In this document: in pieces, positions 1 to 39,794 of the stretch
Layout of the letters: each line of letters begins with the position of its first letter
Numbering within the stretch: the first letter of the stretch is position 1
Source: a virus
Virus record (IMG/VR): IMGVR_UViG_3300048589_000210
Location: 1-39,794 of that record
Strand: one strand, 5' to 3'
DNA: 39,794 bases
Program-made: the position numbers and the translations under genes
Notes under the pieces: model-generated
Told to the model about the DNA's origin: nothing
Databases searched by the model: none
Seen by the model: only the letters and a program-made list of their open reading frames with translations

Positions 1-87
1 GCAAGAAACTACCCCGACCTAATCGACGCATCTTACAAACCAAATACAGAAGTGAGTCAACCAATCCGGCCGCTTGGTTTGTCATGA
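1..87 (+). CDS. C-terminal end of a small phage protein (probable continuation of the 39549 gene)
   Basis: Bases 1-87 are an open frame ending at TGA 85-87, encoding 28 residues that end in PIRPLGLS. No start lies inside the window. If the sequence is circular, the last codon at the right edge (CAG) is followed in frame by this segment, giving one protein of about 110 residues. The stop overlaps the first base of the tRNA-like attachment segment, so the gene runs convergently into the attachment site and integrase. Frame 3 is also open for about 120 bases, so the frame choice rests on the end-joining argument. Function unknown. Confidence 0.5.
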   Translation, partial: ARNYPDLIDASYKPNTEVSQPIRPLGLS

Positions 88-126
88 CCCTGGTAGGATT
101 TGAACCTACAACCAATTGATTAAGAG
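85..126 (-). other. attP: Attachment site core: 3' half of a tRNA-Lys(CTT)
   Basis: Read on the minus strand, these 42 bases match the second half of a tRNA. They hold an anticodon loop CTCTTAA (anticodon CTT), the 3' anticodon-stem strand TCAAT, a 5-base variable loop, a T arm GTAGG-TTCAAAT-CCTAC, the acceptor 3' strand CAGGGTC and discriminator A. The bases that would form the 5' half (127 onward) neither pair with the anticodon stem nor contain GACCCTG, so this is not a tRNA gene. A 3' tRNA segment beside a tyrosine integrase is the classic phage attachment core, which restores the host tRNA on integration. Only one copy is present, so attP of a circular form fits better than a prophage with two ends. 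Confidence 0.72.
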
Positions 127-207
127 CTAATAGGCAAACCCCAATTTAATGAAATTTAACCTTATTTATGGGCAATTTATGCCCCTTTAATCCCCCAGAA
201 AGACTTT

Positions 208-229
208 AATACGCAAACAATACGCAAAC
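208..229. repeat. Two perfect tandem 11-bp repeats, likely integrase arm sites
   Basis: AATACGCAAAC occurs twice back to back (208-218 and 219-229), just after the integrase stop and about 80 bp from the attachment core. A 10/11 match, AATACGTAAAC, lies at 1582-1592 in an early promoter, and a 7-base match lies at 1344-1350. Repeats of this kind flanking an attachment core are typical arm-type sites for tyrosine integrases. They could instead bind the small HTH protein encoded at 1375. Confidence 0.5.
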
Positions 230-230
230 A

Positions 231-1328
231 CTATTCACTTAAGAGAGCCTCAAACTGATCCGCTACGTCTCTCTGCATGGATGGAATAACGCTCGAATAC
301 GTATCCAGGGTCAAGCTAATTTGTGAATGTCCTAATCGTTCCTGCACGACCTTTGGATGTGTTCCTGCGGAGAGCAGAAGTGTAGCATGGGTATGACGAA
401 GATCGTGGAAACGAATATCGGGTAACTTTTGGGACTCTATCACACTTTTAAAATGTCGCACAACATTTCTGGAGCTTATGGGTTTACCGGTAGAAGTGGT
501 GAATAAGAGGGATTGATTACCTTCCAACGATTCAATGTGTCTCCGTAAGACCGTGACCGCAAACACTGGAAGTGTGATCTGTCTACGTGATCTTTCAGTC
601 TTCGGCTCAGAGATGACAGATCCCACACCTTGCACCTGAGTTATCTGGTGGCGGACATTGACCACACCGCGAGCCAGATCGACATCGTTTCTGTGTGTAC
701 CTAGGATTTCACCTTTTCGCATTCCAGTGTAGATAGCAAGGACATAGATCGGATACCACCTGTGATTCTCGACAGCCTTTAAAAACTGCTTCACCTCGGT
801 AATAGTCCAGACTGTGTGTGATCTACGCTCCACTCTAGGAGGGTCTACAAGATCGCAGACATTTCGCGTAACTAATCCCCATCTAAGAGCCTGATCCAGA
901 CACTTATGCAATATGGCATGAAGGTACTGGACTGTTCGCTTTGAAAGACCCTCGTTTAACTTCTTGGAATAAAACGACTGGACTTGTGCCGGCTGAAGAT
1001 TGCTTACTCGGATATTACCCAGCTCGGGAATGATGTGATTTCGTATGAGAGATGAGTTGGCTTGTAGGGTTGTGGGACGCAGTGTGTGCGAGGCAACCTC
1101 TCTCATGTACCAATCCAAAAAGTCAGCAATTTTTATCTTATCGTCAGAAAGAAGTACGCCTTTGGCAATTTTACTTCTTTCCTCCGATAACCAATCGATA
1201 GCTTCCTTTTTGGATTGACTGGATTTCGAACGTCTTTTACCGTTAGGCAGGGTGATTTGTGAAACCCATACTTTACGTTCCTTTGACCAGTATAATGACC
1301 CTTCACCTTTTTCGCGTCTTGACTGCAT
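231..1328 (-). CDS. int: Tyrosine recombinase (phage integrase)
   Basis: A 365-residue site-specific recombinase that should integrate and excise the phage at the tRNA-Lys core. The N-terminus (about 1-60) is an arm-binding AP2-like region (EGSLYWSKERKVWVSQITLPNG). Residues 65-160 are the SAM-like core-binding domain, and 175-365 the catalytic domain. The catalytic set is visible: R204 (TGMRKGEIL), K243, H308 and R311 (HDLRHTHA), H334 (LGHSQ) and Y344 (DTYSS). The length is normal. The gene reads toward the attachment core and is divergent from the HTH gene at 1375. A minus-strand promoter, TTGAAG-17-TATAAT, lies at 1392-1364. The 'RREKGEGSLYW' opening is common in integrases of Gram-positive and Chloroflexota phages. 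Confidence 0.95.
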   Translation of the reverse strand: MQSRREKGEGSLYWSKERKVWVSQITLPNGKRRSKSSQSKKEAIDWLSEERSKIAKGVLLSDDKIKIADFLDWYMREVASHTLRPTTLQANSSLIRNHIIPELGNIRVSNLQPAQVQSFYSKKLNEGLSKRTVQYLHAILHKCLDQALRWGLVTRNVCDLVDPPRVERRSHTVWTITEVKQFLKAVENHRWYPIYVLAIYTGMRKGEILGTHRNDVDLARGVVNVRHQITQVQGVGSVISEPKTERSRRQITLPVFAVTVLRRHIESLEGNQSLLFTTSTGKPISSRNVVRHFKSVIESQKLPDIRFHDLRHTHATLLLSAGTHPKVVQERLGHSQISLTLDTYSSVIPSMQRDVADQFEALLSE

Positions 1329-1338
1329 TAACTACACC

Positions 1339-1369
1339 TTGACAATACGCCTTGCCGTAGGTGTATTAT
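1339..1369 (+). promoter_or_regulatory. Early promoter for the HTH gene (leaderless)
   Basis: TTGACA at 1339-1344, a 19-bp spacer and TATTAT at 1364-1369, with ATG at 1375. Only 5 bases separate the -10 from the start codon and no Shine-Dalgarno is present, so the transcript is probably leaderless. The -35 is followed by AATACGC, part of the motif repeated beside the integrase stop. Confidence 0.55.
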
Positions 1370-1392
1370 ACGTCATGGTGGGACCCCTTCAA
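1364..1392 (-). promoter_or_regulatory. Integrase promoter, overlapping the early promoter
   Basis: On the minus strand TTGAAG (1392-1387), a 17-bp spacer and a perfect TATAAT (1369-1364) lead into the integrase start at 1328. The -10 is the same six base pairs used by the rightward promoter, and the -35 lies inside the first codons of the HTH gene. The two promoters should therefore exclude each other. Confidence 0.5.
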
Positions 1393-1551
1393 GAAAAGAA
1401 AGACAGAAACCTCGAGTTCTATAAGAGGTGGAAGATTGACGGCGAGTCTCTAAATGATTTGCTGGTCGAATACAAGATTTCCTACCCTCGTGCATTTGTT
1501 ATCAAAAAACAGGTGGAGAAAAAATACCCCGACGAAATTGGTCTAGTTTGA
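1375..1551 (+). CDS. Small helix-turn-helix protein, putative early regulator
   Basis: 58 residues. The stretch RNLEFYKRWKIDGESLNDL followed by LVEYKISYPRAFVIKKQVEKKY reads as a helix-turn-helix of the resolvase or sigma-region-4 type: helix 1, 'DGESLNDLLVEYKIS' turn, recognition helix. A longer frame upstream runs back over the integrase start. ATG 1375 is chosen because a TTGACA/TATTAT promoter ends 5 bases before it. The gene is the first rightward one and overlaps the integrase promoter, where a Cro-like or excisionase-like regulator is expected. No CI-type repressor was found elsewhere, so this protein may carry part of the lysogeny decision. That role is inference. Confidence 0.55.
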   Translation: MVGPLQEKKDRNLEFYKRWKIDGESLNDLLVEYKISYPRAFVIKKQVEKKYPDEIGLV

Positions 1552-1576
1552 TCTAGTTTGTTATAACATTTGCTTA

Positions 1577-1605
1577 TTGACAATACGTAAACATTATGTC
1601 AATAT
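1577..1605 (+). promoter_or_regulatory. Second early promoter
   Basis: TTGACA at 1577-1582 is followed by CAATAT at 1600-1605 (17-bp spacer) or TATAAA at 1603-1608, with ATG at 1611. It shares the 11-base block TTGACAATACG with the promoter at 1339 and contains AATACGTAAAC. Common regulation of both promoters is therefore likely. A tandem 10-bp repeat (nTCTAGTTTG, 1541-1560) lies just upstream. Confidence 0.5.
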
Positions 1606-1610
1606 AAATC

Positions 1611-1796
1611 ATGACAAAAGCAACAAGAGCCAAAAAAGCAGTCAAGCAAGCGATGGAATATATACGGCTCATCAACATCACCACGACCACTGAACAATCT
1701 AAAGACCTAGAAGCCTGGCTCGACAGACTTTATAGCACTGGTTACGAAGATGGTCAGATTGACATGCTCGAAAGGCAGATAGAAAGGAACAAATGA
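1611..1796 (+). CDS. Small hypothetical protein, early operon
   Basis: 61 residues, basic at the N-terminus (MTKATRAKKAVKQ) and predicted to be mostly helical, with no motif I recognise. It starts 5 or fewer bases after a strong early promoter and lacks a Shine-Dalgarno, like the gene at 1375. It overlaps the next gene by the ATGA arrangement at 1793-1796. It may be a small DNA-associated early protein, but nothing in the sequence proves this. Confidence 0.6.
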   Translation: MTKATRAKKAVKQAMEYIRLINITTTTEQSKDLEAWLDRLYSTGYEDGQIDMLERQIERNK

Positions 1797-1993
1797 ACGA
1801 CTACAGCGACGAAAGAGCATACGAAGACCAATTGACCGACTGGAAGATAGACAGAGCCAGAAGGCTAGAAAGAGCAGTAGCAATCTACAACAACGCCATC
1901 AAATGTGTAGATGTTCCAGACATGACAGACGATGAATTGATTGAATGGGCTGAGAGAGAGCCTAACGATTATGAAGGGGGTGAACCATTTTGA
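1793..1993 (+). CDS. Small acidic hypothetical protein, early operon
   Basis: 66 residues, charged and helical, with an acidic C-terminal half (DMTDDELIEWAEREPNDYEGGEPF). It overlaps the upstream gene by 4 bases and its stop overlaps the TTG start of the SSB gene, so the three are translationally coupled. It has no recognisable domain. Its position before SSB suggests a role in replication or recombination, which is context only. Confidence 0.6.
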   Translation: MNDYSDERAYEDQLTDWKIDRARRLERAVAIYNNAIKCVDVPDMTDDELIEWAEREPNDYEGGEPF

Positions 1994-2571
1994 CATTTTT
2001 ACCAGAAGGATACCAAGTACCAGACGCAACAACTGGATATATGAAATTCAAACAGGGAGAGAACCGTTTCAGAATCCTATCCAGTGCAATAGTAGGCTGG
2101 GAAGCATGGAACGAAGTTGAGGGCGGTCGAAAGCCTATCAGGTGGAAAGACGGCGAGACTTATGACATTTCAAAGCTCGACGAACCAGAAAAGATTAAAC
2201 ACTTTTGGGCTTTTATCGTTTGGAACTACGGAGACAAAAAGATTCAGATTCTTGAGGTAACTCAAAAAGGAATCATGAAATCTCTGAAGTCATTGACTGA
2301 TGATGAGGACTGGGGCGATCCCAAGAATTACGACATCGTGGTGCAACGCGAGGGCGAGGACTTAAACACTACTTACAGTGTACAACCAAAGCCCGCGAAG
2401 AAACTGGAAGATGAAATAACAAACGCTTGGGAAGAGGTTAAAGACAGCCTAAAACTTGAAGCCTTGTTTGAAGGTAAAGACCCATTCGAGAAAGTTAGCG
2501 GATGGAGCGAAAAAGACAACGAAGCAGTGGACAAAGTGAATGATCCAAAAGATGAGGACATTCCATTCTGA
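1990..2571 (+). CDS. Phage single-stranded DNA-binding protein (SSB-like)
   Basis: 193 residues. The opening fits phage SSBs of the gp32-like group: a short leader, then GYMKFKQGENRFRILSSAI and GWEAWNEVEGGRKPIRW, as in an OB-fold domain over roughly residues 15-130. The last residues, DPKDEDIPF, are the acidic tip that SSBs use to recruit partner proteins. The start is a TTG at 1990 that overlaps the preceding stop. It is supported by GGGGGTGA at 1975-1982. The next ATG (2041) would cut into the conserved N-terminus. It should coat phage ssDNA during replication or recombination, and it is the only clear replication-type protein in the window. Confidence 0.75.
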   Translation: MTFLPEGYQVPDATTGYMKFKQGENRFRILSSAIVGWEAWNEVEGGRKPIRWKDGETYDISKLDEPEKIKHFWAFIVWNYGDKKIQILEVTQKGIMKSLKSLTDDEDWGDPKNYDIVVQREGEDLNTTYSVQPKPAKKLEDEITNAWEEVKDSLKLEALFEGKDPFEKVSGWSEKDNEAVDKVNDPKDEDIPF

Positions 2572-2613
2572 TCTTTGTGCAATCCCACTCGGCATGAAAA
2601 AAGCGGGGTGGGG

Positions 2614-2820
2614 ATGCAGAAAGCTCAAAAGCACATTAACTTATCAATCAATCGGCATGAACAGTGCAACCACCTTATATGTGGCTCTGTGGAATGGACA
2701 ACTCGCGAGGAAGACCTAAGCGGACTGTTCGAGGTGACAAACTTCCTTATGTTGCAACATTGTTCTCAAGTCTCTAATCGTATGTGGGGACTTGAGGATG
2801 GCGATTGGTTGATAAATTAA
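2614..2820 (+). CDS. Small hypothetical protein, uncertain
   Basis: 68 residues from ATG 2614, preceded by a purine-rich GGGGTGGGG that could serve as a ribosome site. The sequence (MQKAQKHINLSINRHEQCNH and so on) has three Cys and several His but no clear zinc motif. The frame fills the gap between SSB and the lysozyme-like gene in an otherwise gapless operon, which is the main reason to keep it. Composition is less typical than its neighbours and it may not be expressed. Confidence 0.35.
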   Translation: MQKAQKHINLSINRHEQCNHLICGSVEWTTREEDLSGLFEVTNFLMLQHCSQVSNRMWGLEDGDWLIN

Positions 2821-2839
2821 AGCTAAAAAAAATGAATCT

Positions 2840-3346
2840 ATGAATTTCGGTAAAGACATCACCAAAATAGTCACAGTTATTATCATGCTCGTGCAGTTCC
2901 CTGTCTACGGAAAGTATTTTCTAAACACCACACACACAATATCCCTTGAGAATCCAAATCCAATAGTTGTAGAAGTGGAAGCCAAAGAACCCGAAGTGAC
3001 ACCAACACCAAGCGATCCTGTCGAAGCCTACATTCATGAGGTATTCGGAGATGACGCAGGGGTAGCAGTTGCGGTGGCTAAGGCTGAGAGTGGGTTTGAA
3101 AACGACAGAGAAAACAAATCACCAGTCGAATGCTCAATTGGGTTATTTCAGATCAATCTAGCTAAAGATCACTGTAACGGAAAATGGGTGCATGCCTCCA
3201 AAGTACCAGGCGAAACAATGGATGAGAAAGTTGAATGGCTTAAAGACCCATACAACAATATCGACATGGCAAAACGAATTTTTGACGCTTCAGGCTTCAG
3301 ACCCTGGAGCGTTTTTACTAACGGCTGGTACGAGACATTTCTATGA
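2840..3346 (+). CDS. Membrane-anchored lysozyme-like / lytic transglycosylase domain protein
   Basis: 168 residues. A hydrophobic segment at about 8-27 is an uncleaved anchor or signal peptide. A Pro/Thr linker (VEAKEPEVTPTPSDP) follows. The domain from about 60 to 165 has lysozyme-fold hallmarks: AKAESGFEN with E83 as the likely catalytic Glu, SIGLFQINL, and WSVFTNGWYETF at the end. It should cut peptidoglycan glycan strands outside the membrane. It lies in the early operon, far from the M23 endolysin at 36530. A role in entry, superinfection or early envelope change is therefore as possible as lysis. It overlaps the next gene by ATGA. Confidence 0.75.
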   Translation: MNFGKDITKIVTVIIMLVQFPVYGKYFLNTTHTISLENPNPIVVEVEAKEPEVTPTPSDPVEAYIHEVFGDDAGVAVAVAKAESGFENDRENKSPVECSIGLFQINLAKDHCNGKWVHASKVPGETMDEKVEWLKDPYNNIDMAKRIFDASGFRPWSVFTNGWYETFL

Positions 3347-3561
3347 AATATCAAGATAGACCAACACAGGAACAGAAGTTGTTGGAGATGTTGCGACTAC
3401 GAGGAAGTTATGGTGTGTATGCATGGGAGATAATTAAAGACCTAAATATTTTACAATATAATGCCCGTGTTTTCGGGCTAAGACGTAAGGGTTACAAGAT
3501 CGTAAACAAGAAGCCTGGTCTATTTGTGTTACAGGAGCGAGGACAAACAACGCTGATATGA
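3343..3561 (+). CDS. Small winged-helix DNA-binding protein
   Basis: 72 residues. The pattern TQEQKLLEMLRLRGSYGVYAWEI, then LNILQYNARVFGLRRKGYKIVNK, then a beta-hairpin wing ending in FVLQERG is that of a winged helix-turn-helix. Helix 3 (NARVFGLRRKGY) is the recognition helix. Proteins of this shape occur in many phage early regions, often next to nucleases. It overlaps both neighbours by ATGA. It may be a transcription regulator, with operator unknown. Confidence 0.6.
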   Translation: MKYQDRPTQEQKLLEMLRLRGSYGVYAWEIIKDLNILQYNARVFGLRRKGYKIVNKKPGLFVLQERGQTTLI

Positions 3562-3674
3562 ACCTTGAAGAACACAATCAAAAGACATTCGAGGCGGTGG
3601 GCTGGATAGTTAAGCTGGGATTTGCGCTATTTTGGGGTGTTATTATTGGAGCAATGATTGCAATGTGGCTATGA
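3558..3674 (+). CDS. 38-residue single-pass membrane protein
   Basis: A short frame encoding MNLEEHNQKTFEAVGWIVK and then a strongly hydrophobic helix (about residues 16-38, LGFALFWGVIIGAMIAMWL) that ends the protein. It overlaps both neighbours by ATGA (3558 and 3671), so it is firmly part of the operon despite its length. N-terminus in and one transmembrane helix is the likely topology. It could be a small holin-like or superinfection protein acting with the anchored lysozyme two genes upstream. That link is inference. Confidence 0.6.
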   Translation: MNLEEHNQKTFEAVGWIVKLGFALFWGVIIGAMIAMWL

Positions 3675-3916
3675 ATCAATCTGAATACATTTTAAAGTCA
3701 GCTCAAAAACTGATGGACTACAAACCAAGTCAGGCAATGGCGAGTTGGCCGATTATTAAATCCAAGTTCCTAACGGCAGTGATTGAATATGTCGAAGGAT
3801 CAGAGAAATCGTCTTTGACCCCACTATCCCAACTTGGGGGCATGACCATCAGTCTTACAGAAGAAGAAAAGCTAAACATTGTGGAGGAGGCAAAGAAAAT
3901 ATTTGAAATAGAATGA
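3671..3916 (+). CDS. Hypothetical protein, early operon
   Basis: 81 residues from ATG 3671, chosen because it overlaps the stop of the upstream membrane-protein gene by ATGA. The longer frame from 3632 lies inside that gene. The sequence is helical and ends in an acidic amphipathic stretch (LTEEEKLNIVEEAKKIFEIE). No family recognised. It overlaps the 2H phosphoesterase gene by ATGA at 3913. Confidence 0.6.
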   Translation: MNQSEYILKSAQKLMDYKPSQAMASWPIIKSKFLTAVIEYVEGSEKSSLTPLSQLGGMTISLTEEEKLNIVEEAKKIFEIE

Positions 3917-4488
3917 AACAACTTAGTTCACATCAATTCAAAACCGTATACAAGTGGCTTGGGATTGATTTGGACAATTTGGGTTGCATTATGTTGGACA
4001 TCGAACCCCTGGGGAGTATGTGGAGTATTGAAGCGGAAGGTGCGGGGGCCATGCTCTATTATGCAAAGAACAAGAAAAGATTTTGGATCGACGGCTGGGT
4101 TGCTGATAAGAGTCCTCACGTTACTCTGTTGTACGGTTTGTTATCATCTGGTCGAGCATTAAAAAGCCATGTTAGCCGAGTACTTAATGGTTGGAATTGC
4201 AGACGAGTTGAGATTTCAGATGTTGGATATTTCGACAGTCCATATCCAGATGAGCCATATTGGTGCATCGTGGCACACATTAAAGTTGATGATGTATTGA
4301 CAGAGGGACATCGCCGCCTTGAGTTTCTACCCCACATAAACACGTTTACGGGCTACAAACCACACATGACAATATGTTATTTGAGCAAGTCTCCAGGAGA
4401 AGGTTACAGGGACGCAATGATTGATAATTTTCGCAAACATTGGGTTGGGAAGAAGATGTTGGTCAAGGGTGTAAACTTTGGTAAGTAA
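3913..4488 (+). CDS. 2H phosphoesterase (LigT-like)
   Basis: 191 residues. Two H-x-T motifs mark the 2H superfamily: H69-V-T71 in SPHVTLLYG and H151-M-T153 in YKPHMTICYL. They are separated by 80 residues, as expected for the two halves of the pseudo-symmetric active site, and the strand EPYWCIVAHIKV lies between them. 2H enzymes cleave 2',3'-cyclic phosphates or 2'-5' and 3'-5' linkages. The phage anti-CBASS protein Acb1 belongs to this superfamily and destroys cyclic oligonucleotide signals. RNA end processing or NAD-related phosphate removal are alternatives. The gene sits in the early operon with other accessory enzymes. Confidence 0.75.
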   Translation: MKQLSSHQFKTVYKWLGIDLDNLGCIMLDIEPLGSMWSIEAEGAGAMLYYAKNKKRFWIDGWVADKSPHVTLLYGLLSSGRALKSHVSRVLNGWNCRRVEISDVGYFDSPYPDEPYWCIVAHIKVDDVLTEGHRRLEFLPHINTFTGYKPHMTICYLSKSPGEGYRDAMIDNFRKHWVGKKMLVKGVNFGK

Positions 4489-4489
4489 A

Positions 4490-4669
4490 ATGACAAAAGT
4501 AAATTTCTGGAAATACATGACCAAGAAAACCCCTATCTGTCCTGTGTGTGGCAAGAAAATCCCCTTCAACAGCAGGATGATAAAATATTGCAGTACGAAG
4601 TGCAGTAGGGAACACAACAGGCTGAGGATGGCCCAGAGGAGATTAGACGCTAAAAACAAACAGCAATGA
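4490..4669 (+). CDS. Small zinc-ribbon protein
   Basis: 59 residues with a four-cysteine pattern: ICPVCGKKIPF, then KYCSTKCSREHNR, i.e. CxxC-x(n)-CxxxC, followed by a basic helix. Such treble-clef or zinc-ribbon proteins often bind nucleic acid. ATG 4490 is chosen because it follows the upstream stop at 4488 directly; a TTG at 4478 is in frame but lies inside the previous gene. The gene overlaps the VRR-NUC gene by ATGA. Function beyond zinc binding is unknown. Confidence 0.65.
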   Translation: MTKVNFWKYMTKKTPICPVCGKKIPFNSRMIKYCSTKCSREHNRLRMAQRRLDAKNKQQ

Positions 4670-4992
4670 AACTGACATACAAAAGCGAAAAAGAAGTCGT
4701 CAACTCGATTATCCATTACCTCATCGGTAAGGGTCATCTCGTATGGCGGGTGAACGCTGGTATGTCAGAGAAGACATCGACGAAGGGTAAGAGATACATG
4801 ATCCGCTTGGCTCCCAAAGGCACAAGCGACATCATAGGTGTTGCTAAGGACGGCCGATTCATTGCGGTTGAGTGCAAGTACGGTTCAAACAAGACCAGTA
4901 TGTTTCAGGATATGTTTCTTGAAGATGTCAGAAAACGCGGAGGGTACGCGGTGGTTGCTTATGGCATTGAAGATTTGCCCAAAGAACTATGA
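4666..4992 (+). CDS. VRR-NUC domain nuclease
   Basis: 108 residues forming a single VRR-NUC domain of the PD-(D/E)XK class. An N-terminal Glu-bearing helix (SEKEVVNSIIHYL) is followed by the active-site core GTSDIIG (D55), then RFIAVECK (E69, K71) and a Gln helix (Q81). Phage stand-alone VRR-NUC proteins act as structure-specific nucleases, with Holliday junction resolution shown for some. Here it could process recombination or packaging intermediates along with the SSB. It overlaps the next gene by 4 bases. Confidence 0.82.
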   Translation: MKLTYKSEKEVVNSIIHYLIGKGHLVWRVNAGMSEKTSTKGKRYMIRLAPKGTSDIIGVAKDGRFIAVECKYGSNKTSMFQDMFLEDVRKRGGYAVVAYGIEDLPKEL

Positions 4993-5171
4993 AATACTTT
5001 TTAACCAAAAACTGGCTCTATATCCAGCACGATGAGCACAGCCTCCAAGGAATACCGATTGACAATCTGTCCAACGATGAGCTGGGCGAGAAGATCCGCG
5101 AGTTAGCCGAAACAGGAGCAGAGTATGATAAGGATATACATATTGATTGGAAGATAAATATTAAAAAATGA
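4989..5171 (+). CDS. Small hypothetical protein
   Basis: 60 residues, no recognised family. A short beta-rich start (MKYFLTKNWLYIQHDEHSLQG) is followed by a helical acidic part (NDELGEKIRELAETGAEYDK). It overlaps both neighbours (ATGA at 4989 and 5168), so it is an operon member rather than a chance frame. Confidence 0.55.
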   Translation: MKYFLTKNWLYIQHDEHSLQGIPIDNLSNDELGEKIRELAETGAEYDKDIHIDWKINIKK

Positions 5172-5536
5172 GCATCTTTTGGGACATGGCTCGTGAGTAC
5201 CACGCCCCCGACAACGAGAGCGAGGTTCTTTGCGAACGATGTCCTTTTAGGGTCAAGATTCTTACTATCGATCCCCCCGAAAGCGAAAAACCAATATTGG
5301 ATCAAGTTAGAGACCTCAGAGTCGATTACTGCAATCTTCATCAGATACCCGATCCTCATGCTCGACAAGAACAGGTCATGCTAATCATGGGTTACAACCA
5401 CGCCCTAAGTGATGTAGCAAAACTCTTGGTCCGAGGCATTCCCCAGATTGTGGAGAAGATGGATGGTACATGCTTGGATGATGAAGCAGACAGGGAGCGA
5501 TTTATAAAAGCACTATATGGAGCAGACAAAGACTAA
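5168..5536 (+). CDS. Hypothetical protein with N-terminal Cys pair
   Basis: 122 residues. The N-terminus has CERCPFRVKI, a CxxC that could bind zinc, with further Cys and His (YCNLHQIPDPH). The rest is helical (ARQEQVMLIMGYNHALSDVAKLLV), and the C-terminus ends in an acidic DEADRERF helix. I do not recognise the family. It overlaps the next gene by 20 bases. A nucleic-acid or protein adaptor role is possible but unproven. Confidence 0.55.
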   Translation: MSIFWDMAREYHAPDNESEVLCERCPFRVKILTIDPPESEKPILDQVRDLRVDYCNLHQIPDPHARQEQVMLIMGYNHALSDVAKLLVRGIPQIVEKMDGTCLDDEADRERFIKALYGADKD

Positions 5537-5999
5537 AAAGATACGACTCACAAGAGGCAAATACGCCCTGATAGACGCGGCCGACTTTGAGAGGGTTAAT
5601 CAATACAAATGGTTTTGTGACTTTGCGGATTATGCAGCACGAGATATTAAGATCACGGGGAAGCATAAGAGGGTTTGGCTTCACAGATGGCTATTGGAAG
5701 CGAAGAAGGGTGAAATCGTAGACCACGTTAATCAGGATACGTTAGACAATCGCAGATCAAATCTAAGGTTTTGCACGATCAAACAGAATTGTAGGAACGC
5801 CAGACTTCCGGTGAGCAACACCACTGGATACAAGGGAGTTAGGGCAGGAAAGACGGGGAAGAACTTTTCAGCGTTTATCAAGGTTAACAGGAAACAAATC
5901 CACTTGGGTATGTATTCCACTCGTAAGGAAGCCGCCAAAGCGTACAACCGTGCAGCACTCAAATATTTTGGAGAATATGCAAGTTTGAATCCCATATGA
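5517..5999 (+). CDS. HNH endonuclease with C-terminal AP2 domain (homing-type)
   Basis: 160 residues. An HNH_3 nuclease core (WLHRWLLEAKKGEIVDH, then NQDTLDNRRSNLRFC) occupies about residues 50-95. It is followed by an AP2 DNA-binding domain (GYKGVRAGKTGKNFSAFIKV, then LGMYSTRKEAAKAYNRAALK) at about 103-158. The same HNH-AP2 layout is widespread in free-standing homing endonucleases of phages. The gene overlaps both neighbours, so it has settled in the operon rather than interrupting a gene. It may be selfish, or may have been recruited for DNA processing. Confidence 0.88.
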   Translation: MEQTKTKKIRLTRGKYALIDAADFERVNQYKWFCDFADYAARDIKITGKHKRVWLHRWLLEAKKGEIVDHVNQDTLDNRRSNLRFCTIKQNCRNARLPVSNTTGYKGVRAGKTGKNFSAFIKVNRKQIHLGMYSTRKEAAKAYNRAALKYFGEYASLNPI

Positions 6000-6766
6000 A
6001 GGAAGGAATATTGATTAGCGGGTCAGTCAGAGATATAAAGCGTCCAGGTGTTGACGATTACAACGCTCATGAGGCGATACGGTCAGCATTGGAGAAGAAT
6101 TTAAAATTTGAACACCGCGATCTGGTCATGGATGTTTACAGACGTACTGATATTATTTGCCAGAGGTTGTTCCCAGTGATCCACACTCCTTCATTTGAAG
6201 GAAGATTGCCCGCACCAATAGTATCTGTTGAAGACGAGCGCAACTGGAAGGTCTTGGCTTCTTACCGACTTGTCCCAGATGGCTACGGTCTTGATCACAA
6301 GCTGACTTTAAACGAAGAACATATCAAGGATGGAAAATGGGTTTGGGGTGAATGGTCACTCTACGAAACCATAACCCACGAGGTTGGGCATGAATATCAC
6401 CAAGTGTTGGGGAAAGATCCGTACCGACCAGGCGATAAGGTTACTCATAAGCCCGAATTTAGGGCACTTATGGCGAATTTGGGGATTCATTGTGATGCAA
6501 GGGGAGTACACACAGCACCCGCCGACGAGGATAAACCTTTCGCAATTCTGATGAGGGAGTGGGGAATAGCACGCCCAGACATGGAAGGGATCGACACAGG
6601 CAAACAAAATTGGTTCTTCTCTCAACCAGACACCCCAGAGAAGAAGGGCAGATCAACACTAACAAAGTACGAATGTCCCTCCTGCGGCTTGAAGGTCCGT
6701 TATGGTAGACAAGACGAGCCATTTTTGATGCACGTACCGTGCGGGGAGCTGTTGGTAAGGAAGTAG
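5996..6766 (+). CDS. SprT-like zinc metalloprotease with C-terminal zinc ribbon
   Basis: 256 residues. The active-site helix is HEVGH at 128-132 (ETITHEVGHEYHQ), and H151 is a plausible third zinc ligand. The C-terminus has CPSC at 227-230 and a later VPCG, which would form a zinc ribbon as in SprT/Spartan-type proteases. Spartan relatives cut proteins cross-linked to DNA. Phage and plasmid copies may remove bound host proteins or act as anti-defence proteases. It ends the early operon, with 63 bases before the methyltransferase gene. The substrate is unknown. Confidence 0.68.
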   Translation: MKEGILISGSVRDIKRPGVDDYNAHEAIRSALEKNLKFEHRDLVMDVYRRTDIICQRLFPVIHTPSFEGRLPAPIVSVEDERNWKVLASYRLVPDGYGLDHKLTLNEEHIKDGKWVWGEWSLYETITHEVGHEYHQVLGKDPYRPGDKVTHKPEFRALMANLGIHCDARGVHTAPADEDKPFAILMREWGIARPDMEGIDTGKQNWFFSQPDTPEKKGRSTLTKYECPSCGLKVRYGRQDEPFLMHVPCGELLVRK

Positions 6767-6792
6767 AACAGATATGCGGATTTACCTCAGTG

Positions 6793-6801
6793 TGGTATAA
6801 C
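6793..6801 (+). promoter_or_regulatory. Possible extended -10 promoter of the methyltransferase gene
   Basis: TGGTATAAC holds the extended TG-n motif before TATAAC, 28 bases ahead of the TTG start at 6830. No convincing -35 is seen. It would let the methylase be made independently of the early operon, as a restriction-modification pair needs. Confidence 0.3.
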
Positions 6802-6829
6802 TTCACAATCTTCGGTAGGGAGTTGGGTA

Positions 6830-8146
6830 TTGACCACTAAAAACGGAAACGGCACTTCATTTAGCGATCCTGCATTTGCAACTAACAAAACGTCTCCCGT
6901 ACACAGGTGGGTCCCTTGGATAGCGGGGTTCTCCAGAGATTTCGTGCAAGGCGCGCTCAAGACATATTTGCATCACAGCCGAAGCACTGTACTAGATCCA
7001 TTTGCGGGAGTGGGTACGACTTTAGTTGAGGCTGTTCTTTCGGGACATAACGCGGTTGGTTATGAAATCAATCCCTACGCTTCATTGGTGTCACAAACAA
7101 AACTCAATGCTTACAAGGTAGACGTAAACCTTTTTAAAAAGACAATCGAAGCTTTTATTGCGTTTATGTTTGACGCAGGTTTTTCTGGTCGTGAACCTGT
7201 CTCCGAACCTCCAAAGGGATTTTCTACACGATCCCCGTTCTATAGTCCTGAAGTCTTACGCAAAGTTCTGTTCGTTCAGGATTTCATCATAACCATTGAT
7301 GATCAGGAAATACGGGATTTATTCCGTATTGCTTTTGCTTCGACAATGGTGACTTACTCTAATTATTCCTATGAGCCTAGTTTAGGTAGGCGTGTCAGTG
7401 CAGGTAGGGCGGATGTATTAGACCACGATGTTGCCGGCGAGATGGAACGTAAACTAAACACAATGCTTGACGATATTTATTGGTTTAGAAACACAATTCC
7501 CGATATCAGTGTCGAATCCAAGGTGTTTAATCAATCTTTCTTTGAGTACGCAAATTTTTTAGAAAGAGAATCGGTTGATGTTCTAATAACTTCACCTCCC
7601 TATGTGAACAACTATCACTACAATAGAAACACCAGACCGCACTTGTATTGGCTTGGTCTCGCTGAAAAACCTAAAGACTTTGTACCCTTGGAAGAAAGGA
7701 ACTTCGGCACCTTCTGGCAGACGGTCAGAGAAAAACCCGAAATACCTTTGGATTTTACATTGCCCGATTCAGACCTTGAAGAAAGACTTGCCACGCTGCG
7801 AGAACTAAATAAGGAAAAGGGCATTTACGGAGGCGGGGGCTGGGCTAACTATGCCACCGTCTATTTCAATGACTGTTTCAGGTTTGCACAGGGAATGGAA
7901 TACTCTTTGAAATCAGGAGCCACCGCTTTAGTTGTGGTTGGACCAAGCATCTTACAGGGTGTGTTTATTCCGACAGACCTTTATCTAGGGCAAATCGCGA
8001 AATTAACGGGATTAGAGCTGGTCGAGATACACATTCCCCGAACAACTAGAGTTGGAAACAGTATAATCCAGTCAGATATCAGAGTTGGTAAGGCAGACAC
8101 ATCGAAACAACTCTATGAAGCAGTGGTGGAAATCAGGAAGTCTTAG
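6830..8146 (+). CDS. DNA methyltransferase, amino-group (TSPPY) type
   Basis: 438 residues. AdoMet-binding motif I is DPFAGVGTT at 56-64, and catalytic motif IV is TSPPY at 254-258. TSPPY is typical of N4-cytosine methylases, though some N6-adenine enzymes have it; 5-methylcytosine enzymes use a different motif. The region between the motifs probably carries target recognition. The start is TTG 6830, backed by TAGGGAG about 8 bases upstream. It faces an Eco29kI-family restriction gene with a 14-bp tail-to-tail overlap, so it is most likely the protecting methylase of a type II system. An orphan phage methylase is less likely given this partner. Confidence 0.85.
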   Translation: MTTKNGNGTSFSDPAFATNKTSPVHRWVPWIAGFSRDFVQGALKTYLHHSRSTVLDPFAGVGTTLVEAVLSGHNAVGYEINPYASLVSQTKLNAYKVDVNLFKKTIEAFIAFMFDAGFSGREPVSEPPKGFSTRSPFYSPEVLRKVLFVQDFIITIDDQEIRDLFRIAFASTMVTYSNYSYEPSLGRRVSAGRADVLDHDVAGEMERKLNTMLDDIYWFRNTIPDISVESKVFNQSFFEYANFLERESVDVLITSPPYVNNYHYNRNTRPHLYWLGLAEKPKDFVPLEERNFGTFWQTVREKPEIPLDFTLPDSDLEERLATLRELNKEKGIYGGGGWANYATVYFNDCFRFAQGMEYSLKSGATALVVVGPSILQGVFIPTDLYLGQIAKLTGLELVEIHIPRTTRVGNSIIQSDIRVGKADTSKQLYEAVVEIRKS

Positions 8147-8774
8147 AATCAAGCAAAGTGAAATAACTGTCAATCTTATCTAATATTGGTTCAACAGTGC
8201 GTGGAGAGCTTTCCATTTTAGATACGAACGAACGCCCTGGGTGAATAGAATCCCATTCCGATTGAAGTTGTCTGGCTCGACCTTTACCTGGATCATGAAT
8301 ACCGAAGCCATCTACGTAGGTGTTCCATAGTGGCCTAAACTTTGCAATTAGAGCTGATTCTACCGTACGGATTAACCCCGTCTCCTTGCCAAGCATCAAA
8401 ACAAAACGACATCTAAAATCATCAAGAGACAAGTTGTTTGCACTCCCTATACTTCTGGAGTGCTCTCTCAGGCGACCATGAACCCTCGTGCTAGTAGTCT
8501 CTTCTACCCTCCCTTGACGCACTCCCTTTGAACTTGCTTGTCCAACATAGATCGGGATCTGCACACTGGGTCGATTCAGTGTGCCCAGACGTTGATATAT
8601 CCCATCTTGCCCCACAAAGTAAATTGCATAGACACCCTCGCCTTGAAACGAGAAGCCTGGGGGTAGGTTGTAAACTGGTGTACTAAGGAAAAAGTCAATC
8701 GCTTCGTCTACAACCACTTGAAGAACTGAAGACTTGAACAGATGGTTGATTGGGTTAAATTCACTCGACTGCAC
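8133..8774 (-). CDS. Eco29kI-family GIY-YIG restriction endonuclease
   Basis: 213 residues. The GIY-YIG core is seen as GVYAIYF (Y49) and IYVGQAS (Y76), then HGRLREHSRS (R101, H105), ES (E139) and WNTYVDGFG (N151). The motif GFGIHDPGKGR with WDSIHPGR near the end is characteristic of the Eco29kI family. From memory, R.Eco29kI uses Tyr49, Tyr76, Arg104, His108, Glu142 and Asn154, which fits with a shift of three residues. Eco29kI cuts CCGCGG, but specificity here is unknown. The start is GTG at 8774, with GGGAGG 5-6 bases upstream. Opposite orientation to the methylase allows separate control. Confidence 0.85.
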   Translation of the reverse strand: MQSSEFNPINHLFKSSVLQVVVDEAIDFFLSTPVYNLPPGFSFQGEGVYAIYFVGQDGIYQRLGTLNRPSVQIPIYVGQASSKGVRQGRVEETTSTRVHGRLREHSRSIGSANNLSLDDFRCRFVLMLGKETGLIRTVESALIAKFRPLWNTYVDGFGIHDPGKGRARQLQSEWDSIHPGRSFVSKMESSPRTVEPILDKIDSYFTLLDSKTS

Positions 8775-8788
8775 CGAAACCTCCCGAC

Positions 8789-8802
8789 TGGATTTTAAAA
8801 TC
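8789..8802. promoter_or_regulatory. Perfect 14-bp palindrome, possible operator
   Basis: GGATTTTAAAATCC is a perfect inverted repeat just ahead of the restriction gene's ribosome site and 38 bases before the gene at 8840. A 12/14 match (GGATTTTAAATTCA) lies at 39518-39531, before the 39549 gene. It could control the restriction gene, but no matching C-protein is seen. Confidence 0.35.
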
Positions 8803-8839
8803 CGATCCTAGCCGAGAAGTTGAAATTGACCAAGGAGAA

Positions 8840-9046
8840 ATGGTAGACTTGCAAAGCTTTTATCCAATGAAAGATCAGAAACCAATAGTGTTTACAGCAG
8901 ACAAGATTAGGATTTCTGGCCCCCGCATCGACGGCTCATATACCGTCACCTTCGAGACCGGCGAATACGAACAAGAGAAGATTTCGGAAATACTAAAACT
9001 TCCCCAGCAAGCAGTTGTGGAAGTATCTGTCCATGTCAGAACCTAA
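8840..9046 (+). CDS. Small hypothetical protein before the terminase genes
   Basis: 68 residues, largely beta-strand (IVFTADKIRISG, GSYTVTFETG, AVVEVSVHVRT). No family recognised. AAGGAG at 8832-8837 is very close to ATG 8840; ATG 8868 is an in-frame alternative with poorer ribosome-site support. It overlaps the small terminase gene by 14 bases, so it opens the packaging operon. It resembles small structural or accessory proteins found before terminases, by context only. Confidence 0.55.
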   Translation: MVDLQSFYPMKDQKPIVFTADKIRISGPRIDGSYTVTFETGEYEQEKISEILKLPQQAVVEVSVHVRT

Positions 9047-9413
9047 TGAACAAAAATCAACAGAAATAGAGGAAGTATTTGAACCTACCCCCCTAATGCT
9101 CAAATGGCTTGATACCGCTATTGACCTTGGTTACACGGCTTCGATCACAGATGTAGCTGAAGCATCCGAAATTAACCGAGGTACTTGGTATCTGTGGGTG
9201 AAAGATCCGAAATTTGTTGAGTGGTGGGATTCGCAATGGCAGAAATACCTTACTCTTAACAGATGGAAGCTCGACGCAATAGGCATGAAACAGGCTGAAC
9301 GAAACTTCGATTACTGGCACGACATGATGGAGCGTACAGGCAATTTACAGCAAAAACAACAATTGGGAAACATGACACAAGTTAATGTCAGTCTAGATAA
9401 ATACATGAAATGA
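9033..9413 (+). CDS. terS: Terminase small subunit
   Basis: 126 residues from ATG 9033. An N-terminal helix-turn-helix (ITDVAEASEINRGTWYLWVK, about residues 32-51) is followed by helical segments, as in terminase small subunits that recognise phage DNA and form a ring. The assignment also rests on the large subunit starting 4 bases before its stop. A TTG-started extension from 9015 lies inside the preceding gene and is rejected. It should direct packaging initiation together with the proteins at 9410-11006. Confidence 0.7.
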   Translation: MSEPNEQKSTEIEEVFEPTPLMLKWLDTAIDLGYTASITDVAEASEINRGTWYLWVKDPKFVEWWDSQWQKYLTLNRWKLDAIGMKQAERNFDYWHDMMERTGNLQQKQQLGNMTQVNVSLDKYMK

Positions 9414-10363
9414 TCGCATACAAAGAGTTCATCGAGGACAACTTTCTTATCATCAACAAGAAGGGTGAAATTGTCCCCTTTAAACTCAATGACACACAGA
9501 ATTACTACTACAATCTCCTCTTAGCCGATTACCCCGATTTACAAGGCGTACGCGAAAACATCCTCAAGTTTAGACAGCCTGGATTTTCTTCTCTAATCGA
9601 CGCTATCTTTACGGTTGACTTCATATTCGCGGAACACGGCAAGACCCCATTAGTTGATGCTGATATCGTGTCGCACAAGGAGAAGGAAACCAAGGTGCTA
9701 TTTAAACGCGTTGACTTCTTTCTTGATTCCTACCTTGAAAAACAACATATCAACCGAAAACTATTCCTTGAGACCGATACAGGACTCCAGATCGTGGGCA
9801 GACGTGGAGCAGTCATAAACGTCCAGACTGGTAACGCCAAAGTATCCGGCCGAGGTGGAACTAAGCAGAATCTTCACTGGTCCGAGGTAGCCTTCTATCC
9901 CAACACGGAAATATTAAGTGCTGAGGACTTGGTAACAGCAGCCGAACAGCAGGTTGCTGATGGGATCGGTAAGATATTCAGAGAGTCTACGGGAAACATC
10001 GCTGGAGACTTCTTCGCTTCAGAATATGAACGCGGGAAAGCAGGAGAAGGAGAATTTAAAAGCAGGTTCTTGTCATGGTGGATTCACAAAGAATATTCAC
10101 TTACTCCTCCCGACGACTGGAGGCCCACGCCCGACTACAAGAAGCTGATGGATGATAACAAGGCTTCAAGAGATCAATGCTACTGGCACTTCAAGAAGGT
10201 ACTTAACTCTAAGAATGAGGCAAAGATCAGGCGCGAATATCCAATGGATGACACTGAAGCATTCTTGATGGGTGGAGATATGTACTTCAATGCGGAAGTA
10301 ATTAAGATGTGGCACATAGGCAATATCAAGAAACCAATTACAGACAAACCAATATATGTTTAG
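9410..10363 (+). CDS. terL: Terminase large subunit, ATPase part
   Basis: 317 residues. The ATPase has the K-x-R-Q-x-G-x-S form of Walker A seen in many terminases (KFRQPGFSS, 53-61), Walker B with the catalytic Glu (LHWSEV, E159), and a coupling motif ESTGN at 192-196. The frame stops at 10363, just before the nuclease part, which lies in the +1 frame from 10356. Together the two total about 533 residues, a normal full-length size, so the large subunit is split. The stop context is TAT GTT TAG A. A coupled two-gene form, a +1 frameshift and a sequence error are all possible. Confidence 0.85.
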   Translation: MIAYKEFIEDNFLIINKKGEIVPFKLNDTQNYYYNLLLADYPDLQGVRENILKFRQPGFSSLIDAIFTVDFIFAEHGKTPLVDADIVSHKEKETKVLFKRVDFFLDSYLEKQHINRKLFLETDTGLQIVGRRGAVINVQTGNAKVSGRGGTKQNLHWSEVAFYPNTEILSAEDLVTAAEQQVADGIGKIFRESTGNIAGDFFASEYERGKAGEGEFKSRFLSWWIHKEYSLTPPDDWRPTPDYKKLMDDNKASRDQCYWHFKKVLNSKNEAKIRREYPMDDTEAFLMGGDMYFNAEVIKMWHIGNIKKPITDKPIYV

Positions 10364-11006
10364 ACAATTTAGACCGATAGAAAAGGGTGAATTTATCATC
10401 ATTGCTGCCGACTGTTCGCAAGGTGGACTAGATGACAACTTCGCTCAATTCTTTAGTAAGACAAAGTTAGATTTTCCTCTCGTGTATCAAATGAAGGGTG
10501 TAGCAGCCGAGATGACTACTGCCATTTACCCCGTATTAAATCGGATCTTTGACGTTACTGGAGTCAGACCCTTAGTTGCATTTGAGCGTAACAATGGAGG
10601 GGCTTCAGAGATGCAGAGACTCGACGTGTTAAATCGTGAAAGCAAATATGATATATTCAAGATGGTCACAACGGGGACTGCCAGAACAGAGACTGAACGG
10701 ACAACCGATAAATTGGGTTGGGATACCAACGTAGCAACGCGACCTACAATGCTTGGGGACTGGAAGGTTGCTTTTGACGGCCGGCTTGTAACGATCTATG
10801 ACGAGCCGACACTTAACCAACACAAGACATTTGTTGTTAATAAGAGGGGTAAGCCAGAAGCGGCGAGTAACCAAAGGGATGATGCAGTAATGGCTTGTTC
10901 TATTGCTTGGCAGATCCATCAGATGACGCAATTGCCGAGTACTGGGAGTTTCAATTATCAAGAACCGGAATGGGCTAATGAAATGCCGTCTTGGTCACAA
11001 TCATGA
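10356..11006 (+). CDS. Terminase large subunit, nuclease part
   Basis: 216 residues with the RNase H-like headful nuclease signature of terminases: AADCSQGG (D19) on the first strand, LVAFERNNGG (E77) on a later strand, and QRDDAVMA (D175/D176) in the C-terminal helix. These three acidic positions bind the metals that cut DNA. Its ATG overlaps the stop of the ATPase ORF (ATGTTTAG, 8 bases), which allows re-initiation by terminating ribosomes. The protein would have to associate with the ATPase half to make a working motor. It overlaps the next gene by ATGA. Confidence 0.85.
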   Translation: MFRQFRPIEKGEFIIIAADCSQGGLDDNFAQFFSKTKLDFPLVYQMKGVAAEMTTAIYPVLNRIFDVTGVRPLVAFERNNGGASEMQRLDVLNRESKYDIFKMVTTGTARTETERTTDKLGWDTNVATRPTMLGDWKVAFDGRLVTIYDEPTLNQHKTFVVNKRGKPEAASNQRDDAVMACSIAWQIHQMTQLPSTGSFNYQEPEWANEMPSWSQS

Positions 11007-11896
11007 GAATACTGATGCTGACATACGAAAGAGGGGTTGACCTCGAAGATTTTACTCTACCCACGGGTAAGAGAATCCAGCATCAGGTAATGTATACGGA
11101 TTGTAACGAAATAGAGAAGGAGGGATTAGGAACAGTATTAGCTTGGATCAGGGAGTTCAAACCCGAACTTATCATAGAGAGGGAGTTCAACGATGGCAAG
11201 GCGATCTACACTGACATACTTAATGAGTTTCCAAACGTGAAGAAGGCAGCTTGGCTAATAGATACGCATTGTTCGTGGGAGAGGCATAGCCAGTACGCAA
11301 AACAGTTTGATTACATCTTCTTGGCTATCAGTAAGTTTGTGGAGCCGATCAAGAAAGCGGTCGAGCACGACAGGGTTTATTGGCTACCGCTTTGCTATCC
11401 AACTAAAGTAAGCACCATTAGACCTAACTATGGCCCTGTTAAGTGTCCAGTTAGCTTTGTGGGTAGATTCGGTAAATCGCACCCAACAAGAACGCTTTAT
11501 CTCTCTGCACTTGCCGAGAGGTATGGAGGCGACTTCTTGTGTGTTACTGATTACGACAGAGCAAACGCCATAATCAGAAGCTCAAAAATTTCCTTTAACT
11601 ATTCCCTAGATGATGATCTTAACTTCCGTGTGTGGGAAGTGTTGGGCGCGGGTACGGAACTGGTAACAGACAGCGTTACTGACTTGCATAAAGTTAAAGG
11701 GTTGGAGCACCGAGTTCATGTATTTAAAAACATAGACGAGATGATCGAACTTACTGACAGGATACTCGCCGATGATCCATCAACAACCAAGAACGCATTA
11801 GATAATCAAAATTGGGTCAAACAAAAACATTGTCTAATACACCGCCATTTGGCGATGTTAGACATGATCGAACATGGTAGCCAACACGAATACTAA
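11003..11896 (+). CDS. Glycosyltransferase, CgeB / GT4-like
   Basis: 297 residues from ATG 11003 (ATGA overlap with terminase; the TTG at 10991 is rejected). The C-terminal half has the hallmark of CgeB-type Glyco_trans_1_2 proteins: FVGRFGKSHPTR, SKISFNYSL, then NFRVWEVLGAGTELVTD, where the Glu in RVWEVLGAG fits the sugar-nucleotide site. The N-terminal half is a Rossmann-like domain (FKPELIIEREFNDG, KKAAWLIDTH). It should transfer a sugar from a nucleotide donor. It is the first of six sugar-modification genes between terminase and portal, with no membrane segment. Confidence 0.8.
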   Translation: MRILMLTYERGVDLEDFTLPTGKRIQHQVMYTDCNEIEKEGLGTVLAWIREFKPELIIEREFNDGKAIYTDILNEFPNVKKAAWLIDTHCSWERHSQYAKQFDYIFLAISKFVEPIKKAVEHDRVYWLPLCYPTKVSTIRPNYGPVKCPVSFVGRFGKSHPTRTLYLSALAERYGGDFLCVTDYDRANAIIRSSKISFNYSLDDDLNFRVWEVLGAGTELVTDSVTDLHKVKGLEHRVHVFKNIDEMIELTDRILADDPSTTKNALDNQNWVKQKHCLIHRHLAMLDMIEHGSQHEY

Positions 11897-12605
11897 ACCA
11901 TATCTAGTTAGCAGCGCCTCGATGAGTCCAGGAGTTGAGGGATATGTGGCATCACTAAAGAATTTAAAAGACAGTGTGAATTGGATATCGGTTGAGTATG
12001 ACCCGCCTCTTGAAGTCTCTGAGGTGGATTCACTGACAAACCTTATTCGAATAGAAACGCACAGATCCTACTCAGGACATCTTCAAAGGTTTACCGATCT
12101 TCTGGACAAACTAACAACAATGGAAAATGGTTGGTATATCTTCACGGACACAGCAGACGTTCGTTTTCAAGCACCAATCCCGAATTTAAAATCAGTCGAT
12201 AAACCGATCATTGCCGTGAGCGAAGGGATACTACACAAGGAACATTCGTGGTGGACAGGGATGATTGAAGAATATCCCGAATTTAGGCCACTATTGGATG
12301 AGCCAGTTCATAACATGGGTGTAGTGGCGATGCGAGGATATATGTTTTTGACGTTCCTTAACTATCTACGAAACGTAAACTCTGCCGGCAGGTATGCACA
12401 CAACTGTGATCAAGCTCTATACAACTTATTCCTATTAGAGTGGAAAGACGAAGTGGCATACCATCCATCACTTATGACGTGTCTGTTTGATAATTGGTCT
12501 AAGGGTAATGTGCTAAAGAAAGACGGACTATTTGTGAATCGGGAAGGTGAACCGTACTCGATTGTCCACGCAAACGGCAATCACAAGAACTTACTTGAAT
12601 GCTGA
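11874..12605 (+). CDS. Glycosyltransferase with DxD motif, GT8/GT-A-like
   Basis: 243 residues. YIFTDTADVRF carries a DTAD (DxxD/DxD-type) metal-binding motif in mid-protein, preceded by a helix that ends at the active-site strand. VHNMGVVAMRG and NCDQALYNLF resemble the acceptor and donor positions in GT-A enzymes that check for 'N-GV' and 'DQ'. The end, YSIVHANGNHKN, supplies a late His often used as metal ligand in GT8-type folds. It overlaps the previous gene by 23 bases and the next by 7. Sugar specificity cannot be read from the sequence. Confidence 0.7.
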   Translation: MVANTNTKPYLVSSASMSPGVEGYVASLKNLKDSVNWISVEYDPPLEVSEVDSLTNLIRIETHRSYSGHLQRFTDLLDKLTTMENGWYIFTDTADVRFQAPIPNLKSVDKPIIAVSEGILHKEHSWWTGMIEEYPEFRPLLDEPVHNMGVVAMRGYMFLTFLNYLRNVNSAGRYAHNCDQALYNLFLLEWKDEVAYHPSLMTCLFDNWSKGNVLKKDGLFVNREGEPYSIVHANGNHKNLLEC

Positions 12606-13117
12606 AGATAAACGACGGGAGAAAGAAGGTATATATCGTTCTAGGACGTAACAGTTCGGGGACATCTTTTTTATCTAAGGCACTTGTAGATCAAGGTGTC
12701 GATATGGGGAATACACTAATAACCGATCCTCCAGTCTATGAAAATGAATTGTTTTTGAGATTCAATGAAAAAGTATTATCTGAAGCAGGAGGGGACTGGA
12801 AGAACATCCCGCCAATGGAGGACATAGAACGCGCTTTTAATGCCAACAAGGAGCACGCCAGATCAATCCTGTACGCCAACTATGGCAAGGACAAATGGGG
12901 TTGGAAAGATCCAAGGAACTCAATAACGGGTCATCTGTGGATACGCCTACTTAAAGAGATAGATCCCGAACTTGATATTTATCTTATCTGCATATTCAGA
13001 GATACGGATAAGGTTGCACGAAGTCTTGCGGCCGACAACTACACCGACATGGTGGAATTAAGCAGGGTGTATAATGAATCGGTTGTCAGGATCGTTAGAG
13101 AATTTACCAATACATAA
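12599..13117 (+). CDS. Sulfotransferase-like P-loop protein
   Basis: 172 residues. The N-terminus has VLGRNSSGTSFLSKAL, the 5'-phosphosulfate loop form of PAPS-dependent sulfotransferases, where a G-R-x-x-S-G-T-S pattern replaces Walker A. WGWKDPRN and IFRDTDKVARSL match the 3'-phosphate-binding part. It is short for the family (usual size 220-300), so the acceptor region is reduced. It should move sulfate from PAPS to a glycan or protein hydroxyl. It is flanked by glycosyltransferase and methyltransferase genes, so a sulfated glycan is the simplest reading. A nucleotide kinase-like role is the alternative. Confidence 0.68.
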   Translation: MLKINDGRKKVYIVLGRNSSGTSFLSKALVDQGVDMGNTLITDPPVYENELFLRFNEKVLSEAGGDWKNIPPMEDIERAFNANKEHARSILYANYGKDKWGWKDPRNSITGHLWIRLLKEIDPELDIYLICIFRDTDKVARSLAADNYTDMVELSRVYNESVVRIVREFTNT

Positions 13118-13690
13118 ATGGAGGAAGATTTTTATTCAGTAGATTATTTTGGGAAGTTGAACGCAGTCGAGGAAGTTCAAGCGCAGGTGCTAGCCGATAC
13201 GGTTATCGGTTTGTATCATCCTCAATCTGTTATTGATCTTGGTTGTGCCACGGGGATATATCTTAAGCCATACGCCGACAAAGGAATAGAGGTTAAGGGA
13301 CTGGAGTTGTCAAAGAACGCTCTCGATTCTTCAGTTTGCGTTATTCCCGACAAGATAGAGGTTGCAGACTTGCGCACTCCTATTACTTTGGATCGTAAGT
13401 ACGATGTAGCGGTATGTCTTGAGGTACTGGAACACATCAAAGAGAAGTACAGCGATCAAGCGGTGGCGAATATCTGTAACGCCAGTGATGTTTTAATTGT
13501 GTCTATGGCTAAGCCAGGTCAACCGGGGGAACATCACCACACGCTCATGCCTAGGCAATGGTGGTTTGACAAGTTCCAGAAACACAGTTTCACGCCCCAC
13601 TACGATAATACCGCCGTGATTTACGACAGTTTAGAGAACTCACCATCACATACCAACTGGATAGATAACATAATTGTTTTTAAAAGATGA
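13118..13690 (+). CDS. Class I SAM-dependent methyltransferase
   Basis: 190 residues. AdoMet motif I is VIDLGCATGIYLKP and motif II-like acidic residue lies in EVKGLELSKNA. YDVAVCLEVLEHI is the typical motif IV strand and helix of small-molecule or sugar O-methyltransferases. HHHTLMPRQWWFDKF is a late segment found in cassette methylases that act on polysaccharide ends. It starts one base after the sulfotransferase stop and overlaps the next gene by ATGA. It is not a DNA methylase (no D/T/S-PPY). It probably methylates a sugar made by its neighbours. Confidence 0.82.
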   Translation: MEEDFYSVDYFGKLNAVEEVQAQVLADTVIGLYHPQSVIDLGCATGIYLKPYADKGIEVKGLELSKNALDSSVCVIPDKIEVADLRTPITLDRKYDVAVCLEVLEHIKEKYSDQAVANICNASDVLIVSMAKPGQPGEHHHTLMPRQWWFDKFQKHSFTPHYDNTAVIYDSLENSPSHTNWIDNIIVFKR

Positions 13691-14373
13691 TAAGCGCAGT
13701 CGTACCCTTTTTTAATAACGAAGATGGTTTAGCCGCTACGCTTCTCATGCTTCAACAGCAGACACTCCTACCTGATCAAATCATCATACTCGACTCCTCT
13801 AAAGACAAACGTGGATTGGCACTCGCCAGACGATACCGCTTACCAGAGGTAAAGATCGTGGTCGAGATACATAAAGGCAACATCTACCAAGCTTGGAACA
13901 AGGGAATAGAACTTGCCGGATTGTCTGATTGCCTAATCATTAACGACGATCTTCTACTGCCACTGGACACGATAGAGATACTGGACAAAGCTACACGCCT
14001 TGTTCCCGCAAGTGCTCTCGTGCCAGAGACACCGCCAAGACATTTTAAAAGCGATCACGTTGAGGGGGGCTTCACTTGGTTGTCTGAAGTGTCGGGAGCC
14101 GATATGACCGATTGGCTTACTGGTTTTTGCTTCTTACTCCCCAGAAAGACTATCGATAAGGTAGGTCTATTCGATGAGAAGTATGACGTTTGGTTTGGAG
14201 ATACTGATTATGAACGAAGGATTTTAGAAGCAGATGGATCGGTTGTCAGGCTGAATGGACTGTGGGTCTATCACTTCGGATCAAGCTCTTACGGCCGACT
14301 GGATCAAGAGAATCTAAATACAAGAATCGAAAGCGACAGACTCTACTTTGAAAGCAAATGGGAAAGAAAATAA
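13687..14373 (+). CDS. Glycosyltransferase family 2
   Basis: 228 residues of GT-A fold. The start, ISAVVPFFNNEDGLAATLLM, is the GT2 nucleotide-binding strand. IIILDSSKD and LIINDDLLLP carry the donor-binding Asp and the DxD-type metal site (NDD). FDEKYDVWFGDTDYERR supplies the acceptor-side acidic motif seen in GT2 enzymes (ED/D-D near residue 175). No transmembrane helix is present, so it is a soluble enzyme. It overlaps its neighbours by 4 and 16 bases. Confidence 0.85.
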   Translation: MISAVVPFFNNEDGLAATLLMLQQQTLLPDQIIILDSSKDKRGLALARRYRLPEVKIVVEIHKGNIYQAWNKGIELAGLSDCLIINDDLLLPLDTIEILDKATRLVPASALVPETPPRHFKSDHVEGGFTWLSEVSGADMTDWLTGFCFLLPRKTIDKVGLFDEKYDVWFGDTDYERRILEADGSVVRLNGLWVYHFGSSSYGRLDQENLNTRIESDRLYFESKWERK

Positions 14374-15014
14374 GTGTACTGATTACGTCACATCCTGCGG
14401 TTGAAAAATACCTTGAGGAGTGTGTGCAATCAGTAAAAGCTCAGACCAGACAGCCAGACGAGATAGTTCTTGTGTTGGATGGATATGTAAGACCCTATAT
14501 TTTCCACGACGTAACAACTATTGCCCGTAGTGTAAACAAAGGGGTTGCATATTCCCGAAAACAAGCAGCGTTGGTATCTAGTGGGAGTCATATACTGTTT
14601 CTCGATGGAGACGACACCATACCAGAAACATTTTTAGAGGAGATGGAAAACACCGATGCAGATATTGCTTATCCAGATACTTTATTGTGGAGCTACTGGA
14701 GCAGTAAGCCTAAAGAGAATGTCTTACACAGATCACCAAAAAGAATCACCGAGAGACTGATGCTAAGACACAACAGAATCGTTGTGACCAGCCTAATGAA
14801 GCGCGAGGTATTCGACAAGATAGGCGGCTTTGACCCCAAGTTGCCTGTTTTTGAGGATTACAAGTTTTTCCTTGCAGCACTAAAGAAGGGATTTACTTTT
14901 AAAAAAGCGAATACCTACATGAAGTACCGACAAAGGCAGGACTCAAGAAACCGTGTGTCGTTGGATATTAGAAGGGACACGTACAACAAAATAGTTCGTT
15001 GGTATCATGCCTAG
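14358..15014 (+). CDS. Glycosyltransferase family 2
   Basis: 218 residues, a second GT2 enzyme: ISVLITSHPAVEKYLEECVQ, then QPDEIVLVLDG (donor Asp), NKGVAYSRKQAA (the N-x-G-x-A-x-A-R helix), ILFLDGDDTI (DGDD metal motif) and FEDYKFFLAALKKG (catalytic ED). All key GT2 residues are in place. It differs from the neighbouring GT2 protein, so the two likely add different sugars. It overlaps the sigma-like gene by 8 bases, which ties the sugar cassette into one transcript with the head genes. Confidence 0.88.
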   Translation: MGKKISVLITSHPAVEKYLEECVQSVKAQTRQPDEIVLVLDGYVRPYIFHDVTTIARSVNKGVAYSRKQAALVSSGSHILFLDGDDTIPETFLEEMENTDADIAYPDTLLWSYWSSKPKENVLHRSPKRITERLMLRHNRIVVTSLMKREVFDKIGGFDPKLPVFEDYKFFLAALKKGFTFKKANTYMKYRQRQDSRNRVSLDIRRDTYNKIVRWYHA

Positions 15015-15336
15015 ATACAAGCCAATCAAGTTCATTCCGAGGTCTTACAACTTCTCCACATTTGAGGATGGGGTTGTAGATTCTATGATAGGTAAAGACG
15101 AGAATGCCCTGGAAGAGTTTGAATTGGAACAGGCGATGGTTGCCATGCTTAAAAGCCTCCCCAACGATAGATACAGAGTCTTATTCCTCTTACAGATTCT
15201 CCGCAACGACGGCTATCGACTACCCCACGAAGCCCTATACAAGCATATATTCAAAGTCCATCGATCTTGGTACTTCAGAATGGTCAAAAGAATGAAGAAG
15301 TTTGTGGGTCAACTTTATAATCTCAACACGACTTAA
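15007..15336 (+). CDS. Sigma-region-4-like helix-turn-helix protein
   Basis: 109 residues. After a 40-residue leader, the part from about 45 to 105 follows the pattern of sigma factor region 4: AMVAMLKSLPNDRYRVLFLL, then GYRLPHEALYKHIFKVHRSW and FRMVKRMKKFV. That is the 'L..LP...R.V..L' helix, then a turn, then a recognition helix and a basic tail. It is too short to carry region 2. It lies directly before the portal gene and the first CGACT-type late promoter, so it is a candidate late-transcription activator. A structural or packaging role is the main alternative. Confidence 0.4.
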   Translation: MPRYKPIKFIPRSYNFSTFEDGVVDSMIGKDENALEEFELEQAMVAMLKSLPNDRYRVLFLLQILRNDGYRLPHEALYKHIFKVHRSWYFRMVKRMKKFVGQLYNLNTT

Positions 15337-15356
15337 AGCGTGTTACACCGCATACT
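15328..15356 (+). promoter_or_regulatory. Late promoter for portal operon
   Basis: ACGACT (15328-15333), a 17-bp spacer and CATACT (15351-15356), then 8 bases to ATG 15365. No Shine-Dalgarno precedes the start. It has the same -35 form and spacing as the promoters at 24189, 25631, 28527 and 29781. Confidence 0.45.
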
Positions 15357-15364
15357 AAATCTAT

Positions 15365-17353
15365 ATGGCAAAGTCAGGCGATGCAAAAATAGCAAGCATA
15401 ATAAGAAACAGGTTTACAAAGCTCCACAGCGATCAGGTCGAGATATTCGATGAGGTCGAGAAGTTCCACGCCATGTATCGCTCGATAATGACTCAAGATG
15501 AATCTTATCCTTGGGAATATCAGTATGTTGATCCCCAGATATTCCCACTTCTTAGAAACACCTTGGCACGTCTGAACCCAGACGGAATGCAGATATATCT
15601 TGAAGGCCGTGAGGAGATGGACGACGCCGTAAGGCGAGTCAATCAGGAGTTGGTTAATTGGGAGCTTGGAGAAAACAGCAAGACGATGGTGCTTTACCGA
15701 AATCTCTTCAGAGGGTTGCTCGCCGGAAGGGCATACCTTTCAACTGGTTGGCACTATGAACCGTCGATAGTTATCTCTCCAGACGGCACTAAACAAAAGA
15801 TGCTTCACGATATTGTCAATCGTGCCGAGGTTAAAAACGTCCGCTTCCAAGATATGTTCATTCCAAACCGCAACATCCCAGAACTCTATGAACAGCCTTA
15901 TCTTATTGAACGAGTCTCGATGTCCTACGGCGATATGGAAGATGACAACGAGATGCAGGAACGCGAAGTGTGGAAAAAAGATGCTTTGAAATACATCAAG
16001 GACAAAAAGGTATTCTCCACACAGGTCGATTATGGGGTTGATCTGATCCAAGAAGACGGTCTGTCTAAGGATGATCGGTTCATCCGAAGCCAATACGTGT
16101 CGCTTATTAAAATGCAGACCAAAGACGGTGATTGCTTCTACATTCTTGAAGACGGCAAAGATACGATTGTGAACACAGACGACGGAAGCGAGTATCTTCA
16201 CAATCACTACAACTACATAGATTGGGCTCCATTTCCTGAAGACGATGAATACTTCTCGCTTGGAATAGTACAGCCTGTAGCCGATCTACAGGAGGCTATG
16301 TCTTCGGTGTTGAACCAATATTTGACCACATCCAGAAACGCAGGGAATCCAATGACTATCATAGGAGGAACGGCAAATGAACAAACCCCAGACTGGATGT
16401 TTGTGAAGCGTCCAAATGGCATTGTGCGTGTCAAAGGCGACATCAACCAGATAAGAGAATACGCTACGGCCGATCCTTCGCCTTCCATGCTCAACATGAG
16501 GAACGAACTGCAAAGAACTTTCGAGAGAGCAAGTTCTATGAGTTCGCTTTACTCATCGGGTGTAGCTACAGGTGCAGCCGGCCAGATCAACACAACAGCA
16601 AGGGGTGCTTCAATAATCAATCAGAACATCGACACCAATATGCAGTTATTGGTTTCAATCTTTGGTGCGATGGCTCTAAGGCGTATCGGAGAGCACTTTC
16701 TTGAACTGAACGCACAGTATATTACCGAGGAGCAAGTCATAAGAATCACAGGTAAGAGTAGGCAGAGCGAGTTACTGAAGGTCTCTCCCGATGAAGTCAG
16801 TGCTAACTTCGATGTCTTGGTATCAGAGAAATCCATGCTCAGGCAGACACCAGAAATGCGACAGGCGACACTTCTTAACATCAAAGGTGCGCTCGATAAA
16901 GAAACTCAAGTGAAGCTCGACAAACGGCCGATTTATAAAGCTATATTGGAAGCTAACCCAGATACTCAAGACCTGGCTGAAGAAGTGATAGTCGATACTG
17001 AGTTCGTATCTGAAGAACACATCAATTCACTTTTGAAAGGAATAGTGCCAGAAGTATCTCCCGAAGATGACCATAAGATGCTTATCATGCTGGTACAAAA
17101 GCACCTGATGGATAATGACTACGATGACTCTATGCTCGATCTGTTTAACCAATACATGAACGAGCTACGAAAGTGGGTATCGGCTAGTAACCCTAATTTC
17201 CTACAAGCACCACCACCTCAACCACCACCGATGCTGCCCTCGAACGAGGAAGATTTAATGGCTAGTATGGCAAGTGGCGTAGAAATGGGCGGTAATCCCA
17301 CTGAAGGGCAAGCGGTAACGATACCCGAGGAAACTTTAGAATATGGAGTATGA
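15365..17353 (+). CDS. Portal protein
   Basis: 662 residues, typical in length for P22/SU10-like portals (600-730). The opening, in which a charged helix leads into YPWEYQYVDPQIFPLLRNTL, and the middle section QPVADLQEAMSSVLNQYL followed by NTTARGASIINQNIDTNMQL match podoviral portals, where long helices line the DNA channel. The C-terminus is Pro-rich (PPPQPPPML). Twelve copies should form the vertex ring through which DNA is pumped by the terminase encoded upstream. It begins a new transcription unit with a leaderless start and overlaps the next gene by ATGA. Confidence 0.82.
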   Translation: MAKSGDAKIASIIRNRFTKLHSDQVEIFDEVEKFHAMYRSIMTQDESYPWEYQYVDPQIFPLLRNTLARLNPDGMQIYLEGREEMDDAVRRVNQELVNWELGENSKTMVLYRNLFRGLLAGRAYLSTGWHYEPSIVISPDGTKQKMLHDIVNRAEVKNVRFQDMFIPNRNIPELYEQPYLIERVSMSYGDMEDDNEMQEREVWKKDALKYIKDKKVFSTQVDYGVDLIQEDGLSKDDRFIRSQYVSLIKMQTKDGDCFYILEDGKDTIVNTDDGSEYLHNHYNYIDWAPFPEDDEYFSLGIVQPVADLQEAMSSVLNQYLTTSRNAGNPMTIIGGTANEQTPDWMFVKRPNGIVRVKGDINQIREYATADPSPSMLNMRNELQRTFERASSMSSLYSSGVATGAAGQINTTARGASIINQNIDTNMQLLVSIFGAMALRRIGEHFLELNAQYITEEQVIRITGKSRQSELLKVSPDEVSANFDVLVSEKSMLRQTPEMRQATLLNIKGALDKETQVKLDKRPIYKAILEANPDTQDLAEEVIVDTEFVSEEHINSLLKGIVPEVSPEDDHKMLIMLVQKHLMDNDYDDSMLDLFNQYMNELRKWVSASNPNFLQAPPPQPPPMLPSNEEDLMASMASGVEMGGNPTEGQAVTIPEETLEYGV

Positions 17354-18279
17354 CAATTCGAGAGGTACTGGACTATCTAAAAAAGACAATTGAGAGTGTA
17401 GCTGTTGCGTCAGTTAAGTCTTTAAAAGCCCATAACTACGACGTTTCTGTAACAAACCCCATCAGAATAGAGAATCTCCCCGGTACACAGAAGATAGAGG
17501 GACGTGTTGAGATCGACCAGAAGCCGATGCTTAGTGCGATCAATGCCGTAGTTACTGCACTTAAAGAGGTCAAAAAAGAAGTCGGTTCGATTGAAGTGCC
17601 TGAATCGGTGGATATTAAAAACTTTCCTAAAGCACCTGAGCCAGTCAAGGAAGTAACAGTTAAAAACCAGCCGAAAGATATTTCAGTGAACAACCTGAAT
17701 GCAGTTACCAAGTTGCTTCAAGCGATCGAAAAGGCTATATCCAAATTGCCCACCAAGTACCCAGAGATGAAAGTTCCTCCATTCCCAGATATTCCCGCAT
17801 ATCCTACGGAGATTAGAATCCAGAATCCCGTAAAGAATGTGACGGTCGATAACTTTGAGGCTTTGGTTGGTAAAGACCCCAAGCGATACGTGCCAGTCAG
17901 ATTGTCCGATGGAAAAGAGTTCTATAGTGCGATGGAGCAAGTAGCTTTGTCCTCGGGAAAGTACGCTTATTCAAATCAACAGGGAGAACGCGGTCAGGCT
18001 TTGATGGACCCTAACAGACGTGTCATGATGTTTCCAGACGAGTACCGTCTGAATGACCAGAGGGAGATTGATAGCACCAAATACTTGGGCTATGAAGACC
18101 GCTATTCCAATTGGTACATCATAAAGATGACTCAAGGCTCGACAGAAGAAGATCAAACCTTCAGATTTGCTACGAATACGAACAATTCGACGATCAATAC
18201 CTATGCAGGAGCTTGGAACAACAAACTTACCCTTCAGTATGACCGCTACAGTGTAGCCTTCGCGGTAATAGCTATCTAA
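17350..18279 (+). CDS. Virion structural protein (hypothetical)
   Basis: 309 residues. The N-terminal half alternates amphipathic helices with repeated short beta units of the 'V-x-I-x-N-x-P' kind (SVTNPIRIENLPG, VDIKNFPKAPEP, TVKNQPKDISVNNL, IRIQNPVKNVTVDNF). The C-terminal half is beta-rich. Such proteins often follow the portal gene in phages of this type. A head or tail accessory protein is likely, but the exact role is not readable. It is coupled to the portal gene by an ATGA overlap. Confidence 0.6.
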   Translation: MTIREVLDYLKKTIESVAVASVKSLKAHNYDVSVTNPIRIENLPGTQKIEGRVEIDQKPMLSAINAVVTALKEVKKEVGSIEVPESVDIKNFPKAPEPVKEVTVKNQPKDISVNNLNAVTKLLQAIEKAISKLPTKYPEMKVPPFPDIPAYPTEIRIQNPVKNVTVDNFEALVGKDPKRYVPVRLSDGKEFYSAMEQVALSSGKYAYSNQQGERGQALMDPNRRVMMFPDEYRLNDQREIDSTKYLGYEDRYSNWYIIKMTQGSTEEDQTFRFATNTNNSTINTYAGAWNNKLTLQYDRYSVAFAVIAI

Positions 18280-18332
18280 ACCACTTCAGTCTCTAAACTG
18301 TTAAGAGACATGATCAAAGGGGGTGATAGTTA

Positions 18333-18776
18333 ATGGCATCAGCAATACCAAACAGTGCAAAAGCAAACTTAGTAAACGGAACAATCGATCTGAACACGCA
18401 CGATATCCGTGCAAGACTTTGCATGACGAACACTACTTGCGATACTGAAGTAGACGCAATCGCCGATCTAGCAGATTACACGACTATCGATCCCTGTGAC
18501 GCAACCGGCTATGTCGACGTTCAATTGGGAACCGAAGCGGTCAATGTAGACGATACGAATAATCGAGCAGAGTTTGATGCAGACAACACAGTCTTTTCAG
18601 GATTGGGTGGAGACGCATCAAGAGATATCCAGGGTGTATTGATCTATAAATACGTAGATGGCACAAACGCCAACGATTTACCAATAGCGTTTATTGACTT
18701 TACGGCCGATATCCCAAGTACAGCAACACAGATTGACATTCCTTGGGACGCAGAAGGAATACTTCAAATAGCATAA
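18333..18776 (+). CDS. Virion structural protein (hypothetical)
   Basis: 147 residues, acidic and beta-rich, opening MASAIPNSAKANLVNGTIDL and ending in IPWDAEGILQIA. The pattern is common in phage minor structural or decoration proteins. A very strong ribosome site (AAGGGGGTG, 18317-18325) lies 8 bases upstream, in contrast to the leaderless late genes around it. This suggests high-level synthesis from a longer transcript. A strong terminator follows at 18798. It is probably an abundant virion component. Confidence 0.6.
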   Translation: MASAIPNSAKANLVNGTIDLNTHDIRARLCMTNTTCDTEVDAIADLADYTTIDPCDATGYVDVQLGTEAVNVDDTNNRAEFDADNTVFSGLGGDASRDIQGVLIYKYVDGTNANDLPIAFIDFTADIPSTATQIDIPWDAEGILQIA

Positions 18777-18797
18777 CCGCTAGTTGAAGCAGATTAA

Positions 18798-18847
18798 GGG
18801 CTTTGGGTGTGAACCGATCATATCGGGATGCCCTGAAGCTCTTTTTT
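18798..18847 (+). terminator. Rho-independent terminator
   Basis: GGGCTTTGGG (18798-18807) pairs with CCCTGAAGCTC (18831-18841), with one bulge and a few G-T pairs. CCGAT/ATCGG forms an inner helix. Six Ts follow at 18842-18847. It ends the portal-to-18776 unit. Confidence 0.75.
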
Positions 18848-18855
18848 GTTAGCAG

Positions 18856-18861
18856 TAAAAT
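18856..18861 (+). promoter_or_regulatory. -10 element of the fiber operon promoter
   Basis: TAAAAT ends 7 bases before ATG 18869, the spacing seen at the other late genes. No Shine-Dalgarno is present. The place of a -35 is taken by the terminator stem, and no clear -35 is seen. Confidence 0.35.
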
Positions 18862-18868
18862 TTAAAAT

Positions 18869-19675
18869 ATGGCATGGTCATATACAGAAAGTGGAAACAA
18901 CACAGCATCGGGTTCGTGGGCAGTATCAACACCCGCGGCTGTAGCTGGTGATTTAATCATTGTAAATATTGGTTGGGACGATAGCACCTCGACAACGGGG
19001 TTAACTCCGCCTGCTGGTAAAAACAGTGAAACTGCTGTTGTTGTAGAAGATGTGCGTGTCTCCTCTAATACTTCAGTCAGAGGGAAAATCGTCTATTACA
19101 TATGTACTGGAACTTGGACAGCAGGAACAATTACTTTTACCCCATCAGCAAGCGAACAATGGTCTGCGGTAGTTATTAAAGTGCCCGCCGGAGAATTTGA
19201 CGCCACTACCCCAGTGGGAGCAGACAACTATTTTGAGTCAACAACTACAGACGCAACCCCCGATCTTCCTTCTTTAACAGCAGGCTCGACAGACGGTAGT
19301 GGCACAGTTGTTGGTTTCATGGTGGGAGATGTAGATGATGCAGACGGAACAATAACGGGGTGGACAAGTAGAGCTAGTACTGACAGGGGAGCCGTGGGCG
19401 TTGATTTATGGACTAGAAACGCAGCAGCAACTGATAGCGAAAGTATTTCCGCTGCAACAGGAGCAACTTATCCGTCAGCGAGGGACTATGTATCGTTTAT
19501 CTACATAGTCAGGGTTCAACGGTCACCATCCGTAGCACTAAATACGCCTACAGACGTCTCGGCAACAACCGACACAACTCCCACATTTGACTTCACTGGA
19601 ACTGATCCGAACGGAGACAGTATTAGATATCAAATCCAAATTGATACGGTAGATACATTTGATTCTCAAACCTAA
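18869..19675 (+). CDS. Fiber-like protein ending inside a fibronectin-like domain
   Basis: 268 residues. The N-terminal part (about 1-215, MAWSYTESGNNTASGSW and so on) is a beta-sandwich of the sort found at the start of phage fibers and adhesins. The end, NTPTDVSATTDTTPTFDFTG, then DSIRYQIQIDTVDTFDSQT, is only the first half of an fn3-like domain and stops abruptly. The missing second half (PLIDAVSG..., YYWRVRGIDPTGSNTYGAW) lies in the next gene after a second N-terminal module. Joining Gln codon 19667-19669 to 20322 restores one domain in frame. Probably a virion adhesin cut short by insertion of the next gene's first module. Confidence 0.65.
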   Translation: MAWSYTESGNNTASGSWAVSTPAAVAGDLIIVNIGWDDSTSTTGLTPPAGKNSETAVVVEDVRVSSNTSVRGKIVYYICTGTWTAGTITFTPSASEQWSAVVIKVPAGEFDATTPVGADNYFESTTTDATPDLPSLTAGSTDGSGTVVGFMVGDVDDADGTITGWTSRASTDRGAVGVDLWTRNAAATDSESISAATGATYPSARDYVSFIYIVRVQRSPSVALNTPTDVSATTDTTPTFDFTGTDPNGDSIRYQIQIDTVDTFDSQT

Positions 19676-19676
19676 T

Positions 19677-22511
19677 ATGGCTTATTCAATAGTACAAACA
19701 AAAACGGGAGATAGTGGTGGATATGTAACTTCAACAAACTTGTCCTTTGATAGTAGTACCACTACAGGAAACACGATTTTAGTTGCGGTTGCTTATAACA
19801 GCGATCAGTTGGGAACTCCAGATGTTACAGACAATAAGGGCAATACCTATACAAAATTGGCGGGTGGAGCGGGTGCGGGAGACACGTCGGGTGAACTGTG
19901 GTGTGCTTATAACGTGACGGGTGGTGCTTCACACCAAATAACCATTGAATTATCTGCAAATTGGCACGATGTCGCCATTGTCATGCGCGAGTATTCGGGG
20001 CTTACAACAGCAAATCCGTTTGACGTTAAAGCAGAGGGGACAACGGCTTCTGGTACTTCTCATACGTCAGATACTACAGCTTCAACCAGTCAGGCAAACG
20101 AGCTAGTGGTCGGTGTTATCGCCATAAATGCCAACAGCACATATACGGCAGGCGGAGGGTATGGAAACTTGTCATACCAAGACGGAAGCGACTTATACGA
20201 GTCTGTAGCGATGGAAGACAAACGCGTGACCGCTACGGGAACACAACAGGCAACAATAACATCTAGCGCAACAGCTTCGGGTTACTTTATTGTTGCAACA
20301 TTCAAGGAAGCGGCAACGGGAACGCCCCTAATTGATGCCGTTTCTGGCACTGACTCAGGCTTTGCCAATCCCGACAATGGTGGTGACACTGATCCATTCA
20401 ACTCGGGCGAGAATATCCAGTTTACAGTACAAGCTGGAGATACCTTGGCTTCAAGACTTTATTATTGGCGTGTAAGGGGTATTGATCCAACGGGTTCTAA
20501 TACATACGGAGCTTGGGCAACCACGCGATCATTTTATGTAACAGTCGCAGCTTCAACTCTAACAGACAATTTCAACGACAATTCGATAGATACAGCAAAG
20601 TGGATGGAGGATGACGATGCTGAAATATTGACCGAGACAAGCGGCCAGATTCAGATTGTACCATCGGGGACGGGGTCTGAATCTTCAGGGATTTATTCAA
20701 ACGCATATCTTGATTTAACTGGCAGTAGTGTGTACGCAAAGTTGGTCAGTGTGGACGCTAGTTTGTCGTACAATTCAGTGGTTATAAATCCAGTGTGGCT
20801 TTATAGCTATACTGATGAACTCATGGTCTGGTGGGAGGTTGTCGGAAACGGCGACCTAATTCAGTGCCGTGATGATCTTGACGAAGGAACTCCCTATTAC
20901 TCAGTCGCTTACAACTCAACCAATCATAAATATTTCAGGATCAGAGAGGCTTCGGGTACAACCTATTGGGATTTCTCGGCAGATGGTTCAAGTTGGACAA
21001 ATGCGTATTCTAAGGCGAGTGATATTGATTTATCGCTTGTTCAATTCGCTTTATTTATCAACGTAGACACAGAAGCCGCTGGAGAGGTCATAGTATTTGA
21101 CAATGTAAACTCGACTGATGGGGAGACTTCAGGGGAAGAAGAAGCAGAAGTAGCACCAGTGACAACTACGTTGTCGCTACCAAGCGTAACAGCTACCTAC
21201 GCTGGTGTTTGGAATGCTAGTGTTTCACCTGTTTCGGTAACATTGACACCACCTTCAGTTACGGCCACATACATAGCGACATACAACGCCTCGGTAAGTC
21301 CTGTCTCATTGACTTTGAGTCCAATCGAAGTGACAGCCACTTATGCAGGTGTCTGGAATGCTTCAGTTAGTCCCATATCTCTAGCACTAAGCACAGTCGA
21401 TCCAACTGCCACCTATCAGGGAGTTTGGAACGCCTCTGCAAGTCCGGTGACAACTTCGTTGTCTTTGCCGGCAGTAACAGCAACCTACGTACAAGCCGAG
21501 ACTGCTTCAATTAGCCCCGTAGCGATTACAGCAAGTCTGCCGGCAGTAGCGGCGACTTACGTACAACAGGAAACCGCATCTGTCAGTGCTGTTGCGGTTA
21601 CTCTATCGCCAGTAGCGATTACAGCGACGTATCAAGAAGTGGTAAATGCCTCAGTTTCTCCTGTTTCACTTACGATGAGTTTGCCAGAGGTTACTGCTAC
21701 TTCCCAAGCGGGATCAGAAGCTGAGGTGAGTCCAGTGTCACTAACTTTGACACCGCCCGAAGTGACAGCAACATACGTTCAACCGGAGACGGCAAGTGTG
21801 TCGCCATTGTCAGTCAGTCTATCGGCCGTCTCGACCACAGCCAGTTACGTACAAGCAGAGACAGCCTCTGTATCACCACTTCAGCTAACGCTTGGTGTCA
21901 ACGATCCAATAGCAACATTCGTAAATGAACAGACTGCCAGTGTCGTACCATTAGTTGTTTCACTGTCGGTAGTTTCTACAACAGCTACGTATTCGCAAAT
22001 TAACACAGCTAGTGTTTCACCCGTAGCGGTAACAACAAGTATTCCCGATGTAACGGCTACGTATGTCCAAGTAGAAACAGCTAGTGTAAGTGCATTGTCG
22101 GTATCACTTTCGATACCAGGTGTAACGGCAACCTACACGGGGGGTGCGGTGGCGGGAATCGAACCAATAATAATAAGTCTAAATCTTCCCGAAATTACGG
22201 CAAGTTATGTAGAAGTAGACGAAGCAGAAGTCGCTCCAGTATCGTTGTCACTTGGTACACCGGAAATCGTAGGCGAATGGGAAAGTGTCAGAACTGCTAG
22301 TGTCGAGCCAGTTGGATTATCAATTTCATTGACTTCTGTAACGGCAGGGTACGATGGAATCTTCACAGCAGCAGTGTCGCCAATGCAATTAACAATTAAC
22401 CCCACAAGTGCCAGACCGCTTCATAACGGACTATGCACAGACAGTGATTTTATACTTGTAGACGGCCGCCCAGCGATCTTACTATTCGACGACTTCTATA
22501 CTCGCATCTAA
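19677..22511 (+). CDS. Large repeat-rich fiber/adhesin-like virion protein
   Basis: 944 residues from ATG 19677 (a TTG at 19659 lies inside the previous gene). Layout: an N-terminal beta-sandwich (1-213), the second half of an fn3-like domain (about 215-295), a LamG/jelly-roll-like region (about 297-485, DNFNDNSIDTAKWMEDD onward), and then 17 full plus one partial 24-residue repeats (490-918). A 27-residue end includes ILVDGRPAILLFDDFY. The repeats are rich in Ser, Thr and Val with no Cys and very few charges, which suits an extended beta structure. Likely a host-binding fiber, and a plausible target for the sugar enzymes at 11003-15014. Start choice and repeat borders are seen directly; function is inferred. 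Confidence 0.7.
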   Translation: MAYSIVQTKTGDSGGYVTSTNLSFDSSTTTGNTILVAVAYNSDQLGTPDVTDNKGNTYTKLAGGAGAGDTSGELWCAYNVTGGASHQITIELSANWHDVAIVMREYSGLTTANPFDVKAEGTTASGTSHTSDTTASTSQANELVVGVIAINANSTYTAGGGYGNLSYQDGSDLYESVAMEDKRVTATGTQQATITSSATASGYFIVATFKEAATGTPLIDAVSGTDSGFANPDNGGDTDPFNSGENIQFTVQAGDTLASRLYYWRVRGIDPTGSNTYGAWATTRSFYVTVAASTLTDNFNDNSIDTAKWMEDDDAEILTETSGQIQIVPSGTGSESSGIYSNAYLDLTGSSVYAKLVSVDASLSYNSVVINPVWLYSYTDELMVWWEVVGNGDLIQCRDDLDEGTPYYSVAYNSTNHKYFRIREASGTTYWDFSADGSSWTNAYSKASDIDLSLVQFALFINVDTEAAGEVIVFDNVNSTDGETSGEEEAEVAPVTTTLSLPSVTATYAGVWNASVSPVSVTLTPPSVTATYIATYNASVSPVSLTLSPIEVTATYAGVWNASVSPISLALSTVDPTATYQGVWNASASPVTTSLSLPAVTATYVQAETASISPVAITASLPAVAATYVQQETASVSAVAVTLSPVAITATYQEVVNASVSPVSLTMSLPEVTATSQAGSEAEVSPVSLTLTPPEVTATYVQPETASVSPLSVSLSAVSTTASYVQAETASVSPLQLTLGVNDPIATFVNEQTASVVPLVVSLSVVSTTATYSQINTASVSPVAVTTSIPDVTATYVQVETASVSALSVSLSIPGVTATYTGGAVAGIEPIIISLNLPEITASYVEVDEAEVAPVSLSLGTPEIVGEWESVRTASVEPVGLSISLTSVTAGYDGIFTAAVSPMQLTINPTSARPLHNGLCTDSDFILVDGRPAILLFDDFYTRI
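21144..22430 (+). repeat. Tandem 72-bp coding repeats (24-residue units), 17 full plus 1 partial
   Basis: Each unit is exactly 24 codons. The consensus protein core is A-S-V-S-P-V-S-L-T-L-S-x-P-x-V-T-A-T-Y, followed by five variable residues. No insertions or deletions occur between units, although the DNA has drifted widely. Best kept: the SP near position 4-5 and the TATY at 16-19. Unit 18 breaks down after INPTSARP. The first and last units differ most (AEVAPV and AAVSPM). Confidence 0.88.
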
Positions 22512-22512
22512 C

Positions 22513-22543
22513 TTGACATCAAGAATTAGTGAAATGGTACAAT
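22513..22543 (+). promoter_or_regulatory. Promoter with leaderless GTG start
   Basis: TTGACA at 22513-22518, a 19-bp spacer and TACAAT at 22538-22543, then 6 bases to GTG 22550. The -35 is canonical, unlike the CGAC-type late promoters. The GTG at 22529 lies upstream of the -10, which decides the start of the next gene. Confidence 0.55.
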
Positions 22544-22549
22544 CAGAGT

Positions 22550-22948
22550 GTGAGGAGAAGTTTCAAACGAAGGGTTTTTAAAAAGCCGTTCATCACAAAA
22601 GAAAACTACGACCAAATCATTGAGAATGCAGAGGCCGCTTCCGAGTTACTTGAATCGAAGCGGTTTTCTTTTTTTATAGACTATCTCAAGGATGCTCAGA
22701 GTTCGATAACCCAGATGATCCTAGAAAATAGAATAATGACAGTACAGGAACACGTCAGGATATCCGACAAGTTAAAGCGCGTATTTACTACTCCTAAGAA
22801 AATTCAGATAGACGAGCTTGTTGGACAGTACAAGTTTATCGGACAGGTGATAGCCGATCTTGAGAACACAGCCAGAATGAAGCAAGAGGTCGAAGAAGCC
22901 TTGAAGAAGAAGGAACTGATAATGGATGACGATGAGGAACAAGTTTGA
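22550..22948 (+). CDS. Hypothetical protein before the head genes
   Basis: 132 residues from GTG 22550. The N-terminus is strongly basic (MRRSFKRRVFKKPF); the rest is helical, ending in a Lys/Glu coiled coil and an acidic tail (MDDDEEQV). The basic start and acidic tail suggest DNA or protein binding. Similar small genes often precede scaffold genes. No family recognised. It overlaps the next gene by 23 bases. Confidence 0.6.
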   Translation: MRRSFKRRVFKKPFITKENYDQIIENAEAASELLESKRFSFFIDYLKDAQSSITQMILENRIMTVQEHVRISDKLKRVFTTPKKIQIDELVGQYKFIGQVIADLENTARMKQEVEEALKKKELIMDDDEEQV

Positions 22949-23252
22949 CAAGCCTCTCGATCAGTGGATAGAGGAACCAAAAGAAATTGAATACGAAACA
23001 TACGTAGTCAAGGACGGCAAACCCCAAAAGGAAAGAGTCAAAGAAACGGTATACGAGAAAGTTAAGTATCTAGACGCACCAACCAAGAAATTCACGTGTG
23101 CTCCAGGTCAACACGACTACTTCATGTTTGACAGAGTTCGACACGTCGCCAAATGTAACAAGTGTCCGAAGCACAAATTTCTATTCGCATCATCCCAGAC
23201 GATCAGAAAAGGAAAGATAATGGATCGCCTAACGGGTCAGGTATTCGATTAG
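22926..23252 (+). CDS. Zinc-binding hypothetical protein
   Basis: 108 residues from ATG 22926 (ATG 22932 is equally possible). The C-terminal part has CAPGQHDYF, then HVAKCNKCPKHKF, giving a C-H-C-C set for one zinc. The N-terminal half is charged (WIEEPKEIEYETYVVKDGKP). Small zinc proteins of this type are common near head genes of Gram-positive phages. Function unknown. The 108-base gap after it holds a late promoter and a hairpin. Confidence 0.6.
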   Translation: MTMRNKFDKPLDQWIEEPKEIEYETYVVKDGKPQKERVKETVYEKVKYLDAPTKKFTCAPGQHDYFMFDRVRHVAKCNKCPKHKFLFASSQTIRKGKIMDRLTGQVFD

Positions 23253-23255
23253 ATA

Positions 23256-23285
23256 GCGACTTAGACAGTCCACAACTGTTAAACT
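23256..23285 (+). promoter_or_regulatory. Late promoter for the scaffold gene, with a structured leader
   Basis: GCGACT (23256-23261, within TAGCGACTTA), an 18-bp spacer and TAAACT (23280-23285). Unlike its relatives, it is followed by a leader of about 70 bases. That leader contains a perfect 6-bp stem (CGGGAG/CTCCCG, 23316-23332, 5-base loop) before ATG 23361. Confidence 0.45.
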
Positions 23286-23360
23286 TGATCTAACGAAAGT
23301 CGCAGAGCTTGACTTCGGGAGATCGCCTCCCGTAATCAAAAAGCGTTAGAGTCAGCAAAC

Positions 23361-24164
23361 ATGAACGACGAAGATTCAATAATAGAGGGTTCGGAGGAAC
23401 TAGACACTTCAGAAGATACTTCAAGTGAGGATACACAGGACGTAGAGGATGTAGAAGAAGATTCACAAGCTAACGGCGAGGCCACCAAAAGCGTTGATGT
23501 GGAAGAAAGCAAAGAAGAAGTGACCAGTAAGGGAACCAAGCTTGATCCCGATCCAATGTCCAGAGCAAACCAGTTGAGAGCGAACGCGGAAGCTCGTACG
23601 AGGGAGTACGAGTCATTACTGAACGATCCCCAGAAACTAGAAAACTATCTAAAGGTTTTAAAAGGCGAACAACAACAATCCCAAGGTGAGGAAATATCGC
23701 TTGATAAAGTAGAAACCACAGAAGATTTACAGAAGTATCTTAAACAAGAGAGAGAGAAAGACAAAGCAGAGATAGCATCGGTTAAAGACGAACTGGCAAA
23801 GACGGCTCAGTTGAATCAATACGATACGCAGTTGTCCGCAATCAGGAAGAAATACCCCGACATGACAAACGAACAGGAGAATATCATCGGTGATATCTTT
23901 GAAGCCTCTAACTTTGTTCAGTCGGGCAATCAGGTGAAGTATGAGCCAAGGGTCGGTCTGTTGGATGTCGCCGACAAGGTGATGAGTTTGAGTGAGTCAT
24001 CACGTAAAGAGGGAAGCAGACAAGCCCAGACTATTGTACGGAGTGCCACGGCAGGACGTGTGAAGTCGGGAACAGTAACCGAATCAAAAGCCGACGAAAC
24101 CAAGATGAGCGCAGAGCAGACTATCGCCCACAGAATGCAACAAGCAAGCAGAAAACGAAGCTAA
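23361..24164 (+). CDS. Capsid scaffolding protein
   Basis: 267 residues directly before the major capsid gene. The N-terminal 60 residues are very acidic (EELDTSEDTSSEDTQDVEDV). A long helical coiled-coil region follows (about 80-150, KLENYLKVLKGEQQQ, YLKQEREKDKAEIASVKDEL). The C-terminus is basic (IAHRMQQASRKRS), which fits the helix-turn-helix tail that docks scaffold onto the capsid shell. Acidic start, coiled coil, basic end and position together define scaffold proteins. No internal protease signature is seen. Confidence 0.75.
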   Translation: MNDEDSIIEGSEELDTSEDTSSEDTQDVEDVEEDSQANGEATKSVDVEESKEEVTSKGTKLDPDPMSRANQLRANAEARTREYESLLNDPQKLENYLKVLKGEQQQSQGEEISLDKVETTEDLQKYLKQEREKDKAEIASVKDELAKTAQLNQYDTQLSAIRKKYPDMTNEQENIIGDIFEASNFVQSGNQVKYEPRVGLLDVADKVMSLSESSRKEGSRQAQTIVRSATAGRVKSGTVTESKADETKMSAEQTIAHRMQQASRKRS

Positions 24165-24188
24165 CTTAGCTACTTCTCTCGACTTATA

Positions 24189-24217
24189 GCGACCTAATCT
24201 TTGTATCTACATATACT
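24189..24217 (+). promoter_or_regulatory. Late promoter for the major capsid gene
   Basis: TAGCGACC (GCGACC hexamer 24189-24194), a 17-bp spacer and TATACT (24212-24217), a strong -10. ATG 24239 follows after 21 bases without a Shine-Dalgarno. A second partial copy (TCGACTTA) lies just upstream at 24179. Confidence 0.5.
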
Positions 24218-24238
24218 GTAAGTAACAGTTAGAAATAT

Positions 24239-25402
24239 ATGGCAGCTAACACAACATACGGACAGCAATCAACTTTCTCAGGTGCAGAGTCTAATCTTCG
24301 AGTAAACATCGAAGACATGATCGCCAAGTATCCTGATTGGCAATTCCCCCTTCTGAAAAGATGGGATTCCAAAGTCTTCAAGAATGCAGTTAAATCTCAC
24401 AAGTATGAATGGACAGAAAGAGATTTAAGAGCAGTTAAAACCACAGTCGCATCAGAAACAGTAGCAGCAGATGCAACAACCTTTTATGTTACCGATGCAG
24501 GAGTATTCAATGTTGACGATGTTCTGAGAGCACCAGATGGTGAGCAGATGATCGTCAAAGCCGTTTCGGGTGGAACTCTTCTAACAGTCGAAAGAGAATG
24601 GGGTGGAACCACAGGCGAAACAATGGTACTCGGTGAGACAGTTTACCGAAGTGGTGTAGCATCGCCTCAAGGTAAAGACGCTGATGACATGGTTATCCAA
24701 GCAACCGAAGATCTTTACAACTACACTCAAATATTTGAAGATGTAGTTCATCTTTCAGGGACACAAAGAGAATCTCTTATCCACGGCGATGAAAACTCAA
24801 GCGAATTGATCTCAAGAAAACAAAAAGAACTCATGGAACAATTACAGGTTGCACTTCTTCTCGGAAGAAGGGGTAAAGACGCAGCAGAGAAAAGAACAAC
24901 TCTTGGAGGTCTAAAATTCTTCATCGACACTTATGCAGCCGACAACAAGATTGACTTCGGAGGTGCATCAACATGGAGCACAGACGCTTCAGTAGTTGGT
25001 AAATTCGAGGATGCAATCGAGAAGATCGCCGACAAGATGGGTGATAAGCCAACTATCTACATGGGTTACAAAGCCATGAGGAAGTTTAGAATGATCGACG
25101 ATGACCTTATCAGATCTACCAGAAGCGACAAAAAGAGAGGTGTCGGAGCAGTAGACGGTTATCTCTCACAACTCGGAGAATTGGATGTAGTCATGCTTCG
25201 AGAAAGAACCGGAGCAATGAGTGACTCAATCTTCTTTGTAGATGAATCTCATGTAGGCTACAAAGCAATGAGAAACAGAGGATGGTTCACAGAAGAACTC
25301 GCAAAGACTGGAGACTCTTACAAATGGCAAGTATTAGGTGAATACACTGAGAAAGTGGGAACACCAAAGGTACATAGCTACCTATACAATCTAGGATTAT
25401 AA
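24239..25402 (+). CDS. Major capsid protein, SU10-like (DUF5309 type)
   Basis: 387 residues. The order of elements fits SU10-type HK97-fold capsid proteins: an N-arm, then HKYEWTERDLRAVKT, a beta insertion domain (TTFYVTDAGVFNVDDVLRAP, TLLTVEREWGG), and NYTQIFEDVVHLSGTQRES. After these come the long spine helix SRKQKELMEQLQVALLLGRRG with LGGLKFF, and the C-terminal A-domain ending in YTEKVGTPKVHSYLYNLGL. Hundreds of copies should form the head. Codon use is more regular than in neighbouring genes, in keeping with high expression. It has its own promoter and follows the scaffold gene. Confidence 0.85.
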   Translation: MAANTTYGQQSTFSGAESNLRVNIEDMIAKYPDWQFPLLKRWDSKVFKNAVKSHKYEWTERDLRAVKTTVASETVAADATTFYVTDAGVFNVDDVLRAPDGEQMIVKAVSGGTLLTVEREWGGTTGETMVLGETVYRSGVASPQGKDADDMVIQATEDLYNYTQIFEDVVHLSGTQRESLIHGDENSSELISRKQKELMEQLQVALLLGRRGKDAAEKRTTLGGLKFFIDTYAADNKIDFGGASTWSTDASVVGKFEDAIEKIADKMGDKPTIYMGYKAMRKFRMIDDDLIRSTRSDKKRGVGAVDGYLSQLGELDVVMLRERTGAMSDSIFFVDESHVGYKAMRNRGWFTEELAKTGDSYKWQVLGEYTEKVGTPKVHSYLYNLGL

Positions 25403-25405
25403 AAT
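25400..25405 (+). promoter_or_regulatory. Possible -10 element before the 54-residue gene
   Basis: TAAAAT ends 6 bases before ATG 25412, as in other leaderless starts here, and overlaps the capsid stop. No -35 is evident and readthrough from the capsid gene is also likely. Confidence 0.25.
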
Positions 25406-25411
25406 AATAAT

Positions 25412-25576
25412 ATGGCAACAGCATCAGGACGAGAAATATACGTAATAGGATTCGAAGCAGACGGCGACAGAGAAGTAACTATCGTCGAGGATGGAAATGA
25501 ACATGATTTCCCAGCAGCCGCGGAGTACACATACGCAAGCGAATTAACCAGATTCCCATACGAACTAACAGCGTAA
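25412..25576 (+). CDS. 54-residue protein after the capsid gene (possible decoration protein)
   Basis: A short frame, MATASGREIYVIGFEADGDR and so on, with a strand-rich middle and an acidic composition. It starts 9 bases after the capsid stop with the same ATGGCA start context as other virion genes, and is followed at once by a strong terminator. It is therefore co-expressed with the capsid. A capsid decoration or head-stabilising role is likely from position alone. Confidence 0.6.
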   Translation: MATASGREIYVIGFEADGDREVTIVEDGNEHDFPAAAEYTYASELTRFPYELTA

Positions 25577-25595
25577 TTCTACAAAGGCATTATTG

Positions 25596-25620
25596 AAACC
25601 CCTTTAGCGAGGGGTTTTTT
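25596..25620 (+). terminator. Rho-independent terminator after the capsid unit
   Basis: AAACCCC (25596-25602) pairs perfectly with GGGGTTT (25611-25617) around an 8-base loop, with a run of six Ts at 25615-25620. It closes the capsid and decoration-protein transcript. Confidence 0.9.
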
Positions 25621-25630
25621 ATTGCTTCTA

Positions 25631-25659
25631 ACGACTTAACTAGCCTTGAACTCTATCAT
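25631..25659 (+). promoter_or_regulatory. Late promoter for the tail-adaptor operon
   Basis: ACGACT (25631-25636, in TAACGACTTA), a 17-bp spacer and TATCAT (25654-25659), then exactly 7 bases to ATG 25667. No Shine-Dalgarno. It lies straight after the capsid terminator, so it must drive the next genes. Confidence 0.6.
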
Positions 25660-25666
25660 AGTAGTA

Positions 25667-26356
25667 ATGGCAACTTCTAAAAGTCAAACGATATCAACCT
25701 TAGGTGAATGCTTACAAGCAATGGCGCGATATGCAGGGGGTTCAGTGCCGGCGACTACCGATACCAAGTACGACGATTGGGTAAGATCAATCCAATTGGG
25801 TCAAGAAGATGCAGCCAAACGTGGATTTTGGGGAAGGCTCCTTACTAAAGACGATCTAGCCATAACAGCCAACGCAGACACGGCATTACTACCCGATGAC
25901 TTCCACAAACGCAATGGAATCTTTGTATTGGAAGTAGATGGGGAGGATTGGAATGATCCCGCAAACGAATCTGGACAAGTGCTACACGTCGAGACAAGGC
26001 CCGCCGATGCCAAGTGGCTTGTACGCTTCACGGGCTACACACCAACCGCCAGTGCTACCGGCACGCTTTGGTACTTTTATAATCCTCCAGTTCCTGAAGA
26101 TGAATCTGATCCTCTATATCTCGACGGAGAGATGATTATGTTTTATGCCCTAACAGAACACTTTAGGGCCAAGAAACAGTTTGGAAGCTTAGACGATGCA
26201 CGTCTTGAATACAATAACCGCTTCTCAGAGTTAATAGGCTTAGAGATGCTTCCATCACCGCACGAACTGTTGAGTTGGAAGCCATTTAACACATATCTTA
26301 ATCATCCGCGAACTGAAAATATCTATTACTCACGTACAAGACGTTCTAGAAGATAA
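25667..26356 (+). CDS. Head-to-tail adaptor protein (P22 gp4-like position)
   Basis: 229 residues from ATG 25667; a TTG-started extension from 25646 runs through the -10 element and is rejected. The N-terminus is helical (TISTLGECLQAMARYAG, YDDWVRSIQLGQEDAAKRGFW). A central beta domain (GIFVLEVDGEDW, VETRPADAKWLVRFTGY) is followed by a helical end (MIMFYALTEHFRAKKQF). Small helical adaptors encoded between capsid and the gp10-like gene join the portal ring to the tail. The size and place fit that role; no single motif proves it. Confidence 0.6.
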   Translation: MATSKSQTISTLGECLQAMARYAGGSVPATTDTKYDDWVRSIQLGQEDAAKRGFWGRLLTKDDLAITANADTALLPDDFHKRNGIFVLEVDGEDWNDPANESGQVLHVETRPADAKWLVRFTGYTPTASATGTLWYFYNPPVPEDESDPLYLDGEMIMFYALTEHFRAKKQFGSLDDARLEYNNRFSELIGLEMLPSPHELLSWKPFNTYLNHPRTENIYYSRTRRSRR

Positions 26357-26358
26357 CT

Positions 26359-28302
26359 ATGGCAAGAGTCTATGGCAAAAGAAGATCAAACCCCGAAGTC
26401 AAAACCAAAGGAAGTAGAGGGTTTGCTAAGGGGTTAAATCAAATCTCCTCACCAACTGCGATCAAAGACAACGAACTCGCGGAAGCACAGAACGTGAACT
26501 ATATTGAAAACGGTGTGGTAGAGAAACGCCCTGGCTCAATAAACCTTGGCAGTGTAAGGGGAAGCTCGACAAAGATTTATTCATTAAAAGGAGTCTATGG
26601 AATCGGCGGGGCAGATTACTTTATCCGCATATCCGATGACGGCATCGCACAAAGGTATTCGTTTGGTTCGAGTACGTGGGTAGACATAGCCGGTTCACCA
26701 ACATTTTCTGTCGTTAGGACGACCATCCTTCAAGCATATTCTTCTGTCTATTTTTTAAATCCAGACGATACGATGGTGAAATGGGACGGAACGACATGGA
26801 CAACATTTACCGCACTTGCTAATCCCAGTGTTGACCCGACAATCGCAAAGACCGGCAGCGCCACGGGTACGACAACGTGGTATTACAAGTATCTGTGGGA
26901 GAACGAAGTAGGACACACTGGATCATCTAATTCTGATTCGTTAGGCAGTATGCCCGACGAACTGGACTCGTCTACATATATAACTGTTACTCTACCGGCC
27001 GCGCCTTCAGGCACGATAAGGACAAGTATCTACAGGGGAACAATTGATGGTGAAGAAATATTCTTAACCTCAATTCCCGCTTCACAAACGACATTTGATG
27101 ACAAGGGATTCTTTGAACCCGATCCGCTCTATGCAGCACCGACAGACAACACAACCGCAGGACTTCAATTCAAGTTTGCGGAAGTCTACAACGATACCCT
27201 AATAGGTGTAGCCACCAACTTATTCTCAGACCTATCGGCAAACGATTACTATCTAGCCTTTTCCGCTGGAGGCGACAAGTTCGATTCATTCGGCCGTGCT
27301 GATGGTGGAGGCTATTACGGATGGCGTGTAGGTGACGGCGATCCCATCAACGGGCTCCATTCGTTCCAGTCAAAGTTATACACTTTTAAAAGACAGAAGG
27401 TGGGAGCATTCACCTTTGACGAATCAGGTGGATCAGTACAGGACATCAATCTGGCCGTGGGTGCGGTGTCTCACAACTCCATTCACGCAGCCGGCAACGA
27501 TCTACGATTCTGGAGTAACGAAGGTGCTATGAGTCTGGGGAATGAGCCTAACTTTGCTGACATCATTCGTACCAAAGTGCTTTCGGCTAAGGCAGACCGC
27601 ACCGTACAGGCGATGACTGCTAAAGATTTTCCCAATATTTCGGGCGTTTATTACAAGGGCGTATCGCTTTGGGGAATACCACTAGGCGAACCAGACGAGG
27701 GCATCACTTCAACTCTTGCTTACTTTGAGAAGTATGTGGCGTGGTCTGAATGGGTAGGGCTTACCCCTAACATCTGGTCGAAGTTCATAGACGAAGACAA
27801 CGTGGAAAATATCTACTACGGTGATGCAAAAAGCGGGAATGTGGTCCAGTGCTGGCAGGGAACCCACGATAGGGGTAGTGCAATTGTCTACCGCGTAGCA
27901 ACTAAACAGTGGGACTTAGACGTGCCCTTCAGATACAAAGCTGTGGGACGTGCTTATTTGATCTTCAATAGTGTTACTGGAACCAATACCGATGTAACAG
28001 TTGTTGAGGACGGAGAGCGAAGCACGATCAATGCACCCGTCTACGGCAACACAGGAGAGCAAGGGTTTGGCATCGATATGTGGGGAGATGTTGAGTTTGG
28101 CGACTCTTCAGGAGAGTATTCGGGCGACACCACTGGTCTACTAATCCGCTATATCGACATTGAAAAGGATGTCCTCTCGATTCAGATAATCGTCCAGAAT
28201 GACGGTATTACCGACCAAATTGCACTAGCGGGCGTGTACTTCGATTACAGTCTAAGCGATGCAGATTTGCCTTCAGAATGGGGACTCCGAAGAACTAACT
28301 AG
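26359..28302 (+). CDS. Tail hub / stabilisation protein, P22 gp10-like
   Basis: 647 residues. The opening, GLNQISSPTAIKDNELAEAQ, followed by NVNYIENGVVEKRPGSINLG, matches the start of P22 gp10-type and podoviral nozzle proteins, which form a ring of beta-propellers at the base of the tail. The long beta-rich middle (FAEVYNDTLIGVATNL, GWRVGDGDPINGLHSFQSKLYTFKR, NDLRFWSNEGAMSLG) is propeller-like. It is longer than P22 gp10 (about 470 residues), with an extra beta domain near 190-260. It follows the adaptor gene by 2 bases. Its end overlaps an opposing minus-strand gene by 8 bases. Confidence 0.7.
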   Translation: MARVYGKRRSNPEVKTKGSRGFAKGLNQISSPTAIKDNELAEAQNVNYIENGVVEKRPGSINLGSVRGSSTKIYSLKGVYGIGGADYFIRISDDGIAQRYSFGSSTWVDIAGSPTFSVVRTTILQAYSSVYFLNPDDTMVKWDGTTWTTFTALANPSVDPTIAKTGSATGTTTWYYKYLWENEVGHTGSSNSDSLGSMPDELDSSTYITVTLPAAPSGTIRTSIYRGTIDGEEIFLTSIPASQTTFDDKGFFEPDPLYAAPTDNTTAGLQFKFAEVYNDTLIGVATNLFSDLSANDYYLAFSAGGDKFDSFGRADGGGYYGWRVGDGDPINGLHSFQSKLYTFKRQKVGAFTFDESGGSVQDINLAVGAVSHNSIHAAGNDLRFWSNEGAMSLGNEPNFADIIRTKVLSAKADRTVQAMTAKDFPNISGVYYKGVSLWGIPLGEPDEGITSTLAYFEKYVAWSEWVGLTPNIWSKFIDEDNVENIYYGDAKSGNVVQCWQGTHDRGSAIVYRVATKQWDLDVPFRYKAVGRAYLIFNSVTGTNTDVTVVEDGERSTINAPVYGNTGEQGFGIDMWGDVEFGDSSGEYSGDTTGLLIRYIDIEKDVLSIQIIVQNDGITDQIALAGVYFDYSLSDADLPSEWGLRRTN

Positions 28303-28501
28303 AAACATGTAGTCTGATCTTCTCAAGAACGATCAATACTGAAAAACTGAAAGCTAGATAGATAGGGTATAAAAAGAATAACGTCGTCACATTCCAATCG
28401 AGACCTTCATAGGATGCGGGGTTGTCGAGTCCTTCCCACCACATCGCCACAGTAAGTAAGATGGCAGCGTAGAATCCCCATCTGTAAATCTTTAGTCTCA
28501 T
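28295..28501 (-). CDS. Two-helix membrane protein, opposite-strand moron
   Basis: 68 residues from ATG 28501 on the minus strand. Two hydrophobic helices (about 8-22 YRWGFYAAILLTVAMWW and 41-61 TTLFFLYPIYLAFSFSVLIVL) flank a short loop, and both ends are charged. TATCAT lies 5 bases before the ATG, so it can be made leaderlessly and independently of the late genes around it. A lone opposite-strand membrane gene among virion genes is the usual form of a moron expressed in lysogens, often for superinfection exclusion. That role is inference. A GTG at 28516 is an alternative start, but it lies upstream of the -10. Confidence 0.55.
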   Translation of the reverse strand: MRLKIYRWGFYAAILLTVAMWWEGLDNPASYEGLDWNVTTLFFLYPIYLAFSFSVLIVLEKIRLHVSS

Positions 28502-28506
28502 ACTCA

Positions 28507-28512
28507 ATGATA
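28507..28512 (-). promoter_or_regulatory. -10 element for the minus-strand membrane gene
   Basis: TATCAT on the minus strand is the same hexamer as the -10 of the tail-adaptor promoter. It is followed by 5 bases and ATG 28501. No clear -35 is seen. It lies back to back with the late promoter at 28527. Confidence 0.35.
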
Positions 28513-28526
28513 ACACGGCTTGTCTA

Positions 28527-28555
28527 GCGACTTACTTAGTTTTTTCCGTCAAAAT
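28527..28555 (+). promoter_or_regulatory. Late promoter for the 28563 gene
   Basis: GCGACT (28527-28532, in TAGCGACTTA), a 17-bp spacer and CAAAAT (28550-28555), then exactly 7 bases to ATG 28563. No Shine-Dalgarno. It excludes the upstream ATG at 28554, which falls within the -10. Confidence 0.55.
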
Positions 28556-28562
28556 GGTATAT

Positions 28563-29777
28563 ATGGGGTTTCTCGACGATTTAAAAAAGCAAGCATCAGC
28601 CTTTGGACAGTTGTACAAAACTACTGGAGTCAATATTGGCCCACTCAAGAATGTACACGCTGGGTCATGGGGTGGACTTCCAGATGTTGGTGCAACTGAA
28701 TGGGTAAAGAGTGCTAGGGCTTCAGAACCAACAACGAGTCCGATCCAAGGACCTTATGGTCAGACTTCATACACGACTCCGTACGCAAATGTTAATTACA
28801 CAAATACTTCAGGTGGTGGTGGTGGTACTGGAGATGTACTTGGTGCTAATACACAAGCTCCAACAGCTACCTCAACAGGCGATAATGGACAAGCAGAAGC
28901 GGAAGCACAACGTCAAAGGGAGTTGGATATTATAAGGCAAAGACTAGAATCTTTTAAAAGTAGAGCATCGAGTGAACGCGAACAAGCTCAAGGAAGATTC
29001 AATGATTTTAAAACTTCTGCTGGATCACGTTTCCAGACCCTTAGAGACCAACTGTCAAATACCGTATCTTCTTCTTTAGAGAATCTTGGACAAGAGAAGG
29101 TGAATACTCAGAACCTCTACGGCAGAGCAGCAGGAACAGCAAGACAAGCTATGGAATCAGCCGTTAGAGGCAATCGTACACAGGCTAGAGCACAGAATAG
29201 ACTTAACTCCAGTTTCTACGATGACAGACAAGCCGACACAAGACTTCAGTTTGGTAAGGGTATCGCAGACACCGCGGCAGAAGAAGCGGGCAAAGTAGCG
29301 GGTATTGGTACAAGGGAAACAGAAACAAAGAATTACGGCGAGACAGAGACACAGAAGCTCGGTCAAGAAGAAAACGATCTAGTTACCCAAGCACAACAAC
29401 AATTGAACGCTGATCTTTCTGAGGCAGAACAACTTGAGAGAGTTGGACTTATTGATTATGCCTCTGCTGAAAACGATATCTTGTCCCGACATGCTTCACG
29501 GCTCGACGCGATCAGAAATTACATTGATAACCGAAACCTAAGACTTACAGAACTCGCAGCCACCTACGGAAACCAAATAGGTAATTTCCAAGCGATCACT
29601 CCTGAGCTAAGTAGCACTCTGTCAAACAATAGTGCTTTGAATAATGTAAACACATTGGCAACCAGTTACAACACACCAATGACCCCAACAGCCACAGCAG
29701 GAAACAAACTTGCTTTCAAGGGTTCTACAGATGAGAACCAGAGAAGGCTTGAAGAATTAGGACTCCTCTTTGCTTAA
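28563..29777 (+). CDS. Virion protein with long coiled coil (possible internal or tail protein)
   Basis: 404 residues. After an N-terminal amphipathic segment (MGFLDDLKKQASAFGQLYKT) and a Gly-rich linker (SGGGGGTG), residues about 110-320 are almost wholly helical and rich in Gln, Glu, Arg and Ala (EAEAQRQRELDIIRQRLESF, NLRLTELAATYGNQIGNF). This fits a trimeric or hexameric coiled coil. It sits between the tail hub and the giant internal protein, where podoviruses keep ejection proteins and tail needles. Either role is possible. Confidence 0.55.
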   Translation: MGFLDDLKKQASAFGQLYKTTGVNIGPLKNVHAGSWGGLPDVGATEWVKSARASEPTTSPIQGPYGQTSYTTPYANVNYTNTSGGGGGTGDVLGANTQAPTATSTGDNGQAEAEAQRQRELDIIRQRLESFKSRASSEREQAQGRFNDFKTSAGSRFQTLRDQLSNTVSSSLENLGQEKVNTQNLYGRAAGTARQAMESAVRGNRTQARAQNRLNSSFYDDRQADTRLQFGKGIADTAAEEAGKVAGIGTRETETKNYGETETQKLGQEENDLVTQAQQQLNADLSEAEQLERVGLIDYASAENDILSRHASRLDAIRNYIDNRNLRLTELAATYGNQIGNFQAITPELSSTLSNNSALNNVNTLATSYNTPMTPTATAGNKLAFKGSTDENQRRLEELGLLFA

Positions 29778-29780
29778 GTA

Positions 29781-29809
29781 GCGATTCACGTCCACTCGTG
29801 CCGTAGAAT
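29781..29809 (+). promoter_or_regulatory. Late promoter for the giant internal protein gene
   Basis: GCGATT (29781-29786, in TAGCGATT), a 17-bp spacer and TAGAAT (29804-29809), then exactly 7 bases to ATG 29817. The alternative ATG 29808 overlaps the -10. Confidence 0.6.
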
Positions 29810-29816
29810 GAAATAT

Positions 29817-32800
29817 ATGGCACTGCTTTCTGATATCTACAAAAACCGAAAGAAAATTGTATCGGGTGTTGGTAGGGGCCTTGGTGATGTATTTGGCACT
29901 TATGCAAGAACTCTTGGTGAAGCCGGTTATCAGGCTGGAAGGTTCGTAACTAATCCTCTATACCGAAAGTCTATCTTAACCGGTGGGCAGGGTATGTCAC
30001 CAACTGAGTTGCAACAAGCCTCTCAACTAAACAACACGCGCTTTCTTAGACCCGATCAGATCCAAAACCGAACACGAACGGCCGTAACGGGTGGAACAGG
30101 AACCGCCAAGGCAATGCTTGGAGCTTACGGCTTAACCGCAGGGCTACCAGCCGTAGCCTCAACGGCAGCGGTAAGTGGACTCATTAACACTGGAATAGCT
30201 AAAGCTACAGGTGGTGATCCTTATGAAGCGTTTGGATATGGGGTGGGATCATCTTCTCAATATGGCGGACTCAATAGACTCACCGGCCCATTTATAGATC
30301 AGCGTGTGGCAAAGCTCGGTCTGGGAGGAAAAAGCTTATTAACTAGAACCCTAAGAAGGGCGGGAGCGAGTGCAGGGTTTAATCTGGGGGAGGATGCCTT
30401 ATTCACAGCAGGAACCGAAGGTCGAATGATAACACCCAAAGAGGCATTGGCATCACTTGCCATCGGTGGAATCACTGGGCCACTTTCAAGACGTTACAAC
30501 CCAACAACAGGATTCAAAAAGGAGTTGGTGGAGAATTTAAAAAAGCCTGTAGGGAAGGTCAATCTACGCGAGATGCTTTCGAGGAAGGCTTCAACTAAAA
30601 GCAATTTACTTACACCAAAAGCCAGATCACGTTATGAGTTACCTGAAGGAAGACCGATAAGGACAACAGGAGGCAAAAGCCTTGAAGACCTCAAGACCGG
30701 CGATTCTGTAAAGCTCGATAGAAGATTCGGATCAAGAGAGACAATGATTGGGAGAAACGGTCAATCAGCCTATGGAGCAGTTGCGGGTATTGAACCCTAT
30801 CAAGACGAAGATGGTAAATGGCAGGTTCGATTCAACCCCGAAAAAGCAGCCCTAGGTGTGGGAGGTATGGTACTTGGTACAGGGGCAATAAAGAAGCTCG
30901 ACGACCTAAAGACTGGACTTGGCGATGAAACAGATATCAGAGGACTAACAAGTGTTGCAAGGCAATCGAAGACTTATGACGAGTTCGTCTCCAGAGTCCA
31001 AGACACCCTCTCGCTTTCGCCTGAAACAATAGGAAAACTACAAGATGCCAAGTTGTCGTTAAAGGACTTCTACAATCAGGCAGCGACTACTACCCAAGGA
31101 GGAACACAAAAGACACCAAAAGTAGGGGGAACAGTAAAAGCCAGCCAACTACCCGAATCCACAATGACCGCCCGTTCACTAGATGACGTGTTGCAAGGAA
31201 AGCAAACAACACTATCAAGCCAAAAGAAAACAGGATCAGAAATCCCACTACAAAGTGAAACAAAAGCGGTACAAAGTAATCAAGGAGCATTAACCGAAGA
31301 TATCATTTCCGAAGGGAGGAAGTCAATTGGGTCTACCGCAGACGAACCCAAAGGGGGAACAAAGAAGGTTCTCGACGACCTCTACACTCAGTGGGTAGAT
31401 CGTTACCATCCAATCAACAAAGCCGGTGCGAAGGTCAAGACATATCTTAAGACCAAGAATGCCCAATTACGACCAGAGTACGACCCAGAATATCTATTAC
31501 GTAGGCTTACAGGTGCAGGTGGAGTGGCGGACTATCGCTTCAAGACAGAACTCAACCCGATTTTAAAACAGATGGAGGGTTCGGGTATTGAGAAGTTGGA
31601 TATGGATACATACCTTGCCCACAACCGAATGCTTGGGTTTGATGAAGCCGGCAGAGAGATATATGGAGTCGATCCTGTTAAATCCAAGGCAGTAGTTGAA
31701 GCACTGGAACAAAAGTACCCTGAAATAAAGAACGTCGCCCAGCAGTTCTACGGCTATCAGGACAAGGGGTTACAGGAGTTGATTGACGCGGGGTTTATCA
31801 GTAGCAAAGATGCAGATGTAATGCGTGGTCAGAATCCTAACTATGCACCGCTATATCGTGTCATGGATGAGCTTGACGATTACCTTGGTTTACCAACCCG
31901 TAAGACGATGCAGGGTACATCTCCAATCAAAAAGATTAAGGGATCAGAGCGACAGATACTTTCGCCAGTTGAATCGTTAATCGGCAACACCTTTTCCCAA
32001 AGAGCCGCCATTGAAAAGAATAGAGTGGCGAAATCAATCGCTCAACTCAACGAGGTCATGCCCGATCTGGGCTTTGAGAAGGTCAAGGCTTCAGGTGATG
32101 ACACTATAACGGTCTGGAACAATGGAGCTAAGGAATATTGGCGAGTAGGAAAAGACATTGCAGATACAGCCAAGGGTGTCAACGAGGAAGTGACCAACAC
32201 TTTATTGAAGATCGTTCAAGCTCCAGCTCAACTGCTACGGCAAGGAGCCACTGGAAGAAATCCAGAGTTCATGATCCCAAACATTATACGAGACCAGATC
32301 GATGCAGGAATAACCTCTAAATACGGATACATACCGTTTGTTGATTTTGTGTCAGGGCTTAGGTCTATGGTCAAAAACGATGATGTTTATCAATCGTGGC
32401 AGAAATCCGGAGCCAAGATTGATCTAGGTGAATTGTCGGGGAGGAAATCGATCAGCAAACTGGTCAACGAAAAGACCAACAGGCGCAATCTCTTTCAATG
32501 GATAAGTGCGGGGCTTGATGTGGCAGGGAAATATTCAGAACAACCTACTCGTGTGGGACTCTATAAGAAGGCACTCAAAAAGACCGGCAATCCATTACTT
32601 TCCGCTATGGAATCCCGCGACGCGACTGTGGACTTTGCCCGAATGGGATCAAAGATGAAGGTTGCTAATTCTATTATTCCATTCCTTAATGTGGGGGTGC
32701 AGGGGTTTGATAAGCTGATCCGAGCCACCAAGGAAAGACCAGGTAGAGTGCTACTTAATGCGGGAATATATGCGGCCGCACCAGCCCTTATGACCACGCT

Positions 32801-34190
32801 TTACAACCTAACTAACTTCAAAGAAGAATACATGGAGATACCTCAGTACGAGAAGGATTCAAACTTTGTCTTGGTGAAAGGTCGAAACGCAGATGGAACA
32901 GTGGACTACCTTACTTTTCCCAAGGGTAATGTCGTGCCGTTTGTAGCCAATCCCCTACAGTCGTTTATGGAATACTTTGCTGGAGCAGACGAGCAAGGTT
33001 TCAAAGCAATGGCACTTAGTACTCTATCTGAGGGATTACCAGTTTTATCAGGTGGAGGGTCTCTCAAAGAAATTGGTCTCAAGACAATTGGAAGTAACCT
33101 ACCGCAGGCCATAAAACCCATCACAGAGGGTCTTATCAATAAATCCTTCTACAAGTACGATGAACGTAAAGGCGAGGCGAAAGACATAGTTCCTTATTAT
33201 CTGAAAGACAAACCAGCCTATCAACAGGATTATGAGTTTACTCCCCAGATGTATAAGAAGATCGGAGCGGTATTTAATGTGTCTCCACTTCAGGTAAAGA
33301 ATCTTATGGAGGGTTATTTAGCGGGGTACACAAAGATACCTTCTCAGATCATTGAGGCTGTATACAAGACCGCCAACGGAGAGCCGATAAATCCCAACGA
33401 CAAGACGCTTATCAGAAGGTTTGTCAAACAGACATATCCAACAAGTAAGACGAAAGCAGTTGAGGAGACACCAGAAGCACCGAATGTTTTTAAAAGGGTA
33501 TTTGGAGATACAAAAGAAGCTAGTGCTGCCGAGGAACTCCCTACCAATCCCGCCGATCTGAAAGTGCTCTATGACGACGCTCAAAAGATCATCTCCAATT
33601 ACACGGAGACTTCGGCGAAGATACGCACTGGTCTAAAAGACGACCAAACTCTACCCGAGGCACAGGAAGAAGTAGCTAAAGCCCAAGCTTTTATGCGACA
33701 GCTTGAGGCTAAACAACCAGAGGTTATCTACAACATCGGTTTAGACGACAACGCATTAGGTGGAGGCAGAACCACAGATGAACGAGCTGAATGGGTTGTT
33801 GATTGGCTAGGCAAAGCCAAAGATCAAACGCAGTACGACAAGTGGTATCAGGAGATGCTCGACAAGAAAGTAATAACTAAAGAGGTACTTGAAAAGGCAC
33901 GAGCACTAGGACTGGACATCGACAAATACCACGAAGGCGGGGAGGTTAAGTCTATTGGCGGTTCAGGTGGTGGCTCAGGTAAAAGCAAGAAACTGTCGGC
34001 CGTGTTCGACGCTCTATCGGAAGACATCAAGGACCGCGAGACACTGCGTAAGTCACTCTACAGTCAGACCAGAACACCCGATCCATTTTCGATTTTAGAC
34101 CTTGCCAAAGGACGCAAATCAAGCTCAAGAAGGCTTGACGACGTGCTGAAAAAGATAAGCAAACGTCAGATCGCAGTCCCCAAATTCTAG
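29817..34190 (+). CDS. Giant internal virion (ejection-type) protein, polyvalent-protein family
   Basis: 1457 residues from ATG 29817, the largest gene here. The N-terminal 180 residues are Gly/Ala-rich with hydrophobic stretches (AMLGAYGLTAGLPAVASTAA), as in proteins that enter the host membrane. Residues about 520-850 carry a helical region with YLAHNRMLGFD and NPNYAPLYRVMDELDDYLG. At about 810-830 GATGRNPEFMIPNIIRDQID is a hallmark of the LPD38-like segment of phage polyvalent proteins. The C-terminal 300 residues are charged and helical, with a Gly-rich linker (GGSGGGSGKSKK). Such proteins are injected with the DNA and form a channel or protect it. No protease, nuclease or methylase motif was recognised. 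Confidence 0.7.
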   Translation: MALLSDIYKNRKKIVSGVGRGLGDVFGTYARTLGEAGYQAGRFVTNPLYRKSILTGGQGMSPTELQQASQLNNTRFLRPDQIQNRTRTAVTGGTGTAKAMLGAYGLTAGLPAVASTAAVSGLINTGIAKATGGDPYEAFGYGVGSSSQYGGLNRLTGPFIDQRVAKLGLGGKSLLTRTLRRAGASAGFNLGEDALFTAGTEGRMITPKEALASLAIGGITGPLSRRYNPTTGFKKELVENLKKPVGKVNLREMLSRKASTKSNLLTPKARSRYELPEGRPIRTTGGKSLEDLKTGDSVKLDRRFGSRETMIGRNGQSAYGAVAGIEPYQDEDGKWQVRFNPEKAALGVGGMVLGTGAIKKLDDLKTGLGDETDIRGLTSVARQSKTYDEFVSRVQDTLSLSPETIGKLQDAKLSLKDFYNQAATTTQGGTQKTPKVGGTVKASQLPESTMTARSLDDVLQGKQTTLSSQKKTGSEIPLQSETKAVQSNQGALTEDIISEGRKSIGSTADEPKGGTKKVLDDLYTQWVDRYHPINKAGAKVKTYLKTKNAQLRPEYDPEYLLRRLTGAGGVADYRFKTELNPILKQMEGSGIEKLDMDTYLAHNRMLGFDEAGREIYGVDPVKSKAVVEALEQKYPEIKNVAQQFYGYQDKGLQELIDAGFISSKDADVMRGQNPNYAPLYRVMDELDDYLGLPTRKTMQGTSPIKKIKGSERQILSPVESLIGNTFSQRAAIEKNRVAKSIAQLNEVMPDLGFEKVKASGDDTITVWNNGAKEYWRVGKDIADTAKGVNEEVTNTLLKIVQAPAQLLRQGATGRNPEFMIPNIIRDQIDAGITSKYGYIPFVDFVSGLRSMVKNDDVYQSWQKSGAKIDLGELSGRKSISKLVNEKTNRRNLFQWISAGLDVAGKYSEQPTRVGLYKKALKKTGNPLLSAMESRDATVDFARMGSKMKVANSIIPFLNVGVQGFDKLIRATKERPGRVLLNAGIYAAAPALMTTLYNLTNFKEEYMEIPQYEKDSNFVLVKGRNADGTVDYLTFPKGNVVPFVANPLQSFMEYFAGADEQGFKAMALSTLSEGLPVLSGGGSLKEIGLKTIGSNLPQAIKPITEGLINKSFYKYDERKGEAKDIVPYYLKDKPAYQQDYEFTPQMYKKIGAVFNVSPLQVKNLMEGYLAGYTKIPSQIIEAVYKTANGEPINPNDKTLIRRFVKQTYPTSKTKAVEETPEAPNVFKRVFGDTKEASAAEELPTNPADLKVLYDDAQKIISNYTETSAKIRTGLKDDQTLPEAQEEVAKAQAFMRQLEAKQPEVIYNIGLDDNALGGGRTTDERAEWVVDWLGKAKDQTQYDKWYQEMLDKKVITKEVLEKARALGLDIDKYHEGGEVKSIGGSGGGSGKSKKLSAVFDALSEDIKDRETLRKSLYSQTRTPDPFSILDLAKGRKSSSRRLDDVLKKISKRQIAVPKF

Positions 34191-34219
34191 CGACCCAAGG
34201 CTACTTCGCAAGGTAGTAT
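34190..34219 (+). promoter_or_regulatory. Late promoter for the distal structural genes
   Basis: GCGACC (34190-34195, in TAGCGACC), an 18-bp spacer and TAGTAT (34214-34219), then 6 bases to ATG 34226. No Shine-Dalgarno. The TAG of the motif is the stop codon of the giant gene. Confidence 0.5.
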
Positions 34220-34225
34220 AGGTAT

Positions 34226-35311
34226 ATGGCATACCTTGCGAACGATAAATACGAAGCAACATTGTCTTCCGGCTACACAACCGGACAGACTACACTTTAC
34301 GTGTCGGCCGTGCCAGACAACGTACCCACCATCATAGTTGCCGCTAAAGGCACAGACAACGAGACAGTCTTTTCAGTTACAGGTAAGACCGTAAACAGTC
34401 TCACGGGAGTAGCAAGACTGAGGGGGGCTAACGTAAACCTCGACGCTACTACTCCTATTACTTGTCTCAATAACGAAGAGTTTGTCAATCAGTACGAGAA
34501 CTCGGCTCAGTCGGCCGAAGCCATAGCCTCACTTATTTATGCAGTCGATGGCGGTTCCACAGACGATTATGCCATATCACTCGATCCCGCTCCGTCAGAA
34601 TATGCAGAAGGACTAACAATTGCTTTCAAAGCTAACACTGCAAACACTGGAACAGCGACACTCGACGTAAATTCTCTGGGTCAGGTAGCTATCAAAAAAA
34701 ACACCGACAAAGCCTTGGAATCGGGTGACATCGAAGCTGATTCTGTGGTGATAGTCGTGTACGATGGGACAAACTTTCAGTTGCAGACACCATCTTCAAA
34801 AGACCCATACCGAACCATCACTCTAATGCCAGGGTTTTTAAAACCCACTACCACAGCAGGGTGCGCCTCCTCTACCACAGTTGAAGCAGGAACCAACGAC
34901 ATTGATTATGACGTACTTGACTTTGACAAAGCCTCAGATGAAAACGCTTTCGCCAATTTCCAAATGCCCGACTCTTGGGATGGTGGAGTGGTGCAGTTTC
35001 GCTACACATGGACTTCCGCCGGCGGTTCGGCCGCAGAGACTGTAGTGTTAGAACTATCGGGCAGATCGTTTGCTAATGACGATGCCATAGACCAAGCAGC
35101 GGGGACACCGATTGAGGTATCAGATGCTCTGATCGCCACAGGCGACATTCACACTTCCTCATGGAGCGGCGATGTAACTCTAACAGGAGCCACAGCGGGT
35201 GAATGGGTACACGTTGAATTGATGCGTGACGTATCAGAAGACAACCTCGACTCAGACGCAAGGCTAATAGCACTCCAAGTAAGGTATAAGCAAGCAAGTT
35301 ACTCCGACTAA
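34226..35311 (+). CDS. Virion protein, tail or fiber-associated
   Basis: 361 residues. The N-terminal part (MAYLANDKYEATLSSGYTTG, then TTLYVSAVPDNVPTIIVAAK) and the segment AIKKNTDKALESGDIEADSV with VIVVYDGTNFQL are of a kind often found in phage tail or neck proteins that carry fibers. The C-terminal half, from about 195, is a beta-sandwich (VVQFRYTWTSAGGSAAETVV, WVHVELMRD) of the kind found in virion structural proteins. Function unknown beyond structure. Two bases separate it from the LamG gene. Confidence 0.6.
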   Translation: MAYLANDKYEATLSSGYTTGQTTLYVSAVPDNVPTIIVAAKGTDNETVFSVTGKTVNSLTGVARLRGANVNLDATTPITCLNNEEFVNQYENSAQSAEAIASLIYAVDGGSTDDYAISLDPAPSEYAEGLTIAFKANTANTGTATLDVNSLGQVAIKKNTDKALESGDIEADSVVIVVYDGTNFQLQTPSSKDPYRTITLMPGFLKPTTTAGCASSTTVEAGTNDIDYDVLDFDKASDENAFANFQMPDSWDGGVVQFRYTWTSAGGSAAETVVLELSGRSFANDDAIDQAAGTPIEVSDALIATGDIHTSSWSGDVTLTGATAGEWVHVELMRDVSEDNLDSDARLIALQVRYKQASYSD

Positions 35312-35312
35312 C

Positions 35313-36059
35313 ATGGCACAGAATACCCACAGTCTTGATTTAGAAGCATCAAGCTCGCAATATGCGTACATCGCTGATGGATCACAAACAGGACTCGATA
35401 TCACTGGAGATCTCTCGGTTGAGGCGTGGATAAACCTAGAGAGCTTACCGTCAGGTAGTAATCACGTCATTGCAAGCAAATGGGATGACAACGGAAATGA
35501 CGAGAGATCGTGGATTTTTTATGTTAGTGAGGCGGCGGGTACTTACTACATATCATTTTACAATTCCAGTACGGGAGGTGGAGGTGGCGACATAGCCAAT
35601 GTGTATGTGACCTGGACTCCCTCAACGGCAACATGGTATCACCTTGCGATGGCTTATGATGCTTCTGCTGGAACTGTTGATTTTTACGTTAACGGAAGCC
35701 TACAGGGGACGCAACAAAGTGGTTCAAAAACATCACTTTACAACAGCGCTGCACCATTTCAGATCGGGGCGAGGAATGATCCACGGACGGAATATTTTGA
35801 CGGACTCATTGACGAAGTAAGGGTTTGGGATGACATACGAACATCGGGGGAATTGTTAGCTAACTACAACACACACCTAGTTGGAAACGAAGCAAATCTA
35901 AAAGGATACTGGAGATTCAATAACAGTGCCTTAGACGAAACATCCAACAACAACGATCTAACACTTGCCAATACACCTGTTTATTCAACTGATGTGCCGT
36001 TTACCATACCAGAAGGCGGCAATCCTCTATTCTTTTCGGGTGGAGTAACAATAGGATGA
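35313..36059 (+). CDS. LamG/concanavalin-like domain protein (putative receptor-binding)
   Basis: 248 residues, almost entirely one LamG (laminin-G-3) jelly-roll. The conserved parts are SLDLEASSSQYAYIADGSQT, the strand SVEAWINLESLPSG, ATWYHLAMAYDASAGTVDFY with VNGSL, FQIGARNDPRTEYFDGLIDE, and VRVWDDIRT. The 'YWRFN...DETSNNNDL' element is also present. Such domains bind sugars or glycoproteins, and in phages they sit at fiber tips. It may bind the host surface. The start lies 2 bases after the previous stop, with no ribosome site, so translation is probably coupled. Confidence 0.8.
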   Translation: MAQNTHSLDLEASSSQYAYIADGSQTGLDITGDLSVEAWINLESLPSGSNHVIASKWDDNGNDERSWIFYVSEAAGTYYISFYNSSTGGGGGDIANVYVTWTPSTATWYHLAMAYDASAGTVDFYVNGSLQGTQQSGSKTSLYNSAAPFQIGARNDPRTEYFDGLIDEVRVWDDIRTSGELLANYNTHLVGNEANLKGYWRFNNSALDETSNNNDLTLANTPVYSTDVPFTIPEGGNPLFFSGGVTIG

Positions 36060-36274
36060 CCAATGAAGAAATCGAACAAAAGATCATCGAGCTTGAAAGA
36101 TACATACGCGCAGAACGTAAAGCATGGCGTATCGACTATGAGGAACTCACTGAAAGGCTGGATAGTTTGGGTGTCAAAAACCTCACAGAGATTGCGAAAG
36201 GATTATTCGCGCTCAAAGAGGAGGTCCAGACGCTAAAGAAAAAATATGACACAAACAAGGGGACAAAAAAATGA
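36056..36274 (+). CDS. Small coiled-coil protein
   Basis: 72 residues, wholly helical and charged (IEQKIIELERYIRAERKAWR, ERLDSLGVKNL, ALKEEVQTLKKKYDTNKG), with heptad spacing. It overlaps the LamG gene by ATGA and the next gene by 29 bases, opening the lysis module. It may be a small virion linker or a partner of the membrane protein encoded next. Confidence 0.55.
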   Translation: MTNEEIEQKIIELERYIRAERKAWRIDYEELTERLDSLGVKNLTEIAKGLFALKEEVQTLKKKYDTNKGTKK

Positions 36275-36488
36275 AATCAAACTCAATGTTATGAGTGAAC
36301 AAATCAAAAACATCCAAAGGGATATCGAAGAAATCAAGACGAGTGTCCACGATTTAATTACCAAGATTGACGACACCTACGTTACTAAAGAGGAATTTAA
36401 GCCTACGCAGAGGATCGTCTATGGAATGGTAGGAGCTATCTTAATGGCGGTACTCGGTGCATTGATCAACCTAACGGTGGTGCATTGA
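36246..36488 (+). CDS. Coiled-coil plus C-terminal membrane helix (XhlA-like, holin-associated)
   Basis: 80 residues. The first 55 form a charged coiled coil (MSEQIKNIQRDIEEIKTSVH, DLITKIDDTYVTKEEF). The end is a single membrane helix (RIVYGMVGAILMAVLGALINLTVVH). This is the layout of XhlA-type proteins that act with holins in Gram-positive phages. It lies just before the endolysin gene. The start is uncertain: ATG 36246 overlaps the upstream gene; ATG 36291 would leave a shorter coil. Neither has a ribosome site. Confidence 0.6.
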   Translation: MTQTRGQKNEIKLNVMSEQIKNIQRDIEEIKTSVHDLITKIDDTYVTKEEFKPTQRIVYGMVGAILMAVLGALINLTVVH

Positions 36489-36519
36489 TTGACAGACCGA
36501 AGTAGCGCCATGATAGCAT
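36488..36519 (+). promoter_or_regulatory. Possible promoter for the endolysin gene
   Basis: TTGACA at 36488-36493 and TAGCAT at 36514-36519 are separated by 20 bp, longer than ideal, and ATG 36530 follows 10 bases later. TAGCGCC (36503-36509), a partial copy of the late -35 block, lies between them, but with unusable spacing. Confidence 0.3.
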
Positions 36520-36529
36520 TACAAAGTTT

Positions 36530-37402
36530 ATGATTAGGGTCAAAAGACCAGTGGGTAAGGATAACAGACAAACGCAGGGATACTCAGTGAAGCACAAGGG
36601 TTACGACCACAGTGCTAAGGGAGATCCCAACTATTACAGCAGTTTTGTCGGAGTCGTTACCCAAAGCAAAAACTCGGAGACCAAGAACTGGATCAATAGT
36701 GGAACGCTTACAACAGCCGATTATGGGAACTATATCAAGATCAAAGCAGTGGTTGATGGACAAACTATCTATCAACTTGGTGCGCACTTCCAAACTGGAT
36801 CAGTTCTACCAGTGGGAACGCAAGTTCAAGCGGGACAGGTTGTCGCACAGATCGGAAATACCGGAAACTCGACAGGCGCACACTCACACACGGAATACCG
36901 CGACTCGGACAACAAAAACTTTCCTGTTGAATTTACCGACCAGGTGGAAGCAGGAGATAACGGAACTCAACAGCCTATGGACAAAAAACAACAAATAATT
37001 GACGCCTATCTTGGTACACGCCCCGACACTCCCCCTTCGGACGACGAGATCAATGCTCGACTTCAACAGAACAAAAACCCAGTGGAGTTGGTCCGCGACA
37101 TCCTTGGTGGGGATGGCAACGCGAAACGGTATTGGCTCGACCACTGGGGAGTTAAGCCCGATGACATCAACTGGCAAGTAATAGCAGAACAGTATAAGGA
37201 AAACTACAACGACCTTAAATCGACTCTAGGGCTTCCAGTATCCGCAGACACCGAAGAAGTAATGGGCAAGGTCAGAGGCCTCTTAGAGAGAGTTACAGAG
37301 CTTGAGAAAGCGGTTGAGCCAAAGGTGATCTATCGCTTAGAGGGCAAAGACTACGAGAAAGTAATCAAGTTTGGGAATCTAGCAATCATCTTGGAGAAAT
37401 GA
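36530..37402 (+). CDS. M23-family metallopeptidase endolysin
   Basis: 290 residues. The M23 (LytM-like) zinc site is complete: H22 and D26 in HKGYD, H86 in GAHFQTG, and H118-x-H120 in GAHSHTEYR. The family strand VGTQVQAGQVVAQIGNTGNSTG is also present. It should cut cross-bridges of the cell wall at lysis. No signal peptide is present, so release needs the holin. Residues about 150-290 are helical, with charged coiled-coil segments (KVRGLLERVTELEKAVEPKV), perhaps a wall-binding or oligomerisation region. It overlaps the next gene by ATGA. Confidence 0.85.
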   Translation: MIRVKRPVGKDNRQTQGYSVKHKGYDHSAKGDPNYYSSFVGVVTQSKNSETKNWINSGTLTTADYGNYIKIKAVVDGQTIYQLGAHFQTGSVLPVGTQVQAGQVVAQIGNTGNSTGAHSHTEYRDSDNKNFPVEFTDQVEAGDNGTQQPMDKKQQIIDAYLGTRPDTPPSDDEINARLQQNKNPVELVRDILGGDGNAKRYWLDHWGVKPDDINWQVIAEQYKENYNDLKSTLGLPVSADTEEVMGKVRGLLERVTELEKAVEPKVIYRLEGKDYEKVIKFGNLAIILEK

Positions 37403-37605
37403 CAGAGAGGGTTGTCAAAATAGATCCCGTTATGGATTTGCGTCTGAAACTGAGAGAGTCGAGGTTTATACTCGAAAGGGTTGAGACTGATGATCCGAGA
37501 TTTGAGGCACAGGTGAGAAATGTAATCAAGTACGAGGGTGAATTAAGGAAACTGGAAGGAAGTGATAAGAATGAACAAAATACTAAACGCAGTAGCACCA
37601 TATAA
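37399..37605 (+). CDS. Small charged hypothetical protein in lysis module
   Basis: 68 residues, helical (DPVMDLRLKLRESRFILERV, NVIKYEGELRKLEGSDKN), with no recognised domain. It lies between endolysin and holin and overlaps both (4 and 35 bases). Small soluble genes in this place sometimes regulate lysis timing; that is context only. Confidence 0.5.
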   Translation: MTERVVKIDPVMDLRLKLRESRFILERVETDDPRFEAQVRNVIKYEGELRKLEGSDKNEQNTKRSSTI

Positions 37606-37753
37606 CAAAGCTGTAATGCCATTGTTGGTAGCAGTCGTATTGGGGGTGCTTGCAAAGTTTGGAATAACTGAAGATATGACTGTTACAGATGCTGTAACCT
37701 TATTGGCAACTTCTGTTGTCGTATATGCAGTCCCAAACAAGAAAGTGAAGTAA
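37571..37753 (+). CDS. Holin (small, two-helix)
   Basis: 60 residues from ATG 37571, with a GTG at 37562 as alternative and a GGAAG site upstream. Two hydrophobic helices (about 14-30 AVMPLLVAVVLGVLAKF and 39-53 AVTLLATSVVVYAVP) flank an acidic turn (GITEDMTVTD), and a short basic tail follows (NKKVK). The 'VYAVPNK' end is shared with small phage holins I know from actinobacterial phages. It should form the membrane lesion that lets the M23 endolysin out. Confidence 0.7.
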   Translation: MNKILNAVAPYNKAVMPLLVAVVLGVLAKFGITEDMTVTDAVTLLATSVVVYAVPNKKVK

Positions 37754-37758
37754 ATAAA

Positions 37759-37803
37759 ATAGACGAGGTTTAAAGCCGGTTCCAGCCAACTATCCTCGTC
37801 TAT
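37759..37803. terminator. Perfect 10-bp stem-loop, possible (bidirectional) terminator
   Basis: ATAGACGAGG (37759-37768) and CCTCGTCTAT (37794-37803) pair perfectly around a 25-base loop. On the minus strand the stem is followed by TTTTATTTAC, a fair U-rich tail. On the plus strand the tail is A/T-rich but lacks a T run. It ends the lysis unit and may also end minus-strand transcripts from 39433. Confidence 0.5.
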
Positions 37804-37843
37804 ACATAATTATATCATTTAGAGTCAAATAAAGATCGAAAAC

Positions 37844-38110
37844 ATGGGCAATAATGAACGCAGAGTAGGAAAGACAGACAAAGACTTTAACGAGTTGTTT
37901 GGTCTTGCGAACAGAATTGCACAGGCTAAAAATCCTCAAAGATTCTTCGATGGAGCAAAAGATCAAGAAGAAGGCTTAACCTCACAAGTGGAATGGAACG
38001 CCGGAATCCAGACACTACACGATGAGATGGATAAACGATTGGAAGGTGGAGTGATGAGAGATTTTGTCGAGGAACTACCAATCAAGAAGCGTGTCAGCCC
38101 CAAACGATGA
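37844..38110 (+). CDS. Hypothetical protein, right-end region
   Basis: 88 residues, charged and helical (DKDFNELFGLANRIAQAKNP, then LHDEMDKRLEGG), with a basic tail (IKKRVSPKR). No family recognised. It is separated from the lysis genes by the 37759 hairpin and an A/T-rich stretch that may hold a promoter (TATCAT at 37813-37818). It overlaps the next gene by ATGA. It may belong to a lysogeny-time or delayed unit. Confidence 0.5.
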   Translation: MGNNERRVGKTDKDFNELFGLANRIAQAKNPQRFFDGAKDQEEGLTSQVEWNAGIQTLHDEMDKRLEGGVMRDFVEELPIKKRVSPKR

Positions 38111-38310
38111 AAACTGAAATCATCACATTAGACAGGAGTCAACGAAATAGACTGCTTGGCAGGGAGACCGACAGAGACCCCAAAGAAAAATATCTCGGAA
38201 TCGTAGGTATGTACTCTTTTAAGGACAAAGAGTATTACACAGCCATTTATGACTTCAAGGGTAATCGACTTGGGGGTAATCTATCCACTTCAAGGAAACG
38301 GAGGGCTTAA
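38107..38310 (+). CDS. Small basic hypothetical protein
   Basis: 67 residues with a beta-rich centre (EKYLGIVGMYSFKDKEYYTA, IYDFKGNRLGG) and a basic end (STSRKRRA). It overlaps the preceding gene by 4 bases. It faces the minus-strand membrane protein gene, ending 26 bases before that gene's stop. Function unknown; the compact beta form suggests a small binding domain. Confidence 0.5.
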   Translation: MKTEIITLDRSQRNRLLGRETDRDPKEKYLGIVGMYSFKDKEYYTAIYDFKGNRLGGNLSTSRKRRA

Positions 38311-38335
38311 AATGGCTCTCACGCGGTCACGCGCA

Positions 38336-39433
38336 CTAATCTAAGCGGGTAATGACTAGGTTGTCGATACTAGCGTTAACAAATTCGATTTCAATACTTC
38401 CGCTTTCAGAGTGGTTGTTTATAAAAGTAAAAAATCTCTCGCCCGATCCAGACACTTGATTGTCCTCAACCAGAATATCAACCTTTCCAGCGAACTCTGC
38501 GTATGTATCGGGTATTGTTATGTTACCACCGCTACCGTGAAAGATGCATTCCCCACGACCGGCGACCTCAAGGCATTCAATAGATTTGCCACCACCGATC
38601 CGAAGATTAACGACAATCGAATAGAATGGTATCGTTTCATAATCGAACGTGATCCGATAATTCCGCCAAGTTTCGTCGCCAATAGTCAGGGACGACTCTT
38701 TGGTGACATCCTGAAGGACTCCATTGACGATAATTGGATTGCCCGAGACTGTAAACGCAGGATCAATCTCACCGTCGTCAAAATCCTCTATGTACTCGCT
38801 TTGAGCAATGGGAGTCGGTGTAGCGGTAGGAGCAGACGTTACCTCAACAGTCACGGGCACTTCAGCAACCACCTCAACTAACCGTGTAGTTTCAACAGTA
38901 ACTGGAACTTCTTCGATGGATTCGACTATCCTAGTTACTTCATTTGTGACTTCCACCTCTTCCTTGACGATACGTGTCACTTCTTCGATTCTCGTAACCT
39001 CTATCTCATTAGTCACTGTAAGTGGAAGCAGGGCATCCAGTAACCAATACAGGACGATCAGTCCCACTAGACCGCCAAGGATCAAAAGTATTGGGCTTCT
39101 ACGTCTGGGTTCGTCTTGCCTTCCGGCAGGATCGTCTTTGATTTCAGTTGGCGCGGTTGGGGGAGGAGGACCGCCACCAAACAACTGTCTTATGGATCGG
39201 TCTGTCTCATCGTTTGCTCTACCGAGTATGTATGGACACGCCTGGTCAATTGTGAAGGGTCTCAAGTTTGACGAGGCACTTATCCGCAGATTCCTACAAG
39301 TGGTCTCACTCCACCCTGTATCAGCCGAGAGATCGATATCTTTGTAGTCTGGGTGTTCGCACAGTAGCTTAACGACCCGCAATTCTTGAGGATTAAGGAA
39401 ACTTACGCGGGATTTAATGTCGCTTGCGTCCAT
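38336..39433 (-). CDS. Membrane protein with cytoplasmic HTH, repeat stalk and LamG-like ectodomain
   Basis: 365 residues. Residues 12-58 form a LuxR/sigma-4-like helix-turn-helix (LNPQELRVVKLLCEHPDYKD, then DLSADTGWSETTCRNLRIS). A Pro linker (GGGPPPPTAPTE) and Arg triplet (110-112) precede one membrane helix (113-138), so the N-terminus is inside. Outside are EVTRIV/VPVTVEVT repeats (142-200), PTATPTP, and a jelly-roll-like domain from about 213 to the end (YIEDFDDGEIDPAFTVSG, WRNYRITFDYETI). The layout is that of one-component membrane regulators such as ToxR/CadC. The strong AGGAGGGG site supports ATG 39433. Opposite strand to the lytic genes, so expression in lysogens is likely. Confidence 0.65.
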   Translation of the reverse strand: MDASDIKSRVSFLNPQELRVVKLLCEHPDYKDIDLSADTGWSETTCRNLRISASSNLRPFTIDQACPYILGRANDETDRSIRQLFGGGPPPPTAPTEIKDDPAGRQDEPRRRSPILLILGGLVGLIVLYWLLDALLPLTVTNEIEVTRIEEVTRIVKEEVEVTNEVTRIVESIEEVPVTVETTRLVEVVAEVPVTVEVTSAPTATPTPIAQSEYIEDFDDGEIDPAFTVSGNPIIVNGVLQDVTKESSLTIGDETWRNYRITFDYETIPFYSIVVNLRIGGGKSIECLEVAGRGECIFHGSGGNITIPDTYAEFAGKVDILVEDNQVSGSGERFFTFINNHSESGSIEIEFVNASIDNLVITRLD

Positions 39434-39480
39434 GACCCCTCCTGAGACACAAAACAGCCCGAAAGACGACCGAAAGACTT

Positions 39481-39496
39481 AATTTCTTAAGAAATT
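39481..39496. promoter_or_regulatory. Perfect 16-bp palindrome in divergent promoter region
   Basis: AATTTCTTAAGAAATT is a perfect inverted repeat midway between the minus gene start (39433) and the plus gene start (39549), so it is a probable operator. On the minus strand it is followed by two direct repeats of GTCTTTCGG, 11 bp apart (39456-39475). The neighbouring HTH membrane protein is the first candidate to bind it. Confidence 0.45.
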
Positions 39497-39548
39497 TAAT
39501 GATCTATGCTGAAAGTAGGATTTTAAATTCAGTTGAGGAGATAAGCAA

Positions 39549-39794
39549 ATGAACGCAGTAGATGTTCGGGAAATGGTCTGGGTAGAGAGTGTTGACACGG
39601 CTCAAGCAGTAATAGAGTTTGGTAACCAGCATGGCATGACCTTCAAGGTGTTAGACCGAAGGGACCTGCTTCAGCAGACAGAGCGCGATGAGAAGTATGT
39701 TTATTACCCTATCGACGAACTGCCTCAAGGGTTTCACATCCCTAACGAAGCACATCGGAGGCTCGAGATGGTGGGGTCTAACTTCCCTATCCAG
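39549..39794 (+). CDS. Small hypothetical protein, N-terminal part (continues beyond window)
   Basis: 82 residues to the right edge, with no stop. A good GAGGAG site (39535-39540) lies 8 bases before the ATG. The sequence (MNAVDVREMVWVESVDTAQA, then YYPIDELPQGFHIPNEAHRR) has no family I recognise. If the map is circular it continues in frame into bases 1-87, giving about 110 residues. It is divergent from the HTH membrane protein gene and would be read toward the attachment core and integrase. Confidence 0.6.
   Translation, partial: MNAVDVREMVWVESVDTAQAVIEFGNQHGMTFKVLDRRDLLQQTERDEKYVYYPIDELPQGFHIPNEAHRRLEMVGSNFPIQ

Follow-up and report, generated by a model that had tools for sequence, protein, structure and literature searches.

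Introduction

The cellular regulators ToxR and CadC have an HTH of the OmpR-type winged-helix kind, while the phage LuxR-type quorum-sensing receptors, exemplified by VqmA, are soluble, cytoplasmic proteins with diffusible ligands. Single-pass transmembrane transcription regulators (TTRs) are a recognised cellular class, and the paper on TTRs makes no mention of phages (PMC10269533). No phage-encoded transmembrane regulator was found in the literature searched, the coverage of which was limited and is not proof that none is known. Among prophage proteins, the membrane-anchored PdpSau is linked to holin/amidase genes, has a suggested DNA-binding fold, and acts in phage immunity in S. aureus (PMC10127798).

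We analysed a gene at positions 38336–39433 (minus strand) of a 39,794-base window, which is the linear IMG/VR record IMGVR_UViG_3300048589_000210. Its 365-residue product combines an HTH, a transmembrane helix, a stalk, and a lectin-like ectodomain. Like ToxR/CadC-type TTRs (PMC10269533), it would have a cytoplasmic HTH, one transmembrane helix, and an external domain in one chain. It differs from them in its GerE/LuxR-like HTH, for which DNA binding is predicted, its ConA-like ectodomain, and its temperate-phage origin. With VqmA of phage VP882 (PMC8284805, PMC10426928), it shares being encoded by a phage, a LuxR-type DNA-binding domain, and possibly the reading of outside conditions, but its sensor would lie outside the membrane. 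Like PdpSau, it is an accessory protein of a prophage that is anchored in the membrane, encoded next to lysis genes, and possibly in contact with nucleic acid, but PdpSau differs in its domains, with an inside OB-fold-like region and no lectin-like ectodomain (PMC10127798). We hold it a little better than even that the gene encodes a single-pass transmembrane transcription regulator of a temperate phage, which reads an external ligand via its lectin-like ectodomain.

Results

The window virus is most likely a temperate phage, because it carries an integrase and a tRNA att fragment. The tyrosine integrase gene, a temperate-phage marker, is located at 231–1328 on the minus strand. Adjoining it is the 3' half of a tRNA (85–133, minus strand), which was read by eye from the anticodon loop CTCTTAA to the discriminator. 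This piece of about 46 nt reads as Lys-CTT, scores below threshold against the Rfam tRNA model (16.2 bits), and is the probable att core. A terminal repeat of the contig was looked for and none was found. The plus strand carries portal and capsid genes and an M23 peptidase. The integrase gene was also considered as an identical copy of the 38336–39433 gene; this was rejected, as the equal length is coincidental.

Several other features of the window were observed. A type II restriction-modification pair is composed of a methyltransferase (6830–8146) and, on the strand opposite to it, an Eco29kI-like endonuclease (8133–8774). A cluster of glycosyltransferase and methyltransferase genes at 10991–15014 possibly serves surface or DNA modification. 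The terminase-like gene at 9410–11006 appears as two ORFs with an 8-base overlap (9410–10363, which has a weak TerL match, and 10356–11006), and may represent a split gene, a frameshift, or an assembly error. A separate LamG-like (Laminin_G_3) protein, 85% identical in the sister phage described below, is encoded among the late genes at 35313–36059.

The 38336–39433 gene is open throughout from its ATG start. The strong Shine-Dalgarno sequence AGGAGGGG (39436–39443, minus strand) is immediately upstream of the ATG, within a block of leader and first 11 codons that is identical in the sister phage. Hence, the opposite-strand gene with a strong ribosome site proposed by the first-pass annotation is confirmed. 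The gene is flanked by the lysis genes on one side and by the right arm on the other. It is convergent with a small gene, the last of the late series (38107–38310, plus strand), and its divergent neighbour (39549–39794, plus strand) is truncated by the contig end.

A relative of the gene is present in sister phage L002 (IMGVR_UViG_3300048589_000132) at 5295–6392. It also encodes 365 residues, with 59% identity, and has an equal position, an antisense orientation, and matching flanking genes. In L002, the counterpart of the 39549 gene is followed by a transmembrane protein and a VirD4/TraG-like ATPase. The window contig stops short of these right-arm genes (L002 2219–4439), whose ATPase is also a PADLOC mad8 match (E 3.6e-11). 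The lytic enzymes at the equal position differ, being an M23 peptidase in the window (36530–37402) and an enzyme of the endolysin/amidase PHROGs type in L002 (7322–8224).

The dN/dS over the gene pair is about 0.25; synonymous sites are close to saturated in both the HTH and the ectodomain, and the gene is, as judged from the two sequences, under purifying selection. The membrane part has 91% amino acid identity between the two phages. The ectodomain has 41% identity, compared with 64% for the HTH N-domain and 74–96% for the flanking genes, and therefore the outside part is the fastest-changing one. Synonymous divergence is uneven along the gene, which suggests segment exchange.

The known family is made up of these two sequences. 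No further homologue was found in phages, plasmids, GTDB contigs, 380 Patescibacteria genomes, or a Thermomicrobium plasmid; all but one of the scans reach mainly close relatives, and the GTDB scan is pattern-based, such that absence there is weak evidence. The protein has no family match above any cut-off, and no PADLOC match.

The capture of the gene from a Chloroflexota host, as put forward in the first-pass annotation, is not borne out: neither the plasmids nor the 380 Patescibacteria genomes yielded a cellular homologue, and the tRNA and capsid evidence points to Patescibacteria at least as much as to Chloroflexota. Specifically, the L002 contig ends in an intact tRNA-Met (tRNA-fMet), the att tRNA of the sister phage, which has a 99% match in four of 145 Patescibacteria genomes, whereas its best plasmid match is a Chloroflexota plasmid with 92%. 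This tRNA was considered as proof of the host and found not decisive. The sole capsid relative in the GTDB scan lies on a short contig that was assigned to a Patescibacteria bin. The tRNA-Lys fragment of the window has no match within two mismatches in 287 Patescibacteria.

The N-domain (residues 1–86; 39176–39433, minus strand) has an HTH core at residues ~12–57. It matches no Pfam family above the cut-off, GerE included; there is a weak HTH_24 match (E 0.045, residues 13–47). In the PDB, a LuxR-type response regulator is a weak in-register match (E 0.92). We aligned the N-domain by hhalign with GerE-type domains, the one HTH group that this comparison covered. Residues 9–54 are in register with the E. 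coli GerE domains of CsgD, RcsB, UhpA, and MalT (E 4.6e-4); the E value becomes 4.3e-5 once NarL is included as the fifth sequence. The scores are 24 and 29 with four and five sequences, respectively, compared with shuffle maxima of 17.0 and 17.8 and with 7 and 9 for the reversed sequence. None of 300 column shuffles is as good as the real GerE alignment. The match covers the entire HTH core, including the recognition helix. The HTH core of the L002 protein reads DIADDLPFSESTSRNLR, near the GerE consensus EIAxxLxxSxxTVKxH. The structure model places helices where an HTH needs them (pLDDT ~75–88), and thus the N-terminal region is predicted to fold as an HTH, in keeping with the first-pass annotation. 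Alignment and model support a LuxR/NarL (GerE)-like HTH, which would bind DNA. We label it GerE-like rather than a GerE family member because the Pfam GerE cut-off is not reached.

Residues 114–135 (39029–39094, minus strand) form the strongest hydrophobic helix, with a Kyte-Doolittle mean of 2.49 over 19 residues, and a helix is also seen here in the model. Arg-Arg-Arg precedes the helix. There are five Lys/Arg in the 15 residues before the helix and one after, a bias that favours an N-in/C-out topology with the C-terminal domain outside; from this positive-inside bias, the DNA-binding domain is predicted to be on the cytoplasmic side. Residues 136–207 (38813–39028, minus strand) constitute a Val/Thr/Glu-rich, putatively extracellular stalk (18 Val, 15 Glu, and 13 Thr of 69 residues). 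TRF detects no tandem repeat in the stalk at the DNA level, and the term VT-repeat used in the first-pass annotation is therefore overstated, while all four parts of the proposed architecture are supported.

The ectodomain (residues 208–365; 38339–38812, minus strand) is modelled as a ConA-like β-sandwich, with modest confidence (mean pLDDT 58). All matches listed by the fold search fell on this domain. The model matches ERGIC-53, the DUF1080 protein 3hbk, and GH43 accessory domains with Z of 10–11 over 130–141 residues. Hence, it has the same β-sandwich arrangement as DUF1080/3-keto-disaccharide hydrolases and the legume/ERGIC-53 lectins, but unlike them it has no sequence-family match; in particular, the 3-keto-disaccharide hydrolase family PF06439 (DUF1080) gives none above the Pfam cut-off. 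The model supports a concanavalin-A-like jelly-roll fold, which alone is no proof of sugar binding.

The AT-rich divergent intergenic region of 115 bp (39434–39548) would hold the promoters of both the 38336–39433 gene and the gene starting at 39549. No Rfam match to a structured leader RNA was found. The region contains a perfect 16-bp palindrome, AATTTCTTAAGAAATT (39481–39496), the longest perfect palindrome in the window, which agrees with the first-pass annotation. An equally long palindrome occurs in about 0.2% of shuffles of the 115-bp stretch versus 45% of whole-window shuffles. The palindrome is not conserved: it is broken in L002, where the TTAA pieces alone persist. We thus rejected it as a conserved operator. 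Its suggested operator role is weakened, and only weakened, because operators and recognition helices may co-vary, which leaves room for the palindrome as a candidate operator.

Discussion

The best and simplest reading is a TTR expressed by the prophage; the class is known from cells, and the literature searched gave no phage-encoded example. The DNA binding, ligand, target, and lysogenic expression in the following mechanism are what we infer. The GerE-like HTH would face the cytoplasm, the transmembrane helix would anchor the protein, and the stalk would hold the ConA-like domain on the outer side. There, an external ligand, which is most likely a surface polymer or a glycan, would bind, and the HTH would change its position or its oligomeric state in response. 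This change would alter transcription, most plausibly at the 115-bp divergent promoter region common to the next operon. The gene appears placed for expression in the lysogen from its own promoter. Its antisense orientation, own promoter, temperate-phage origin, and location by the lysis genes fit the lysogeny sensor or lysogenic conversion role of the first-pass annotation, a role that we infer rather than observe.

The same placement, antisense with an own promoter region between the lysis genes and right arm, is that of many prophage accessory genes, and would suit a lysogenic-conversion surface protein as well. Such a protein would serve superinfection exclusion, as a receptor mask, or as an adhesin, with the ectodomain acting outside and the HTH mainly autoregulating or anchoring. 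The ectodomain being the fastest-evolving part is as expected for an arms-race interaction, and PdpSau provides a precedent of a membrane-anchored prophage immunity protein in S. aureus (PMC10127798). However, a surface mask has no need of a conserved inside HTH, and PADLOC gives no match. We regard this explanation, the main rival to the regulator, as possible but unlikely.

HTH-like domains of membrane proteins can also serve contacts with proteins rather than DNA, as in RodZ. The HTH match is remote, and DNA-membrane functions may exist nearby because the L002 right arm encodes a VirD4/TraG-like ATPase. A membrane tether without a transcription role is thus conceivable, the HTH-like domain of which would contact protein or bind DNA non-specifically, either as a RodZ-like scaffold or in membrane anchoring of replicating phage DNA. 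It is made improbable by the span of the GerE-type match, recognition helix included, and by the divergent promoter region that the gene has of its own. A virion or tail component is very improbable: phage structural proteins often have lectin-like folds and the late genes include the separate LamG protein, but the gene is on the strand opposite to the late genes, and its product has a transmembrane helix and a predicted cytoplasmic HTH and lacks fibre features.

A more specific form of the transmembrane regulator is a prophage receptor-transcription factor, whose fast-evolving lectin-like ectodomain would recognise a glycan carried by neighbouring cells or by infecting phages, and which would switch the lysogenic programme or the adjacent right-arm operon. 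A virus would then sense from the outside in directly, with no signal in the cytoplasm; this we consider distinctly doubtful. Known phage sensors, such as arbitrium, VqmA, and LuxR solos, respond to molecules that have entered the cell. If the transmembrane regulator reading is true, a prophage could, via a one-chain protein, read what stays outside, for instance a surface glycan. Prophage sensing of neighbours would then become testable with a single protein.
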